Part shown: positions 1 to 64,000 of the stretch, one piece after another
Numbering within the stretch: the first letter of the stretch is position 1
Layout: every line of letters starts with the position of its first letter
Notes under the pieces: model-generated
Told to the model about the DNA's origin: nothing
The model's database searches: none
Seen by the model: the letters and a program-made list of their open reading frames with translations, nothing else
Made by a program: the position numbers and the translations under genes
Assembly: GCA_910575005.1 (NCBI GenBank)
Contig: CAJTCL010000003.1
Coordinates: forward strand, 62,001-126,000
Length of the DNA stretch: 64,000 nt
From: Lachnospiraceae bacterium
Lineage (GTDB): Bacteria; Bacillota; Clostridia; Lachnospirales; Lachnospiraceae
Direction: 5' to 3'

Positions 1-1
1 C

Positions 2-55
2 CCTGAGACAAAGAAAGAGAAGGAGGAAGAACATCAGCCATTAAAAAGATCATGA
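2..55 (+). CDS. C-terminal tail of an upstream protein (partial)
   Basis: The first bases read in frame as a charged tail (P-E-T-K-K-E-K-E-E-E-H-Q-P-L-K-R-S) ending in TGA. The Lys/Glu-rich composition resembles a soluble protein end, and the following ~100 bases look like a promoter and leader for the next gene. With 17 codons visible the family cannot be named, and chance is possible. Confidence 0.3.
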   Translation, partial: PETKKEKEEEHQPLKRS

Positions 56-164
56 AAGTAGTACTATTGTTTCTTTCATTTTTCCATAATTATTGATATA
101 ATAAAACATATATCATTTGAGGGGCAAGGAAGCCATGAAAGTCAACCAGGAAGGAGAAAAAGTT

Positions 165-3100
165 ATGGAAAAATGGAGAGACAGAGGAAAAAAGATTACC
201 GCTATACTGTTATCCTTAATATTAATTCTGGGAGCAGTGGATTTATCAGTATTTGCGGTAAGTGCGGCAGAGACGAATTATGGAACCAAGTTAGACAGCG
301 GCGACACAGGAGACTGCCAGTGGACGGTTTATGATTCTGATAATGACGGCACAGGTGATAAGCTGGTGATCAGCGGTGAAGGGGCGATGGGAAACAGAGA
401 ATGGATTGAACCGCTTGTGGAGATTGAACCAGCGCCTTGGGGAGCGTTTTCCCAGACGATTGATACTGTTGTGATGGAAGAGGGCGTTGTAAAAACAGGT
501 ATGGGTATATTTTGTGAGCATAATAATCTCACATCTGTGGTGATACCTGATAGTTTGACAGAGATTGTCCCGGGAACTTTTATGCGCTGTGCAGGGCTTA
601 AATCCTTAACCATTCCGGCAGGAGTAGTGGAAATAGGGGCTAGCGCTTTTTATGAGAGTGGGCTTACCTCTATTGAGATCCCAGAAGGAATTGAGACCAT
701 AAGAAACAGTGCGTTATATGGCTGCCGCGATCTTAAATCTGTGAAACTGCCCCAGAGTTTAAAAGCAATTGAAATGGTCGCTTTTGCCTTTTGCTCAGGG
801 CTTACGTCCATTGAGATTCCAGAGGGCGTGGAAGAGATCAGGGAGCTTGCGTTTCATGAGTGTTCAGGTCTTGAATCTATAAAAATACCGAAAGGTATGT
901 GCAGAATAGAATGGGAAACATTCACGGGCTGTACAAGTTTGAGAACATTGGTGATACCAGAAACTGTTACCAGTATTGCGAGACGGGCATTTAGCGGCTG
1001 TACCAGCCTTGAATCCATAGATTGGACAGACAGTATAAGAACCATTGAATTAGAAGCGTTTCAAGGCTGCACAAGTCTTAAGTCTGTTGAGCTGCCAAAG
1101 TTTCTTTCAAACATTGAAACTAGTGCTTTTTCAGATTGTACAAGCTTGGTATCTGTAGAGATACCAGAAGGTATGGAAAGTGTACCTGCGGGTATGTTTG
1201 CAGGCTGCACAAGTCTTACCTCTGTAAAGATACCGGAGGGTGTAAAACAAATTTTCCAACAAGCATTTCGAGGCTGTAATCTTACCTCTGTCGTAATTCC
1301 AGAAAGCACTACAAATATATGGGACGGAGCATTTAAGGATTGCCAAAGGTTTGAAAATATTATTTTTAAAGGCAAGAAATGCAGTTATTCTCATCAAATG
1401 TTAAGTAACACAGCAAGTAATCTCACTGCTTATGTGCCAGTGGGTTCCAGTGATTATTATGATAAGTTGAGCCAATATGGAAATCCGAATATCACTGTCA
1501 CAGAATATGATGTGGATTTTGCACAGCAGCCGCAAAATCAGAGCGCTGTATTAGGGCGCAGTGCAAAGTTCTCCGTTGTGGCAGAAGGAAGTGTGGCAGG
1601 GGAGCAGTCGTATGATTATCAATGGCAAAAGCAGCTTAGCAGTGGAGATTGGGAAGATATCCCAGACGCCAATCAGGATTCTTATCATTTGAAAGCTATT
1701 ACAGCTTCAGACATTGGCAAATATCGCTGTGTGGCCACTATGAAGGCATTGGGCATACCATTGTGTTCTAAACTATCACAGGAGGCAGAACTGGTGATTG
1801 GCAAGGTAACGCCGTATCTTGCAGAGGCTCCCACGGCGACGGCCATTACCTATGGCCAGAAATTAAACGACAGCACGTTAAACGGCGGAAAGGTACAGTA
1901 TAGCGGTGACAGCAGCCTGGAAGGTTATGATATGGCTGTAGATGGTTTCTTTTACTGGGATCATGAGGAGACAGAAAAGAGGCCTTCTGCGTTCACAGAC
2001 AGTAATCAGACAGAATACCGTGTCATTTTCCAACCTGCAGATACCTCAAGTTATTGTAGTGTTGAGACTACTGTGAAGGTCACAGTAAATAAGGCGCCCA
2101 ATACGCCTGGAATGCCAAAGATAGTTATGAATGTATCAGAAGAGTGTGCCAAGGTCAGTGATGTGCCTTTGTCAGATAATTGGCAATGGCAGCCGGAGGA
2201 TGCTCAAAAAGAGTTAGAGAGAGGAGTGCCTCTTGTTGTTACCGCAGTTTACAATGGAGCGGACAAGGGTAATTATCAGACCGAGGTTGTGGAGATTTCT
2301 ATAACAAGATCAGAATGCCTTCATGTAGGAGGCACAGCTACCTGTACAGAATATGCAGAGTGTGTGCAGTGCGGGGAAGAATATGGTTCCTTGGACAGCA
2401 GTAATCATGGCGAGACTGAGACTAGAAATGTACAGAATGTTACCTGTATACAGAATGGTTATACAGGAGATATCTGTTGCACCGCGTGTGAACAGATCAT
2501 ATCAAAAGGAACTATCATTACATCAGCAGGGAAGCATATCGGAGGTACAGCCTCTTGTGCATATCGGGCCGTATGTGAGCGCTGTGGGGAGGAATATGGA
2601 GAACTTGACAGCGAACATAAATACAAAGAGATCAGAGATGTGAAAGATGTTACCTGTACCGAAGACGGCTATACCGGAAATACATATTGTACAGAATGTG
2701 GGACAAAGGTTGCGCAAGGCACTGTGATCAAGAAGAAAGGCCATAATTATTCAGTTGAGATTGTAAGAGAGTCAACTTGTGAGCGGGCAGGTGAGCGTAT
2801 CTTTACCTGTCTCTGTGGAGACCAGTATCGAGATGGGATTCCAGCCACTTCACATCAATCTGAAATCAGAGATGGGAAGGAACCAACCTGCACAGAGGAA
2901 GGTCATTGGGGCGATACATACTGCAGCATTTGCGGACTCCTGTTATATAAAGGAAACAGCAAACCAGCATTTGGACATGAATATAGCAGTACAGTGACTA
3001 AGAAGCCGACGAGACTGGAAGAAGGAATTAGAACTTATACTTGTAAACGTACTGGCTGCAAAGATACTTATACTAAGCCGATTCCGAGGCTTGCAGCGCC

Positions 3101-3743
3101 CAAGACCGGCATCAGGATAAAAAATGCCAATCTAACTTATAAGGTGACAAAGTCTGATGATAAGAATGGTACGGTACAATTTTTAAAATCAGAAAAAACG
3201 AATTTGGAGACGGCGATCATTCCAGCATTTATAGATATTGACGGCGTAAAATATAAGGTGACATCTATTGCCGCCAATGCTTTTCAAAACAGCAGATTAA
3301 AAAAGGCGGCGATTGGAAATAATGTCACCACGATTGGCAGTAATGCCTTTAGCGGTTGTAAAAAGTTGACTACTGTTACAATGGGAAAGAAAGTCAAGAC
3401 CATTGGAAAAAGTGCTTTTAGCGGTTGTGGCCGTTTAAAAACATTGAGTTTGGGAGCAAATGTCACTACAATCAATGAAAAAGCGTTCTATCAATGTGTA
3501 GCCCTTACCCGAATTACTATTCCAGCAAAGGTAAATAAGATTGGCAAACAGGGCTTACAGGGTTGCAAAAAGTTGAAAACAATTACCATCAAGACAAAGA
3601 AACTCACCAATAAGAATGTGGGAGCATCAGCATTTAAGGGAATCCATGCTAAGGCTGTGATAAATGTTCCTAAGAGCAAGGTTAAATCTTATCAGAAATT
3701 ATTGAAGGCGAAAGGGATAGGATCTAAAGTTCAAGTGAGATGA
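165..3743 (+). CDS. Secreted BspA-like leucine-rich-repeat protein with Ig-like and Cys-rich modules
   Basis: A 1192-residue predicted exported surface protein. ATG 165 is preferred because AAGGAG lies 8 bases upstream and a basic N-terminus with a hydrophobic core (ILLSLILILG) follows; ATG 135 and TTG 117 are alternatives with weaker sites. Order: signal peptide (about 1-35); roughly a dozen BspA-type LRR_5 repeats (about 90-420, recurring I-P-E-G and F-x-G-C-T-S-L); an Ig-like segment (about 445-545); a further beta-rich segment (about 550-720); four or five Cys-rich units with paired C-x2-C (about 725-980); and a C-terminal LRR_5 block with a V-P-K-S-K ending. BspA-type repeats are known in adhesins; the ligand here is unknown. 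No LPXTG motif is seen. The C-terminal block recurs in the GH2 and SGNH proteins of this window. Confidence 0.85.
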   Translation: MEKWRDRGKKITAILLSLILILGAVDLSVFAVSAAETNYGTKLDSGDTGDCQWTVYDSDNDGTGDKLVISGEGAMGNREWIEPLVEIEPAPWGAFSQTIDTVVMEEGVVKTGMGIFCEHNNLTSVVIPDSLTEIVPGTFMRCAGLKSLTIPAGVVEIGASAFYESGLTSIEIPEGIETIRNSALYGCRDLKSVKLPQSLKAIEMVAFAFCSGLTSIEIPEGVEEIRELAFHECSGLESIKIPKGMCRIEWETFTGCTSLRTLVIPETVTSIARRAFSGCTSLESIDWTDSIRTIELEAFQGCTSLKSVELPKFLSNIETSAFSDCTSLVSVEIPEGMESVPAGMFAGCTSLTSVKIPEGVKQIFQQAFRGCNLTSVVIPESTTNIWDGAFKDCQRFENIIFKGKKCSYSHQMLSNTASNLTAYVPVGSSDYYDKLSQYGNPNITVTEYDVDFAQQPQNQSAVLGRSAKFSVVAEGSVAGEQSYDYQWQKQLSSGDWEDIPDANQDSYHLKAITASDIGKYRCVATMKALGIPLCSKLSQEAELVIGKVTPYLAEAPTATAITYGQKLNDSTLNGGKVQYSGDSSLEGYDMAVDGFFYWDHEETEKRPSAFTDSNQTEYRVIFQPADTSSYCSVETTVKVTVNKAPNTPGMPKIVMNVSEECAKVSDVPLSDNWQWQPEDAQKELERGVPLVVTAVYNGADKGNYQTEVVEISITRSECLHVGGTATCTEYAECVQCGEEYGSLDSSNHGETETRNVQNVTCIQNGYTGDICCTACEQIISKGTIITSAGKHIGGTASCAYRAVCERCGEEYGELDSEHKYKEIRDVKDVTCTEDGYTGNTYCTECGTKVAQGTVIKKKGHNYSVEIVRESTCERAGERIFTCLCGDQYRDGIPATSHQSEIRDGKEPTCTEEGHWGDTYCSICGLLLYKGNSKPAFGHEYSSTVTKKPTRLEEGIRTYTCKRTGCKDTYTKPIPRLAAPKTGIRIKNANLTYKVTKSDDKNGTVQFLKSEKTNLETAIIPAFIDIDGVKYKVTSIAANAFQNSRLKKAAIGNNVTTIGSNAFSGCKKLTTVTMGKKVKTIGKSAFSGCGRLKTLSLGANVTTINEKAFYQCVALTRITIPAKVNKIGKQGLQGCKKLKTITIKTKKLTNKNVGASAFKGIHAKAVINVPKSKVKSYQKLLKAKGIGSKVQVR

Positions 3744-3841
3744 TTGGTATATTGAAAGAGAGTAATTTGGCTCCTTCACTGAGGTTTTTAACACAGCTAT
3801 AACAAGTTTAATAAATAAAGCAAATATGTTTTTGAAGAAAC

Positions 3842-3927
3842 GCTTCCGGCGAATGGCAAAATGTGTGGATGGATAGATACTGAAAAAGAATTCCACATGC
3901 TGTCAGCAAAATGCCGGAGGTGTTTTT
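3842..3927 (+). terminator. Probable intrinsic terminator after the first LRR gene
   Basis: CTTCCGGC pairs with GCCGGAGG across a long imperfect hairpin (inner pairing ATGTGTGG with CCACAT), followed by TGTTTTTAATTTTG. The stem is interrupted, so the call is tentative. Confidence 0.35.
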
Positions 3928-3981
3928 AATTTTGTTTGCGGATGCATGTTACAAAATGAGGTAATTCAATATGTTTTTTTA

Positions 3982-4010
3982 TTGCTAAATTAAGGGAATT
4001 CAGATATAAT
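3982..4010 (+). promoter_or_regulatory. Sigma-A-type promoter for the 1750-residue surface protein
   Basis: TTGCTA (-35) and TATAAT (-10) are separated by exactly 17 bases. The -10 box lies about 60 bases before the ATG at 4070. Since no terminator is visible before cbiD, this promoter could also feed the cobalamin genes (inference). Confidence 0.6.
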
Positions 4011-4069
4011 TTTAAATATCATTATAAGGAGCGAAACAAAAAAATATAATTAGAAAGAAGGAGTGGAAA

Positions 4070-7000
4070 ATGAGAAAGCTGCGTAAAACGATCAGCTTTT
4101 TGCTGGTACTGGCGCTGGTATGGGGATTAGTACCGACGTCCTATGCAGAACCTGAGGAGGTTCTGGCTGTTGAGACACCCACAGGACCGACTTCGGAAAC
4201 GTGTGGGGCGGATATTACCTGGGAATTAACAATTGATGATGAGGCTGAATGGGATTTGGCACAGGGGCAGCCCTACAAGCTTACCTTGACGGGAAGCGGG
4301 GAGATGACAAATTATACAGCACAAAATAAAGCCCCTTGGTATGAATATTGTGCGATGATTACCTCCGTGTCTATCGAAGAGGGAATTACCTCAATTGGGA
4401 ATTTTTCTTTTTTTAACTGTGTAAGCTTAAAATCTCTTACACTTCCAAATAGTGTTGCTGTCATTGGTTCGGAAGCTTTTAATGGCTGTAAACTTTTGGA
4501 AACAGTTGTATGCGGAACAGGATTGAAAACCATTGGCACAAAGGCATTTTCGGGAAATTCTAAATTAAATTCCATACAGTTGAATGAGGGATTGGAGACC
4601 ATAGGAAAATCTGCATTTTATTATTGTCGTAATTTAGCTTCAGTTTCATTTCCAAACAGTTTAGTTGCTGTGAAGGATAAAGCTTTTGAATTATCAGGTC
4701 TTACCAGTATTGCGATACCAGAAAATGTGTCAGAGTTAGGAGTGAATATTGTATATCTCAGCGATAAACTGCAGAGTATTTCTGTAGCAGAGAATAATAC
4801 ATCTTTTCGTGCATGGGACAATGTGCTCTATCAATTAAGCGAGGATGGCACTCCCTATCAGACGTTGGCATATGCATATGCAAGTGGATCTGGTACAGTT
4901 CAAATTGCAGAACAGACGGAGAAAATTGGACATAGTACATTTTATAAAGCTGCTAAAGTTACTTCTGTAATTTTAGCAGATACGATAAAAGAAATTGGAG
5001 AAGATTCTTTTTATCAGACCAATATAGAATATATAGATTTTCCAGAAAGTCTGGAAAAAATAGGGAATACAGCGTTTGTGGGATGTAAAAACTTGAAAGA
5101 AATTCATATTCCAGATCAAGTTCAGAGTATTGGTATCTATGCATTTTGGCTTTGTGAAGGTATAAAAACGATTACGGTTGGCAAAGGTCTGCAGTCCTTA
5201 AACGGTTATATTATAATGGATTGTATTGCTTTAGATACCATTACAATTTCTAAAGAAAACCCTTATCTGGATGTGATAGACAATGTTGTCTATAACAAAG
5301 ATCATACCACATTATATTTGTATGCTCCTGCGAAAACAGAAGAGACTTATTATGTGTTAGATACAGTGAGATCAATTGGAGATTATAGTATTCGTTCAGC
5401 ACAATTTTTAACAGAATTATATATGCCAGAATCATTGAACTATTTTTCAAAAAAATCCTGCATGTATACGAATCTGAAGTTAAAATCAATCTATTTTCCA
5501 GGAAATGCGCCAACTTTTGACACTAGTTCAAATATTGAGGTAGAGAATGTATTGATTTATCGAGATCCCTCTACTACCGGATGGGATGCCGAAGGATGGG
5601 GACAATTTAATTTTGCAGATTGGGATCCCAGCAATGTAGAACAGAATCAAGGGACATTTGGGGATGTTTCCTGGAACTATGAGGCAGATAAGGGACGCAT
5701 CATATTTACAGGTTCGGGAGAAATACCAGATTTTACGCAAGGATCTCCAGCTCCCTGGAATGCTTATATCAGTGATATTCAAACGATTGAGGCTGAACAT
5801 GTGACCAAGATAGGAAATTATGCTTTCCAAAACGCTGAGAAATTGCTGCGCTTAAAGACAGGTGTGCAGCTTCAGAAAATTGGAGATTATGCTTTTGCAG
5901 ATTGTTCCAAATTGATCTATCTGGATATTGCAGCAGTGGAAGAAATCGGTGTCAGCGCTTTTCGTAACAATAGTTCCATCAAAGAATGTCTGGATTTGGA
6001 AAAAGTATCTTCCATTGGCGCAGGTGCATTTGCGGGCTGCAGTACGCTTACAGACATTACATTAGGAGCTCATTTGACAGCTTTGGAAGAAAATGTTTTT
6101 GCAGGCTGTTTTGCTCTGTCTGGCTTTATGATACCAGAACGTGTATCGGCGATAGGCTCAAATGCTTTGAAAGATTGTACCAGTCTGCGCACGATCAATA
6201 TTCCTGCCAGTGTACAGAGCATAGGTGCACAGGCATTTGCTGGAGACACACAATTGCAAAAAGTATATTTTTATGGCGGTGTTCCTGGCAATTGGGCAAC
6301 TGATAGTTTTATCAACTGCAATAATTCGCTAATTCTTTACTACCGAACCTCTCAGGAAGGTTGGACACAGTTAGGGAATATGTGGAACAATGTGCCGATT
6401 CAAGGACAAGATCAGTTCTACACAGAGAGAGAAGATCATTATTCCTTTGGCAATGTGGCTTCTTCCTTTGGATATTCGCCTGACTACTGTATTCCAAGAC
6501 AACGGTATGTGGATGTATTGGACAGCATTATCAATGGAACTTACTACTATGCGATCAATGAGGATTGGCGTGGAAACTGCTTTGGTATGGTAAGCTCTAC
6601 CTTGGAATTTTATGAAAATTCTGATAAGTTTCGGGTATCTGATTTTGATGCCTCGGCTGAAAATCTCTATGATCTTGCTGCGCCCCAAGATCAGAATGCA
6701 GCTTTGACAAAATTGATTGAGGCTTATCAGATTTCTCAGTATAAATCTGTTGGTGCCAGTTTTTATGATATGATCAGTAAAGGTACCAATAATTATCGAA
6801 GTTTGATTAAGAGAGTAGAAGAATTTGAGCGTTCTGGCGGTCTTAGCGTGGATTCTCAGGCAGAGCCGATTGTTATGCTGTTATTCTCAAAATGTTCCGG
6901 TCATGCGGTAATTCCGGTCTCTGTTGACCAAGCAGACAATGGAGATTTTAAGATTAAAATCTATGATCCCAATTATCCTTCTGCTTTACAGACATTGACC

Positions 7001-9322
7001 GTTTACAAAGATTTTAGTGGTATCTCTTATAAATTTTATGTCTATGCTGCTTATATGGATTACAGTGCAATGTCAGCTGCCATGTCAGGGGTACAGCTTC
7101 ATGAGGGCGTGGAGGATAATTCCGTTTATATTTCCATTGACAAGGAAGATGGAATTGTGCGAAATACAGAAGGGCAGGGAATTGATGAGATTGAAGGTGC
7201 CTATGAGCAGAAATCTTTCCAGGGACAGGAAGAAGATGTTTTCTCAGGTATTCGCAGTTTTGTGCTTCCCAAAGGGGATTATAAGGTTGCAGTGGAATCT
7301 GCCAAAACTCCAGCCGAATCAGAAGGTAATACAACAGAAGAACAAGGCGTTACATTTTATATGGCAACAGGTAACAGCTATGCAAAAGTGAATTCCTCAG
7401 ATGAAAAAGCAATTTTAGATGTCAAGGAATCTGCATCAGAAGCAGGCGCTTTGACGATCGAACTGCAGTCAGAGTCCACAGAACAGGAAAAGGCTTCCAT
7501 TACCCTGGTCAATACAGATGGTATGGAGCGGACAGTAGATGTGACAGGTTCCAGTGCTACTGTCACGGTAGCTGAGAATGAATCCATTGCCATCCAGGTG
7601 CCGACAAGTGAGGCGGTTTCCATTGACGGCAAAGAGGTGGAAGTAAAAGACGGCCAAGTGGAATCTTCCTTTGAGGCTGCTCCAGGAGAAAACCCCTTAA
7701 AAGCGGGAGATTTAGATACCAATGTAAGTTGTGACGCACAAAATAAATTGAGCGGAAAAATCAGCGCCACAGTGGTTTCTAATGCCTCTGCTGCCCAGGA
7801 GACAGAAATCACAGCCGAGTATCTGGACAGCAAGGGAAAGGTTGTGGCCTCCTATACAGAGAAAAAGCAGTTAAAGCCAGGCTTAAACACGGTGGAACTT
7901 TCCTTTGATTCCCTGGCAGCAGATTTTGGGGAGAGCACAGGGGAGGTAATGTTATCCTGCAGATTTACTGTTACAGATCAGGCAGGCCATTCTGCTGCAG
8001 CTATTGCGGAGGATATAAAAGTGTCTCTGATTGATAAACCAGGAGTAGAAGATCCCGATAAACCAGGGACGGAAGAACCAGATAAGCCAGGAGTAGAAGA
8101 TCCCGATAAACCAGGGACGGAAGAACCAGATAAGCCAGGAGTAGAAGATCCCGATAAACCAGGAACAGAAGACCCCGATAAACCAGGAACAGAAGAACCA
8201 GATAAGCCAGGAGTAGAAGATCCCGATAAACCAGGAACAGAAGACCCCGATAAACCAGGAACAGAAGAACCAGATAAACCAGGAACAGAAGACCCCGATA
8301 AACCAGGAACAGAAGAACCAAATAAGCCAGGTATTACAGAGGTTGAGGTCAAAGAGGTATCTATCTTGGAGAGCAATCTAATACTTGGTGTGGGTGAGAA
8401 GATCCAGTTAAAAGCAGAAGTTGCCCCAGAAAATGCCACCAACAAAACGCTTGTTTACAAAACATCGAATGACAATGCACAAGTGAGTGAAACAGGTCTG
8501 GTGACAGCGAAAAAAGTAGGTACCACTACGGTTACTGTGGAAGCCAAAAATGGGAAAAGGGCAGAGGTGGAAGTGGTGGTAAAGAAAGCGCCAGAGAAGA
8601 TGACACTGAATGCACAGAGTAAGGCGCTTAAACCAGGAGAGACATTCCAGATCAAAGTGACTCTGCCGAAAGATTGTGCAAGCCGCAGCATCACTTATAG
8701 TTCCAGTGCTCAGTCAGTTGCCACAGTTTCTTCTACTGGCAAGATAACAGCAAAGAAAAAGGGAACTACTATGATTACCGTGCAGACTTACAATGGGAAG
8801 AAAGCCCAGATAAAAGTGGAAGTGAAAGTGGATGTGGCAGTCAGGACGGTAAGTTTGTCAGATAAGAAGCTGACCCTAGGGGCAGGAGAAAAGTATCAGC
8901 TCAATGCCTCCATCCGTCCGAAAAATGCCACAGATAAAAAATTGACTTACAAAGCGTCTGGAAATAAAGTAAAAGTGACAGGAAAAGGGCTGGTAACAGC
9001 GAAGAAGCCAGGAAAGGCAACCATTACAGTAATGGCCAAAAATGGCAAAAAGGCAGCCGTGGCAATCACAGTAAAAAAAGCACCAAAAAAGGTGACACTG
9101 AATGTCAAGAAAAAGATATTAAAGGTTGGTAAGAAGTACCAGATCAAGGCAAAACTGCCAAAGGGCACAGCAAGTTGCAAGCTGACCTATACATCCAGTA
9201 AAAAGAAGGTGGCTTCCGTTACCAGTACCGGAAAAGTAACAGCGAAGAAAAAGGGAAATGCAGTTATTACAGTGAAAACCTTTAATGGCAAGAAGGCAAA
9301 GCTTAAGATTACAGTAAAATAG
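4070..9322 (+). CDS. Giant secreted LRR protein with embedded putative Cys peptidase domain and BIG2 repeats
   Basis: A 1750-residue predicted exported protein; ATG follows GAAGGAG at good spacing. Domains: signal peptide (about 1-27, ending S-Y-A-E); LRR_5 repeats in two blocks (about 85-500 and 530-770), each introduced by a G-S-G-E-M/I motif; a globular domain (about 800-1010) with G-N-C-F-G-M (Cys837), G-H-A-V-I-P (His945) and Y-D-P-N-Y-P (Asp966), the Cys/His/Asp order of papain-like folds; a beta-rich region (about 1015-1320); a stalk of (E/D)PDKPG(T/V)E units (about 1322-1420); and four BIG2-type domains (about 1425-1750). Peptidase activity is inferred from motif order only. A surface location is likely. 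cbiD begins 32 bases after the stop with no terminator between. Activity against host or microbial proteins is conceivable but undemonstrated. Confidence 0.85.
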   Translation: MRKLRKTISFLLVLALVWGLVPTSYAEPEEVLAVETPTGPTSETCGADITWELTIDDEAEWDLAQGQPYKLTLTGSGEMTNYTAQNKAPWYEYCAMITSVSIEEGITSIGNFSFFNCVSLKSLTLPNSVAVIGSEAFNGCKLLETVVCGTGLKTIGTKAFSGNSKLNSIQLNEGLETIGKSAFYYCRNLASVSFPNSLVAVKDKAFELSGLTSIAIPENVSELGVNIVYLSDKLQSISVAENNTSFRAWDNVLYQLSEDGTPYQTLAYAYASGSGTVQIAEQTEKIGHSTFYKAAKVTSVILADTIKEIGEDSFYQTNIEYIDFPESLEKIGNTAFVGCKNLKEIHIPDQVQSIGIYAFWLCEGIKTITVGKGLQSLNGYIIMDCIALDTITISKENPYLDVIDNVVYNKDHTTLYLYAPAKTEETYYVLDTVRSIGDYSIRSAQFLTELYMPESLNYFSKKSCMYTNLKLKSIYFPGNAPTFDTSSNIEVENVLIYRDPSTTGWDAEGWGQFNFADWDPSNVEQNQGTFGDVSWNYEADKGRIIFTGSGEIPDFTQGSPAPWNAYISDIQTIEAEHVTKIGNYAFQNAEKLLRLKTGVQLQKIGDYAFADCSKLIYLDIAAVEEIGVSAFRNNSSIKECLDLEKVSSIGAGAFAGCSTLTDITLGAHLTALEENVFAGCFALSGFMIPERVSAIGSNALKDCTSLRTINIPASVQSIGAQAFAGDTQLQKVYFYGGVPGNWATDSFINCNNSLILYYRTSQEGWTQLGNMWNNVPIQGQDQFYTEREDHYSFGNVASSFGYSPDYCIPRQRYVDVLDSIINGTYYYAINEDWRGNCFGMVSSTLEFYENSDKFRVSDFDASAENLYDLAAPQDQNAALTKLIEAYQISQYKSVGASFYDMISKGTNNYRSLIKRVEEFERSGGLSVDSQAEPIVMLLFSKCSGHAVIPVSVDQADNGDFKIKIYDPNYPSALQTLTVYKDFSGISYKFYVYAAYMDYSAMSAAMSGVQLHEGVEDNSVYISIDKEDGIVRNTEGQGIDEIEGAYEQKSFQGQEEDVFSGIRSFVLPKGDYKVAVESAKTPAESEGNTTEEQGVTFYMATGNSYAKVNSSDEKAILDVKESASEAGALTIELQSESTEQEKASITLVNTDGMERTVDVTGSSATVTVAENESIAIQVPTSEAVSIDGKEVEVKDGQVESSFEAAPGENPLKAGDLDTNVSCDAQNKLSGKISATVVSNASAAQETEITAEYLDSKGKVVASYTEKKQLKPGLNTVELSFDSLAADFGESTGEVMLSCRFTVTDQAGHSAAAIAEDIKVSLIDKPGVEDPDKPGTEEPDKPGVEDPDKPGTEEPDKPGVEDPDKPGTEDPDKPGTEEPDKPGVEDPDKPGTEDPDKPGTEEPDKPGTEDPDKPGTEEPNKPGITEVEVKEVSILESNLILGVGEKIQLKAEVAPENATNKTLVYKTSNDNAQVSETGLVTAKKVGTTTVTVEAKNGKRAEVEVVVKKAPEKMTLNAQSKALKPGETFQIKVTLPKDCASRSITYSSSAQSVATVSSTGKITAKKKGTTMITVQTYNGKKAQIKVEVKVDVAVRTVSLSDKKLTLGAGEKYQLNASIRPKNATDKKLTYKASGNKVKVTGKGLVTAKKPGKATITVMAKNGKKAAVAITVKKAPKKVTLNVKKKILKVGKKYQIKAKLPKGTASCKLTYTSSKKKVASVTSTGKVTAKKKGNAVITVKTFNGKKAKLKITVK
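8033..8331 (+). repeat. In-frame tandem repeat coding a DPDKPGTE stalk
   Basis: About twelve 24-base units code for D-K-P-G-(V/T)-E-(D/E)-(P), alternating in higher-order pairs. The nucleotide sequence is nearly invariant, so copy number may vary between strains. Pro/Gly/Asp-rich stretches of this kind usually act as extended wall-spanning spacers. Confidence 0.9.
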
Positions 9323-9354
9323 AAAGAACAATGATATAGGAAGAAAAGCAGAGC

Positions 9355-10563
9355 ATGGGAAAGCAGCCAAATGGATTGGAGCATTATTTTAAACAAGTGG
9401 ATGATAGAAAATTGCGGTTAGGTTATACTACCGGAAGCTGTGCGGCAGCGGCGGCAAAAGCCTCCGCCTATATGCTGTTGTCAGGGGAAGTGGCAGATTA
9501 TGTCAATCTTATGACGCCAAAAGGAATTTCTCTCCACTTAGAGGTGTTGAATGTGGAATGGGGCAGGGGATTTGTCTCCTGCGCCATCCGCAAAGATGCC
9601 GGAGATGATCCTGATGTGACAGATGGTGTATTGATCTATGCCAAAGTTTCTTACCATACAAAAGATCGTTTTTCAGAAAATGATGATAGAGAGCGGATTT
9701 ATATTACTGGCGGTATAGGCGTTGGTCTTGTCACAAAGCCAGGATTGGACCAGCCGCAGGGAGCGCCAGCGATTAACCGCGTACCCAGACAGATGATTAC
9801 AAAGGAATTGGTGTATCTTTGTGAATACTACCAAGTGGTCAAAGGTCTGGATGTGGAGATTTCGGTTCCCCAAGGTGTAGATTTGGCAAAAAAGACTTTT
9901 AATCCCAGACTGGGCATTATGGGGGGCATTTCTATTTTGGGAACGACAGGTATTGTGGAGCCGATGAGTGAATCGGCACTGATTTCCAGTATTCGTCTGG
10001 AATTAAAGCAGCAGGCGGAACTTGGCAGGAAAAGTCTTATCGTCACGCCTGGAAATTATGGGCAGGAATTTTTAAAGAAACATTTCCCATTAAAAATTGA
10101 GGACGCAATAAAATGCAGCAATTTTGTGGGGGAGACTATTGATTATGCCGCGGAGCTCGGGATAGAAGATATTCTTTTTGTAGCGCATATTGGGAAGTTT
10201 ATCAAAGTTGCCGGGGGAATTTTCCAGACCCATTCCAGAATTGCGGATGCACGGATGGAAATCCTCACGGCAAATGCTGTCCTTGCAGGCGCCAGTCAGT
10301 CTCTTTTAAAAGAGCTTATGCAGGTTGTGACTACAGAGGAAGGAATTCGGATTCTGGAAGAAGCCGGCTATCTGGAACAGACAATGGAACATATCATGGA
10401 GCGGATTTTGTTCCATCTTAAGAGACGCAGCTTGGACAGGATAAATTTAGGCGCAATTTTGTTTTCCAGTGAGTTAGGAAAACGCGGACAGGGAAGCGGA
10501 GAACTGGGGCGTACAGCAAATACAGAAGAAATTATCGAGAAGATCAGAAGAATTGGAGCATGA
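9355..10563 (+). CDS. cbiD: Cobalt-precorrin-5B (C1)-methyltransferase CbiD
   Basis: A 402-residue enzyme of the anaerobic cobalamin route that methylates C1 of cobalt-precorrin-5B with S-adenosylmethionine. The diagnostic N-terminal motif G-Y-T-T-G-S-C-A-A-A lies near residue 23, and the length fits the family. It opens block A; the next start (cbiL) lies 1 base beyond its stop, so translation is probably coupled. It sits 32 bases downstream of the giant LRR gene with no hairpin between, so its transcript may start upstream of that gene. Cytoplasmic. Very secure by motif and context. Confidence 0.95.
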   Translation: MGKQPNGLEHYFKQVDDRKLRLGYTTGSCAAAAAKASAYMLLSGEVADYVNLMTPKGISLHLEVLNVEWGRGFVSCAIRKDAGDDPDVTDGVLIYAKVSYHTKDRFSENDDRERIYITGGIGVGLVTKPGLDQPQGAPAINRVPRQMITKELVYLCEYYQVVKGLDVEISVPQGVDLAKKTFNPRLGIMGGISILGTTGIVEPMSESALISSIRLELKQQAELGRKSLIVTPGNYGQEFLKKHFPLKIEDAIKCSNFVGETIDYAAELGIEDILFVAHIGKFIKVAGGIFQTHSRIADARMEILTANAVLAGASQSLLKELMQVVTTEEGIRILEEAGYLEQTMEHIMERILFHLKRRSLDRINLGAILFSSELGKRGQGSGELGRTANTEEIIEKIRRIGA

Positions 10564-10564
10564 T

Positions 10565-11269
10565 ATGACAGGAAAATTATATGGAATTGGCGTTGGGTCT
10601 GGAGATCCAGAACTTTTAACTTTAAAAGCAGTGCGTTTGATTCGAGATTGTGAGATATTGGCAGTGCCAGGAACCATAAAGGAGGAGACGATGGCATATC
10701 AGATTGTTTATCAAGTATTGCCAGAAATTGCGAAAAAAGAGTGTCTGGCCTTGGACATGCCAATGACAAAGGACAGGGAATTGCTTGAGAGAAGCCATGA
10801 AATAGCGTTTGAATTGCTGCGTCAGTCCTTAGATCAAGGGAAAGATGTAGCTTTTTTGACATTAGGAGATCCTTGTATCTATTCCACTTATATCTATATG
10901 CACCAGAGAGCGCTTCAAGCCGGTTATCAAACAGAAATTGTCAGCGGAATTCCGTCTTTTTGTGCTGTCTCTGCACAATTAAATCAAGGATTGGTAGAGA
11001 AATCTCAAATGCTGCATATTATTCCCTCTACTTATGGTATAGAACAGGGCTTAAAACTTCCAGGTACAAAAGTACTAATGAAAGCTGGCAGGAAGCTTAA
11101 GCAGGTCAAAGAGCAGTTACAGTCTGAGAGTTCCAGTGAAAAACAGTTTCAAGTGGCAATGATTGAAAACTGTGGGATGCCAGAAGAACAGATATATCAG
11201 GATATTCCAGATATTCCAGATCAAGCAGGCTATTATACATTGATGATTGTAAAGGAGCAGGGAGTATGA
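10565..11269 (+). CDS. cbiL: Precorrin-2 / cobalt-factor II C20-methyltransferase CbiL
   Basis: A 234-residue SAM-dependent tetrapyrrole methylase adding the C20 methyl group. The start M-T-G-K-L-Y-G-I-G-V-G-S-G-D-P-E carries the glycine-rich first strand of the family; the L-G-D-P-C-I-Y-S-T-Y segment and V-S-G-I-P-S-F match the CobI/CbiL branch. ATG 10565 is chosen over the TTG at 10553 because GGAG sits 7 bases upstream and the family motif begins at once. The end overlaps cbiF in an ATGA junction. Confidence 0.93.
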   Translation: MTGKLYGIGVGSGDPELLTLKAVRLIRDCEILAVPGTIKEETMAYQIVYQVLPEIAKKECLALDMPMTKDRELLERSHEIAFELLRQSLDQGKDVAFLTLGDPCIYSTYIYMHQRALQAGYQTEIVSGIPSFCAVSAQLNQGLVEKSQMLHIIPSTYGIEQGLKLPGTKVLMKAGRKLKQVKEQLQSESSSEKQFQVAMIENCGMPEEQIYQDIPDIPDQAGYYTLMIVKEQGV

Positions 11270-12027
11270 TTTATTTTGTCGGGGCAGGAAGCGGAGCTCC
11301 AGATTTGATTACAGTACGGGGACAGAGGCTTTTACAATGTGCAGATGTGATTATCTATGCTGGTTCCTTGGTAAATCCGTTGCTGTTAGAAGAAAAAAAG
11401 CCACAGTGTCAGGTATACAATAGTGCTAAGATGACTTTAGAGGAAATCTTAGAAGTGATGAAGGAAGCAGAGCAGACTGGAAAGATGACAGTACGGCTCC
11501 ATACAGGAGATCCTTGTCTCTATGGGGCGATACGGGAGCAGATGGATTTATTGGAAGCAGAACAGATCCCATATCAGTATTGTCCTGGTGTCAGCTCTTT
11601 CTGCGGAGCTGCTGCAGCTTTGAATCTGGAATATACATTGCCAGAGGTGTCTCAAAGTGTGGTTATTACTCGTATGGCAGGACGGACGCCAGTTCCAGAA
11701 AAAGAAGAGATCGCATCTTTGGCGGCACACCAGGCAACAATGGTGATTTTTTTAAGTACTGGGATGTTGGAGCTGTTGACAGAACGGCTCTTGGCTGGGG
11801 GATATCAGAAAGATACACCAGCGGCCATTGTCTATAAAGCAACCTGGGAGGAAGAACAGTCCTATATATGTACGGTGGCAACCTTAGCTGAGACGGCCAA
11901 AGCACATGATATTAAAAAGACAGCACTGATTATTGTCGGGGATGTGGTGACACATAGCAGTTATCGTAGAAGTGATCTATATCATCCAGAGTTTGAGACT
12001 GAATTTCGTCCCAAAAAAACATATTAA
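11266..12027 (+). CDS. cbiF: Cobalt-precorrin-4 C11-methyltransferase CbiF
   Basis: A 253-residue tetrapyrrole methylase that methylates C11 in the anaerobic route. Evidence: opening M-I-Y-F-V-G-A-G-S-G-A-P-D-L-I-T, then I-I-Y-A-G-S-L-V and H-T-G-D-P-C-L-Y-G-A, all typical of CobM/CbiF. The start overlaps the cbiL stop by 4 bases (ATGA). A gap of 189 bases with a small terminator-like hairpin follows before cbiG, the only break in block A apart from the 60-base gap before the fusion gene. Confidence 0.94.
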   Translation: MIYFVGAGSGAPDLITVRGQRLLQCADVIIYAGSLVNPLLLEEKKPQCQVYNSAKMTLEEILEVMKEAEQTGKMTVRLHTGDPCLYGAIREQMDLLEAEQIPYQYCPGVSSFCGAAAALNLEYTLPEVSQSVVITRMAGRTPVPEKEEIASLAAHQATMVIFLSTGMLELLTERLLAGGYQKDTPAAIVYKATWEEEQSYICTVATLAETAKAHDIKKTALIIVGDVVTHSSYRRSDLYHPEFETEFRPKKTY

Positions 12028-12083
12028 AATTGAAGTGTCTATTTAAAATCCCTACTATGTGCATACAAGTCAAGCTATTATAT

Positions 12084-12102
12084 GCCTCTGGTGAGGCTTT
12101 TT
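12084..12102 (+). terminator. Small intrinsic terminator or attenuator between cbiF and cbiG
   Basis: GCCTC-TGGT-GAGGC forms a 5-bp stem with a 4-base loop followed by five T. A second hairpin (TGAGGG/CCCTCA) lies just downstream without a T-run. It may only partly end transcription, since cbiG continues the same pathway. Confidence 0.35.
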
Positions 12103-12216
12103 GTGAGGCTTGAGGGCTGATCACCCTCATAAAAAAATATTCATTCTTTTTCAAATGAAGTTGAAAGGTCTGAATATCTATTTTTATGGGTTCTAATAGA
12201 TACAAATGGAGTAAAT

Positions 12217-13557
12217 ATGCGAAAACAGGAACACTTAGTCAATATCGTTAGTTTTACAGAGACCGGAGGCCGCTTGGCCAGGCAGATAAAATCTATTTTG
12301 GAACAAAAATTTATTACAGAGTTACAAGAAGATAGGGGACAGAAAGTTGGCGGAAGTGTTGTTCAGAAATGGAAAACCGCAGAGGATAGCATTTTTCAAG
12401 AATGTCAAAAACAAGAAAACAGACAAGAAACAGACAGAAAAATCGTGGTAATGGTGCAGGAGAGCCAAGCATTGACACAACCTCTAAAAAAATGGTGTAA
12501 GGATGCCTTTGTACAATCTGAAGTGTTGATTTTTGTGGGGGCTGTGGGAATAGCAGTTCGTCTGATTGCCCCATATGTGAAGGATAAATTTGTGGATCCT
12601 GCGGTAGTAGTTGTGGATGAACAGGGGAATTTTGTAATTCCGATTTTGTCAGGGCATGTAGGTGGTGCCAATCAATATTCTATTTTGATTGCCAAAGCCC
12701 TGGGAGCTGCCCCAGTGATCACCACAGCCACAGATTTAAATGGAAAATTTGCAGTGGATGTGTTTGCGGCAAAGAATGGCCTGACAATCTTGGATCGCAT
12801 ATTGGCAAAGAAGATTTCTGCGGCTGTGCTGCGTGGAGAAAGGATTGGATTTTTCTGTGAAGATGACGTTTTAGGCAAGCTCCCAGCGGAATTGGTGTGG
12901 ATGGAAATATCACAAAATAAGAAAATAGAATCTTCCAGAGAAAAGGGGAGGATAGAAAATTTAAAAAATTTTTCGACAGTACAAGAAAAAGATAGTATCA
13001 TATCATCAGATATAATAGTTGCCAAAGAACATATGGATTTGCCAAATTATTATGAAATAATGAAAGATATCAGATATCAAATTCATGTAGGAGTATTTCT
13101 AAAGGAGCATGACAGACAGACGTTATTTTTGCATCCGAAAACCTTAGTGTTGGGAATTGGCTGCAAAAAGGGTAAATCATTGGTGGAAATTGAGGATTTT
13201 GTAAAGCGAAAGTTCCAAGAACAAGAACTTTCCTGGGAGAGTGTCTGTGCAGTGGCCTCCGTGGAGCAAAAAAAACAGGAACAAGGATTACAACAGTTCT
13301 GTCAGAAATGGCAGCTTCCCTTTTATACTTTCTTGCCAGAGGAGCTGGCGGAGGTTCCTGGTGTATTTGCAGAATCGAAGTTTGTGGAATGTACCGTTGG
13401 TGTTGGAAATGTCTGTGAACGTGCAGCAGTGCGATGTGCCACAGCACTGGCGGCACAAGATAAGGTACATTTTCCCAGGCTGTTGTTGCGTAAAACGTCG
13501 GAAAATGGCATTACTCTGGCAATTGCCAAGATAGATTGGAGTGTAAAATTTGAGTAA
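12217..13557 (+). CDS. cbiG: Cobalt-precorrin 5A hydrolase CbiG
   Basis: A 446-residue protein that opens the delta-lactone of cobalt-precorrin-5A, releasing acetaldehyde. The segment F-V-G-A-V-G-I-A-V-R and the I-L-S-G-H-V-G-G-A-N motif define the CbiG N-terminal domain. The C-terminal domain starts near residue 305 (L-V-L-G-I-G-C-K-K-G) and includes the V-G-V-G-N-V-C-E-R-A-A segment. The Lys/Glu-rich central linker (about 230-270) is less conserved. The ribosome site is weak (GGAG). It overlaps the TTG start of cbiH by 8 bases. Confidence 0.94.
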   Translation: MRKQEHLVNIVSFTETGGRLARQIKSILEQKFITELQEDRGQKVGGSVVQKWKTAEDSIFQECQKQENRQETDRKIVVMVQESQALTQPLKKWCKDAFVQSEVLIFVGAVGIAVRLIAPYVKDKFVDPAVVVVDEQGNFVIPILSGHVGGANQYSILIAKALGAAPVITTATDLNGKFAVDVFAAKNGLTILDRILAKKISAAVLRGERIGFFCEDDVLGKLPAELVWMEISQNKKIESSREKGRIENLKNFSTVQEKDSIISSDIIVAKEHMDLPNYYEIMKDIRYQIHVGVFLKEHDRQTLFLHPKTLVLGIGCKKGKSLVEIEDFVKRKFQEQELSWESVCAVASVEQKKQEQGLQQFCQKWQLPFYTFLPEELAEVPGVFAESKFVECTVGVGNVCERAAVRCATALAAQDKVHFPRLLLRKTSENGITLAIAKIDWSVKFE

Positions 13558-14281
13558 ACTTTATGTAGTTGGAATTGGGCCAGGTGCCTATGAGGAAATG
13601 ACTGTGCGTGCTGTGCGAGTCTTGGAGCAGTGTCAGGTAATTGTGGGTTATACAGTGTATGTGAAGTTGGTACAGGAGCATTTTTCAGGAAAAGAATTTC
13701 TTACTACCCCAATGCGTCAGGAGACAAAGCGTTGTCGGCTTGCGCTGGAAACAGCACAGTCTGGCAAAGACACTGCCATGATTTGCAGTGGAGATGCAGG
13801 TATCTATGGTATGGCAGGGTTGTTGTTGGAATTGGGGGCAGAATATCCGCAGGTAGAATTAGAATTTGTGCCAGGAGTGACAGCGGCAGTCAGTGGCGCG
13901 GCGATTCTCGGAGCGCCGCTGATGCATGATTTTGCAGTGATTAGCCTCAGTGATTTAATGACGCCCTGGGAGTTGATTGCACAGCGTCTGTCAGCGGCAG
14001 CAAAGGCAGATTTTGTGATTTGTCTCTATAATCCATCCAGCAAAAAAAGAGCAGATTATTTGAACCGTGCCTGTGAGATTTTATTAAATGACCGTAAGGG
14101 CAGTAATCTATGTGGGGTTGTGAGTAATATCGGCAGAGAGGGAATGTATAGTAGAATTTGTACTTTGCAAGAATTGCAGCAAATTCAGACAGATATGTTT
14201 TCCACAGTATTTATTGGGAATTCACAGACCAAGGAAGTGAATGGGAGAATGGTAACGCCCAGAGGGTACGTTTTACTTTAA
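13550..14281 (+). CDS. cbiH: Precorrin-3B / cobalt-factor III C17-methyltransferase CbiH
   Basis: A 243-residue tetrapyrrole methylase that methylates C17 and contracts the ring. Evidence: S-K-L-Y-V-V-G-I-G-P-G at the start, C-S-G-D-A-G-I-Y-G-M-A, V-P-G-V-T-A-A, and the I-C-L-Y-N-P-S-S segment typical of CobJ/CbiH. A TTG start is required: no ATG precedes the conserved first strand, and a GGAG lies about 9 bases upstream. It overlaps the end of cbiG, implying coupled translation. Confidence 0.93.
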   Translation: MSKLYVVGIGPGAYEEMTVRAVRVLEQCQVIVGYTVYVKLVQEHFSGKEFLTTPMRQETKRCRLALETAQSGKDTAMICSGDAGIYGMAGLLLELGAEYPQVELEFVPGVTAAVSGAAILGAPLMHDFAVISLSDLMTPWELIAQRLSAAAKADFVICLYNPSSKKRADYLNRACEILLNDRKGSNLCGVVSNIGREGMYSRICTLQELQQIQTDMFSTVFIGNSQTKEVNGRMVTPRGYVLL

Positions 14282-14341
14282 AAGCCTTGGACTTATAGGA
14301 AGATTTTAGATATTTACCAGTATGATTTCTTTAAAGCAGGC

Positions 14342-16447
14342 ATGGATAAGATGGAGGAAACAGTGCAGGAAGTATTGATTTTTTCAGGGACAAGTGAGGG
14401 GCGCAAACTGGCCGAACAATTGTTAGAAAGCCAGATTGCTGTAACCGTCAGTGTAGTTACAGATTATGGGCAGGAGGTTATGGAGCAGGGAGCAGAAAAT
14501 TCTTTGCTTGAGGTGCACAGAGGACGTTTGGATTTACCACAAATGGAAAAATTGATTGGTAGCAAATCTTGGAGAGCTGTGGTGGATGCCACCCATCCTT
14601 TCGCGCAGCAAGTGACACAAAATATTGCGCAAGCCTGTGCAAATCAGGGCTGCAAAGTATTACGTCTTTTGCGGCAGGAGGCTGGAAAAGCGAACGGTAG
14701 CGAAGAGTGTCAGTCAGAGAATCAACAGGAATCAGAGTATATTTCACAGGCAAAAATTACCTATGTGGATTCTATGGAGGAGGCGGCAGATTATCTCAAC
14801 CAAACACAGGGAAATATTTTTTTTACGACTGGGAGCAAAGAACTACCGCAATATTTGAGTGTAATTGAGGATATTTCCAGAGTGTATGTCCGCATTCTGC
14901 CAGACGGTGCACAAGTAGAGAAATGCCGCGGTTTGGGCTTAAAGGGCAAACAGATCATCTGTATGCAGGGGCCATTTAGTGAGGCTTTGAATACAGCTAT
15001 GCTCCAGCAGCTTCAGGCGTCTGTGCTGGTCACAAAAGAAACATCCCACGCTGGGGGATTTTCAGAAAAGCTTCGTGCGGCCGCTAAGACAGGAGCGGAA
15101 ACGCTTGTGATTCGTCGTCCCTGCGAATACGGATATTCTATGGAACAAATATTAGACAAATTGGGAGTGAAACGTGCTGCAGAGAGATGTATCACCCTTG
15201 CAGGTATGGGAATGGGAAGTTTATCTAATATGACAAGAGAGGTGTACAAAGCCTGTCAAGATGCCGATCTTATTATTGGAGCTGCACGAATGCTTGATAC
15301 AATAAAGAGCATAGCAAAATCAACGAAGATGCTCTATCACAGTGAAGAAATAATAGAATATGTTGTCACACATCCTCAATACCAAAACATTGTGATTTTA
15401 TTGTCTGGAGATGTGGGATTTTACAGCGGGGCAAAGAAGATAATAGAAGCGTTTTCTAAGAGGGATGAAAGTCAGAAGCGGATAGAAGCTGAGGCATCGT
15501 CAGCCATTGACAAGAAAAAGGCAGGCTATCAATTGCGACTATTATCTGGAGTGCCCTCAGTGGTATATTTTGCCTCTCGGTTGGGGATTCCCTGGGAGGA
15601 TATGGCACTGTTAAGTTTGCATGGCAGACGACAGAATTTAATTGCAGCACTGCAGAACCGTGGAAATGTGTTTGCCTTGATGGATGGAGCTGAGGGGATT
15701 CAAAAGCTGAGTAAGCAACTTTTGGACTATGGTTTTTCAGAAGTAGAAATGAATGTAGGCTGTCAGCTCAGTTATCCGCAGGAAAAAATTTTGCGAGGAA
15801 AACCAGAACAGTTTTTGGATTATAGCGATCAGGGAGTTGCCGTGGTGATTTTGCGCAGTCAACAGGCCAGTGCTTGGGTTGTTACACATGGAATAGCAGA
15901 TACAGAATTTATCCGCGGGGAAGTGCCAATGACCAAAGAGGAAGTGCGCAGTGTCTCTCTGGCAAAGCTGGCTTTGACAGAAGATGCCATTGTCTATGAT
16001 ATTGGAGCGGGAACAGGAAGTGTTGCCATAGAATGTGCCAGACAAGCAGTGAGCGGAAAAATATATGCAATTGAGCGAAATCCCCAGGCATTGGAACTGA
16101 TTAGGAAGAATAAATTAAAACATCGAGTGGATAATTTGGAGCTTGTGGAAGGGGAAGCACCACAATCACTTAGAGAACTTCCGGCGCCTACCCATGCGTT
16201 TATCGGTGGCAGCGGCGGTAATATACGAGAAATCGCAGAAGTGTTATGGAGGAAAAATCCTGCTGTGCGTCTGGTATGGAATGTGGTTTCTCTGGAGACA
16301 CTGAGAGAAATTATGGAATTGATAGAGGACACAACATTTTCTCAAAAGGAAATCGTACAAGTGTCAGTGGCAAAGGCAAAAACTATGGGGAAACACCAAT
16401 TGATGATTGGTCAAAATCCAGTCTATGTGATCACTTTGCAGAAATGA
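14342..16447 (+). CDS. cbiJET: CbiJ-CbiE-CbiT fusion: precorrin-6A reductase, C5- and C15-methyltransferase/decarboxylase
   Basis: A 701-residue three-domain enzyme. Residues about 8-265 are CbiJ/CobK-like (I-F-S-G-T-S-E-G-R-K start; V-V-D-A-T-H-P-F-A), the NADH-dependent reductase. Residues about 284-505 are CbiE-like (I-T-L-A-G-M-G-M-G; L-S-G-D-V-G-F-Y-S-G), the C5-methyltransferase. Residues about 515-701 are CbiT-like with a Rossmann SAM motif D-I-G-A-G-T-G-S at 553 and F-I-G-G-S-G-G. CbiE-CbiT fusions (CobL) are common; adding CbiJ is rarer. A 60-base gap follows cbiH. The ATG at 14351 is an alternative start. The unknown gene downstream begins 7 bases after the stop. Confidence 0.92.
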   Translation: MDKMEETVQEVLIFSGTSEGRKLAEQLLESQIAVTVSVVTDYGQEVMEQGAENSLLEVHRGRLDLPQMEKLIGSKSWRAVVDATHPFAQQVTQNIAQACANQGCKVLRLLRQEAGKANGSEECQSENQQESEYISQAKITYVDSMEEAADYLNQTQGNIFFTTGSKELPQYLSVIEDISRVYVRILPDGAQVEKCRGLGLKGKQIICMQGPFSEALNTAMLQQLQASVLVTKETSHAGGFSEKLRAAAKTGAETLVIRRPCEYGYSMEQILDKLGVKRAAERCITLAGMGMGSLSNMTREVYKACQDADLIIGAARMLDTIKSIAKSTKMLYHSEEIIEYVVTHPQYQNIVILLSGDVGFYSGAKKIIEAFSKRDESQKRIEAEASSAIDKKKAGYQLRLLSGVPSVVYFASRLGIPWEDMALLSLHGRRQNLIAALQNRGNVFALMDGAEGIQKLSKQLLDYGFSEVEMNVGCQLSYPQEKILRGKPEQFLDYSDQGVAVVILRSQQASAWVVTHGIADTEFIRGEVPMTKEEVRSVSLAKLALTEDAIVYDIGAGTGSVAIECARQAVSGKIYAIERNPQALELIRKNKLKHRVDNLELVEGEAPQSLRELPAPTHAFIGGSGGNIREIAEVLWRKNPAVRLVWNVVSLETLREIMELIEDTTFSQKEIVQVSVAKAKTMGKHQLMIGQNPVYVITLQK

Positions 16448-16454
16448 GGAAGTT

Positions 16455-17132
16455 ATGGTAAATAGAGTAAATGGACAAAAATACTACGAATATGCGAAGG
16501 TCAATCGCCAGAAACGAGAATCTACAGAATCTTCAGAATTTCACATGGATATGCAGAATCAAGGTGTGATTTATGAGAAGAGTGAGGAGAAAAAGGAAAC
16601 TTCTAAAGCGGCGGCAAAAGAAGAACCTTCTACAGAAACAGCAGAGAGAGTTCAAACTGGGGTAAAGATTGAGCTTTCCAATCAAAGACAACAGCGGGTC
16701 GAGAGAAGCAGACAGCGAGAGGCTTTGGTAGAACAAGTTCAGGAATTTGCCCAGAAAGCTATTGCGTTTTTAAAAGCTGTGTGGGACAGAGTTTGGAATG
16801 ATGCACCTCAGCAAAAGGAGACAGAATTTCCAGAGGTTTTAGCAGAACGGATGGAAGAAGCAGAGGGGCAGAGCAGAGAGACAGAACTCTATGACCTAGA
16901 GGGCAAGGATATGCTGGCTGAGTCTATCTATAGCCAGGAGGAGATTCGAGCTATATTTCGACGAGGAGATCAAAGAGAAATCCAGGATTTTTTGTCCAAT
17001 CATGGGGAGCGCCATCTTGCCAAAAATTCAGATCTTTTAACACAATATGACAGAAGAGGAACTATTGTGGGGCTTAACCGTTCAGACAAAGAATTGATTT
17101 TACATGGAGGGAAAAATGAGATCAAACTTTAG
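16455..17132 (+). CDS. Unknown hydrophilic protein, probably conserved in Lachnospiraceae
   Basis: A 225-residue charged protein without signal peptide or membrane segment; ATG follows GAGGAAGTT. The first half is Glu/Lys/Ser-rich and probably disordered, with G-V-I-Y-E-K-S-E-E-K-K at about 37. A helical stretch (about 75-115, V-E-Q-V-Q-E-F-A-Q-K-A-I) precedes a compact C-terminal part with N-S-D-L-L-T-Q-Y-D-R-R-G. No enzyme motif is seen. It begins 7 bases after the cbiJET stop and so may be co-transcribed with block A, although nothing links it to corrin chemistry. A short I/V-N-G start with nearby Tyr residues is shared loosely with the protein at 37071. Confidence 0.7.
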   Translation: MVNRVNGQKYYEYAKVNRQKRESTESSEFHMDMQNQGVIYEKSEEKKETSKAAAKEEPSTETAERVQTGVKIELSNQRQQRVERSRQREALVEQVQEFAQKAIAFLKAVWDRVWNDAPQQKETEFPEVLAERMEEAEGQSRETELYDLEGKDMLAESIYSQEEIRAIFRRGDQREIQDFLSNHGERHLAKNSDLLTQYDRRGTIVGLNRSDKELILHGGKNEIKL

Positions 17133-17170
17133 GAGCGTCCAATGAAAATAATATTCACAGTACTAGATAA

Positions 17171-17199
17171 TTGACGGTTAAGTTGTAGTATGATATGAT
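17171..17199 (+). promoter_or_regulatory. Sigma-A-type promoter for the Hpt gene
   Basis: TTGACG and TATGAT separated by 17 bases, about 75 bases upstream of the Hpt start codon. It is one of the clearest promoters in the window and separates this gene from cobalamin block A. Confidence 0.6.
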
Positions 17200-17275
17200 T
17201 ATTAATATATATTTTGCTATTATAAGCATCGTATTTTAATGAAATAAAAGTATACACAGGAAAGGAAGAGTAATT

Positions 17276-17626
17276 ATGGGAATGATAGAGGATTTAAAGG
17301 AGTTAGGGGTAAATACGGAAGAAGGATTAAAGCGCTTAAATGGCAATCAATCTTTTTATGAGAGGATGCTGCGTTCCGTTCCCAAAATGCTGGAAAAAGA
17401 TCCAGTTGACCCAGAATTTCCAGCGAATGATTATGGCGATATTATAGAGAAGACACATGCAATCAAGGGTGCGACAGGGAATTTGTCTTTGACCCCTTTA
17501 TATGAGGCATATACAGAGATTGTGGATTTGCTGCGTGCAGGTAAGCCTGAGGAGGCGCGTAAAATTCTCAAGGACATTCTGCCAGTACAGGAACAGATTT
17601 TAAATACGATTAACCAATATCAATAG
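17276..17626 (+). CDS. Histidine phosphotransfer (Hpt) domain protein
   Basis: A 116-residue single-domain protein. The phosphorylatable histidine is His61 in T-H-A-I-K-G-A-T-G-N-L, the classic Hpt H-x-L/I-K-G pattern within a helical bundle. Such proteins shuttle phosphate between response regulators and hybrid kinases; no partner lies next to it. The start follows AAGGAAGAG. It is monocistronic between its own promoter and an inverted repeat. Confidence 0.85.
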   Translation: MGMIEDLKELGVNTEEGLKRLNGNQSFYERMLRSVPKMLEKDPVDPEFPANDYGDIIEKTHAIKGATGNLSLTPLYEAYTEIVDLLRAGKPEEARKILKDILPVQEQILNTINQYQ

Positions 17627-17635
17627 GTTACGAAG

Positions 17636-17685
17636 AACATGTCTTATTTCTAAGTAATTCATACTATAATATCGCAAGACATGTT
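17636..17685. promoter_or_regulatory. 10-bp inverted repeat upstream of asnB
   Basis: AACATGTCTT and AAGACATGTT form a perfect inverted repeat with a 30-base spacer, directly between the Hpt stop and the asnB promoter region. There is no T-run, so it is more like a bipartite operator or mRNA stem than a terminator. A possible -10 (TATAAT, 17706-17711) lies just downstream. Confidence 0.35.
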
Positions 17686-17763
17686 AGCGCCAGAGTAGTT
17701 TATGGTATAATTCACCTATTTTCTTGATATAATAAATTAAACCGGAAAATAGGAGTTGTGGAT

Positions 17764-19617
17764 ATGTGTGGAATTGCAGGATTCTATCATAGAGAGAAAG
17801 ACTATGAAAAGGATGGAACATATTATCGTTCCATCCTTGTTGCTATGCATGAAAAACTTCAGAGAAGAGGGCCAGATGATGCAGGTATTTATCTGAGTGG
17901 ACATTGTGGATTGTCTCACAGCCGCCTGTCTATTATTGACCTTTCAGGAGGACACCAGCCAATGGTGCGTCGGGCAGGGGAGCGCACTTGTGCCATTGTA
18001 TATAATGGAGAGTTGTATAATGCCAAGGAACTTCGTGAGGAGTTAAAAGAAAAGGGATGGAATTTTGAGACCACTTGTGATACAGAAGTAATTTTACTGG
18101 GATTTATGCAATATGGAGTGGAAATAGCCTCAAAGCTCAACGGCATTTTTGCCTTTGCTATTTTAGATCAGCGAGATGATAGCTTATATCTGTTTCGCGA
18201 TCCGATCGGGGTAAAACCATTGTTTTATATGAAAAAAGATCATGAATTGATCTTTGCCTCAGAGATAAAAGCAATTTTGGCGCACCCATCAGTGAATGCA
18301 GAACTTGACCGAGAGGGATTAAATGAGATTTTCGGGATTGGTCCAGCCCGCAGTACAGGCTGCGGTGTACTCAAAGGCATGAAAGAGGTGTGTCCAGGAG
18401 AGTATATTACTTATGGCAAGAAGCGTGCTTTGCAGCGCAAGGTGTACTGGAAGCTTGAGAGCCATCCCCATTTGGACAATTATGAGAAGACAGTTGAGAC
18501 GGTTTCAGAACTGGTACAGGATTCGATTCGCCGTCAGATGGTGTCAGATGTTCCAATCTGCACATTTTTGTCCGGTGGTGTGGACAGCAGCTTGGTTTCT
18601 GCCGTATGTGCCGCAGAATTAAAAAAGCAGGGCAAACAGCTTACCACATTTTCTTTTGATTTTGTGGATAATCAGAAGAATTTTAAGGCAAATGCTTTTC
18701 AACCCTCTCAGGATCGTCCCTATGTGGAAAAAATGGTACAATACATTGGCTCAGACCATCATTTTTTGGAATGTGACAACACACATCAGCTTACCATGCT
18801 GTACGATTCCGTGAAAGCACACGATCTGCCAGCAATGGCGGATGTAGATTCTTCCATGTTGTATTTTTGCTCTCAAGTCAGCAAGAGTCATAAAGTGACT
18901 TTGACTGGGGAATGCGCAGATGAGATTTTTGGAGGTTATCCCTGGTTTCATCGGCAGGAATGTTTTCAGGCTCAAACATTTCCTTGGACAATGGATTTAT
19001 CTCCCCGCAAGGAATTGCTTTCAGATGAATTTCTGGAGTATCTGCGTATGGATGAATATGTGAGGGAGAGTTACCAACATTCGATAGCGGAAACGCCCCG
19101 CTGTGAGGAGGACAGCCCACAAGAAGCCAGGCGGCGGGAAATTTCTTGGCTCAATCTGCGCTGGTTTATGCAGACACTTTTAAACCGCATGGACCGCACC
19201 AGTATGTACAGTGGCCTGGAAGCTAGAGTTCCTTTTGCTGATCCAAGGATTGTCCAATATGTGTGGAATGTACCTTGGGAGATGAAAGCCAAGGATGGTG
19301 TGGTAAAAAATCTGCTGCGTCAGTCTGGCAGAGGACTTTTGCCTGAGGAAGTGCTGTTTCGCAGGAAATCTCCTTATCCAAAGACTTACGATCCGCGCTA
19401 TGAGAATCTTCTCAAAGACAAAATCCGCGAAATGCTTGCACAGAAGGATGCCCCAGTGCTGCAGTTTCTGGATCGCAATAAGGTGGAAGCATTTTTGGCA
19501 CGTCCTTCTGATTATGGCAAGCCTTGGTATGGTCAGTTAATGGCTGGACCGCAGCTTCTTGCCTATCTGCTGCAGATCAATGCCTGGATGGAATTATATC
19601 AAATTAAAGTGCGTTAA
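17764..19617 (+). CDS. asnB: Asparagine synthase (glutamine-hydrolysing)
   Basis: A 617-residue two-domain cytoplasmic enzyme converting aspartate, glutamine and ATP to asparagine. The ATG at 17764 gives M-C-G-I-A-G-F, which exposes the catalytic Cys2 of the glutaminase domain after Met removal; AGGAG lies 8 bases upstream. The synthetase domain has the ATP pyrophosphatase loop L-S-G-G-V-D-S-S at 269-276 and later T-G-E-C-A-D-E-I-F-G-G-Y. Length is typical of AsnB. It has its own upstream region and terminator, so it is not obviously in a cobalamin operon. No amidase partner for an alternative product is seen. Confidence 0.93.
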   Translation: MCGIAGFYHREKDYEKDGTYYRSILVAMHEKLQRRGPDDAGIYLSGHCGLSHSRLSIIDLSGGHQPMVRRAGERTCAIVYNGELYNAKELREELKEKGWNFETTCDTEVILLGFMQYGVEIASKLNGIFAFAILDQRDDSLYLFRDPIGVKPLFYMKKDHELIFASEIKAILAHPSVNAELDREGLNEIFGIGPARSTGCGVLKGMKEVCPGEYITYGKKRALQRKVYWKLESHPHLDNYEKTVETVSELVQDSIRRQMVSDVPICTFLSGGVDSSLVSAVCAAELKKQGKQLTTFSFDFVDNQKNFKANAFQPSQDRPYVEKMVQYIGSDHHFLECDNTHQLTMLYDSVKAHDLPAMADVDSSMLYFCSQVSKSHKVTLTGECADEIFGGYPWFHRQECFQAQTFPWTMDLSPRKELLSDEFLEYLRMDEYVRESYQHSIAETPRCEEDSPQEARRREISWLNLRWFMQTLLNRMDRTSMYSGLEARVPFADPRIVQYVWNVPWEMKAKDGVVKNLLRQSGRGLLPEEVLFRRKSPYPKTYDPRYENLLKDKIREMLAQKDAPVLQFLDRNKVEAFLARPSDYGKPWYGQLMAGPQLLAYLLQINAWMELYQIKVR

Positions 19618-19690
19618 AGTAAGGATAGACAGGTATCAGGGTGGTTCTAAAGGATTACATTTATACAAATAAGTTAAGACAAAATAAAAT

Positions 19691-19733
19691 GCAAGTCTTG
19701 TGATTCTTTGTTTGGGAGAATCATAGGGCTTGC
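19691..19733 (+). terminator. Strong hairpin after asnB
   Basis: GCAAGTCTTGTGATTCT pairs with AGAATCATAGGGCTTGC (17 positions, three G-U wobbles) around a 9-base loop. A T-run is lacking, so it may end transcription weakly or protect the 3' end. Confidence 0.45.
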
Positions 19734-19833
19734 TATCATATACAGGCTGTACATGGGATAGTATATTTCAAAGTGAATGTCTATGAAAAGCCGTACCTGT
19801 TGGCATAGGAACGATTTTGTTGTATGATGCATG

Positions 19834-20085
19834 TTATAACTTTTGGATTTTTTCTTTGGAAAGGAGTGTAATTTTCACAATTCCTTCATTGTAATCTCGA
19901 ATAGCCTTTTCCCTGGCTTCATATTCCAGGCGTTTTTCTTTGTCCTGGCTGATGAGCTGTAGTTTCTGATAGGGACTGTCAATATAAGGATTTTTGTTTG
20001 TTAACATGTCAAACACTTCCTTTTTTTCCGCATCAATAAATTTCGCCCAAAGTTCAAGATCACTGCTATTTTTTATTTTGTGTAA
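19834..20085 (-). pseudogene. Remnant of Rpn/PD-(D/E)XK-type recombination-promoting nuclease (transposase-like)
   Basis: The minus strand reads S-S-D-L-E-L-W-A-K-F-I-D-A, then L-T-N-K-N-P-Y-I and K-L-Q-L-I-S-Q-D-K-E-K-R, a stretch typical of the C-terminal half of the Rpn family common in Lachnospiraceae. An in-frame TAA lies just before it, the catalytic N-terminal half is missing and the usual repetitive tail is replaced by a short unrelated end. It is therefore a fragment, not a working gene. Confidence 0.7.
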
Positions 20086-20312
20086 TTATGATTATTCGTA
20101 TATGAATCGTTTTTGTAATTAAATACAGCACATCAAAGAAAAATAAACTTATGGACGAAATTATTATGTTTGTACGGTCGATCTATTTCAAGTCACTTTT
20201 ATAAGGTAAATAAAATGCATTTCTTGAAGCTTACCTAATGCCGATAACTGCTTGTATTTATGGTAAAAAGATGCTATGATGAAACCACAAACAGGAAAGG
20301 GACAATACATAG

Positions 20313-20504
20313 ATTTACAGAGGTGTGGCAGGAATAAGGTTTCCTGCTTTATTGATTGGGAGATTTTCTGAATTTTATGGTCCCCAAATGGTTATGTCAG
20401 TCATACATAATAAAAGGCATCCTGATATTTTGAACGATTTGGGGGCAATGCTTCTTGTAGAAATTGAATTCTGTGAACGGATGCTAATTGTTCTTGACAT
20501 ATAG
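20313..20504 (+). pseudogene. Unrecognised open frame, possibly a decayed gene
   Basis: Sixty-three codons stay open between two stops and read like protein (F-P-A-L-L-I-G-R-F-S-E-F-Y-G-P-Q), but there is no good start or ribosome site. A promoter-like pair (TTGTAT, 17 bases, TATGAT) lies upstream at about 20251-20279 and a purine-rich site precedes an ATA codon, as if a start had been lost. The family is not recognised. Confidence 0.2.
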
Positions 20505-20522
20505 AAAAGAAAAAATTATAGT
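20494..20522 (+). promoter_or_regulatory. Sigma-A-type promoter for the thioesterase / cobalamin block B
   Basis: Consensus TTGACA and TATAGT separated by 17 bases, about 70 bases before the first gene. From here to cobS the genes overlap or have short gaps, so this could be the main promoter of block B (inference). Confidence 0.6.
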
Positions 20523-20591
20523 TGGTATTAGGATATCAAAGATCATCGGAAACGTTAAAATAGCGTCAACCAAGAAATAGGAGGTTTTAAC

Positions 20592-20984
20592 ATGTTAGAT
20601 ACAGGAATCAAAGGTTATCAGGAAATAACTGTCACCACAGAAGACACCGCAAAGGTACATAAGAGTGGTACTCTGCAGGTACTTGCCACCCCAAGGATGG
20701 CAGCTTTGATGGAGGAGACAGCTTGGAAGAGTGTTGCAGATCATCTGGATCCGGCGATGGGAACCGTGGGAATCCGTCTGGAATTAGATCATTTAGCGCC
20801 TACGCCAGTGGGGATGCGTGTGCAGTGTGAGTCAGTATTAGAGCATGTCGAAGGCAGGAAGCTGACATTTTCCATTACTGCCAAGGATGAAAAAGGCGAG
20901 ATTGGCAAGGCAGTGCATCAGCGTTTTATTGTGGAGGAGGAGAAATTTCAAAGCAAGGCGGATCAGAAAAATGGTGGAAAATGA
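20592..20984 (+). CDS. FlK-like hotdog thioesterase family protein
   Basis: A 130-residue single hotdog-fold protein resembling fluoroacetyl-CoA thioesterase-like proteins. Thr33, Glu41 and His68 (in L-D-H-L-A-P-T-P-V-G) have nearly the spacing of the Thr/Glu/His set of FlK. The substrate is unknown; Clostridia often carry such proteins and fluoroacetate is unlikely. TAGGAGG precedes the start. It overlaps the DUF6483 gene by 14 bases, tying it to block B transcription. Confidence 0.8.
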   Translation: MLDTGIKGYQEITVTTEDTAKVHKSGTLQVLATPRMAALMEETAWKSVADHLDPAMGTVGIRLELDHLAPTPVGMRVQCESVLEHVEGRKLTFSITAKDEKGEIGKAVHQRFIVEEEKFQSKADQKNGGK

Positions 20985-21369
20985 TTATGTAATGCGTATC
21001 ATCCATGAGATGGTGCGGACATTGATTAAGTTGCTTTTTGGCATTGATGAGGTGAAAGAGGAGGAGCTTAATTTTGAGGCCCAGGAAAGTGGTGATCTCT
21101 ATAGAAGATTAAGACAGATGGCCAAGGATGGGAAGATCAATGAGGCTGAAAATCTGTTGTCAGATGTTTTGGATGAGCAAGAGACCGGAAATTTAAGATT
21201 GGAATATATGAAGGTAGCACTGTTTTTCTACGATTATCTCAATGGGAAGAGTAATGAATTTCTGGAAAGCTGCGATTATTCCAGGGAAGAGATTCGGGAG
21301 GGCATCCGCAGTACGATGCTTCGCTATGGCTATGAAGAATTGGCAGAGACTTGGGGCGATCAGTGGTGA
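20971..21369 (+). CDS. DUF6483 family protein
   Basis: A 132-residue helical protein of a family seen in Lachnospiraceae (V-E-N-D-Y-V-M-R-I-I-H-E-M start, L-F-G-I-D-E). Function unknown; the alpha-helical, TPR-like pattern (about 45-125) suggests a protein-binding scaffold. ATG 20971 is inside the end of the thioesterase gene, and its TGA overlaps the GTG start of cbiA, so all three are probably translationally coupled. No catalytic residues are recognised. Confidence 0.75.
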   Translation: MVENDYVMRIIHEMVRTLIKLLFGIDEVKEEELNFEAQESGDLYRRLRQMAKDGKINEAENLLSDVLDEQETGNLRLEYMKVALFFYDYLNGKSNEFLESCDYSREEIREGIRSTMLRYGYEELAETWGDQW

Positions 21370-22904
21370 GTAAGCACAAGTATCTTCCAAGGATTATGCT
21401 GGCAGCGCCTGCCAGTGGAAGTGGAAAGACATTGCTTACCTGCGGTATTTTAATGGCTTTAAAAAATCGGGGGCTGCATACGGCCTCCTTTAAGTGCGGG
21501 CCAGATTATATAGATCCTCTGTTCCATCAGGAAGTAATCGGAATCCCTGCTCGTAATCTGGACACTTTTTTTACAGACAGAGAAATGACCAAATATCTGT
21601 TTGGCAGAACAGCAATCCAGGCAGAGATTTCTGTGTTGGAAGGTGTGATGGGGTACTATGATGGGGCAGGAGGAGATACCACTTCTGCCTCGTCTTATGA
21701 ACTGGCATGCGTGACAGATACACCAGTGATTTTGATTGTCAATGCCAAGGGTATGAGCCTTTCTGTACTGCCAGTGATTCAAGGATTTTTGCAGTATCAG
21801 AAGGATAGCCATATTGCAGGGGTGATTTTAAATCAGACTTCGCAGGCAACCTATGAAAAATTGAAACCAAGAATCATCCAGGAATTGTCTCTGCCTGTGT
21901 TTGGTTATGTGCCGAACTGTCCAGAGCTGGTGATTGAGAGCCGTCATCTGGGACTGGTGTTGCCTGGAGAAATTGTAAATATTCATCATAGACTGCAGAA
22001 ACTGTCAGAGCTGTTGGAAGAAACGCTGGATATGGATGGAATCATAGCCTGTGCAAGAAAGGCGCCAGCCTTGAACTGGCAGAAGCCAGAGAGCTTAAAA
22101 GCGCTGGAAGCGGCAGTAAAATGTAACAATTTGGCATATACTGATTTAGAGAAGCAGGAGAGCCAAACTGCAAAATGTAAAAATATAGAGAAGCAGGAAA
22201 TCCAAGAACAAGCCATAAAATGCAAAAATATAGAGAAGCAGGGGAGCCAAGCTGCAAGCCGCAGAATCCGTATTGGAGTGGCTAGAGATGAGGCTTTCTG
22301 CTTTCTTTATGAGGATAATTTGGAGCTGCTTACAAGATTTGGAGCAGAATTGTTGTACTTTTCTCCTATTCATGATAAGGAGCTGCCGCCCAAACTGGAG
22401 GGATTGATTTTCTGCGGCGGCTACCCAGAATTATATGCAAAAGAATTGAGTGAAAATCAGGCTTTGCACAGAGAAATTCGGGAAGGCATTGTCCAGGGAA
22501 TCCCCTATCTGGCAGAGTGTGGCGGTTTTTTATATCTGCAGCAGTCTATGGAAGATATGGAGGGGAACATATGGCCAGCCGTGGGCGTCCTTTCTGGGGA
22601 GGCATACCGCACAAAACGACTGGGAAGGTTTGGGTATATTACTTTGACGGCAAATCGAGAGGGACAGTTGTTAAAGCCAGGTGACAGCATAAAAGCACAT
22701 GAATATCATTATTTTGAGTGTAGCGAAAACGGCAGAGATTATCATGCCACAAAACCCTTTGCAACGCGGGAATGGGATTGTATACAGGGAGGCGCTAAGT
22801 ATGCAGCGGGATTCCCACATCTTTATTACTATTCCAATCCAGGGTTTATTGTGGAATTTTTGCAGCAGTGCAGAAATTATGGGAATGAAAAGAATGGATT
22901 GTAA
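21366..22904 (+). CDS. cbiA: Cobyrinate a,c-diamide synthase CbiA
   Basis: About 512 residues; ATP- and glutamine-dependent amidation of the a and c side chains of cobyrinate. The N-terminal P-loop domain opens with M-L-A-A-P-A-S-G-S-G-K-T and contains C-G-P-D-Y-I-D-P. The C-terminal class I glutaminase domain has the nucleophile in L-A-E-C-G-G-F and F-P-H-L-Y-Y near the end. GTG 21366 overlaps the upstream stop. Between the domains (about residues 250-298) sits a repetitive, charged insert (K-C-K-N-I-E-K-Q units), making the protein longer than the usual 450-460 residues. Cytoplasmic. Confidence 0.93.
   Translation: MSKHKYLPRIMLAAPASGSGKTLLTCGILMALKNRGLHTASFKCGPDYIDPLFHQEVIGIPARNLDTFFTDREMTKYLFGRTAIQAEISVLEGVMGYYDGAGGDTTSASSYELACVTDTPVILIVNAKGMSLSVLPVIQGFLQYQKDSHIAGVILNQTSQATYEKLKPRIIQELSLPVFGYVPNCPELVIESRHLGLVLPGEIVNIHHRLQKLSELLEETLDMDGIIACARKAPALNWQKPESLKALEAAVKCNNLAYTDLEKQESQTAKCKNIEKQEIQEQAIKCKNIEKQGSQAASRRIRIGVARDEAFCFLYEDNLELLTRFGAELLYFSPIHDKELPPKLEGLIFCGGYPELYAKELSENQALHREIREGIVQGIPYLAECGGFLYLQQSMEDMEGNIWPAVGVLSGEAYRTKRLGRFGYITLTANREGQLLKPGDSIKAHEYHYFECSENGRDYHATKPFATREWDCIQGGAKYAAGFPHLYYYSNPGFIVEFLQQCRNYGNEKNGL
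22115..22260 (+). repeat. In-frame degenerate tandem repeat inside cbiA
   Basis: Two near-identical units of about 45 bases (AAAATGYAAAAATATAGAGA core) and one diverged unit code for the interdomain linker K-C-K-N-I-E-K-Q. All copies keep the frame and fall between the ATPase and glutaminase domains. Confidence 0.75.
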
Positions 22905-22948
22905 AAATTTTGTCACTCTAAAAGAGCGATGAGAAAGGATATGATAAT

Positions 22949-24001
22949 ATGAAGCTGGAAGAGTGCTTAAAGAAAATTCAGCCCTTAGAAAAAACAGCTT
23001 GCCTTGCCTGCGAGAAACGCTGGGATTCGATTGCCAAACCTTTGAAGAGTCTGGGTAAGTTGGAGGAAGCTTTGATTCAAATTGCTGGTATTCAAAGAAG
23101 CAGTCAGATTCATCTTCAGAAAAAGGTGCTGGTAATTCTGTGTGCTGACAATGGAGTGGTGGCTGAGGGTGTCACTCAGACCGGACAGGAGGTTACGGCA
23201 ATTGTGGCAGAAAATTTTCTGGATGAGAAATCCTGTGCGGCGATTATGTGTCAAGATACAGGCACAGATATTTTTCCAGTAGATATTGGTATGGTTGTAG
23301 ATACGCCGCGGTTAAGAAAATGTAAAGTTGCCTATGGAACAAAAAACATGGTCAGAGAACCAGCCATGACCAGAGAACAGGCGATACAAGCGATAGAATT
23401 TGGAATTGCAATCGTTGAGGAACTGTATGGGCTGGGATATGATGTGATTGCTACAGGAGAGATGGGAATTGGCAATACCACCACCAGCAGTGCAATGGCC
23501 AGTGTTTTTTTACAAAAACCAGTGGAACAGGTGACAGGAAGAGGTGCCGGTCTTTCCACAGAAGGTCTTCAAAGAAAGATCCAAGTGATTAAGACAGCCA
23601 TTGCCAAGCATCAGCCACTGGCTGCGGATCCCTTGGATGTGTTGGCAAAGGTAGGAGGATTTGATATTGCCGGACTTGTCGGTGTCTATCTGGGTGGAGC
23701 GGCGCTTCATATGCCAGTGATTGCAGATGGATTTATTTCCAGTGTGGCAGCGCTTACAGCATCCAGGATTTGTCCATTGGCCAGTGAATATGTTTTAGCC
23801 TCTCATGTGTCGAAGGAGACAGCAGGGGCTTTGATTCTGGAGGCACTTGACAAATCCCCGTGTCTGGATTGTGATCTGTGTCTGGGAGAGGGAACCGGAG
23901 CGGTGGCTCTATTTCCATTACTGGACATGGCATTACATATTTATCAGAAAATGAGCACTTTTGCTCAGATTGAAGTCGAAAATTATGTGCCTTTGGAGTA
24001 A
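22949..24001 (+). CDS. cobT: Nicotinate-nucleotide-dimethylbenzimidazole phosphoribosyltransferase CobT
   Basis: A 350-residue enzyme that activates the lower ligand base as its alpha-ribazole phosphate. Conserved features: C-A-D-N-G-V-V-A-E-G-V-T, G-E-M-G-I-G-N-T-T-T-S-S-A, G-R-G-A-G-L and, near the C-terminus, the catalytic-region G-E-G-T-G-A. Length matches the family. It lies 44 bases after cbiA, with AAAGGA ahead of ATG. No 5,6-dimethylbenzimidazole synthesis genes are seen, so the in vivo base is open. Confidence 0.95.
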   Translation: MKLEECLKKIQPLEKTACLACEKRWDSIAKPLKSLGKLEEALIQIAGIQRSSQIHLQKKVLVILCADNGVVAEGVTQTGQEVTAIVAENFLDEKSCAAIMCQDTGTDIFPVDIGMVVDTPRLRKCKVAYGTKNMVREPAMTREQAIQAIEFGIAIVEELYGLGYDVIATGEMGIGNTTTSSAMASVFLQKPVEQVTGRGAGLSTEGLQRKIQVIKTAIAKHQPLAADPLDVLAKVGGFDIAGLVGVYLGGAALHMPVIADGFISSVAALTASRICPLASEYVLASHVSKETAGALILEALDKSPCLDCDLCLGEGTGAVALFPLLDMALHIYQKMSTFAQIEVENYVPLE

Positions 24002-24067
24002 CTAATGATTTATAATGATCAGGAACATTTTTCTGAGAAGAGAGTTTGTAAAAAACAGGAGCGGTGT

Positions 24068-24664
24068 ATGGTTATTTTTGTATTGGGCGGCAGTGGCAGC
24101 GGGAAATCAGAATACGCCGAAAGTCTTGCAGTAAGGCTTGGGCAGGAAAATGTATTGGCACACCAGAAAGAGAACTTGCAGGACAAGTTAGTTTCTTGCG
24201 GGCAGTTTTCTTCTATACAGAAATCTAAATTAGTCTATATTGCCACAATGGAACCTTTGGACTCAGAGAGCAGAGCGCGGGTTTGCCGCCACAGAAAACA
24301 GCGGGCAGACAAGCAGTTTGAAACCAGAGAATGTTATACTCATATTGAGGAACTGAGTGTACAGAAGAATGAGATTTTGCTCTTGGAATGTCTGTCAAAT
24401 TTGACTGCAAATGAGATGTTTTCCCCTGCAGGCAGAAAAACAAAGGTTTCCAATATCATTGAAAATGGACTTGATCATTTGGCAAAACAGAGTCTTCATT
24501 TGGTAGTTGTGGGAAATAATGTATTTGAGGATGGCAATAGCTATGATGAGAAAACGAGAGAATATTTGCAGGAGATGGCAAAGGTACACCAGTTTTTGGC
24601 TGCCCATGCTGATCGGGTGGTGGAAGTGATTTGTGGGATTCCAATAGAATGGAGGGCAGTATGA
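24068..24664 (+). CDS. cobU: Adenosylcobinamide kinase / guanylyltransferase CobU
   Basis: A 198-residue enzyme that phosphorylates adenosylcobinamide and adds GMP. The P-loop is G-G-S-G-S-G-K-S (7-14); Y-I-A-T-M-E-P and R-V-C-R-H-R follow, the latter carrying the guanylylated-histidine region; the end reads V-I-C-G-I-P. ATG 24068 is chosen because AGGAG lies 6 bases upstream and the family start follows at once; an ATG at 24005 would add 21 atypical residues. The segment about 35-56 is an insertion relative to common CobU. Its stop overlaps the cobS start (ATGA). Confidence 0.92.
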   Translation: MVIFVLGGSGSGKSEYAESLAVRLGQENVLAHQKENLQDKLVSCGQFSSIQKSKLVYIATMEPLDSESRARVCRHRKQRADKQFETRECYTHIEELSVQKNEILLLECLSNLTANEMFSPAGRKTKVSNIIENGLDHLAKQSLHLVVVGNNVFEDGNSYDEKTREYLQEMAKVHQFLAAHADRVVEVICGIPIEWRAV

Positions 24665-25422
24665 AATATCTGAAAGCCGCTGTTATTGCATTTGGCATGT
24701 ATTCCAAAATCCCTATGCCCAGAACGGAATGGGACAAGGAACCGATGAAATATGTGATGTGTTTTTTTCCCTGGGTGGGGGCAGTGATTGGAGCCTGCTT
24801 TTATCTCTGGGGGATTGTGGGCAAGGGGATTCCTATTGGGGAAACGTTGTATACAGTGATTTTAACGGTGATTCCGGTGTTTCTCACTGGAGGAATCCAT
24901 ATGGATGGTTTTTTAGACACTACAGACGCCTTAAGCTCTTGGCAGACCAAAGAACGGCGATTGGAAATTTTAAAAGATTCTCATGCAGGGGCTTTTGCTG
25001 TAATCGGAGAGTGTCTGTATTTTTTGTTGTATTATGGATTTGTCTCAGAATTAATGGTAAAAGATTTAGGGACAGTATCTATCAGTTTTTTCTTAAGCCG
25101 CTGTCTGAGCGGTTATGCAGTAATGGCATTTCCGTGTGCCAAAAATACGGGTTTGGCGGCTGCTTTTGCAGAGGGAGCCGACAAGAAACATGTTCAAAAG
25201 ATTTTATTGATCGAGACAATTCTTGTCGCTGCGGTGCTGTTGTGGAGCAATTTTTTTGCCGGAGGTGCAGTGATTGTTGTCTCGCTGTTAGTGTTCTGCT
25301 GGTATCATAAGATGTCTGTGGAACAATTTGGCGGCATTACCGGAGATCTGGCGGGATGGTTTTTGCAGGTATGTGAGTTGGCAACTTTGATTGCTGTGAC
25401 AGTAACAGCTAAAATCATTTAG
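24661..25422 (+). CDS. cobS: Adenosylcobinamide-GDP ribazoletransferase (cobalamin synthase) CobS
   Basis: A 253-residue polytopic inner-membrane protein that joins alpha-ribazole to adenosylcobinamide-GDP. The motif G-G-I-H-M-D-G-F-L-D-T-T-D-A is the metal-binding active site; S-R-C-L-S-G-Y and F-G-G-I-T-G-D-L-A-G-W also match. About six hydrophobic helices are visible. ATG 24661 sits in the ATGA overlap with cobU; an earlier ATG at 24631 would lie within cobU. Confidence 0.94.
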   Translation: MKYLKAAVIAFGMYSKIPMPRTEWDKEPMKYVMCFFPWVGAVIGACFYLWGIVGKGIPIGETLYTVILTVIPVFLTGGIHMDGFLDTTDALSSWQTKERRLEILKDSHAGAFAVIGECLYFLLYYGFVSELMVKDLGTVSISFFLSRCLSGYAVMAFPCAKNTGLAAAFAEGADKKHVQKILLIETILVAAVLLWSNFFAGGAVIVVSLLVFCWYHKMSVEQFGGITGDLAGWFLQVCELATLIAVTVTAKII

Positions 25423-25440
25423 ACATAAGGAGGAAATATC

Positions 25441-25842
25441 ATGATTCTGATCACTGGGGGCGCGCATCAGGGAAAACAGAAGATTGCCAGGAATTTGTGG
25501 GAACAAAAAAAAGAGGCGCATAATACCTTAGAACCTGTGGTTGCGGCAGGTGATACAAAAGATCAGGAGCGATTGCTACAGGCAGAGATTATTGTGCAGT
25601 TTCATTTATGGATATATAAAATGACAGAAAATGGAACAGATCCATACCCTTTCGTCCATCGGCTTTTCCAAGAGAATCCTCAGGTTATATTGACCTTAGA
25701 TCAAGTGGGGTGTGGAGTGGTGCCAATGGATGCTTTTGACCGAAAATATCGCGAAATGGTGGGCAGGATTGGCTGTCTGTTGGCTGATCAGGCTAAAGAA
25801 GTTTATCTTGTCACCTGTGGGATTGCCAGGAAAATCAAATAG
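25441..25842 (+). CDS. Short CobU-like (cobinamide kinase-related) protein
   Basis: A 133-residue protein with a modified P-loop I-T-G-G-A-H-Q-G-K and a C-terminal part resembling CobU (G-C-G-V-V-P-M-D-A-F-D-R-K-Y, then V-T-C-G-I-A). The middle of CobU, including the guanylylated-histidine region, is absent, so guanylyl transfer is unlikely. It follows cobS by 18 bases with AAGGAGG. It may be a degenerate paralogue, a kinase-only enzyme or a regulator of the pathway. Confidence 0.75.
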   Translation: MILITGGAHQGKQKIARNLWEQKKEAHNTLEPVVAAGDTKDQERLLQAEIIVQFHLWIYKMTENGTDPYPFVHRLFQENPQVILTLDQVGCGVVPMDAFDRKYREMVGRIGCLLADQAKEVYLVTCGIARKIK

Positions 25843-25855
25843 GACACAGACATGA

Positions 25856-25963
25856 TTAGAGATCATGAGATTCTTTGTATTCTTCCCCCCAGCTTTGCAT
25901 TGCGTCAAGAATGGGTTTTAAGCTTTGCCCTAACTTAGTAAGAGAATATTCCCTGAAGACACA
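25856..25963 (-). pseudogene. C-terminal remnant of an HxlR-family regulator
   Basis: The last 35 residues of this frame read E-Y-S-L-T-K-L-G-Q-S-L-K-P-I-L-D-A-M, then W-G-E-E-Y, the conserved HxlR helix-turn-helix end. Further upstream in the same frame the text no longer matches and runs into mutM, so the N-terminal DNA-binding part is lost. Confidence 0.65.
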
Positions 25964-26028
25964 AAAAATGAGGGCAGAGAGGTCTCCAGTTCTTTGGCAA
26001 AAGAGATTGCAATCCAGTTGACGAAAGA

Positions 26029-26856
26029 TTATTGTTTTTGACAGACTGGGCAATATACACTGCTTCTGCCACCGATCACCGTACGGCAAAGTTTTGCTGC
26101 ACAAATCAGACAAGGATTGTCGGCATGTCCATAAACCTGCAAAAATGGAGTGTTGCGGTATTCTTGTCCACGGGTTTCTAAATATTCTTCAGGTGTGATT
26201 TTGTTTTTTTCAATAAAATAGGAAAGTCGTTTGGGAATTGCTGTGGCAAGAGATTCCCATTCTTTGGCATTTAGACTGTTTGCGGGACGTGCAGGGTGAA
26301 TGCCTGCCGCAAATAGTATTTCATCCGCATAGATATTACCTATACCTGCAACAATATTTTGATCTAGGAGGCATGTCTTAATTGCTTTTTTGCGTTTTTC
26401 TAATTTAGTTTTGAGGTAGGCAGCACTGAACTCAGGGTCAAATGGTTCAAAGCCTAATTTTGAGATTCCAGTGTATGTATCAGTTTCTCCCTGCTGCAGC
26501 AGCCAAAACCGTCCAAAACGGCGCATATCTGAAAAGCGCAGTTCCTTACCATTGTTTAATTGAAAAATAATGTGGGTATGTTTTTCTTTCGGGTAATCAT
26601 GCGGGGCAAGCAGCAGACGGCCTGTCATGCGCAAATGTAATACAATTTGGTCGCCGCTGTCTAAGTGGATTGATAAAAATTTTCCTCTGCGTGACATTCC
26701 CATAAATGTTTGTCCTGTTATCCGTTTTTTAAATTTATCTGCTGTGGGGTAGGCGGTGACTTCGGGGCGTTTTATGATTGCGTTTATAATTTTCAATCCC
26801 TGTATCTGAGGTTCAATTACTTGTTTTATGGTCTCAACTTCTGGTAATTCTGGCAT
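26029..26856 (-). CDS. mutM: Formamidopyrimidine-DNA glycosylase (Fpg/MutM)
   Basis: A 275-residue base-excision repair enzyme removing oxidised purines. It begins M-P-E-L-P-E-V-E-T, giving the catalytic Pro2 and Glu3 after Met removal. Downstream are L-R-M-T-G-R-L, N-I-Y-A-D-E and a C-terminal zinc finger C-x2-C-x16-C-x2-C (residues about 251-274). Length is typical. A ribosome site AAAGGA precedes it. It is alone on this strand, facing the cobalamin block, with an HxlR remnant behind it. Confidence 0.95.
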   Translation of the reverse strand: MPELPEVETIKQVIEPQIQGLKIINAIIKRPEVTAYPTADKFKKRITGQTFMGMSRRGKFLSIHLDSGDQIVLHLRMTGRLLLAPHDYPKEKHTHIIFQLNNGKELRFSDMRRFGRFWLLQQGETDTYTGISKLGFEPFDPEFSAAYLKTKLEKRKKAIKTCLLDQNIVAGIGNIYADEILFAAGIHPARPANSLNAKEWESLATAIPKRLSYFIEKNKITPEEYLETRGQEYRNTPFLQVYGHADNPCLICAAKLCRTVIGGRSSVYCPVCQKQ

Positions 26857-27006
26857 GGCGGTGCATCCTTTCTTTTGTTGGTGACAGAGGACTAGGAAAA
26901 TGAATTTTCCAGATCCGATCTTTTACATTTAGACCTTATTGCTTTGGCTGCGGATCTTTCTGTCAGATAATAATTACAAAATAGGAAAACTCAAAAAATA
27001 TTAAGG

Positions 27007-27035
27007 TTGTCTATTAGATTTTTCTCTGATATTAT
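27007..27035 (+). promoter_or_regulatory. Promoter for the MFS transporter
   Basis: TTGTCT and TATTAT with a 17-base spacer, about 75 bases before the start codon, in the intergenic region divergent from mutM. Confidence 0.5.
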
Positions 27036-27109
27036 AGTGTAGCAGATTAAGATCGTCAAGTGATTGATTAATGGTTAAATATTGAAGTATTTTGGGAATG
27101 AGGATTGAT

Positions 27110-28303
27110 ATGAGAAATCAGTACAATAAAACAATCATTGCCTGTTTTGTGGGTTATATTGTACAGGCAATTGTCAATAATTTTGTGCCGCTGTTATTTT
27201 TAAATTTTCAGCGCACTTATGGAATACCACTTTCACAGATTACATTGCTGGTAACGCTTAATTTCGGGGTTCAGCTTGTAGTAGATTTGGCCTCTGTTGG
27301 TTTTGTGGACCGGATTGGTTATCGAGCCTCTATGGTTCTTGCCCATATTTTTGCAGCGGCAGGCCTTATCTTATTGACAATACTGCCAGAATTTCTGCCC
27401 AGTCCTTTTGTGGGTATTCTCTGCGCGGTAATCATTTATGCCATAGGCGGTGGTCTTTTGGAGGTATTGGTCAGTCCAGTTGTGGAGGCCTGCCCCTCAG
27501 AGAATAAAGAGAAAGCCATGAGTATGCTTCATTCTTTTTATTGTTGGGGACATGTAGCGGTTGTGGCGATATCTACCACTTTCTTTCAAGTGTTTGGTAT
27601 TGCCAACTGGAAAGTGTTGGCTGTTATTTGGGCGTTCATTCCGATCTGTAATATGATTGCTTTTGCAAGAGTGCCGATTGCTTCCTTGATTGAGGAGGGG
27701 GAGAGAGGATTTCGTATCAAAGAACTGTTTGGTATCAAAATTTTCTGGGTGCTGCTGGTTATGATGATTTGTGCGGGAGCCAGTGAACAGGCAGTCAGTC
27801 AATGGGCCTCTACTTTTGCAGAAAAAGGTCTTGGTATTTCCAAAGCAACAGGAGATTTGGCAGGACCGATGGCATTTGCCATTTTGATGGGAACAGCCAG
27901 AGCTTTTTATGGAAAATATGGGGACAGGATTAATCTGGATCAGTTTATGGCATACAGCAGTATCTTGTGTATCAGTTCTTATCTATGTATTTCCCTTGTG
28001 CCTTCTCCACAAATAAGTTTGATTGCCTGTTCCATTTGCGGATTGTCTGTCGGGATTATGTGGCCAGGAACATTCAGCAAAGCTGCCGCCACACTTTCCA
28101 GAGGCGGCACGGCCATGTTTGCACTTTTGGCATTGGGCGGTGATGTGGGATGTACGGGAGGGCCAACCTTGGTAGGATTGGTGTCCAGTATACAGGGAGA
28201 CAATCTTAAATCTGGCATATTGGCAGGTGTGATTTTTCCCATATTACTGTTGGCAGGAATTATCATCTGTAAGAAGAAATCTAAGGAAAATATTACTATG
28301 TGA
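27110..28303 (+). CDS. MFS transporter
   Basis: A 397-residue polytopic membrane protein with about twelve hydrophobic helices and the loop 2-3 motif (D-R-I-G-Y-R-A-S) of the major facilitator superfamily. The substrate cannot be told; the sugar/fucose-type permease branch is possible. ATG 27110 is chosen because GAGG lies 6 bases upstream; ATG 27098 is an alternative adding four residues. It is monocistronic with its own promoter. Confidence 0.85.
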   Translation: MRNQYNKTIIACFVGYIVQAIVNNFVPLLFLNFQRTYGIPLSQITLLVTLNFGVQLVVDLASVGFVDRIGYRASMVLAHIFAAAGLILLTILPEFLPSPFVGILCAVIIYAIGGGLLEVLVSPVVEACPSENKEKAMSMLHSFYCWGHVAVVAISTTFFQVFGIANWKVLAVIWAFIPICNMIAFARVPIASLIEEGERGFRIKELFGIKIFWVLLVMMICAGASEQAVSQWASTFAEKGLGISKATGDLAGPMAFAILMGTARAFYGKYGDRINLDQFMAYSSILCISSYLCISLVPSPQISLIACSICGLSVGIMWPGTFSKAAATLSRGGTAMFALLALGGDVGCTGGPTLVGLVSSIQGDNLKSGILAGVIFPILLLAGIIICKKKSKENITM

Positions 28304-28370
28304 TCATAGTAGATGAACTGTTACAATTTTTTATGAGTGAGGGACTGTCTACTTTTTTATGTTATGGGAT

Positions 28371-28424
28371 TAGGGTGTTAAAAGGGTGTAACGCTAAAAG
28401 TATTTCTGACACCCAAATCCATTT
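28371..28424. repeat. Imperfect hairpin element, possible dispersed repeat
   Basis: GGATTAGGGTGT pairs imperfectly with ACACCCAAATCC between the convergent MFS and DUF1905 genes, so it may end transcription both ways. Its left arm resembles that of the hairpin at 39801 (about 18 of 23 bases). Confidence 0.4.
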
Positions 28425-28430
28425 AAAAAC

Positions 28431-28718
28431 TCACTCAATTGCTTGTACCGTCACAAAAACCATATCTCCTGGTTGTTTCCCTATCTTATTGCGAATTTCT
28501 TTTCTAATTCCGATGATATAACAAACAGAGCCATCTGCATTTTTCACACCCATATTTACAATACTTCCACAATATGGTTCATCGTCAAAAGTTATATTAG
28601 CTTTTACTCTGCCTTTGTCAAATTCTGTCCTGATATCATAGGGAAAGCGTATATATGCGCCTCCTTTTTTGGGAACAGCCTCTATCATTGCGTCAAATTC
28701 ATAAATTTTTGTATTCAT
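28431..28718 (-). CDS. DUF1905 domain protein
   Basis: A 95-residue small beta-rich protein: F-D-A-M-I-E near the start, A-Y-I-R-F-P-Y-D-I-R, and K-E-I-R-N-K-I-G-K near the end match the DUF1905 family. Function is unknown. The start follows GGGAGAAG. A broken DUF2200 gene lies upstream on the same strand, so the two may once have formed a unit. Confidence 0.85.
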   Translation of the reverse strand: MNTKIYEFDAMIEAVPKKGGAYIRFPYDIRTEFDKGRVKANITFDDEPYCGSIVNMGVKNADGSVCYIIGIRKEIRNKIGKQPGDMVFVTVQAIE

Positions 28719-28800
28719 AAATGGTTCTTCTCCCTAATGTTTTGAATCTTTGGGGTATTTCAATATGTTGTTAGGCTAGTAAATGGATGGAATATTATGC

Positions 28801-28983
28801 TTACTTTCCAGAATGTTCATTTGCGCAAAATCTTATCCATTGATTTTCCTTTGTATTATAACCAGTGAGCAAGCAAATTATTTGATTGACTTCTTCTAAA
28901 GTTCGGCCTTTTTTCTGCGCCTTGGCCGCCAACAGTGGTTAGATTTTTGCAAAGCTCATGGCATAGATTTTTTCATTGTTCAT
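28801..28983 (-). pseudogene. Broken DUF2200 family gene
   Basis: From ATG 28983 the frame reads M-N-N-E-K-I-Y-A-M-S-F-A-K-I-stop-P-L-L-A-A-K-A-Q-K-K-G-R-T, then E-E-V-N-Q-I-I-C-L-L-T-G-Y, matching DUF2200 except for a TAA where the family usually has Tyr, and a divergent C-terminus. One nonsense change plus C-terminal erosion make it non-functional. Confidence 0.75.
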
Positions 28984-29040
28984 AGTTCTAGCTCTCCCTT
29001 TTTCTTTTATTGTATCAATAATAGCAATATTATACTTTTA

Positions 29041-29356
29041 TTGACAAGAATAAGTCAATCAATCACAAGCATTTTCAATTATAGATCGTATACAGATTAC
29101 ATGGCATTCGATCGGATGGGCAATTTTTCATGGATTGATCAATTGGGTATATGTAATTTATTTTGTTTTAACATATTAAATTTTATTTACGTGAATAAAA
29201 GGTAGGATATAAAAATTTGCTTTTTTTATAATTATTTTTGATAAAAAAGCTCGAAAATGCGCAAAAAAAGCTCGAAAATGAGAACATGGGGGAAAATAGA
29301 TAAAGTAGATATATAAACAGTCAATTAATCATGACGGCAGTAAGAGAAAGGAAGGG
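29041..29356. other. AT-rich intergenic region upstream of the GH2 gene
   Basis: About 315 bases without a convincing gene. It holds poly-T/poly-A tracts and the tandem direct repeat listed separately; no clear sigma-A promoter pair with good spacing was found, although several AT-rich -10-like strings (such as TATATA near 29310) exist. Confidence 0.5.
29243..29280. promoter_or_regulatory. 17-bp tandem direct repeat, possible operator
   Basis: AAAAAAGCTCGAAAATG occurs twice, 21 bases apart centre to centre, about 80 bases before the GH2 start. Two turns of the helix separate the copies, as in operators bound by tandem regulator dimers. The binding protein is unknown. Confidence 0.4.
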
Positions 29357-31555
29357 ATGAAGAAAATGAAATGGAAAAAACAAATCTGTATCATGCTTTG
29401 TCTGGTGATGACTTGTATGAACCTCTATGTGGGAGAGCTATCACAGGTATATGCCCAGACCAGCACAGATACAGGACAGAGGGAAACTTTAAATTTTAAC
29501 ACGGACTGGCTGTACAGCAGTATGGATTATGAAAATGGAGCATCTGTCAGGCTGGATGATTCAGGATTTGATAAAGTGTCAGTGCCCCATGCCAATACGA
29601 TCCTGCAGTCACACAAAGGCAAAGATTTCCCCAATGAAATTGCTTCTTACCGTTTTGTTTCCTGGTATCGCAGGCATTTTACATTGCCGGAAAATTATGC
29701 AGGGCGGCATATTACGGTGGATTTTGAAGGTGTAGCTACCATTGCGGATGTATATCTCAATGGCGTGCTGCTGGCGAATCACAAAGGCGCTTATACGGGC
29801 TTTTCTGTGGATATCACAGATGCAGTGTATACTGACGGCAGAGAAAATATCCTTGCAGTACGAGTAGATTCTCAGAGACAGCCTCAAATTCCGCCAGAGG
29901 GCGGCAATGTAGATTACTGTCTGTTCGGCGGCATTGTCAGGGATGTTTCTATGACAATCACAGAGCCCGTCCATGTGGAGCGAGTATTTGTCACTACCCC
30001 AGAGCTGACGAAGCAGAGCGGAGTGGTAAAGAATAGTGTGGATATCTCAAATCATTCCAAACAGGGCAAGACTTATACTGTGGAGACAACGGTGCTTGAT
30101 CAGGACGGAAAAACAGTTGTCTCTGCCTCAAAACAGGCCGAAATTCCCGCAGATACTCTGACGAATGTGGAGATCACAACCGAGGCTGTTGCCAATCCGC
30201 ATTTATGGAGTACAGACGATCCATATCTTTACACAGCAGTTACAAAAATTAAAGATGGAGCGACAGAGATTGATACATATCAAACTAGGTTCGGTATGCG
30301 ATTTATTGAATTTAGAAGTCAAGCGAATGATGGAAGCTTCTATCTGAATGGAGAGAAGACAGAGATTGTGGGAATCAACCGCCATGAGCAATGGCCCTGG
30401 ATTGGCCGTGCAGTGCCCAATAAACTGCAGCAGCAGGATGCGGACTTAATCAAGGCCAATGGCATCAATGCAGTGCGTTGTTCTCATTATCCTCAGGATC
30501 CCTCTTTTTTGGATCGCTGTGATGAGATCGGACTTTTGGTATTTGCGGAACCCCCAGGATGGCAGCATATTGGGAATGATGAATGGAAGGCAGAATTTAA
30601 AAAGAATCTGGAAGAGCTTATCTTGCGCGATCGCAATCATCCTTCCATTATAAGCTGGGCGCCAAGACAAAATGAATCTAAGGCAGATTTGCCATTTAAC
30701 AGAGAATGTGAAGCGATTTCCAAAGAATTGGATCCGACCAGGCCGACACATGGGGTGCGTTGGGAATTTGCGCTTCCTGGCGAGACCGAGAATAATCCAA
30801 ATCATCTGCCGGATGATGAAACAGTGGTCAATGACATCTTGACGGTAAATTACAGATATCCAGAAAATCCGCCCCACATTCCCTATATTGTGACCGAGCA
30901 TTCCAATGATTGGTGGGGGGACGGCATGTCCTGGACTGCAGATGAAAATGCAATCAAATTTATTGATTCGTTTGCAGAAGTTGTGGATTATTATTATGGC
31001 AATGATAAAGTAGCCGGCGGTTTTGGCTGGAGCATGTTTGACTATAATAATGAGGTAAACTATACCAACACAGAATATGTATTTTACAGTGGATTGTATG
31101 ATATCTTCCGCCATGAGAAACCAGTTTCTTACCTTTACAGATCTCAGAAGGATCCAGAAGATGAGACTGTGGTCTATATCTCTAATAACTGGACCAGTGA
31201 GACGTCAAGCACGGTTTATGTGATGAGCAATTGTGACGAGATTGAGCTGTTTGTAAATAATACCTCTAAAGGAAAAATAAAGCCCAATAAATATTTAAGT
31301 CTGCCGCATCCTGTTTATGAATTTAAAGGGATTACTTATGAGGAAGGCGAATTGAAGGCTGTAGGGTATATCAATGGAAAACAGGTTGGAGAATGCGTGC
31401 GCAAAACACCAGGGAAGGCTGTGCGTCTGATTGCAGAGGCAGATTACAATACTTTGACTGCAGATGGGACTGATATGACGAGTGTTTCTGTCACTGCTGT
31501 AGATGCAAATGGAAACCGAGTGCCTTTTGCATCTAATCGAGTGAATGTGTCCTAG
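29357..31555 (+). CDS. Secreted GH2 family glycosidase (beta-galactosidase-like), ended by an in-frame TAG
   Basis: A 732-residue predicted exported hydrolase. Signal peptide about 1-35; GH2 sugar-binding domain (about 45-200, S-W-Y-R-R-H-F); Ig-like domain (about 205-315); TIM barrel (about 320-600) with G-I-N-R-H-E, acid/base Glu440 in R-Q-N-E-S and likely nucleophile Glu514 in V-T-E-H; then further beta domains. The stop falls inside a later beta domain and the same frame remains open for 1908 bases, so the intact gene would code for 1368 residues (29357-33463). The catalytic part could still be secreted, but without its binding and LRR modules. Substrate is inferred only as a beta-linked glycan. 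Confidence 0.8.
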   Translation: MKKMKWKKQICIMLCLVMTCMNLYVGELSQVYAQTSTDTGQRETLNFNTDWLYSSMDYENGASVRLDDSGFDKVSVPHANTILQSHKGKDFPNEIASYRFVSWYRRHFTLPENYAGRHITVDFEGVATIADVYLNGVLLANHKGAYTGFSVDITDAVYTDGRENILAVRVDSQRQPQIPPEGGNVDYCLFGGIVRDVSMTITEPVHVERVFVTTPELTKQSGVVKNSVDISNHSKQGKTYTVETTVLDQDGKTVVSASKQAEIPADTLTNVEITTEAVANPHLWSTDDPYLYTAVTKIKDGATEIDTYQTRFGMRFIEFRSQANDGSFYLNGEKTEIVGINRHEQWPWIGRAVPNKLQQQDADLIKANGINAVRCSHYPQDPSFLDRCDEIGLLVFAEPPGWQHIGNDEWKAEFKKNLEELILRDRNHPSIISWAPRQNESKADLPFNRECEAISKELDPTRPTHGVRWEFALPGETENNPNHLPDDETVVNDILTVNYRYPENPPHIPYIVTEHSNDWWGDGMSWTADENAIKFIDSFAEVVDYYYGNDKVAGGFGWSMFDYNNEVNYTNTEYVFYSGLYDIFRHEKPVSYLYRSQKDPEDETVVYISNNWTSETSSTVYVMSNCDEIELFVNNTSKGKIKPNKYLSLPHPVYEFKGITYEEGELKAVGYINGKQVGECVRKTPGKAVRLIAEADYNTLTADGTDMTSVSVTAVDANGNRVPFASNRVNVS

Positions 31556-33463
31556 ACAGGCGGCGTGGATGCCACATTGATTTCAGAGAAAAATGCCGAG
31601 TTAGAGGCCGGAAGAATTTCTTTCTTGGTACAGTCTGTGCGGGATTCTGTGGGGTCGGCTCAGTTTACAGTTACTTCTGAGGGCTTGGAATCTGCAATTG
31701 TAACGATTGGGATAGAGCCGTTTAGTACAGATCATCTGGTTCCAACAGTTGAAAGCAGCGGTCATGTGCTGCCAGCTTTCCCAAGTCCCTATGTCGTCAA
31801 TGACAATAAGACCGGAAGCAGAGTAAATCAGTTTTCTTATCAGGGAAATGGCTGGGTCTATGGCTCCGAAAAGACAGCATACCAGAATGACAACCATTAT
31901 TCCAAGCAGGCAGGAGACAGCCTCAGCATTAAATTTGTGGGAACGAATCTGAAATATTATGGTGCACAGGCGCCAAATCATGGAATGGCTGTATTCTCTG
32001 TTGACGGCGGGCAGGGAACACGAGTGGACTGTTATGCAGCGGATAGGAAAGCAGATGCGGTGCTTTATGATACAGGAATCCTGGAGTATGGTGAACATGT
32101 CCTGACCGTTCAGGTTACGGGTGAGAAAAATGCCGCTGCAACAGATTGTTATATCAATGCAGATAAGGTTGAAATATCCTCCAAAGTACCAGAAGTTGTG
32201 GTCAATGATACAACCATAGGAACTGGAGAAAATCAATTTAATTTTCAGGGTACCTGGGCGCAAAGTAATGATGTAAACTGTTATGAGGGCAATAATTATT
32301 GGTCAAATTCAGTAGATGCCTATCTTTTGTTTAAGTTTACAGGTACATCTTTGAAGTATTACAGTACCAAAGCTGGTAATATTGGAATTGCTGCTTTTTC
32401 TATTGACGGAGGAGAAGAGCAGATGATTGATATGTACCAAGCCAACAAAGAGGATCAGGCATTGGTATATGAAGCAGTTGGCTTAGAGCCAGGTATGCAT
32501 GAATTAAAGGTTCGGGTAACAGGCGAGAAAAACGCCGCTGCATCAGACTGTTGCATAGTAGCAGATAAAATTGAAGTATTTCGAGGTGAGACTGTCTGCA
32601 GTCATGGAAAGACAGAACTCTGGAATAAAGTAGATGCAAATTGTACAAAGATGGGCTATACAGGAGATACCTACTGTATGGATTGTGGAGAAAAGCTTTC
32701 TGAGGGAGAATCCATTGCTGCATTAGGGCATCAATGGGATAGTGGAACTGTGACCAAGGAACCCACTCAAACTCAAAACGGAGTTAAGACTTATATTTGT
32801 ACAGTATGTAAGCAAACCAGGACAGAAACCCTGGCAAAATTACAACCCACTGCACCGAAACCTCCAAAAAAGGGAGATGTCATAAAGGATAATTCTTCCA
32901 AGGCAGTCTATAAAGTGATGACAGTAAAAACCATAAATGGAAAAGTCACTGGAACCCTGCGCTATACAAAACCCTCCAGCAAATCTGTGAAGACCGCGAA
33001 TATACCAGCGAAAGTGACGATCAACGGCGGTACTTTTACAGTGACATCAGTCGGGGATAAAGCTTTCTTGAATCATAAAAAGCTGACAAAAGTGGTGATT
33101 GGAAGCAATGTGACAACCATAGGAACCAGCGCTTTCAGCGGCTGCGGAAAGCTGAAAACGGTGACAATCGGTAAGAAAGTAACTACCATCGGTACAAAAG
33201 CTTTTTACAAGTGTACTAGCCTTGCCAAGCTTACGATTCCTTCTAAGGTCAAAAAGATTGGCAAACAGGCATTTTTGGGATGTAAAAAGCTAAAAAATAT
33301 TACGATTAAAACTACAAAGCTTACCAAGAAATCAGTGGGAGCCAATGCGTTTAAAGGAATTTCTTCTAAGGCAGTGATCAAGGTGCCCAAGAGTAAATTA
33401 AAATCCTACCAGAGTATCTTAAAAGCGCGTGGGGTTGGCAAAAAAGTGAAAATTAAAAAATAA
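31556..33463 (+). pseudogene. 3' part of the GH2 gene: binding repeats, Cys-rich region and LRR tail
   Basis: It continues the GH2 frame directly after the TAG. It codes for the rest of an Ig-like domain, two homologous carbohydrate-binding-like units of about 130 residues (each opening V-V-N-D and ending G-E-K-N-A-A-A-x-D-C), a Cys-rich region with paired C-x2-C, and the C-terminal LRR_5 module ending V-P-K-S-K-L-K-S-Y. A GTG at 31565 could act as a start, but no ribosome site precedes it and no signal peptide would be present, so independent use is unlikely. If the TAG is a sequencing error or is read through, this is simply the C-terminal half of one enzyme. Confidence 0.75.
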
Positions 33464-33518
33464 GACAGAGAAGACAGGCGATTCTATAATGAATGGGAGC
33501 GTCTGCCTTCTTTGTCTT
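33462..33518 (+). terminator. Hairpin terminator after the GH2 gene
   Basis: A 19-position stem (AAGACAGAGAAGACAGGCG with CGTCTGCCTTCTTTGTCTT) starts at the stop codon. The downstream T-run is weak. The remaining 270 bases before the next gene hold only short open frames with no recognisable family. Confidence 0.5.
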
Positions 33519-33785
33519 ATGAAAAATGTAAAATGAGATAGCGTGAAATATGAGCCGCAGAAGGAAACGATATTGACCAATCTCTCTATAGCTTTTGTCA
33601 CTGCAAGTGCAGCGTTGTTGATTCAATGAGGGGAGTGTGTTATTATATATGGCAGATAAAACTATCATTTTACAGCAAAAAGGAATCTATTGGCATCATT
33701 GCTATCAAAAATTTATTAGAATTGGCGAAAAATAAAGAGAGTTTATCTATAAATTGAAAATATATAGTGAGAGGAATTACTTAAC

Positions 33786-34385
33786 ATGAAAAAGACAATT
33801 TTATTTGTAATTTTACCATTGTATGCAGATTGGGAAGCAGCATATATTTCGTCTGCAATCACGATGTTAGGACAAGGAGGGTATGATATAAAAACGGTTT
33901 CAATTTCCAAAGATTATGTTACGTCGGTAGGTGGTTTTAGAGTAAAGCCAGATTATGAGATGAAATCTGCGCCAAATGATTATGAAGCAGTGATTTTAAT
34001 TGGCGGCATGACCTGGAGAGAAGAACATGCACAACAAGTGAAGCCACTTGTAGGAGACTGTCTGCAAAAAGGAAAAATCTTAGGGGGAATTTGTGACGCC
34101 TCTGCTTTTTTAGGGACAATCGGTGTATTAAATGATGTTATTCATACAAGTAATGACTTAACTGATTTAAAGCAATGGGCAGGAGATAATTATACTGGAG
34201 AGGCAAAATATCTGGCGAAACAGGCCGTTCGGGACAAAAATATTATCACAGCGAATGGGACAGCCCCTATGGAGTTTGCCAAAGAGATCTTATTTGCTTT
34301 AAACGTTGCAAATGAGGAAACAATAGTTGATTGGTATAACTTTCACAAATTAGGTTTTTATACTGCTCCCATGCCCAAAATGTAA
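33786..34385 (+). CDS. DJ-1/PfpI family protein
   Basis: A 199-residue class I glutamine-amidotransferase-like protein. The nucleophile elbow is G-G-I-C-D-A-S-A-F-L-G with Cys103; Glu-containing strand A-D-W-E-A-A and V-I-L-I-G-G-M lie before it. Members include proteases, glyoxalases and stress proteins, so the reaction is not assignable. ATG follows GAGAGGAATTA. A broken MBL-fold gene begins 44 bases downstream. Confidence 0.85.
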   Translation: MKKTILFVILPLYADWEAAYISSAITMLGQGGYDIKTVSISKDYVTSVGGFRVKPDYEMKSAPNDYEAVILIGGMTWREEHAQQVKPLVGDCLQKGKILGGICDASAFLGTIGVLNDVIHTSNDLTDLKQWAGDNYTGEAKYLAKQAVRDKNIITANGTAPMEFAKEILFALNVANEETIVDWYNFHKLGFYTAPMPKM

Positions 34386-34429
34386 CTTTTGGTATATTAA
34401 AATGATTGTAATAAAAGAGATGAGATTAG

Positions 34430-34920
34430 TTGATCGGATTGAATAATTTAGATATGGAGTTTGATATATATAATGTGGGTAACAGAGTGATGAATACCTA
34501 TGTGTATCATACTTCTGCAGGTTATATAATGATAGATACGGGATATGAGCATCGTTTCAGAGAGGTAGAGAAAAAATTAAATAAATTAGGAATAGTATTT
34601 TCTCAAATTAAATATGTTTTTCTGCCCCATGCACATGACGACCATGCGGGATTTTTGCAGGAGTTACTGTCGTTGATCGCTTTATAGAACTATCACCCCA
34701 AAATATTGATAGCATAGAAAATTTATTACAAGGAAAAATTTTGTTTACACCAGGGCATACTTTGGATTCCATTTCCCTTAAACTTGGCAATATTATTTTT
34801 TGTGGAGATGCAGCAATGAATGGTTTTCCAAGTATGAAAAGAATTACAATATGGATAGAGGATAAAAAGGCTTTTCAGAGTTCATGGAATGTTTTGCTTG
34901 CTGATATGACTGGCGGAGGA
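34430..34920 (+). pseudogene. Broken metallo-beta-lactamase-fold hydrolase
   Basis: The first frame reads up to the zinc motif H-A-H-D-D-H-A-G-F (near residue 70) and then hits a stop at 34685. The homology continues in another frame (about 34675 onward): F-T-P-G-H-T-L-D-S-I-S-L, then F-C-G-D-A-A-M-N-G. A frameshift with internal loss at about 34670 is the simplest reading, and the C-terminus also runs straight into the next gene. Start TTG 34430 or ATG 34454. Confidence 0.75.
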
Positions 34921-34926
34921 GATAAG

Positions 34927-35631
34927 ATGATACATATCGCAATCTGTGATGATGAAACATGTATGTCTGATACCATCAGGAAAATGGTGTCTGATTTTTT
35001 TGGCATGAAAAATACAGAGATAACAATTGTGCAGTTTTCCAGTGGAGAGGAATTATTGAGCTATGAGAAATCCATAGATATTTTGTTTCTGGATATTCAG
35101 ATGAAGGATATTGATGGCATGGAAACTGCCAGGATGCTGCGCAAACGCAAATTTGAAGGTTTTTTGATTTTTATTACTATTTTAAAAGAGATGGTATTTC
35201 AATGTTTTGAAGTGCAGGCGTATGATTATTTAGTAAAGCCGATAGAAGAAAGATATTTTATAAAGACTATGGAGCGTCTTTATGCTTCTATACAAAATGC
35301 CAGTGAAGCAAATTTACTAGTGCGGAGAGGATATGAAAGCCGAATTATTTCTTTGCAGGATATTGTGTTTGGCGAGATTATTGACCGGAAAGTATATTTG
35401 CATTTAACGTCATCGGAGGTCATTGATTTTTATGACCGGATCGAACATCTGGAACAACAACTTGATCAGAGATTTTTCCGCTGTCACAGGAGCTATTTAA
35501 TCAATTTAAAATATTTAAAAAGTTACAAAAAAGGCATAGCATATATGGAGGGCGGTAAGGAGATCCCTGTATCGCGGCTGCGCAGCAAGGAGTTTTCCAG
35601 TGTGATATTACAGTATATGAAAAGTATGTAA
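34927..35631 (+). CDS. LytTR-type response regulator (AgrA-like)
   Basis: A 234-residue regulator: receiver domain about 1-120 (C-D-D-E acidic pocket; phospho-acceptor Asp56 in F-L-D-I-Q-M) and LytTR DNA-binding domain about 130-234 (F-F-R-C-H-R-S-Y-L-I-N). ATG 34927 is chosen since GGCGGAGG precedes it and the receiver starts at once; the frame is open further upstream only because it reads through the MBL remnant. The kinase gene follows 28 bases later. Targets are unknown; LytTR sites are usually paired 9-bp repeats. Confidence 0.88.
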   Translation: MIHIAICDDETCMSDTIRKMVSDFFGMKNTEITIVQFSSGEELLSYEKSIDILFLDIQMKDIDGMETARMLRKRKFEGFLIFITILKEMVFQCFEVQAYDYLVKPIEERYFIKTMERLYASIQNASEANLLVRRGYESRIISLQDIVFGEIIDRKVYLHLTSSEVIDFYDRIEHLEQQLDQRFFRCHRSYLINLKYLKSYKKGIAYMEGGKEIPVSRLRSKEFSSVILQYMKSM

Positions 35632-35659
35632 GTGTTTCTTTCCTATTGGGAGGGTGTAA

Positions 35660-36982
35660 ATGGCGGATTATATGGATTTTTACAATGTATATATCATAGG
35701 AAGCGGCGTCGCTCAGATACTTTTCGGATTTTATTTCTTTGCCAGACTGCTGCACAAGAAAATTAGGTGTTATATTTATATTGTATTTGCAGTATGCGTG
35801 ATGACAGTTATTTATGTTGTCTCGAACGCCTTTGTTCAATTTGCAGTATATATCTTTTTACTTACGATTTGTGGAAGCGTGATATGCCATACAGATTGGA
35901 AATCCTCTATTTTATACGCTGCACTGGTGGTTGAGATTATGCAGCTTAGTTATGGAATTGTCAAATCCTTGTTGAGTGTTTTATATCCGCTGTTGTCTGC
36001 CTTTGACCAAAATATGATTGGTATTATATTTATGCTGTCAGGGGATATCATGTCACTGCTGTTGACTGGTATTTTCTGCCATATAGTATATCAATATTTT
36101 TCCAGTTATGAAACTATTGAAAGGCAATACATGTTCCTGATTTTAGTCCCAATTTTAATGATATTTGTTATGGATGAATATATCAATTCTTTTATATATG
36201 GCATGGTTGTCACAGACGTCAGCGGGGTTACAATATATACAAATCACTATCAAATGCTTGCGTTGCAGCTTTTGGGAATGGCCAGTCTGTTCTGCATCTT
36301 GTTTGCTCATAAAAAACTGGTACAAAATTTCCATCTGAGCACGAAATTATCACTGTTAGAGCAGGAGGAACATTCTTTAAATCAATATGTGGAGGAAGCT
36401 CGGGCTCATTATGAGAAAACAAAGGCATTCCGCCATGACATTAAGAATCACATTACCGTGGTCAGAGAGCTTTTGCAGAGCGGGACACCGCAACAAGCAT
36501 TAGATTATATTGGAGATATGGAAGAAATGACAGCAGGATTGTCATTTCCATGTAATACCAATCATCCGGTGGTGGATATTTTAATCGGAAATAAGCTGGG
36601 AATTGCAAATAGTATGGGAATAGATGTCTGCTGTTCCCTGTTTTTGCCTTATCCCTGTTTTGTACGTGATATTGATTTTTGTATTATCCTCTCAAATGCC
36701 TTAGATAATGCGATTCATGCATGTAAAAATATGAGTGAAAGTGCAGAAAAATATATCCATGTGACCGGACGTATACAGGGAGATTTTATTTTAATAGAAG
36801 TTGAAAATAGTTTTCAGGCAGATGGTTTGATCAGGAAAGGGACAGGTTTGTCAAATGTAAAAACAGTAGCGGAAAAATATCAAGGCGCCATGAATATAAA
36901 GACACAAGGGAATGTATTTATTCTCAGTGTACTGCTTATCATCCCACAGCATTCAGAGAGCATCTCGCAGCAAAACACTTAA
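35660..36982 (+). CDS. Sensor histidine kinase, GHKL/AgrC-like
   Basis: A 440-residue membrane sensor: about six hydrophobic segments (1-220), a helical linker, F-R-H-D-I-K-N-H-I with phospho-acceptor His259, and a GHKL ATPase domain (N box N-A-L-D-N-A-I-H; G box K-G-T-G-L-S-N-V). This layout is shared with peptide-sensing AgrC/ComD-type kinases. No agrB or agrD is beside it, so its signal is unknown. Start follows GGGAGG. It pairs with the upstream LytTR regulator. Confidence 0.88.
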   Translation: MADYMDFYNVYIIGSGVAQILFGFYFFARLLHKKIRCYIYIVFAVCVMTVIYVVSNAFVQFAVYIFLLTICGSVICHTDWKSSILYAALVVEIMQLSYGIVKSLLSVLYPLLSAFDQNMIGIIFMLSGDIMSLLLTGIFCHIVYQYFSSYETIERQYMFLILVPILMIFVMDEYINSFIYGMVVTDVSGVTIYTNHYQMLALQLLGMASLFCILFAHKKLVQNFHLSTKLSLLEQEEHSLNQYVEEARAHYEKTKAFRHDIKNHITVVRELLQSGTPQQALDYIGDMEEMTAGLSFPCNTNHPVVDILIGNKLGIANSMGIDVCCSLFLPYPCFVRDIDFCIILSNALDNAIHACKNMSESAEKYIHVTGRIQGDFILIEVENSFQADGLIRKGTGLSNVKTVAEKYQGAMNIKTQGNVFILSVLLIIPQHSESISQQNT

Positions 36983-37070
36983 TCCGTTGATTTGGACAGT
37001 CGAAAAAGGAAATGGAGGGCAGGATAGTGAACTACACTGCCCCAACAACAAACTAAAAGGAGGCAGGTCT

Positions 37071-37610
37071 ATGTCAATGGAAATCAATGGAAGATACAAT
37101 TATGTTAAGACCAATTATGCAGAGCAGCAGAAGACAAAATATCTTGATCAGATGGAAAAAGCAAAGGAGACACAGAAGGAGGAGAATAACAAAAAGGTGT
37201 CTGACCAGTCATCGAAACCGGAGGTTGAATATATCAGCAGTGAGAAATCAGGAGAAAAACCCAATGGTTTGTATCGGGTAGGAGAAGATGAAAATGGAAA
37301 TCGTAAGATTTTTTATGAGGATCCGAACAAATCCAATCATGCAGATGGGAAGCAGCAGCCCAAAGTAAATGCGGATAAACCAGAACAATCTGAGGAAAAA
37401 TGTGTTGCAAACTCAGATAAAGTTGAGAGAGAAATCAGGAAACTGAAAGAGAAAAAACAGCAATTAGAGCAACAGATCCGCACAGCTTCTGGGGATGAAA
37501 AGAAAGTCAAAGAACTGGAGAAAAAACTTGCGCAGGTAGAGAATGAATTGAGCCAGAAAGATAATGATACCTACCGGCGGCAGAATACTACTTTTTCAAA
37601 AGCAAATTAA
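37071..37610 (+). CDS. Unknown hydrophilic protein with C-terminal coiled coil
   Basis: A 179-residue protein with no signal peptide. The N-terminus M-S-M-E-I-N-G-R-Y-N-Y and the segment E-Y-I-S-S-E-K-S-G look conserved in type; the centre is disordered and rich in Lys/Glu/Asn; residues about 120-165 form a strong coiled coil (R-K-L-K-E-K-K-Q-Q-L-E-Q-Q). AAAGGAGG precedes ATG 37071, which I prefer over earlier starts. It follows the kinase by 88 bases and may belong to its regulon (inference). Confidence 0.75.
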   Translation: MSMEINGRYNYVKTNYAEQQKTKYLDQMEKAKETQKEENNKKVSDQSSKPEVEYISSEKSGEKPNGLYRVGEDENGNRKIFYEDPNKSNHADGKQQPKVNADKPEQSEEKCVANSDKVEREIRKLKEKKQQLEQQIRTASGDEKKVKELEKKLAQVENELSQKDNDTYRRQNTTFSKAN

Positions 37611-37702
37611 AAATCGATCTGTTTCTGCATAAGGAAAATGTAAATGGAATATCTGGCCGATTTCTTAGTTTCATTCAATTGCAGTTTAGAGAGGAGAATA
37701 CT

Positions 37703-38605
37703 ATGAATATAAATAACGATGTGGAAGCCGTCATCACTAGTTTTAATCAGAAATCTATGATTTATGAAGCGGTTCATTCTCTGTGCAACCAAACAATGCA
37801 ACCGAAACGAATTATTATTGTGGATGACGGAACGACGGATGAAATGTCTATCCGTGTTTTGAATGAAATAGAAGCCGATCATAAGATAGAGATTCCATTA
37901 TTGATCGTCCGCCAATCAAATGGTGGTGTGTCGGCGGCAAGAAATACAGGCATCCGTACTGCAGAAGCTGCGTTGATCGTAGTACTTGACGGGGATGACA
38001 ATCTGGAACCATCCTTTGTCGAGGAAGTCAGTAAGATTTTATATGACAATCCAACCATGATTGCGGCCTCTTCCTGGCTGCATACATTTGGCGTTCTTGA
38101 GTCAATCGTACGTCCAAGCGGCGGTGATGTTACCGCATTTCTTTCTCATAATTGTTGTCCAGCAACACATATTCTGCGGCGTCAGGCATGGAAACAATGC
38201 GGAGGGTATGATGAAACCATGCGACATGGCTTTGAAGATTGGGACTTCTTTTTAAATATGTTGGAGGCTGTTCCCAATACAAATATTGGAATGGTAGAGA
38301 AACCATTGATCAATTATCGGACAACACCAGTTTCCTCCAATATAAAAAGCATGGAAAAGCGATTGGAAATTATGCGTTATCTGATTGAAAAGCATATTAC
38401 TATCTATAAAGAACATCTTGCGGACGCTCTTTTAGGCGTTGAAGCGATATCCATAGCCAGACTTTATGGCTGGGAAAGCGAAATGATACATGCAAAATTG
38501 ATGGACAAAAGTCTCAATAACTTGTCAAATGAATTTATCGAAGGTCCATCTTATGGCGATGGCGGAATGGCAGCGGCTGTCCGTATTGCATCCGCGCAGA
38601 AATAA
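37703..38605 (+). CDS. Glycosyltransferase family 2 protein
   Basis: A 300-residue GT-A fold enzyme. V-E-A-V-I-T-S-F-N-Q-K-S opens the nucleotide-binding domain; the metal-binding D-G-D-D follows V-V-L; F-E-D-W-D-F-F is the usual GT2 catalytic-base region. It transfers a sugar from a nucleotide donor to an unknown acceptor. ATG 37703 with GAGAGGAG upstream is preferred to the in-frame TTG at 37679. There are no membrane segments. It is isolated from other polysaccharide genes and next to a GNAT gene 41 bases downstream. Confidence 0.88.
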   Translation: MNINNDVEAVITSFNQKSMIYEAVHSLCNQTMQPKRIIIVDDGTTDEMSIRVLNEIEADHKIEIPLLIVRQSNGGVSAARNTGIRTAEAALIVVLDGDDNLEPSFVEEVSKILYDNPTMIAASSWLHTFGVLESIVRPSGGDVTAFLSHNCCPATHILRRQAWKQCGGYDETMRHGFEDWDFFLNMLEAVPNTNIGMVEKPLINYRTTPVSSNIKSMEKRLEIMRYLIEKHITIYKEHLADALLGVEAISIARLYGWESEMIHAKLMDKSLNNLSNEFIEGPSYGDGGMAAAVRIASAQK

Positions 38606-38646
38606 ATTAAAATATCAGAGAAAGAAACTATTTCGAGGAGAATACA

Positions 38647-39153
38647 ATGCTGAGATTAAGACCATATAAGGCTTGTGACGCACAAATTATAACAAAATGG
38701 CTGAAAACGGAATATGCATTTCGCCAATGGAGTGCTGATCGGTACGATAAATACCCCATTACTGCGGATGATATGAATTTATACTATGACAAAGATAAAG
38801 ATAACGACAAAATTTGGGCGATGACAGCGTTTGATGACACCAAGATTATAGGGCATTTTACAATGCGGTTTCCCAGTGACGAACATCTTGAGGAAATACG
38901 ATTGGGTTTTGTCATTGTCGATGACAGTGAACGTGGCAAAGGATATGGAAAGGAAATGCTGTCCTTGGCCATTCAGTTTGCCTTTGACTTTGTAAAGGTG
39001 CGAAAAATATCGTTAGGAGTTTTTGAAAACAATAAAACCGCTATCAACTGTTATGAATCTTGTGGTTTTCATAGAGTTCAGTTAGAGGATGTGGAGAGTT
39101 ATCATTGTATGGGTGAGGTATGGGATTGCATGGAAATGGAGTTGGTGAAATAA
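38647..39153 (+). CDS. GNAT family N-acetyltransferase
   Basis: A 168-residue RimJ/RimL-like acetyltransferase. Acetyl-CoA-binding motif A is visible as V-D-D-S-E-R-G-K-G-Y-G-K-E-M, then E-N-N-K-T-A-I-N-C-Y-E-S-C-G-F. The acceptor is unknown. GAGGAG lies upstream of ATG. It probably shares a transcript with the glycosyltransferase and is followed by a perfect hairpin. Confidence 0.88.
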   Translation: MLRLRPYKACDAQIITKWLKTEYAFRQWSADRYDKYPITADDMNLYYDKDKDNDKIWAMTAFDDTKIIGHFTMRFPSDEHLEEIRLGFVIVDDSERGKGYGKEMLSLAIQFAFDFVKVRKISLGVFENNKTAINCYESCGFHRVQLEDVESYHCMGEVWDCMEMELVK

Positions 39154-39217
39154 AATTATCTATTTTTGATTGATATCAATAGGACATTTTTGGCAAAATG
39201 AATTATTTAGTGAGTGC

Positions 39218-39249
39218 AGCCGGATACGCAAAAATTGACGTATCCGGCT
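39218..39249 (+). terminator. Perfect hairpin terminator between convergent genes
   Basis: AGCCGGATACG and CGTATCCGGCT form a perfect 11-bp stem around a 10-base loop, followed by TATTTTAT. It lies between the GNAT gene and the convergent small secreted protein gene and probably serves the plus strand mainly. Confidence 0.75.
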
Positions 39250-39257
39250 TATTTTAT

Positions 39258-39761
39258 CTATTGAATTGTACCATTCGAAGTGCATTGTAAGGTTAAGGTC
39301 TTAGAGAGCGTTTGTAAAGGAGATGATAATGTAAACGAACCAATGGCGGTATTTCCAGTATTTGTGGCAGTGTTGCTGTTAAAAGAATAATAAGGATTAA
39401 GGACTGATGTAGAGCAGCAAGCTTCTGTACAAGAGGAAGTAGAACCATTATATTGAAACGTACTTGTTAATGTGTATGTGGCAATCACTGCCCCAGAAGT
39501 ATTTTTTATTTTGTAGGTTTTGGATGCCGTTTTTTGTTTGGTTGAAGTATTTGGCTTTTTTGAATGGGGTAAAAAATCATTAGCTGAAAAACGAATAGTT
39601 TTGTTAGGCATTGTGACAAATATTTCAACTTCTGCAGGCGAATCCTCATTAATATATTCAAGATCAGCCGTGTTAAAAGTATCAGGAGATTTTGCTTCTG
39701 TAGTGATAGCAGCGCAAAAGAGCAAACCGAGTGAGAAAAATATTATTCGTATTCGTTTCAT
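39258..39761 (-). CDS. Small secreted protein of unknown function
   Basis: A 167-residue predicted exported protein. Signal peptide about 1-23 (I-I-F-F-S-L-G-L-L-F-C-A-A). The mature part is Ser/Thr/Asn-rich and beta-like, with a Cys cluster C-T-E-A-C-C and a tail ending C-T-S-N-G-T-I-Q; these could form disulfides outside the cell. AAGGAGG sits at ideal spacing, supporting a real gene. It follows the padR and HAAS-like genes on the same strand, 84 bases beyond the latter, and may be the output of that operon. No family recognised. Confidence 0.75.
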   Translation of the reverse strand: MKRIRIIFFSLGLLFCAAITTEAKSPDTFNTADLEYINEDSPAEVEIFVTMPNKTIRFSANDFLPHSKKPNTSTKQKTASKTYKIKNTSGAVIATYTLTSTFQYNGSTSSCTEACCSTSVLNPYYSFNSNTATNTGNTAIGSFTLSSPLQTLSKTLTLQCTSNGTIQ

Positions 39762-39800
39762 AAGAACCTCCTTGGTATCAATATGGTGGATTATTTATTT

Positions 39801-39852
39801 CTGGGATTAGAGTGTCAAATGGGTGCGTTGTACGTTTTTGGCGCTCTAATTT
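39801..39852. repeat. Hairpin element, possible dispersed repeat
   Basis: GGATTAGAGTGTCAAA pairs imperfectly with GGCGCTCTAATTTT; a T-run follows on the plus strand. It lies between the HAAS-like gene and the secreted protein gene on the minus strand, overlapping the end of the former. The left arm resembles that at 28371. Confidence 0.4.
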
Positions 39853-40253
39853 TTTGTATCTATCTCAATTTCTGGATAAATGATAGTCTTTTCTTCAATT
39901 TCAACAATAGTATGTTCCGAAACCCAGTAAGCATGATAAATCATACCACATGATAGAAACAGAGCAATAAGAATGATAAATATAATAATTGTATTGCGTT
40001 TTTTTGTTTTTATGGATGTTTTGATAACATCTTCAGGAGAAAGTAATGTTGCAAAAGACAGCGCCATTTCTTCTGCTGTTCCAAAATGATTGATGATATT
40101 CTCATAGGTAATACCAGGATGTTCTATCGCATACGAGTATATGTCCTGATAAATAGAAGAGAGAATTTCCTGTCTGTGAGGATAATCTTTGGGAATAATA
40201 CGGCGGACATGTCTATAATAGCGTTTGAGTTGTGATATCAATGTTTTATTCAT
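39846..40253 (-). CDS. HAAS-like membrane protein downstream of padR
   Basis: A 135-residue protein: a helical cytoplasmic N-terminus with L-K-R-Y-Y-R-H-V-R-R and I-x-N-H-F-G-T-A-E-E-M-A, typical of the HAAS/DUF1700 signalling-associated domain, then one transmembrane helix (about 92-112) and a short outer tail. Such proteins commonly follow padR genes and are thought to act in membrane signalling. ATG 40253 is chosen (AAGGAG 7 bases upstream); it overlaps the end of padR by 8 bases. Confidence 0.75.
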   Translation of the reverse strand: MNKTLISQLKRYYRHVRRIIPKDYPHRQEILSSIYQDIYSYAIEHPGITYENIINHFGTAEEMALSFATLLSPEDVIKTSIKTKKRNTIIIFIILIALFLSCGMIYHAYWVSEHTIVEIEEKTIIYPEIEIDTKN

Positions 40254-40602
40254 AAATATCTCCTTCTTTGGAATCAATTAGAAATTCAATCAATTTTGAA
40301 TATTCCCGATAAGACTTTAATAACTCTTTGTAATAGGAAAGACCGGATTCTTCCAGATGATAGTAAATTCGGGTCTGTCTTTTGCCTGCCTTTTCTTCAT
40401 GAAAGGAAATCATTTTATCATCTGACAGACGATATAGGATTGGATACATAGATCCTTCCAATATCGTGTAATTCTGACTGCTTCTTTTTTTTAATTCCTG
40501 TGAAAGTTGATAGCCATACATATCCTGTTCAGATAAAAGCTTTAAAAGCAACAGTTCAATGGTTGCTTTTTTGTAATTTGATATCAAATTAGATGTTTTC
40601 AT
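40246..40602 (-). CDS. PadR family transcriptional regulator
   Basis: A 118-residue winged-helix repressor: L-L-L-L-K-L-L-S-E-Q-D-M-Y-G-Y-Q-L, then L-E-G-S-M-Y-P-I-L-Y-R-L and R-I-Y-Y-H-L-E-E-S-G, the PadR signature. It probably represses its own operon and the divergent permease through the inverted repeat in the shared intergenic region. The start follows GAGG. Confidence 0.9.
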   Translation of the reverse strand: MKTSNLISNYKKATIELLLLKLLSEQDMYGYQLSQELKKRSSQNYTILEGSMYPILYRLSDDKMISFHEEKAGKRQTRIYYHLEESGLSYYKELLKSYREYSKLIEFLIDSKEGDIYE

Positions 40603-40620
40603 ATTAACTACCTCATTATT

Positions 40621-40657
40621 ATGTATTATAACAAATTATATTTTAAATTCAATACAT
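40621..40657 (-). promoter_or_regulatory. padR promoter overlapped by candidate PadR operator
   Basis: On the minus strand TTGAAT and TATAAT are separated by 16 bases and point to padR. ATGTATT and AATACAT, an inverted repeat of the kind bound by PadR proteins, overlap the -10 and -35 boxes (spacer 23 bases, longer than usual). This supports autorepression. Confidence 0.5.
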
Positions 40658-40674
40658 AGAATAAAAATATATTG

Positions 40675-40703
40675 TTGACAAAGGTATATAGGTGTGAAAT
40701 AAT
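40675..40703 (+). promoter_or_regulatory. Promoter for the FtsX-like permease
   Basis: Consensus TTGACA, 17-base spacer, AATAAT. It is divergent from and only about 20 bases beyond the padR operator, so one repressor could control both directions. Confidence 0.5.
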
Positions 40704-40831
40704 AAAACCAAGTTTTAGATCATAAAATAATGACTTTTTTCTGTATCAGAGTGAGATGACAGAAGGAGTTGAAATTTTTATTATGGTATGATATTTGCCG
40801 TTTGTTGAAAGACGGCGGAATGGAGGTTGAT

Positions 40832-43800
40832 ATGAGGAAATCTATTGCATTAAAATCACTTTTACGTTCTCCCATGAAGACATTATTGACAGTTCTTTTG
40901 ATCGTGGCAGCCTCGTTTGCGTTGTTTTCGCGTATCACAGACTGTGCTGTTACGATGCGGGAAATGGCAGCAGCTAAGGATGTCTATCATGGAGTCGCTG
41001 CTCTTGATAATACTGTGCCAGACAGGATTGTGATAGAGTATACTTCGACAAGAGGAACGGCTGCTGTCAGTAAAGTAGATGATAAGCCGTGGCCGACAGA
41101 AGCACAATTAAAAGAATTTTCAGCGCTGCCTGGCGTCACGTTGGCCGACATGAGATATATGACTGCAGGGCGTATTGAAGATTATAAGCGTCTGACTGAT
41201 GAAGATGGTTCAGGCAGTGCGGCTGATTTTGTGTTGGAAGGAACATATGCTGGATATGAGGATATTACGGATGAAGAAAGCGAAATTAAATTAAATTTCG
41301 AGGATATTATGGTGCTTGCTGGAAGTATGGAACTTGACCAGAATGAACCAGTTACAATAACAGCCACAGTAATTGAAGATATGGGGGAAGAGAAAGCCCC
41401 ATATCCGCGGGAATTTTTTGAGGGGATGGAGAAAGGAAGAAGATGCCTGCTTGTTGGGAATTATAACACGATAACTGGAGAAAATCTGGTCTTAGATCAT
41501 GGGGAGAAGGCATTAAGGATGATAGATGGACTGGGGGAAAATTATCTGCAAACGGAGGCATTTGCTTATTATCAGGGGAAGATTGCGGCAATCAATCAGA
41601 GTATTTTTACTTATGATATTGTATATACCTCGGACATGCGTGCCATTCCACGTTTTAATGAGCGGTATATGGTCATGTCACAAGGCAGACCGCTGATGGC
41701 AGAAGATACGGATGCCTGTGTTGTAAGTGAGCTTTTCTTGGAAGAACAAGGACTGGCCATAGGTGACAGGATAAACATTCAGTTTGGCAACAAGCTGTTC
41801 CATCAAAATGCCGTATGTGGTGCAACAGCAGATAACGAAGAGGAACTTTCTGATTTCACTGATGATGCAGAACTTAAAATTGTTGGTGCATACCGATTTA
41901 CTGATGATGTGAATATGCGTGTTTCAGAATTTAAATGGGCTTATTCATCAAGTACAGTATTTGTACCGAAGTCGTTTCTGCCAGTAGAAATTCCTGCTGA
42001 TTATGAGCTGTCACCAGGAGAGTTCAGTGTTTTTGCAGAGGACGCCCTTGATATTGAAACGTTTAGAGAGAATGTCGAGCTGTTTGCAGCCCGGATGGAT
42101 TTGGCGCTGCGATTTTCAGACGGAGGCTGGCTTGGTGTGAAAGATAGCTTTGAGATAGGTTTCCTCACTTCATTTCTGACAACAGTGTTGTATGGTGTTG
42201 GGGCAGTGTTGGCACTGTTTTTGGCAGTTTATCTTTACATTAAAAGAAATCAGAATGCTTATGCCATCATGCGGACATTGGGAGTTTCTGTCTCAAAGGC
42301 GTGTAATGCGGTTGTGTTGCCGCTTACTGTGTTATCTGTGTTTGCCGTGATCATTGGCGGTATGGTTGGGACTCTCTATACTATGGGGACAGCGGCGGAA
42401 ACGCTTACAGCTATGATGACCAATGCGCCTGTAGGATATGTGATGGACGCATCGGTTTCTGTTTGGATGATTATTCTGTGTTTATGTTTGGAGATCGGAT
42501 TTATACTGGCAGTTACCATTTTTTTCTTAAGGAAAATGGGAAAAACATCGCCGTTGGAATTGCTGCAGGAAGGCACAGGAAAGAGCGGCTTTGATAAAAA
42601 GCATAAATGGAGGTCAAAAAGACGGGAGGCAGCAAGTTCTTTTGTAGACAGTGAAACGCCTGTGCTGGCAGGGTTTGATGCGGCAAAGATTACTGATGCA
42701 GGAAAGATGACTGTGAACAGAACATACAGCGCATTTTGCCAGGTAACTACCTACATATTACGCCATATGCGGCGTGGCATTGGAAAAACAATGGTGTCTT
42801 TTGTCATTATGGTTTTGCTGACAGCCGGGATTGGGATGTTCGGACTGACAAGGCTTGCCTATGAGGATGCTTTAAGAGAGATAGATGTGAAGGGCAGGGC
42901 GTTGGAATTTTCTTCATCTTCGATATTGGAGATGTCCAGATTTGATCTCATGGATGCGTTTTACAGTTATGGAGGTTTTACTGTGCGCACAAACAGTGAG
43001 GAACTTCATACACAGATGACGTTTACGAATGATATTAATCGTTATTTGGACAATAAAGGAAATATTACATATGCCAAAGGGTTTGATAGTTCTGATTTTG
43101 GGGGTAATGATGCAGTATGTCTCATTGGAAGCGGGCTTGCAGAAACGCTTGGCATCCGCCCTGGAGATGAGATTGCTCTGATATCGGACAGCTTTTATTC
43201 TACCATTGAGGAAATGTACAAAAACAATGACGTGATTTTAAATGCTGTAGCAGATGGGGAGCAGAGTTTTGAGTCGGCAGTGGAGAAGCGGACTGTCATC
43301 TATCAGGTGATAGGAATCATAGAGTCAGATTATGCAGAGATAGGCAGCAATATTTTTGCTGGGATAAACGATACGATGGAAGCTGTCTATGGTCAGCCGT
43401 TTCCGTGCAGTTTCTGTGAATTTATACTTTCTGACAATGAGAGGCTGAGCGAGTTGGAAAGCGTGCTGTCAGGACAGAAGACAGGTGGTAAGAAGTATGC
43501 GCCGATGGCGTCTTATTATGTTGATACAGAGGGACTTAAAAATGTAGAGCGCATTTATCATCTGCTGGAATCACTTTTCCCCATCGCTGTAGCTGCCGCT
43601 GTAGTGGTCGGGTTGCTCGTTTCTGGTCTTGTCATCCTGCAGTCAGCCAAGGAAGCAGCATTCTTACGCATCCTCGGTGTTACAAAGAGACGCGTCTGTT
43701 GTATGTTGACATTAGAGCAGGTTCTTCTAGCTATAATAGGAATTATTTTTGTAGTATGCGGGCTGGCATTTTTCAGTCCGGGGCTTTTTGCAAGAAGCAC

Positions 43801-43918
43801 AGGGACGCTTGTTTTTTGTTATGTATTGTACTTCTTAGGATGCTTCTGCGGAGCAGTCACAGCGGCCGTACATGTAACAAGAGGCAGGCTGTTGGAACTT
43901 CTGCAAATCAAAGAATAG
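40832..43918 (+). CDS. Large FtsX-like (MacB-type) permease without adjacent ATPase
   Basis: A 1028-residue membrane protein. One hydrophobic helix near the N-terminus (about 15-38) is followed by a large extracellular region, a block of three to four helices (about 445-580, L-L-Q-E-G cytoplasmic end), a second half beginning with a helix near 655-680, another extracellular region and three C-terminal helices (about 905-1025). This doubled arrangement fits FtsX/MacB permeases of ABC exporters. An ABC ATPase gene is missing on both sides. ATG 40832 follows GGAGG; ATG 40820 is less well placed. It is divergent from padR and probably under its control. Confidence 0.82.
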   Translation: MRKSIALKSLLRSPMKTLLTVLLIVAASFALFSRITDCAVTMREMAAAKDVYHGVAALDNTVPDRIVIEYTSTRGTAAVSKVDDKPWPTEAQLKEFSALPGVTLADMRYMTAGRIEDYKRLTDEDGSGSAADFVLEGTYAGYEDITDEESEIKLNFEDIMVLAGSMELDQNEPVTITATVIEDMGEEKAPYPREFFEGMEKGRRCLLVGNYNTITGENLVLDHGEKALRMIDGLGENYLQTEAFAYYQGKIAAINQSIFTYDIVYTSDMRAIPRFNERYMVMSQGRPLMAEDTDACVVSELFLEEQGLAIGDRINIQFGNKLFHQNAVCGATADNEEELSDFTDDAELKIVGAYRFTDDVNMRVSEFKWAYSSSTVFVPKSFLPVEIPADYELSPGEFSVFAEDALDIETFRENVELFAARMDLALRFSDGGWLGVKDSFEIGFLTSFLTTVLYGVGAVLALFLAVYLYIKRNQNAYAIMRTLGVSVSKACNAVVLPLTVLSVFAVIIGGMVGTLYTMGTAAETLTAMMTNAPVGYVMDASVSVWMIILCLCLEIGFILAVTIFFLRKMGKTSPLELLQEGTGKSGFDKKHKWRSKRREAASSFVDSETPVLAGFDAAKITDAGKMTVNRTYSAFCQVTTYILRHMRRGIGKTMVSFVIMVLLTAGIGMFGLTRLAYEDALREIDVKGRALEFSSSSILEMSRFDLMDAFYSYGGFTVRTNSEELHTQMTFTNDINRYLDNKGNITYAKGFDSSDFGGNDAVCLIGSGLAETLGIRPGDEIALISDSFYSTIEEMYKNNDVILNAVADGEQSFESAVEKRTVIYQVIGIIESDYAEIGSNIFAGINDTMEAVYGQPFPCSFCEFILSDNERLSELESVLSGQKTGGKKYAPMASYYVDTEGLKNVERIYHLLESLFPIAVAAAVVVGLLVSGLVILQSAKEAAFLRILGVTKRRVCCMLTLEQVLLAIIGIIFVVCGLAFFSPGLFARSTGTLVFCYVLYFLGCFCGAVTAAVHVTRGRLLELLQIKE

Positions 43919-44033
43919 TTGTTACAATTTTATCAGATATTTTTCAAGAGAATGTAATTTTAAAATCTCAGTGTGCGAAATTTTATTCTTTATCTATCAT
44001 ATGATGTAAAAAGATAAATTGGAATTAGATAAT

Positions 44034-45743
44034 ATGGCAAGTGAGAAATTTGAAAACCTTTTGAATCTGGCGCTGGACGCCACAGAGCGTGAGCGGGAAA
44101 AATCTTTGAATTTGGGAGTGGGGTATGAACCTGAGGAGGAACGCTGGGAATTGATTGTAAAATATTCTGGTGATATTATGCGGCTTTCACGGGAAAATCC
44201 AGAGATACGTGTGGAGGAACTTAGTAATGAATATGCGATCTTAAATGTACCAGAATCTGCTATGGATCAGGTGGCAAATGCCGTTGAGGTAGAATATGTC
44301 GAAAAGCCCAAACGCATGTATTTTGCAGTGCGGGAAGGAAAGCAGGCAGCCTGTATCACACCGCTTCAGGGGGCACAGTATAATTTAACAGGGAGAGGGG
44401 TGATTGTGGCGATTTTGGACTCAGGAATTGATTACAGTCATCCCGATTTTCGCAATACAGATGGAAGCACAAGAATTCTTGCCTTATATGATGAGAGTTT
44501 AGATCGGGAATTTACTGCAGAGGAGATTAATCAGGCTCTGAAAGCGACCAATGAACAAGAGCGTTTTCGCATTGTGCCCAGCAGAGATACTTCCGGTCAT
44601 GGCACACATGTAGCCGGAATTGTTGCCGGTAATGGCAGGGCTTCTGGTGGTGTGGACAAGGGGGTGGCATATGAAAGTTCTCTTTTAGTGGTAAAATTGG
44701 GAACGGCAGAACCAAATGGATTTCCCAAGACGACACAGCTTATGAGGGGACTGGATTATGTGGTCAAAAAATCTTTGGAACTGCAGATGCCGATGGCAGT
44801 AAATATTAGTTTTGGAAATAATTATGGCTCCCACAGCGGAACCGCATTATTAGAAACCTATATCAATGATATGTCAAATTATTGGAAAACAGTGATCGCG
44901 GTAGGTACTGGAAATGAGGGGGCGGCAAGAGGACATACTTCTGGAATTTTACAGGAAGGTGAAGAACAGGAAATAGAGCTTGGAGTGGGAAATTATGAGA
45001 CTGCTATAAGCTTACAAATTTGGAAATCTTATGTGGATCAATATGATATTCTGCTGGTGCACCCTTCCGGGAAGAGTATCGGTCCTATTCGTCAGATTCA
45101 GGGGCCTCAGAGATTTGTATTGGAACAGACTGAAATTCTGCTTTATTACGGCGAACCTAGTCCTTATAATCTTTATCAGGAGATGTATATTGATTTTCTT
45201 CCGGTACAATCCTATATTGATGCTGGAGTATGGAGAATTGTTCTGGTGCCGGAGCGGATTATTAGAGGAAATTATGATCTATGGCTTCCAGGTCAGAGTG
45301 TACTAAATCAAGGTACAGGTTTTCTTTATCCGGTGGAGGAAACAACATTGACCATTCCCTCCACGGCAGAGAAGGTGATCTCAGTGGCGGCTTATGATTC
45401 CCGCTATAACCAACTTGCAGAATTTTCAGGCAGGGGTTATACCAGACAGACCAATCAAGTGAAACCAGATTTGGCGGCGCCGGGAGTAGCAATTCGTTCC
45501 ACGGCGCCAGGAGGAAGTTATGCCGTGCGCAGTGGAACCTCTATGGCCGCTCCTTTTGTTACCGGAAGCGCGGCGCTTTTGATGCAGTGGGGAATCGTGG
45601 AGGGTAATGATCCCTATTTGTATGGAGAGAAAGTGAAAGCATATTTGTTGAAAGGTGCAAGGCATCTGCCAATTCTGCCGGAATATCCGAATCCACAGAT
45701 TGGCTGGGGCGTGCTATGCTTACGGGACAGCCTGCCAGTATAA
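44034..45743 (+). CDS. S8 family (subtilisin-like) serine protease
   Basis: A 569-residue protease of the clostridial Csp-like group. Triad: Asp129 (L-D-S-G-I-D-Y), His189 (G-H-G-T-H-V-A-G) and Ser503 (G-T-S-M-A-A-P). A long insert (about 290-435) between the His and Ser regions forms a beta-rich domain, as in Csp proteases. The first 100 residues resemble a prodomain; no signal peptide is visible, so action inside the cell or spore is possible. ATG 44034 and TTG 44019 are both possible; the ribosome site is weak. A role in germination or peptide processing is not shown. Confidence 0.88.
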   Translation: MASEKFENLLNLALDATEREREKSLNLGVGYEPEEERWELIVKYSGDIMRLSRENPEIRVEELSNEYAILNVPESAMDQVANAVEVEYVEKPKRMYFAVREGKQAACITPLQGAQYNLTGRGVIVAILDSGIDYSHPDFRNTDGSTRILALYDESLDREFTAEEINQALKATNEQERFRIVPSRDTSGHGTHVAGIVAGNGRASGGVDKGVAYESSLLVVKLGTAEPNGFPKTTQLMRGLDYVVKKSLELQMPMAVNISFGNNYGSHSGTALLETYINDMSNYWKTVIAVGTGNEGAARGHTSGILQEGEEQEIELGVGNYETAISLQIWKSYVDQYDILLVHPSGKSIGPIRQIQGPQRFVLEQTEILLYYGEPSPYNLYQEMYIDFLPVQSYIDAGVWRIVLVPERIIRGNYDLWLPGQSVLNQGTGFLYPVEETTLTIPSTAEKVISVAAYDSRYNQLAEFSGRGYTRQTNQVKPDLAAPGVAIRSTAPGGSYAVRSGTSMAAPFVTGSAALLMQWGIVEGNDPYLYGEKVKAYLLKGARHLPILPEYPNPQIGWGVLCLRDSLPV

Positions 45744-45949
45744 TTTGTATTTTCGCACAATTTCCCATTGGCAAAAATCCTGCCTTTAAAGTAAGGATTA
45801 AAACGCTGGAAGAATATTTGAAAACACAGGCAGATATCTTGCGAACCAGAGGAATGGGATGGCTTTCACTAGGAGAACAGCAGCTAGGAAAGCACTTCTT
45901 GAAGAAGCAGGTAGAAATGGCAAAGTGGAGCGAAAAGCCCATACAGTAG
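45716..45949 (+). CDS. Possible small protein overlapping the protease end
   Basis: A 77-codon frame overlaps the end of the protease gene by 28 bases and lies before its terminator. Codon use is reasonable and a helical segment (K-T-L-E-E-Y-L-K-T-Q) is visible, but no ribosome site or family is recognised. It may be chance. Confidence 0.25.
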   Translation: MLTGQPASIICIFAQFPIGKNPAFKVRIKTLEEYLKTQADILRTRGMGWLSLGEQQLGKHFLKKQVEMAKWSEKPIQ

Positions 45950-45993
45950 ATAGAAATGGCAGAGGTATGCAGTGTAGGCGGAAGTGAAAAAGG

Positions 45994-46034
45994 GAGAAGT
46001 ATGTGGATTATGGTTTCTGGTACTTCTCTTTTTT
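45994..46034 (+). terminator. Intrinsic terminator after the protease
   Basis: GAGAAGTA and TACTTCTC form an 8-bp stem followed directly by a run of T (CTTTTTTTTG). Confidence 0.7.
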
Positions 46035-46088
46035 TTGTCTGTATATTTTTAGAAATACGTCATACAGGAAGATCAGAGAAAATAGTAT

Positions 46089-46376
46089 ATGGATTGCAAT
46101 GAAGCGGCTGCGTGGCTGCAAGAAAAAGGAACAAAGGTTATTGGCTGCTGTTTTTATACAGAGCAAGATTTAGAACATCTATTACATGGGGACAGTACAT
46201 TGTTATATATCTCCTTTGGTAATTATTTTGAAAAGCCAACTGCTGTAGAAATCGGGCAGATAATCGTGGATGAGTTAAAGGCTGTTGGACTTTGTGTTCA
46301 GTGGGACAAAACGGTTGAAACGAAAATTGCAATTAAAGACTTTAAATGGGATAAGTATTATACTGATAACAAATAA
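46089..46376 (+). CDS. Small DUF6891-like protein, probably truncated
   Basis: A 95-residue protein resembling the C-terminal part of DUF6891 proteins: C-C-F-Y-T-E-Q-D-L-E-H-L, then L-Y-I-S-F-G and V-D-E-L-K-A-V-G-L-C-V-Q-W-D. Members are usually longer, so the N-terminal portion seems lost. Function unknown. The ribosome site is poor. A hairpin follows and separates it from the Wadjet operon. Confidence 0.5.
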   Translation: MDCNEAAAWLQEKGTKVIGCCFYTEQDLEHLLHGDSTLLYISFGNYFEKPTAVEIGQIIVDELKAVGLCVQWDKTVETKIAIKDFKWDKYYTDNK

Positions 46377-46417
46377 GTTAAAGTAAAAATCATTGTAGAG
46401 ATGATAGGTTTGAATTT

Positions 46418-46468
46418 AAGGAAATGATGAAAATCTGCTGTTTATAGTAGGGATTTAGTCATTTCCTT
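46418..46468 (+). terminator. Hairpin between the DUF6891-like gene and the Wadjet operon
   Basis: AAGGAAATGA and TCATTTCCTT form a 10-bp stem with further partial pairing inside, then TGTATTT. It would insulate the defence operon from upstream transcription. Confidence 0.5.
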
Positions 46469-46543
46469 TGTATTTCATATAAGATGTAAGACAGCTTAGC
46501 GGTTGCTCTTTGGTTAAAAAAGAATAAAACAGGAGAAATAGTT

Positions 46544-46570
46544 TTGTTTTCGTCTGTTTTATGGTACAAT
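46544..46570 (+). promoter_or_regulatory. Weak promoter candidate for the Wadjet operon
   Basis: TTGTTT and TACAAT with a 15-base spacer, about 90 bases before the first gene. Spacing is suboptimal, so the assignment is tentative. Confidence 0.3.
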
Positions 46571-46660
46571 TTTTGAGAAAGAAGCAAAAGAAAAATATGA
46601 AAGAAATCTATGTTTAATGATTGTTACTAAGCCCGCTGAAGCGGACATGGGGGATAAAAA

Positions 46661-48136
46661 TTGAAATATTTAGAATCCATTCAGGAAACGGTATACTTAT
46701 CTGCTGGGAATGCTCCGCAATATAGACGTATTATGCGGATTTTTTTTATAGAATATGAAAAAATGCATTTTCAATTATATAAAGAAGATGTGTTAGAACT
46801 TATCAGGGAGTATCCAGAGTTTGCAGATTATCATATGGAGCAGTTAAAAACAGATCTAGACGCATTGGTTGCCTGGAAGAATCTCACACCTATCCAGGAT
46901 CCTAAAAGAGTTTATACAATTGCAGAATATAAAAATAAGCAATACCGCTATACAATGTCAGAATATGCGGTAGAAATAGAGAGAATGACAGTAAAACTTG
47001 AAAATCTTTTTCTGGATAGCGGGAATCTGTCTTTGAATTATTTTGTACGAATAGAAAATGCTTTGAATGATATGGAACAGATGAATGACCAGGAACTCAA
47101 AACAGTAAATGAGTGGTGGAGTAATTTACAGGAAGATTTTAAAAGATTAAATCGAAATTATCAGGATTATTTGAGGGAGTTCTATTCTGGAAAATCAGAT
47201 AAAGTTCTTAAGTCTATAGAGTTTGTTGTACACAAAGATAGATTTATTTCTTATTTGCAGGAGTTTGTGCAGCAGCTTCAAAATAAATCCATACGGATAG
47301 AAAATACAATTAAAAATTTGTCCCAGGAAATGGTAAAAGAGGTGTTGGAGAGGGTCATTGAAAGTGAACTGGCCATTCCGCATCCTGATTCTGAAATCCA
47401 AAATTTAAGGGAGAATACCGTAAGAGAAAATATTTTTGGAAAGTGGCAGAGTTTATCGGATTGGTTTATTTCATCGGAGAAATGCCCCAGTGAAAGCCAG
47501 AGGGTGTTGGATATCACCGATGAAGTTATCCGAAAAATTATACAAAATGCAGCTTTGATTGTACAATTGCAAAATTGGGGAATCAGCCGTAAGGAGGATT
47601 ATAAGAAATTCATTCAATTGTTTGCACAGTGCGAAAATATGGAAGCAGCGCACAAACTCTCGGCACATGTATTTGGAATTCAGCATGTGCGGCATTTTAA
47701 AGTCAACAGCGCACGGTCTACTGACAGTATAAACAGTGGAGTTTTTGATGAGACGCCATCTGAATATGAACTAAAGCCGCATATCAGAACATACAAATCT
47801 AGAATACATAAATCTGGGTTTGAAAGTAAAGCATTAGAGAAGCTTGCTCAGCGGAACCAATATTTGAAAAGGTTGGAAGAGGACAAACAGTTGGTTACAA
47901 AATATATCAAGAATCAACAATTAGATATCAGTCAGATTGATGACTGCATTTCGGCAGCTACCAGGGAAACGCTTTTGCGTTGGATTGTGCAGGCGAATCT
48001 GACAGCTTCTAAAAGCGGGCGGACAGAATACGGACAGGTATATCACATAACAAAACGAGAAGGCAGCCATACTCTAAAATGTGAGGATGGAGAATTGGTG
48101 ATGCCTATCTATGTATTTCAATTTGAGGATGAATAG
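46661..48136 (+). CDS. jetA: Wadjet component JetA, DUF2397 (TIGR02677-like)
   Basis: A 491-residue helical protein at the head of a four-gene defence operon. It resembles TIGR02677/DUF2397 proteins: I-M-R-I-F-F-I-E-Y-E near the start, L-D-A-L-V-A-W-K-N-L-T and a C-terminal E-T-L-L-R-W-I-V. In Wadjet this is the kleisin-like subunit bridging the SMC-like ATPase. TTG is the first usable start because TAA lies two codons upstream in frame; GGGGGA precedes it. The stop lies 1 base before the next start. Confidence 0.88.
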   Translation: MKYLESIQETVYLSAGNAPQYRRIMRIFFIEYEKMHFQLYKEDVLELIREYPEFADYHMEQLKTDLDALVAWKNLTPIQDPKRVYTIAEYKNKQYRYTMSEYAVEIERMTVKLENLFLDSGNLSLNYFVRIENALNDMEQMNDQELKTVNEWWSNLQEDFKRLNRNYQDYLREFYSGKSDKVLKSIEFVVHKDRFISYLQEFVQQLQNKSIRIENTIKNLSQEMVKEVLERVIESELAIPHPDSEIQNLRENTVRENIFGKWQSLSDWFISSEKCPSESQRVLDITDEVIRKIIQNAALIVQLQNWGISRKEDYKKFIQLFAQCENMEAAHKLSAHVFGIQHVRHFKVNSARSTDSINSGVFDETPSEYELKPHIRTYKSRIHKSGFESKALEKLAQRNQYLKRLEEDKQLVTKYIKNQQLDISQIDDCISAATRETLLRWIVQANLTASKSGRTEYGQVYHITKREGSHTLKCEDGELVMPIYVFQFEDE

Positions 48137-48137
48137 G

Positions 48138-49277
48138 ATGGAAGCAGTAAAGGCGTTAATAGAAAATGGATGGATTGATAAAAAAAGAGATAAAGAGTTA
48201 TATATGAGAGTACGCAGAGAACTGCCAAACTGCCAAAAATTTTTTCGCGAACAATTGGGGTGGACAATTATCAATAATGAACAGATATTAAAAGTTGAAA
48301 AAATTCCTGCCCATGCAGAAAGTTATATGGGAATCACTGATTTTACAGAAAGCAGAGATTATTGTCTTTTTTGCGCTGTCCTAGCTTTTTTGGAAGATAA
48401 AGAGGAGCAGGAGCAGTTTTTATTATCTGAATTGGTGGACGTGCTGGAATTGCAGTTAAAGGGTGTGATGGATGTGGACTGGACATCATTTACCCAGAGA
48501 AAATCTCTTGTCAGAGTTTTGCAGTTTTGTGAAAACATAAGACTGATCGAATCCTATGAAGGGAGCAGCAATAATATTGGCAGCAGCATAAGGCAGGAAG
48601 TTTTGTATGAAAATACAGGGCTTTCCAGATATATGGCAGTAAACTTCACATACAGTATTGCAGATTTTAATTCATGGGAAGATTTTGAAAAGCGGCAAAT
48701 AGAAGATGGTGAGACAGACAGAGGACATTACAGAGTGAATCGCGTATATAGACAGATGACGGCGGCGCCTGTCCTTTATTGGAGCGAGCCTGATAATCCA
48801 GACAGTATTTATCTGAAAAATCAGAGGCAGTGGATACAGAAAAATTTCAGTCAATATTTAGGAGGACAGCTCCACATACATAAAAATGCGGCTTTTTTGG
48901 TAATGGAAGAAGAGCAATGCTTTGGGGAAAAGCATCCGCGGGAAGCTATGCTTTCAGAACTTGTTTTACTTTTATGCAGATTCCTCAGAGAAAAGGCAAA
49001 GACAGGTGTTTGGGAGAGACAGCAGGATGAGTGCATTGTGATATCTAAAAAAGAGTTTCAGACAGAACTCTATCATTGTCGTGACAGATATAGGTCGGCA
49101 TGGAGTAAGGAATATCGGGATATGGAAGATACAAAGTTACTTAGGGCTGTCGTTTCATACATGAAAACCTGGATGATGCTTGATGAGCGTGATGAGGAGA
49201 TTATTATCTATCCAGCAGCAGGAAAAATAATTGGGAATTATCCAGAAGATTTTCAGACAAAGGAGAAAAATAGATGA
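48138..49277 (+). CDS. jetB: Wadjet component JetB, DUF2398 (TIGR02678-like)
   Basis: A 379-residue winged-helix-rich protein of the DUF2398 type (G-W-I-D-K-K-R-D-K-E start; F-C-A-V-L-A-F-L-E-D). In Wadjet it acts as the KITE-like accessory subunit with the kleisin. ATG 48138 is chosen: GAGG is 9 bases upstream, whereas ATG 48129 is too close and ATG 48111 lies inside jetA. Its end overlaps the ATPase start by 4 bases (ATGA). Confidence 0.88.
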   Translation: MEAVKALIENGWIDKKRDKELYMRVRRELPNCQKFFREQLGWTIINNEQILKVEKIPAHAESYMGITDFTESRDYCLFCAVLAFLEDKEEQEQFLLSELVDVLELQLKGVMDVDWTSFTQRKSLVRVLQFCENIRLIESYEGSSNNIGSSIRQEVLYENTGLSRYMAVNFTYSIADFNSWEDFEKRQIEDGETDRGHYRVNRVYRQMTAAPVLYWSEPDNPDSIYLKNQRQWIQKNFSQYLGGQLHIHKNAAFLVMEEEQCFGEKHPREAMLSELVLLLCRFLREKAKTGVWERQQDECIVISKKEFQTELYHCRDRYRSAWSKEYRDMEDTKLLRAVVSYMKTWMMLDERDEEIIIYPAAGKIIGNYPEDFQTKEKNR

Positions 49278-52200
49278 GTGAGCGTTGGCATATGAACCGA
49301 ATAGGATTTGTAAATTTTTGGCTGTATGATGACGAAGTGTTTTCTTTTGCAGAGGGCAAACTATTGCTTCGCGGACAGAATGGTTCGGGAAAATCTATCA
49401 CAACACAGAGTTTTATTCCATTTATATTGGATGGAGACAGAACACCGAGCCGCTTGGATCCTTTTGGATCTAGCGATAGGAGAATGGAATATTATTTTTT
49501 GAATGATGGGGAGAAAAATGAGGCAACTGGTTATCTGTATTTGGAATTTCAAAAGGGAAACCGTTATCGGACGATTGGGATAGGTCAACAAGCACAAAAG
49601 GGAAAACCGATGGGGTTTTGGGGGTTTGTTGTGTTGGATGGCAGAAGAATCGGATATGATTTTAAACTATATCGGGAAGTAGGGAATACAAAGATTGTTT
49701 ACACGAAACAAGAATTAAAAAAGGAAATGGGAGAAAACAATCTGTTTACAGAAGCGCACAAAGAATATATGAGTTTGGTAAATAAACATATATTTGGATT
49801 TCCAAGGTTAGAACAATATGAGCAATTTATACGACTGTTGATAAAAGTCAGAGCTCCAAAGCTTTCAAAAGAATTTACTCCTAAAAAAGTGTATGATATA
49901 CTGAACGATTCTTTGCAGACTTTGTCTGACGAGGATTTACGTGCTATGGTGGATGCTATGGAGAAAATGGATGATATACAAGATAAGTTAAATGGTTTAA
50001 AAAGAGCTTATAAAGATTTGCAGATCATACGAAATGAGTATGTAAAGTATAATCAATACATGTTAGGACAGAAAGCAGCCGCATATCTGGAGGAAAAAAG
50101 GTTGGTTGATGAAGCCAGGCGAAGGCTGGAAGCAGAAATAGATGAATTAAAAGAAAAGAGAGAAAAGCTAGAAAAATCATACCTAAGAAGCACCGAACTT
50201 AAAAAGGAAAAAAGTCTGCTGCAACGAGAGAAAGAGGCAATTGGGACAACGAACTTGGAGGAAGCGGATGAAAAATTAAGACAATGCAAGAAACGTCAGG
50301 AAGAAGCAGAAAAGGAAATTGAAAAATATTGCAAAAGTATTGAGCAGCACAGAAATAGGATACGAGATTATGATGCTGTAATACGTGAAGTGCAAAATAA
50401 TATGAGTGCATATCAGGTGGAAATAGAGCAGCTTTTGAATGAAATGAATGAGCTGCAGAAAATGGTCTGTTTTTCCGGTCATAAACAAATTTTTAACTTG
50501 TGGAAGAGTCTAGATGGCTATGAAGAATGTAGAAAAATCATAGATGAGCTTAAAAAATTATGTAATAATATAAAAACGGCATTGGTGGAACTGAAAAGGT
50601 TTCAGGAGATACAAATACAATGGGATAAGCTGTCGGAAGAATACAGCCGTCTGGAAGAAGAGAGAGCACAGGCTCAACAGCAGGTGAATGATGCTGAAAG
50701 GTTGGAGGATGAATTAAGAGATGATTTAATCGAAGCATATTATGGATTAGAAGAACTTAATCAGGAATTTTATTTGTCAAAGAGGGAGTTAGAACAGATA
50801 TCAGGATATATCCAGAAGTATCAGGAAATAGCGGATTATTGGGATATAGGCAATCTTGTTAGGAACATATGGGAAAATAAAAACCAGAAACTGGGAAACG
50901 AGCTTTCTGGTTTGAATGTGGAGAGGGAAAAGAAGATAGAGTCTGTAAAAGTCTGTTTAGAAGAATTGAAAGAACTGGAAAAAATGCGGGAGGCAGCTCC
51001 TGTGCGGAGAGAAATTCTGCTTAAGACGAGAGAACAGTTGTCAGAAAACAATATTACCTGTTTGCCTTTTTATCAGGCAGTTGATTTTACAGAGTGTGTA
51101 TCTATGAAGGACAGAGATTTGTTGGAATGTCAGTTAGAGGATGCGGGAATTTTGGATGCATTAGTCATTTCCAAGAAAGATTATGCAAGAGCGATGCAGA
51201 TTTTGGGAGAATGGTCAGACAGGATTCTCTGTTTAGAAGATTCTGGAAACACTGCTTATGATAAACTAACAGTCGTTGCCAAAGATCTGGAATTACAGAA
51301 GATGACAAAACAGATTCTGTCCAATATCGGGGAAAAAGATGATTGCCAGATTGTGTTAAAACCGAATGGTTATTTTAGGCATGGTGCAGTGGAAGGGTTC
51401 AGTAAACCAGATAAGGAAGTTTGTTACATTGGAGAAACTGTACGAAGGGAAAAGAAGAAGGAACAAATCAGAAGAAAAAGAGAAGAATTGCAGTTCTTGC
51501 AGCAGGAATCAGAAAAGTTAGATCAGGCAGCCAAAGCTTTGAAGAAACGGCTTGAGATATTGCAGGAAGAATATCATGGGCTGCCTGTATTTCAAGAGCT
51601 GGATCAGGCAATTGCCATAAAGAAGGATTTAGACTGGAAATTTGAAAAGTGCATGGAAGAATGCAAGAAGAAAGAAAAAGAGAAAGAAGATTGCGAAGTT
51701 AGAAAAAAACGGTCTGCACAGCAGATCATAGCCAGCTGCCGTGAGCTGCCCTACGAAAGAAATATTGAGAGTTATGAGGAAGTTTTGGGGGCGCTTGAGG
51801 AGTATCAAAGTCAATTAGAATTATTTCAGATTTCTATGATGCATTTTTCAAGGGAGCAGAGCAAAGAAGATATGCACAAGCAGCTGATTGAAAAAGAGGA
51901 AGATGCAATCGACATAGAAGACAGTTATAACAGGAGAGCAAAGCAGGAGGTACAAGAGCAGAAAATACAGATAGAAAAATTGGAAGAATTCTTAAATGCA
52001 CCTGAAAATAAAGAAAAAGCTGGGAGATTGAAAGCAATCAAGGGGGAACTGTATCAGATTGATGAAGAAGAGCGGGAATTAGATAAGAAACAGGCTGTAT
52101 GGGAAAGTGATGTAAAAAGATTAGAACCAGATATTGAAAGACAAAAAAATATCGTTATGGAAAAAGTCGAAAGGGAGACACAGATCAGGAAATATTTTGA

Positions 52201-53308
52201 AGAGGAATTATCTCTGGGACTTGTATTTGCAAGAGAAGGCAAAACAATACCTGAAGCGGCAGAACAGGCAAAGGAGATAATCAGGGAAAGTGATAGAAAT
52301 AAATCAGTGGCAGAGATTGTGTCAAATCTGGACAGGATTTTCCATGCACATATTGGGAGCCTGGTAAATTATGGAACGTATATGGAAGAATGTTTTGCAG
52401 GAGAAACAAAAGATGTAATGGCACTGCGTAAACGTTATAGGATTGTCTCTTATATGCAGGGGCGCAAACTGTATTTTGAAGATTTCTATAAAGTAATGAA
52501 AGAAAGGATTGATGAAACGGAGCTATTAATTCGTCAAAAAGACAGGGAATTATTTGAAAATATTTTGTCGGATACGCTAAGCAGAAAGCTGAATGTCCGA
52601 ATTGCAGAGAGTAGGAAATGGATTCAGGATATGTCTTTTCTTATGCGTAATATAGATACTTCTATGTCACTGACTTTTTCATTGGACTGGCGGGCGAAAA
52701 CAGCAGATGGAGAGGGAGAATTAGATACCGTGGAATTGGAGAAGCTGTTGAATCGGGACAGAGAATTGATGACTACAGAGGATATTGAAAGAATTTCTGC
52801 ACATTTCAGAAATAAGATTTACACAGTAAAACAAATAGCAGAGGAAAACGGTGAAGTTTTAAGTTATTCTGAGTTAGTAAGAGAAGCGTTGGACTATCGA
52901 AAATGGTTTGAATTTAAAATGTTTTTCTACAGGAATGGAGAAAATAAAAAGGAGTTGACCAACGGAGCATTTAATCGTTTTAGCGGAGGAGAAAAAGCAA
53001 TGGCGATGTATGTTCCTCTATTTGCAGCGGTAAATGCACAGTATAAAAAAGCAGAACATGATGATTTGCCAAGAATGATTGCATTGGATGAGGCATTTGC
53101 AGGAGTGGATGATAAAAATATCAGCAGTATGTTTGAACTCGTAAGAAAATTTGATTTTGATTATATTATGAATTCACAGGTATTGTGGGGATGTTACGAT
53201 TCTGTTCCATTCCTGCGGATCGCAGAATTGCTCAGGCCTGCAAATTCACAGGTGGTTACGGTTATCTATTATTTATGGAATGGAAAGCAGAGAATCATTG
53301 AGGAGTAG
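49274..53308 (+). CDS. jetC: Wadjet component JetC, SMC/SbcC-like ATPase (TIGR02680-like)
   Basis: A 1344-residue motor ATPase. Walker A G-Q-N-G-S-G-K-S at 34-41; long coiled coils (about 225-560 and 680-930) around a hinge-like region (about 590-700); ABC signature F-S-G-G-E-K at 1236-1241; Walker B I-A-L-D-E-A-F with Asp1272/Glu1273. In Wadjet this ATPase extrudes DNA loops to sense small circles before JetD cuts them. Length and domain order fit. It overlaps jetB by 4 bases and jetD follows after 4 bases. Confidence 0.92.
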   Translation: MSERWHMNRIGFVNFWLYDDEVFSFAEGKLLLRGQNGSGKSITTQSFIPFILDGDRTPSRLDPFGSSDRRMEYYFLNDGEKNEATGYLYLEFQKGNRYRTIGIGQQAQKGKPMGFWGFVVLDGRRIGYDFKLYREVGNTKIVYTKQELKKEMGENNLFTEAHKEYMSLVNKHIFGFPRLEQYEQFIRLLIKVRAPKLSKEFTPKKVYDILNDSLQTLSDEDLRAMVDAMEKMDDIQDKLNGLKRAYKDLQIIRNEYVKYNQYMLGQKAAAYLEEKRLVDEARRRLEAEIDELKEKREKLEKSYLRSTELKKEKSLLQREKEAIGTTNLEEADEKLRQCKKRQEEAEKEIEKYCKSIEQHRNRIRDYDAVIREVQNNMSAYQVEIEQLLNEMNELQKMVCFSGHKQIFNLWKSLDGYEECRKIIDELKKLCNNIKTALVELKRFQEIQIQWDKLSEEYSRLEEERAQAQQQVNDAERLEDELRDDLIEAYYGLEELNQEFYLSKRELEQISGYIQKYQEIADYWDIGNLVRNIWENKNQKLGNELSGLNVEREKKIESVKVCLEELKELEKMREAAPVRREILLKTREQLSENNITCLPFYQAVDFTECVSMKDRDLLECQLEDAGILDALVISKKDYARAMQILGEWSDRILCLEDSGNTAYDKLTVVAKDLELQKMTKQILSNIGEKDDCQIVLKPNGYFRHGAVEGFSKPDKEVCYIGETVRREKKKEQIRRKREELQFLQQESEKLDQAAKALKKRLEILQEEYHGLPVFQELDQAIAIKKDLDWKFEKCMEECKKKEKEKEDCEVRKKRSAQQIIASCRELPYERNIESYEEVLGALEEYQSQLELFQISMMHFSREQSKEDMHKQLIEKEEDAIDIEDSYNRRAKQEVQEQKIQIEKLEEFLNAPENKEKAGRLKAIKGELYQIDEEERELDKKQAVWESDVKRLEPDIERQKNIVMEKVERETQIRKYFEEELSLGLVFAREGKTIPEAAEQAKEIIRESDRNKSVAEIVSNLDRIFHAHIGSLVNYGTYMEECFAGETKDVMALRKRYRIVSYMQGRKLYFEDFYKVMKERIDETELLIRQKDRELFENILSDTLSRKLNVRIAESRKWIQDMSFLMRNIDTSMSLTFSLDWRAKTADGEGELDTVELEKLLNRDRELMTTEDIERISAHFRNKIYTVKQIAEENGEVLSYSELVREALDYRKWFEFKMFFYRNGENKKELTNGAFNRFSGGEKAMAMYVPLFAAVNAQYKKAEHDDLPRMIALDEAFAGVDDKNISSMFELVRKFDFDYIMNSQVLWGCYDSVPFLRIAELLRPANSQVVTVIYYLWNGKQRIIEE

Positions 53309-53312
53309 CGGC

Positions 53313-54620
53313 ATGGAAGAAAAAATTTTAGAAGAATGTGCTTTTTATTTCAGAAAAAATGACGGATATATGCGTATGTTTTTAGAACTAAGGGAGAAAT
53401 ATAGAAAATATGGAAAGCTTTCTGGGAAAATCTGCCTTAAAAATTTATCTGAAATAGAATGCAGGGCTTTGGGGGCAGTTTTTGGAAAAAGTTTGCTGCC
53501 AGGTGATTTTGTATTTTCTATTTCGGAACTGCGGACTGCATTAAATGAGACGAAGTACCATGACATTGAAGTAGAGAAGCTTGTAAATACATATTTTAAA
53601 GAAAGGATACAATCTAACAGTCAAAAGAAGGAAGAAAAAACACAGTTAGACAGGCTGTTTTGGGAAATACTGCTGAATGAGGCAGAAGGTCGGTTTGGCG
53701 CTTTTGCCAGGGAAGTTCTCTGGCTGAGAACAGTATGGGAGCAGAAAAAATATGGCTATCAGCTTATTATGCGGGAAAGAGGAAAATCAGAAAACTTGAT
53801 AAAAGAAGTTCTTATGCAAATATGCAAAGCCTTGGAGTATTTGGCAGATCGGAAAGAAAAAGAAAGAATCAGGTTGGCAGTACTGGGGGCAGAAATAACA
53901 AAAAATCCCCATTATTTTGACCGGCAGAACGCAGCGGGGCGTTTGCTAATCAGTGCTTTAAGTTTTATCTATAAAACAGAAGAACCAAAGGGGCAGGAGG
54001 ATGTTTTGTCATTGTATTATATGTCTGGGATTTATCCTGATGATATCTCCAGCTATACAACATGCTATGGCATACATTTTTATGAGAATAACAGCGAACA
54101 TAAGGCCTATTGGCATTTTATTGAAAAAGGCGAAAAATATGTTTTGACACTTTCCAATTTAAGCAGGCTGACAAGGGCAGAGAGTAGTAGAAAGAAAGTA
54201 TTCGTGATTGAAAATCAGATGGTTTTTTCACAAGTATGTGAAGAAATGGACGGGAAGGAATTTTCTATTATTTGTACCTCCGGCCAATTAAAAACAGCTT
54301 CGTTATTTTTGATTGATATGTTAATAAAATCAGGGTGTGAATTATACTACTGCGGCGATATTGATCCAGAAGGGATTGAGATAGCAAATAGAGTAATCGC
54401 GAGGAATCCAGAACGAATTTTTCTTTGGAGAATGACGGTGGAGGACTATTATCGTTCGATATCGAATGAAAAACTTACAGAGAAACGTTTGAACAAGTTA
54501 GATAAAGTTGTAAATATTCAATTGAGTGAGCTTATGGAAGTTTTGAAAAAAGAAAAGAGGGCGGGGTATCAAGAACATTTGATTGATTTGATGGTACAGG
54601 ATATCAAGGAAGCGAAATAG
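53313..54620 (+). CDS. jetD: Wadjet component JetD, DUF2399/Toprim nuclease (TIGR02679-like)
   Basis: A 435-residue protein with a C-terminal Toprim-like core: Glu300 in V-I-E-N-Q and the acidic pair Asp349/Asp351 in G-D-I-D-P-E-G, as in topoisomerase VI-like JetD nucleases. The N-terminal half is helical and DUF3323-like. It is the effector that cleaves plasmid DNA in the complex. ATG 53313 has AGGAG 7 bases upstream and is preferred to ATG 53280 inside jetC. A hairpin ends the operon. All key residues seem intact. Confidence 0.9.
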   Translation: MEEKILEECAFYFRKNDGYMRMFLELREKYRKYGKLSGKICLKNLSEIECRALGAVFGKSLLPGDFVFSISELRTALNETKYHDIEVEKLVNTYFKERIQSNSQKKEEKTQLDRLFWEILLNEAEGRFGAFAREVLWLRTVWEQKKYGYQLIMRERGKSENLIKEVLMQICKALEYLADRKEKERIRLAVLGAEITKNPHYFDRQNAAGRLLISALSFIYKTEEPKGQEDVLSLYYMSGIYPDDISSYTTCYGIHFYENNSEHKAYWHFIEKGEKYVLTLSNLSRLTRAESSRKKVFVIENQMVFSQVCEEMDGKEFSIICTSGQLKTASLFLIDMLIKSGCELYYCGDIDPEGIEIANRVIARNPERIFLWRMTVEDYYRSISNEKLTEKRLNKLDKVVNIQLSELMEVLKKEKRAGYQEHLIDLMVQDIKEAK

Positions 54621-54698
54621 TGTATAATGCTAGGATGGATGAAGTTAAGCAGGTTCTAGAAAGAAGTTTAAGCATGTAATAATTATGAAATAATTTGG

Positions 54699-54755
54699 AA
54701 GGGACTGTCACACTAATATAAATTGTAATTTATGTTAGTGCAATAGCCCCTTTTT
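54699..54755 (+). terminator. Hairpin terminator after jetD, also a dispersed repeat
   Basis: CACTAATATAAATT and AATTTATGTTAGTG form a 14-position stem with a 2-base loop, flanked by GGG/CCC pairing and ending in TTTTT. The left arm and outer ends match the element at 59471 closely. Confidence 0.75.
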
Positions 54756-54843
54756 GTCATAAAGTGTAAGAAATTAAATATTTACACAAAGTTTTTGTGA
54801 AAAATCTATAGTTTTTGGGGGTGAAAAAAACAAAATAACATTC

Positions 54844-54911
54844 TATAATAAACTATCTATAAAAATTAGGAAGGATTGAGAAATTTTACCAGTGAAGTTT
54901 CTGCAATCCTT
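54844..54911 (+). promoter_or_regulatory. Leader region of the SGNH gene: -10 box and 5' hairpin
   Basis: TATAAT at 54844-54849 has no good -35 partner. Just downstream, AAGGATTG-AGAAA pairs with TTTCT-G-CAATCCTT (one bulged G) at 54871-54911, forming a stable hairpin in the 5' leader 10 bases before the ribosome site. It could affect mRNA stability or translation. Confidence 0.4.
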
Positions 54912-54934
54912 CATTATAATGAAAGGAGTAGAAT

Positions 54935-57900
54935 GTGAAGAAAGTAATTAAGAATGGATGGAAGCGTGTATGTGCTGTAATTCTGGCGGCAGCAATGACA
55001 TTGACGATGCTTCCGGTGGATGTACAGGCAGAGGATGAGAAGAAAGAATTTTACAGAAATGGTTTTGAAGATGGGGAGTACCAAGGAATAATGGGACGCG
55101 GAGCAGAAATTGAAGTCTCTACTTCGGTACATCATGATGTAGGCAATAACAGTTTGGCAGTCAGCAAACGCAGTGCGACATGGCATGGTATTCAGCTGCC
55201 GCTTGCGAAATATGTAATATCTGGCAATACATATGATTTCAAAGTCTATGTAAAGCAGGATACTGGTTCGGCAGAGACCATCGACATGGGAATACAGTAT
55301 AAGGATGCCAGTGATTCCACTCAATATCCTTCGCTAGCAGGTTCTAGCTGTACGAGTGGTGAATGGACGGAACTGAGCGGTTCCTTTACTGTTCCAGAGA
55401 CTGCCAATGAGATTGCTTTGTTTCTTCAGTGTTCCACATCTGAAACGGCAGATTTCTATGTAGATGATTTGTCGATTTCCGGTATTCCTCAAGAAATCAA
55501 TGAATTTAAGCCAGATGCAGGAACTTATGATAAAATGGTCAAGCAAGGTGTTTTTTCTACTGGCAACAATGCACGCATAAAGGCAGTGCTTCAAAAGGCG
55601 CGAGAGGGAAAAGATGTATCATTAGCTTATATTGGAGGTTCCATCACGGAGGGCGGCGGTTATAAGCCCAATTCTGCATGCTATGCGGAAGTTTCTGCGA
55701 CTGCTTTTGCTAATAAATATGGCAAAGATGGGGGCGGGAATGTTCATTTTATCAATGCAGGCATGAGCGGCACATCATCAGATATTGGTATCATCCGCTA
55801 TGGCCGAGATGTGGTAGGCCGTCTGCCAGAGGGCAGCAGCCATCCAGATATTTTGTTTGTTGAGTTTGCAGTAAATGATTCTGGCTGTGAAACGAAGGGC
55901 GGCGCGTACGAAGGCTTAATTCGCCAGGCGTTGAAATCAGGTTCTGCAGTTGTTCTGGTGTTTTCTGTATTTAACAATCTAAACCGTGTAGAAGAGATGA
56001 ATTACCGCAAATATGGAACAAAATATGACCTGCCCATGATCAGCACGGCAGACGCCATCAAGGATGATTATCAGACGCCTGGTTTTTATGACTGGTTTTA
56101 CAACGATTCGCTTCATCCAAATGCAAATGGATATAAACTGATGGCGGACTGCATTCTTGAATTGATGGATCGTGTGGATAAAGAAGACACAGAGCCAGAC
56201 AATATAACAGATGTGGATTCGATTGAAGCTGTGACATCTTCTTCTTATGAAGAGATTAAGATGATTGATTCGACAACAACAGCGGACTCTGATCCAGCAA
56301 TCAGCGCTATCAGTGCGGGTGGATTCAGCAGCAAGGACAGCAATGTTCCGACATTTCAGTATCAGTATAATGGCAAAGATGGAGAACAGTGGTTTCCCAA
56401 TAACTGGATGTATCATGGAAATGGCACGAATGCTCCGCTGACAATTGAAGTTAATTGCCGGACATTTATGCTCTTATATAAAGAAACAAGCGAGAGTGCT
56501 TATGGTTCTGCAGATTTGTATGTGGATGGAGTGAAAAAATCCACATTGAGCTGCTACAACAAATCGGGCTGGAATAATGGTAAAGTGTGTATTGCTTTGC
56601 AGGAGGAAGAGTCCGCCAAGCACAAAATTGAATTGAAAATGGCAGCGGGAGATGAGGCGAAAAAGTTTACTCTGTATGCGATTGGCTATCAGACAGATTA
56701 TGTGGCGGTAGATCAGGCAGTAGAGAATGTGGTAACACTGATCAATGCGATTGGAGAAGTATTATATAATGATGACTGCAAGCAAAAAATTGATGCGGCA
56801 AGGGAAGCATACGACAAGCTGACAGATACACAAAAGGAGCTTGTGGATAATTATCAGACACTGACAGACGCGGAAACAAAATATAATGGCTATCAGACGG
56901 ATGATACGGAAGCCAAGAAAGTGGCAGAATTAATCAATGCTATAGGAGAAGTATCATATAATGATGATTGTAAGCAAAAAATTGATGCGGCAAGGGAAGC
57001 ATACGACAAGCTGACAGATGCACAGAAGGAGCTTGTGGATAATTATCAGACACTGACAGACGCGGAAACAAAATATAATGGCTATCAGACGGATGATACG
57101 GAAGCCAAGAAAGTGGCAGAATTAATCAATGCTATAGGAGAAGTATCATATAATGATGATTGTAAGCAAAAAATTGATGCGGCAAGGGAAGCATACGACA
57201 AGCTGACAGATGCACAGAAGGAGCTTGTGGATAATTATCAGACACTGACGGACGCGGAGGCAAAATATAAGAGTCTGGTACCTTCAGAAAAAAACAGCAT
57301 TACAGAGGCTGTCGTGAACAAGATTAAGGATCAGTACTATACAGGTAAAGCGAAGAAGCCATCTCTGACCATAACATACAAGGGCAGCAACTTAAAGGTC
57401 AATGAGGATTACACGGTAAATTACAAGAATAACACAAAGATCGGGACGGCGACCGTAAAGATCAAAGGAAAGGGAAATTATACAGGAGAAGTTTCTAAGA
57501 CATTCAAGATCACCGTCAAGAAGAATGCTGTTTACACTGTTGGAAGTTACAAGTATAAAATTACAAATGCTAAGACGAATGGAAAGGGTACAGTTGCCCT
57601 AAGCGGCGTCAAGAGCAAGAAGGGCAAGAGTATCAAAGTGGCTGACACTGTTGAGATCGGAGGCAAGAAGTTTCTTGTCACATCAATTGACAATAATGCA
57701 TATTTGGGATGCAGCCAAGCCACAAGCGCGACGATTGGAAAGAATGTCACTAAGATTGGCTCTAAGGCATTCTACAACTGCAAGAAGTTAAAAAAGATTA
57801 CTATTAAAAGCACAAAGTTGAAATCAGTGGGTGCGAAAGCATTTAAGGGCATTAACAAGAAGGCAACGATCAAAGTACCAAAGAGTAAGCTGAAAGCCTA

Positions 57901-57955
57901 TCAGAGATTGTTGAAGGGGAAAGGGCAGGTAGCCAGCGTTAAGATTAAGAAATAG
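54935..57955 (+). CDS. Secreted SGNH/GDSL hydrolase with repeats and C-terminal LRR module
   Basis: A 1006-residue predicted exported esterase. GTG start with AAAGGAG at good spacing. Signal peptide about 1-30; carbohydrate-binding-like domain (about 35-185); SGNH hydrolase (about 200-415) with Ser236 (G-G-S-I-T-E-G), Asn314 (A-V-N-D), Asp391 and His394 (D-S-L-H-P); a beta-sandwich (about 430-585); three 64-residue helical repeats; an Ig-like domain (about 795-865, Y-T-G-K-A-K-K-P-S); and an LRR_5 module ending V-P-K-S-K-L-K-A-Y. Likely deacetylates or de-esterifies glycans at the surface. It is monocistronic. Confidence 0.88.
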   Translation: MKKVIKNGWKRVCAVILAAAMTLTMLPVDVQAEDEKKEFYRNGFEDGEYQGIMGRGAEIEVSTSVHHDVGNNSLAVSKRSATWHGIQLPLAKYVISGNTYDFKVYVKQDTGSAETIDMGIQYKDASDSTQYPSLAGSSCTSGEWTELSGSFTVPETANEIALFLQCSTSETADFYVDDLSISGIPQEINEFKPDAGTYDKMVKQGVFSTGNNARIKAVLQKAREGKDVSLAYIGGSITEGGGYKPNSACYAEVSATAFANKYGKDGGGNVHFINAGMSGTSSDIGIIRYGRDVVGRLPEGSSHPDILFVEFAVNDSGCETKGGAYEGLIRQALKSGSAVVLVFSVFNNLNRVEEMNYRKYGTKYDLPMISTADAIKDDYQTPGFYDWFYNDSLHPNANGYKLMADCILELMDRVDKEDTEPDNITDVDSIEAVTSSSYEEIKMIDSTTTADSDPAISAISAGGFSSKDSNVPTFQYQYNGKDGEQWFPNNWMYHGNGTNAPLTIEVNCRTFMLLYKETSESAYGSADLYVDGVKKSTLSCYNKSGWNNGKVCIALQEEESAKHKIELKMAAGDEAKKFTLYAIGYQTDYVAVDQAVENVVTLINAIGEVLYNDDCKQKIDAAREAYDKLTDTQKELVDNYQTLTDAETKYNGYQTDDTEAKKVAELINAIGEVSYNDDCKQKIDAAREAYDKLTDAQKELVDNYQTLTDAETKYNGYQTDDTEAKKVAELINAIGEVSYNDDCKQKIDAAREAYDKLTDAQKELVDNYQTLTDAEAKYKSLVPSEKNSITEAVVNKIKDQYYTGKAKKPSLTITYKGSNLKVNEDYTVNYKNNTKIGTATVKIKGKGNYTGEVSKTFKITVKKNAVYTVGSYKYKITNAKTNGKGTVALSGVKSKKGKSIKVADTVEIGGKKFLVTSIDNNAYLGCSQATSATIGKNVTKIGSKAFYNCKKLKKITIKSTKLKSVGAKAFKGINKKATIKVPKSKLKAYQRLLKGKGQVASVKIKK
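56729..57271 (+). repeat. Three 192-bp in-frame tandem repeats
   Basis: Each unit codes for 64 residues with L-I-N-A-I-G-E-V, K-L-T-D-A-Q-K-E-L-V-D-N-Y and T-D-A-E. Units 2 and 3 are almost identical at the DNA level while unit 1 has diverged slightly, pointing to recent duplication or conversion. The predicted helical bundle probably spaces the enzyme from the cell. Confidence 0.9.
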
Positions 57956-58097
57956 AAGAATAGTAAAAAAATCTCACAAAACGAGATTTCCGGCCTGCGG
58001 CGGATTGCTTCAGCGATATGAATCCTTTTCATCGCAGTGCGATCTTTAGTGGAACGCTTTTTATCATAAATAAGATTGTTTGCGTGATCTACCATAT

Positions 58098-58155
58098 TAT
58101 CACTCAGAATGAAAAAAGTTATGTAAGAACTTTTTTCATTCTGAGTGATATTTTT
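58098..58155 (+). terminator. Very strong intrinsic terminator
   Basis: A perfect 23-bp stem (58098-58120 with 58128-58150) and 7-base loop, followed by TTTTTG. The surrounding 57956-58337 region has no convincing gene; it ends transcription of the SGNH gene and separates it from the DUF3783 gene. Confidence 0.85.
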
Positions 58156-58337
58156 GTTCTCTTACAGACAATCTTTGCAACTTTTTAAATATATATAATT
58201 ACAGTTGTTTGCAGATTTCTAGGAGCAGAACAAAGCCAATTATTTTGACAAGCTGTCCTGTTACTGGTATATTAAATCACATAGAAAAAGGTTATCATAT
58301 TGAGAAACAGTAATCTTTGGGACTAGAAGGAGGAATC

Positions 58338-58727
58338 ATGAGAGAGACAATATTGTTATTTCATTTTACAGAAAAAGACAGACGCAATAGATTAACGAGA
58401 GTATTGCTTCCCCTGCACATGAAAATTCGGGAAGTGGCACAAAAAGATTATCTGCAGCCAGTGGGCTATCTGGCGGGAAATAAAGAGATTTTACCTGTGG
58501 AGGAAGATTATACAGGGGAAGAGCTGGAGGGAGAGATGATCTTGATGGCGGGACTTTCCGGTTCACAGGTGGATGCCGTGTTAAAGGCTATTCGTAAATC
58601 TGGGATTGGTCCCATTCCCTATAAGGCGGTACTGACCCCTGCTAATCAGGAATGGGATGTTTTAAAGCTTTTTCAGGAAATTAGAGCCGAGCATGAACAG
58701 ATGAAAAAGCCCAATGATGTAGAATAA
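58338..58727 (+). CDS. DUF3783 domain protein
   Basis: A 129-residue small cytoplasmic protein. The family pattern is seen as M-A-G-L-S-G-S-Q-V-D-A-V-L, then P-Y-K-A-V-L-T-P-A-N-Q-E-W. Function unknown. ATG 58338 follows AGAAGGAGG ideally; an upstream in-frame TTG is unneeded. It is followed 79 bases later by the uracil-DNA glycosylase and may share its transcript. Confidence 0.8.
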   Translation: MRETILLFHFTEKDRRNRLTRVLLPLHMKIREVAQKDYLQPVGYLAGNKEILPVEEDYTGEELEGEMILMAGLSGSQVDAVLKAIRKSGIGPIPYKAVLTPANQEWDVLKLFQEIRAEHEQMKKPNDVE

Positions 58728-58806
58728 AAAATAAGTGTGCAAATGGGAATCAAACAGGTTCCCTTTCGTTTATAAATGGAAGATTGTGCACAAATGAGGA
58801 GATTAT

Positions 58807-59367
58807 ATGCAATATACATGGAATGACATTGAACAGCATGTTGCTGCTTGTAGCCATTGCCCGTTAAGTCGAACCAGACATCTACCAGTGATGGGGCGTG
58901 GAAATCATCAGGCTGATCTGATGCTGATTGCCGAAGCTCCTGGAGGGCAGGAAGATCAGCAGGGGATGCCATTTGTCGGGCGCTCTGGGGAGATTTTAGA
59001 TAATCTTTTGCGGGATTGTGGATTGGACAGAGCGGAGATTTATATTACCAATATTTTAAAATGTCATCCTCCTGGCAACCGTGACCCAAAAGAGGAGGAA
59101 AAAGAAGCATGTTTTCCATATCTGAAATATGAAACGTTTCTTCTAAAGCCCAAGATTATTGTCTGTCTTGGCCGTGTTGCTGCACAGCGTATTATTTCAC
59201 CAGATTTCAAAATTACCAAACAGCATGGTACCTGGACATATCGGAAAAACTGTGCGTTGACTGCTACCTATCATCCCTCAGCAATTCTTAGAGATCCTTC
59301 TAAATATGAGAGCGTGAGGGAGGATTTTTTCGAGATTGTGAAAAAACGTGCAGAGTATGGTGAATAG
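58807..59367 (+). CDS. Uracil-DNA glycosylase, family 4 (iron-sulfur)
   Basis: A 186-residue repair enzyme that removes uracil from DNA. Cys15, Cys18, Cys86 and Cys102 match the four ligands of the family-4 [4Fe-4S] cluster. Active-site motifs are E-A-P-G-G-Q-E-D near 43 and Y-H-P-S-A near the C-terminus. Length fits. ATG follows GAGGAGATTAT. No phage association is seen. Confidence 0.93.
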   Translation: MQYTWNDIEQHVAACSHCPLSRTRHLPVMGRGNHQADLMLIAEAPGGQEDQQGMPFVGRSGEILDNLLRDCGLDRAEIYITNILKCHPPGNRDPKEEEKEACFPYLKYETFLLKPKIIVCLGRVAAQRIISPDFKITKQHGTWTYRKNCALTATYHPSAILRDPSKYESVREDFFEIVKKRAEYGE

Positions 59368-59470
59368 TTACAATGATAAATAATAAAATGTGAGAACGAA
59401 AAAGATTTTCTCTTTATTTCCAATGTCCAATATGCTATGATAAATCATGTAGTTATTCTTTATTATAGCA

Positions 59471-59529
59471 AAGGGGCTGTCCCACTAACATAAATTATAA
59501 GTGAAAATATTACTGCGGCAGCCCCTTTC
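59471..59529. repeat. Hairpin element, second copy of a dispersed repeat
   Basis: AAGGGGCTG and CAGCCCCTT flank an interior AT-rich region. The first 26 bases match the element at 54699 at about 23 positions, and the right ends also agree. It lies between the glycosylase and the next secreted protein and may terminate the former. Confidence 0.6.
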
Positions 59530-59565
59530 CTGTAACTTAACTAATGTTAGAAAGGGATGAAGGAT

Positions 59566-61773
59566 ATGGTTAAGAAATTTTGGAAAAAGGCAAATTCACT
59601 TTTGTTGGCGGCCACTTTAACAGTGAGCTTGACACCGGCACAGATGGCGGCTGCAGTTGGGATGGATGACACAGCAGAATCTGCCATTACGCAGCAGGCG
59701 CAGGGAAGAGACAGTAATGTGGCTTTCTTAAGCTTAGAATCCATCACAGACAAGGAATATACTGTAATAGAAGGCAATACGCCTATTTTTCCAAAGAAAG
59801 TCAATGTAACAGGGGATGACGGAATTATGGCTCCTGTAACAATACAATGGGATGATTGGGACAAAAATTTAGCAGCCGGCGAACATAAGGTGACAGGAAC
59901 AGTAGGAAAAGATAAGATTACAGTGACAGTCCATGTACTGCCATGTGATGAAGCGGTGGCGGATGTAACGGCAACAGGCATGAGTGATAGTTCAACACAG
60001 CAAAAATTAGATGCTATCCATGCATTGAAAGGATATAAAGGTTTGTTTGTAGCGGAATATGATATTGTCCCCGAGGATGTAAAACCTACACATGACAGAG
60101 CAGTGATCTATCTTCCTGAAAAAGCGAATGATGGTTCTGCGTTGCATGCTGAAAATTGCTGGGATACTGGAGCCAGACTTCAATTTAAGTATAGCCGTAA
60201 TAATATAACCTATTTTCAGACCCAGATTGGCGATGGCCAGGTGGTAGACAATGCCAGGTATTTTCCAACAAATCAGGAATTGGACGAAGCGATAGATAAA
60301 GGTGAGAAAGTGGATGCCTTGTCCTTTGATGAAGTTAGTACTTACCATGTGCGCATTGTGATGGACACGGTTACTGACAAGACAAAAGGCAATTACAAGA
60401 TATATATCACAGATCCAGAAGGAATTGAACATGAGGTTACTCAGCCAGGTGGTAATGGATTCCGTATCTATCCCAAGGATGGTATTATCAAGAATTTTGC
60501 AGCGGTCCGCGGCAGCTATCAAATGAAAAACCACAAGATCAGTTGGATTTCTGGTTATGCCACAAAGAAAGTGGAGACATATCTGAAGGCGTCGGATACC
60601 GCAGATTATGTGAAAGAGAGCGAAGATGTTGTCACAAAAGAGCTTCCTGGTGCGATGACACAGCAGCCAGATACTGAGATTGTGAAAGACAATCAATCTT
60701 ATACTTTAGATACAGAAAAATCTGGCTGGTATAAGGGCGAGGAAAAAGTAACTTCTGTGACAGCACAGGAAGGCGAGACGGTTACTTATCGTGCATACTA
60801 TAAAGTAATTCCCCAGACGGAAGATGAAACATTGGCAGCAAAGAAAGAGATGGAAAACGCTGTCACAGCGGCGGAACAGAAAATTAAGGAAATCAACAAA
60901 GCGGATTATACACCAGCAAGCTGGAGTGCATTAGAGGAAGCTTTGAATGCATGTAAGACTTTGAATCCTGAGACGGCAACTAAGGATGATTATGTTGCCA
61001 AGAAGAAAGCATTAGAACGAGCAGTAGAAGGACTTACAAAGCTGGCAGATAAGAGCGCATTAAATCGAGCGATAGCAGATGCCAAAGCTAAGAAGGAAGC
61101 AGATTATAAGGCAGGCTTCAAGGAAATGAAGGAAAAACTGGCCGCTGCCGAGACCGTAGCGGCAAATCCAAATGCTACACAATTAGAGGTTAATTTAGTT
61201 AAGGAAGATTTGCTAGATGCAATAGGAAAATTAGTGAAAAAAGTAAAGGTGAAATCTGTCAAGGCGGCAGCTAAGAGTTATAAAATTGCAGCAGGTAAGA
61301 AGCTTGATTTGAAAAAGATATTTACCGTTTCACCGAAAAATGCAGATAACAAAAGACTGACGTATTCTCTCAGTAAGAAGGACAAAAATTATGCTTCCAT
61401 AAAATCAGGTGTAGTGACTGTCAAGAAAGCAGGCAAGACTGTGTCTGTGAAGGCGACCGCAGCAGACAAGAGTGGTAAGAGTGCAGCCATTAAGATTAAA
61501 ATTATGAAGCACGCTGTCACTAAGATTATCATTAAGAAGAAATCGCTTACGGTTAAGGCAGGCTGCAAAGTTACGCTGAAACCTGTCGTTAAGACAAGCG
61601 GCAAGAGCGCAAATAAGACGTTAGAATATACATCTTCCAACCAAAAGCTTGCCACGGTAAAGAAAGGTGTTGTCACCACTAAGAAAGGTAAGAAAGGAAA
61701 AGTGACCATTACAATTAAATCCACAGATGGCACGAATAAGAGCGTAAAGGTTAAAATCAATATCAAAAAGTAG
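59566..61773 (+). CDS. Secreted multidomain protein with FIVAR-like and BIG2 domains
   Basis: A 735-residue predicted exported protein. ATG 59566 is chosen because AAAGGG lies 9 bases upstream; ATG 59557 has no room for a site. Signal peptide about 1-30; Ig-like domain about 50-125; a beta-sandwich, possibly lectin-like, about 130-340; an Ig-like InlB-type repeat about 345-405; two helical FIVAR-like units about 415-555 (Y-T-P-A-S-W-S-A-L-E-E-A-L); two BIG2-like domains to the end (Y-T-S-S-N-Q-K-L-A-T-V). No catalytic motif is recognised. Probably a surface glycan-binding protein. The lysine-rich BIG2 tail resembles that of the protein ending at 9322. Confidence 0.8.
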   Translation: MVKKFWKKANSLLLAATLTVSLTPAQMAAAVGMDDTAESAITQQAQGRDSNVAFLSLESITDKEYTVIEGNTPIFPKKVNVTGDDGIMAPVTIQWDDWDKNLAAGEHKVTGTVGKDKITVTVHVLPCDEAVADVTATGMSDSSTQQKLDAIHALKGYKGLFVAEYDIVPEDVKPTHDRAVIYLPEKANDGSALHAENCWDTGARLQFKYSRNNITYFQTQIGDGQVVDNARYFPTNQELDEAIDKGEKVDALSFDEVSTYHVRIVMDTVTDKTKGNYKIYITDPEGIEHEVTQPGGNGFRIYPKDGIIKNFAAVRGSYQMKNHKISWISGYATKKVETYLKASDTADYVKESEDVVTKELPGAMTQQPDTEIVKDNQSYTLDTEKSGWYKGEEKVTSVTAQEGETVTYRAYYKVIPQTEDETLAAKKEMENAVTAAEQKIKEINKADYTPASWSALEEALNACKTLNPETATKDDYVAKKKALERAVEGLTKLADKSALNRAIADAKAKKEADYKAGFKEMKEKLAAAETVAANPNATQLEVNLVKEDLLDAIGKLVKKVKVKSVKAAAKSYKIAAGKKLDLKKIFTVSPKNADNKRLTYSLSKKDKNYASIKSGVVTVKKAGKTVSVKATAADKSGKSAAIKIKIMKHAVTKIIIKKKSLTVKAGCKVTLKPVVKTSGKSANKTLEYTSSNQKLATVKKGVVTTKKGKKGKVTITIKSTDGTNKSVKVKINIKK

Positions 61774-61829
61774 TCTTGTACAAATGACAGATAGATACCA
61801 GAAATCACTGGGATGAAAGGAGGAAGGAT

Positions 61830-62696
61830 ATGTATCAAAGTAAACGGTTTGCTTATACTTATGATGATCAGGGGAAGACGGCAGCAGATCTGTTGCAGGA
61901 AATTATGGAGGATGCACAGTTACCGGAGTTAGATGAGATCGTAATTGGAGCTTGGGGAGACAATTGCTGGGATGAAGGTGAGGAAGGCGTACAAATCATT
62001 ATAGATGGAATTGTGGCAAATAAGGAGAAATTTTCTCATGTCACAAGTCTGTTTTTCGGAGATATGGGTTATGAGGATTGTGAAGTTTCCTGGATTATTC
62101 AGGGAAACTACTCCAAACTCTGGGAGGCTATGCCCCAGTTGGAGAGACTGGTAATTAAAGGAAGTAATGAGCTGGTGCTTGGAGAGATCACACATCAGAA
62201 TTTGCAGCAGTTGGAAATTATCTGCGGCGGACTTCCAGAGAGTGTGATCGCATCCATCCAGAAAGCCAAGCTGCCGGCACTGCAAAAATTAGTGTTGTAT
62301 ATTGGCGTGGAAGATTATGGATTTGATGGAGATATCTCTACCATTCGAGATTTTCTGGCCGAATCTGATTTCCCACAGCTTACATATTTAGGGGTAACAG
62401 ACAGCGAGATTCAAGATGAGATTACCGAAGTTGTTTTAGATTGTAAGTACCTCAGCCAGATTACAACCCTGGATTTGTCTTTTGGTACCATGACAGATAA
62501 AGGTGGAGAAATGCTGTTGAAAAAACTGCCGGAATATCCAAATATCAAAAAAGTGGAACTGATACATCATTTTATGTCAGATGAGATGGTGAAGCAATTG
62601 CAGAACCTTTCTGATATCCAGGTAAACGTGGCAGACCAGCAGGAAGCAGACGATTATGGTGGAGAAATCTATTATTATGCTATGCTGACAGAGTAA
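61830..62696 (+). CDS. STM4015 family protein (LRR-like)
   Basis: A 288-residue cytoplasmic protein resembling STM4015: a recurring L-x-x-L leucine-rich pattern (L-E-R-L-V-I-K-G, L-Q-Q-L-E-I, L-T-T-L-D-L-S-F-G) with an acidic N-terminal region. It has no signal peptide, unlike the secreted LRR proteins here. AAAGGAGG precedes ATG. STM4014 starts within 12 bases of the stop and STM4013 follows, so the three form one operon. The family has no assigned biochemical role; an adaptor or recognition function is inferred from the LRR fold. Confidence 0.82.
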   Translation: MYQSKRFAYTYDDQGKTAADLLQEIMEDAQLPELDEIVIGAWGDNCWDEGEEGVQIIIDGIVANKEKFSHVTSLFFGDMGYEDCEVSWIIQGNYSKLWEAMPQLERLVIKGSNELVLGEITHQNLQQLEIICGGLPESVIASIQKAKLPALQKLVLYIGVEDYGFDGDISTIRDFLAESDFPQLTYLGVTDSEIQDEITEVVLDCKYLSQITTLDLSFGTMTDKGGEMLLKKLPEYPNIKKVELIHHFMSDEMVKQLQNLSDIQVNVADQQEADDYGGEIYYYAMLTE

Positions 62697-62707
62697 GTGT
62701 GGGCTGG

Positions 62708-63757
62708 ATGGAAACAGAGAAGAAAACTATAATTTTAATCGGAGATTCCTCTTCCAAGCGAGCTGTTTTTTTTAGAAAAGCAGCGCAGGACCTCGGTGTA
62801 CGATTGCATATGGTGGAATGGGAATCTTTGAGAGAAGATTTTGATTTACAACAATTTCAGGGGGCGGCGGTAAAAATTGACCCGCCCTCTTATTTGACGG
62901 TTCATTTCACCCAAATGCAGGAACAATTAAAAGCATATCGAAGGAATCTGCGGTATTTGGCACAGGCAGACTGCCAGTTTTTAAATACGCCGGAGATGAT
63001 CTGTCAGATGCTTCATAAAAGAGAAACCAATCAACGTCTGAAAGAGCAGGGAATCGCAGTGACAGAGATGTTTTGCGAACAAATTGAGACGGTCTCACAG
63101 TTAGAAGAGATGTTGAGAGAAAAGCATTGTTACAGCGTTTTTATAAAACCGGAGTGTTTTTCAGGAGCGGCTGGCGTGGCGGCTTTCCGTATGCATCCCC
63201 TCTCTGGAAAGAGGAAACTATACACTTCCTGTCGTTTTGAAAATGGGCAGCTAGTCAATACCAAAAAGCTGGTTTGCATGGAGAATAAGATAGAAATCTG
63301 CGCTCTGTTAGATCAATTGCTGTCGTTGGGATGTGTGGTGGAACGCTGGCATCCCAAGGCGGATTATCATGGGAAAAGTTATGATCTGCGGGTTGTTTTT
63401 CAGTTTGGGCATATTGCCGCGATCGTGGCACGTCAGTCAAATGGGCCGATTACCAATCTGCATTTAAATAATCAGGCGTTGGATGTAAAAGAATTAGATT
63501 TAAATGAAAGCGTGATGGAGCAGATCGCATTGGTATGTAAAAGGTCATATGAAGTATGTACAGCTTATCAAAGCGAGGCGACAGCGTTTGGAGTCAGTTC
63601 CATGACAGGGATTGATCTGTTGTTGGAAAAAGGAACCATGCGGCCAAGGGTGATTGAGATCAATGGTCAAGGAGATTTGATTTATCAGGATATTTATCGT
63701 GAAAATCGAATTTATCAGGAGCAGGTGCGTTTTTTAGCTGGAAGCTCTGTGTCTTGA
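62708..63757 (+). CDS. STM4014 family protein (ATP-grasp-like)
   Basis: A 349-residue protein with ATP-grasp features: V-F-I-K-P-E-C-F-S-G-A-A-G-V near 150, Y-D-L-R-V-V, and the metal-binding end V-I-E-I-N-G-Q-G-D-L near 320. ATP-grasp enzymes join carboxylates to amines or thiols, which suggests ligation in an unknown biosynthesis. ATG 62708 or GTG 62699 may be the start; neither has a strong site. It lies between STM4015 and STM4013 in one operon. Confidence 0.82.
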   Translation: METEKKTIILIGDSSSKRAVFFRKAAQDLGVRLHMVEWESLREDFDLQQFQGAAVKIDPPSYLTVHFTQMQEQLKAYRRNLRYLAQADCQFLNTPEMICQMLHKRETNQRLKEQGIAVTEMFCEQIETVSQLEEMLREKHCYSVFIKPECFSGAAGVAAFRMHPLSGKRKLYTSCRFENGQLVNTKKLVCMENKIEICALLDQLLSLGCVVERWHPKADYHGKSYDLRVVFQFGHIAAIVARQSNGPITNLHLNNQALDVKELDLNESVMEQIALVCKRSYEVCTAYQSEATAFGVSSMTGIDLLLEKGTMRPRVIEINGQGDLIYQDIYRENRIYQEQVRFLAGSSVS

Positions 63758-63818
63758 GATTTTGAAAATAGTTATCAATATAAGTTAAATTTTGATCATT
63801 GTCAGGAAGGAATATCAT

Positions 63819-64000
63819 ATGCAAAAAATGGATATGAATCAGATTGTGGGCAAGTGCCATATTTTATTTGTCTGTCTAGATTGCCTGCGGTATGATGTGG
63901 CATTTGAGGAGCAGCAAAGCGGCGGGACGCCGGTACTAAACCGCTATGGGGACTGGAGAAAATGTCAGGCGCCTGGAAATTTTACTTATCCTTCTCATCA
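63819..64000 (+). CDS. STM4013/SEN3800-type hydrolase, N-terminal part (runs off the window)
   Basis: The first 60 residues are visible. H-I-L-F-V-C-L-D-C-L-R-Y-D has the first metal-binding Asp of the alkaline phosphatase/sulfatase superfamily, and F-T-Y-P-S-H lies where the catalytic nucleophile region is expected. CAGGAAGG precedes ATG. It continues the STM4015-STM4014 operon. Confidence 0.8.
   Translation, partial: MQKMDMNQIVGKCHILFVCLDCLRYDVAFEEQQSGGTPVLNRYGDWRKCQAPGNFTYPSH

Follow-up and report, generated by a model that had tools for sequence, protein, structure and literature searches.

STM4015, an LRR protein encoded in a widespread five-gene set, has a near-invariant C-terminus: glutamate is the exact last residue in 113 of the 116 copies collected (103 of 106 before relatives were added). 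The adjoining gene encodes STM4014, an ATP-grasp ligase which, judged by sequence comparison, lies nearest to the RimK/LysX peptide ligases among the ATP-grasp groups compared. RimK and LysX ligases have terminal glutamates as their target, and tubulin tyrosine ligase is another ATP-grasp enzyme which acts on a C-terminal Glu. With a ligase of the terminal-Glu type encoded beside a Glu-final protein, the simplest account is that STM4015 would be the protein substrate of STM4014, its C-terminal Glu being the attachment point. We give this reading a probability of about 45%, a little under even odds. The combination of such a terminus with such a ligase makes the function of the gene set directly testable and, if the substrate reading is true, STM4015 would amount to a new protein carrier or to a new protein-derived cofactor.

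The NCBI families of the STM4011–STM4015 set carry no function. A search of the open-access literature in one library, with most subscription papers outside it, returned no paper giving a function for the set, which fits the view of the original prediction that no product is known. Where papers in it name STM4013 or STM4015, this is in tables only, as far as the available portions go. A term search through the main text of ATP-grasp surveys returned no LRR. Iyer et al. 2009 reportedly deals with ATP-grasp amidoligases and may already mention the gene set.

Gene content and layout of the operon

The window, the whole stretch of 64,000 nucleotides from a Lachnospiraceae bacterium that was analysed, ends within the five-gene operon: STM4015 and STM4014 are complete and STM4013 is partial. 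The remaining genes were placed on the contig of the source genome in locus L004 (G000:C3:122000-138000), where a window coordinate equals the L004 coordinate plus 59,999. The features are as follows.

61830–62696, + strand: STM4015 family LRR protein, proposed substrate/carrier protein (288 aa; NF038076, 313.9 bits, cut-off 275)
62673–62693, + strand: last seven codons of STM4015 (to Glu288), the near-invariant C-terminus to which the Glu-final statistics refer
62699–63757, + strand: STM4014 family ATP-grasp ligase (352 aa; NF038074, 289.6 bits, cut-off 175)
63792–64000, past the window to G000:C3:126622, + strand: STM4013, alkaline-phosphatase-superfamily enzyme, start (NF038075, 375.8 bits, cut-off 250)
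L004:4623, + strand: end of STM4013, on the contig read past the window
L004:4637–5962: STM4012 (441 aa; 508.8 bits, cut-off 380)
L004:5941–7446: STM4011 (501 aa; 288 bits, cut-off 200)

All five families are thus present and adjacent, each above its NCBIfam curated cut-off. The original prediction had placed STM4015, STM4014 and STM4013 at 61830–64000; the open reading frames and NCBIfam scores bear out these identities and coordinates, including the LRR label of STM4015, and the STM4012 and STM4011 radical SAM genes which it expected past 64000 come next on the contig. Followed past the window end, STM4013 reaches a length of 276 aa. The called start of STM4014 is a GTG, with an ATG three codons further in. 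The intergenic space within the operon is too tight for an additional gene, and the G+C content of 0.41–0.44 is similar to that of the flanking DNA. A promoter scan was uninformative (14 sites against 13.3 expected). Upstream of the operon, the end (61000–61775) of a long ORF (59557–61773) has two more partial matches elsewhere in the genome at 66–67% identity.

Distribution and sampling

The full five-family set is found in 88 of the 97 loci examined, which excludes a chance association. These loci comprise six first loci, 80 from a genome collection and 11 from relatives. The collection holds at least 582 stretches encoding STM4013 relatives, of which the best 80 were kept; this sample is biased, with 58 of the 80 loci belonging to Paenibacillus, Saccharibacillus or other Paenibacillaceae, and loci were mostly reached via STM4013 matches. 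Furthermore, the operons of L004 and L120 are almost identical (STM4015 identity 100%) and other close relatives are included, so that raw counts are not independent and thinned counts are also given. Contig ends near the operon interrupt the set in L096, L101 and L102, and STM4011 is absent from the stretch of L098. L099 is without STM4014 and STM4015, L100, L103 and L117 have only STM4013 of the five, and L127 is without STM4014 and STM4015 at the locus, with STM4015 on a different contig of the same genome.

The gene set is spread over many phyla: Bacillota, Cyanobacteriota, Myxococcota, Actinomycetota, Deinococcota, Chloroflexota, Planctomycetota and Pseudomonadota. Its distribution is patchy: among 61 genomes related to the window STM4015 is present in 7, and among the 29 of the same genus in 6. 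In a sample of 398 genomes from the phylum, 8 have an STM4013 above its cut-off. A near-identity search for the Salmonella operon found 80% of it in none of 5,426 E. coli genomes; some match exists in 94 of them and, among the matches listed, this is the HAD gene alone.

Several isolated occurrences were also recorded. A lone STM4013 lies on a Streptomyces albidoflavus plasmid (L038:7998–8792), where a NUDIX gene and one annotated as lasso peptide biosynthesis B2 protein lie close by. STM4015-like sequence appears in five ‘phage’ records, in H22–H25 within short or terminal parts, and host DNA is a possible cause. A role as a phage or mobile defence system was considered and rejected: a pattern-based scan of viral contigs with STM4015 gave nothing, and PADLOC returned weak radical SAM matches for STM4012 only and none for the other four genes.

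The C-terminus of STM4015

In the window, STM4015 ends in YYYAMLTE. All 78 proteins from single-copy loci end in Glu. Two to four copies are carried by 14 of the 92 loci with complete STM4015; here 35 of 38 copies are Glu-final, and the three proteins which do not end in Glu are all extra copies in these multi-copy loci. Nine of nine previously unseen copies in seven further plasmid loci, drawn from 26 plasmid records matched, are Glu-final as well, a count which is not fully independent because the broad taxa overlap those of the earlier loci. It leaves out L133, seen earlier, and L134, which is the L126 gene (both Glu-final); one locus, L167, holds STM4013 only.

After thinning to less than 70% identity, Glu is final in 53 of 56 proteins. 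Position −7 is Arg in 50 of them, position −6 is Tyr or Phe in 50 and position −3 is Val, Leu or Ile in 51. The pattern [RK][YFW]xx[VLIMT]xE directly at the stop is present in 97 of 106 STM4015 versus 2 among the other 11,159 ORFs, and these two, located in cyanobacterial loci, look like STM4015 remnants. Partners encoded in the same operons are rarely Glu-final (STM4014 8/84, STM4013 3/86, STM4012 3/82, STM4011 0/79).

The terminal Glu is encoded by GAG in 61 and by GAA in 52 of the 116 copies and the stop is TAA in 66, TGA in 26 and TAG in 24. As both Glu codons and all three stops are used, the constraint acts on the last residue of the protein. Translational overlap as the origin of the terminal Glu is ruled out by this variety and by the ATGA overlap form, which occurs in only 15 of 116 copies.

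What is conserved in the tail is the terminal Glu together with R and Y/F, rather than the entire tail. A variable acidic linker sets off this short segment, which otherwise differs among groups, and copies from the same locus are 60% alike over the last seven residues versus 50% over the body (38 pairs). The AlphaFold model of STM4015 has a mean pLDDT of 93.3, with 96 for residues 271–280 and 90 for residues 281–288; the tail is predicted to be ordered and not a free arm. In a myxobacterium, an STM4015-type LRR is fused to a WGR domain with the tail kept (L109:18156–19589).

Placement of the STM4014 ligase

The original prediction described STM4014 as ATP-grasp-like, which is right and can be refined by model matches and hhalign. 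At E values up to 0.01, the 33 STM4014 compared with family models matched rimK_fam (21), MptN (17), LysX (10), CofF (7) and D-Ala ligase (3). In hhalign, the STM4014 family gave 98.6% with a RimK set (E 1e-15), 92.9% with a Ddl set (3.6e-7) and 84.6% with a third ATP-grasp set (6.8e-6), assigned biotin carboxylase by motif. Across 82 STM4014 the RimK HMM reached a median of 28.4 bits against −0.6 and 0.9 for the control HMMs; with small sets (11, 6 and 9 sequences) chosen by a crude motif filter, the RimK margin in both comparisons is indicative only. A stretch conserved in the family, D-x-R ... R-x-S ... I-T-N, can be aligned with LysX.

Pfam and PDB place STM4014 less clearly. Pfam matches are mixed (among 33 proteins, ATP-grasp_3 13, ATPgrasp_ST 13, YheCD 12 and RimK 3) and the top PDB match, an inositol phosphate kinase at E 0.00039, precedes LysX (0.0011). 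Against TIGR00768, which represents the RimK family proper, the window STM4014 scores 18.1 bits. This is far under the curated cut-off of 143.4, so STM4014 forms a related clade outside the RimK family proper.

Phosphoryl-transfer and radical SAM enzymes

STM4013 was expected to belong to the sulfatase/phosphatase superfamily. This holds, and in the PDB it is related to sulfatases and to nucleotide pyrophosphatases/phosphodiesterases. The nucleophile position is Thr in 91 of 91 proteins, and the formylglycine motif [CS]xPxR, sought as a regular expression, is found in one of the 91. STM4013 is therefore not a sulfatase by mechanism and, from its sequence, looks like an enzyme of the phosphodiesterase/phosphotransferase type.

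STM4011 contains CxxxCxxC in 85 of 85 proteins and five more cysteines conserved in at least 95%; this radical SAM motif with a C-terminal auxiliary cysteine set is the hallmark of SPASM/twitch enzymes. Among solved structures it matches SkfB best (E 0.0014, a weak match confined to the auxiliary-cluster region), then BtrN. STM4012 has CxxxCxxC in 83 of 83 proteins, and its closest solved relatives are HemN (2.4e-57) and then the methyltransferase NocN (3.5e-36). HAD hydrolase models match the C-terminal half of the window STM4011, which is thus a fusion; among the long STM4011 of relatives, Pfam detects the HAD domain in 6 of 7, L125 being without it. In a planctomycete locus, a different HAD hydrolase (L118:9348–10001) lies between STM4014 and STM4013.

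Neighbourhood and search for a precursor

A conserved small precursor peptide had been suggested as something to look for nearby. The 3,340 small ORFs (20–80 aa) near 92 loci fall into 282 clusters, none of which spans more than one taxonomic group, and a separate precursor peptide was rejected. Of the original prediction as a whole, the gene identities, coordinates and radical SAM genes stand and the separate precursor does not; the near-invariant STM4015 tail suggests itself as a better candidate substrate.

Among the 25 largest neighbour clusters, no recurrent peptidase or exporter is seen in a fixed position across phyla. Of these clusters, the ones with members outside Paenibacillaceae and in more than one non-Paenibacillus locus are DUF6745 (five loci) and broad families which by eye resemble sensor kinases, transcription regulators and ABC transporter ATPases. 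DUF6745 and a partner of about 100 aa adjoin the operon in nine loci (L035, L036, L037, L105, L111, L161, L162, L164 and L166) from Actinomycetota, Alphaproteobacteria, Deinococcota and Chloroflexota. The partner is Asp-final in all copies checked (5/5 and 4/4).

Proposed mechanism and alternatives

The five-gene set likely makes up a modification pathway. In the scheme that we infer for the ligation, the order of the steps, their chemistry and the product, built around the observed gene set, its domain families, the near-invariant terminus and the RimK-like placement of STM4014, the LRR domain of STM4015 would be the recognition body. Using ATP, STM4014 would activate a carboxylate of the terminal Glu and join it to an amine, supplied most likely by an amino acid or by an amino metabolite. 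STM4011, with its extra cysteines and SPASM/twitch-like character, and the HemN/NocN-related STM4012 might follow by reworking either the attached group or the tail, and phosphoryl chemistry on the joined group could fall to STM4013, joined by a HAD phosphatase in some lineages. The product may remain on STM4015 or be released; no peptidase for such a release was identified, which speaks against the scheme. One elaboration, which we hold to be rather doubtful, is a new kind of protein-borne biosynthesis: a metabolite or cofactor would sit on the C-terminal Glu of the LRR protein, where the RimK-type ligase loads it and the two radical SAM enzymes and the phosphotransferase assemble it in situ. 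If this is true, a locus with tandem STM4015 copies, of which some are joined to WGR domains, would hold several carriers for its one enzyme set.

The main counter-result to the substrate reading is the tail predicted to be ordered with high confidence in the AlphaFold model, because of which a structural or docking function remains a serious rival. The tail would then cap the LRR solenoid or bind a partner enzyme via its free carboxylate, and STM4015 would do no more than organise enzymes that produce a small molecule. The conserved R at −7 and Y/F at −6 ahead of the terminal Glu suit docking or capping too, and same-locus tails only slightly more alike than bodies also count against a substrate, as does the less clear placement of STM4014 in Pfam and PDB. 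However, a cap does not require an exact stop at one residue, yet this is what nearly all copies show, whereas the adjoining STM4013, with a conserved segment near its own end, extends beyond it in 29 of 93 proteins. The RimK type of the partner ligase would also be left without a reason, and we consider a structural or docking tail possible but on the doubtful side.

Two other explanations are less likely. In the first, a small-molecule or cofactor pathway with no protein substrate, STM4014 would attach an amino acid to a soluble acceptor in the manner of MptN and CofF, whose acceptors are coenzymes, and that coenzyme would be the product of the radical SAM enzymes. The matches to the MptN and CofF models agree with this, all the proteins appear soluble and the five-gene core is without a transporter, but such a pathway explains neither the near-invariant C-terminal Glu nor the multiple STM4015 copies and is unlikely. 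Less probable still, and in our estimate very unlikely, is a RiPP-like system in which the LRR protein serves as an oversized leader and the product is its C-terminal peptide, cleaved off after modification. SkfB and NocN, to which the radical SAM enzymes are related, have roles in peptide natural product pathways, and a short tail behind a variable acidic linker is compatible with cleavage. Against it stand the neighbourhoods, where no peptidase or exporter among the 25 largest clusters keeps a fixed position across phyla, and a tail that varies between groups except for Glu and R-Y/F. The substrate reading, with STM4014 acting on the terminal Glu of STM4015, is the one that we prefer.

Comparison with known systems

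The operon shares both families and gene order with the STM4011–STM4015 set (NCBIfam NF038073–NF038076 and NF006067). In the Salmonella record, HAD is a separate gene adjoining the set, whereas in the window it is fused to STM4011. Radical SAM peptide maturases offer a second comparison: SkfB is, besides BtrN, the nearest solved relative of STM4011, and NocN is that of STM4012 after HemN. In contrast to these systems, a small precursor gene was not found near the STM4011–STM4015 loci.

The LysW/LysX amino-group carrier system likewise places a RimK-type ligase beside a small pathway gene set and a protein with a conserved Glu at its end. According to the available part of PMC10433800, LysX joins its substrate to LysW at Glu54, the C-terminal residue in the motif EDWGE, through the gamma-carboxyl. 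STM4015 differs from LysW, which is small and binds zinc, in being an LRR protein, and its tail reads R-Y/F-x-x-[VLI]-x-E in place of EDWGE; the terminal Glu is present in STM4015, and the zinc-binding fold with EDWGE is not. Genes of the LysZ/Y/J/K type are missing from the STM4011–STM4015 set, which has two radical SAM enzymes instead.

Lastly, RimK acts on the C-terminus of a folded protein, ribosomal protein S6, as stated in the accessible portion of PMC7343187. The ligase family and, as proposed here, a folded protein's C-terminus as the target would be common to RimK and STM4014. The differences are that the proposed target is an LRR protein encoded in the same operon, and that radical SAM and phosphoryl-transfer enzymes are added to the ligase.
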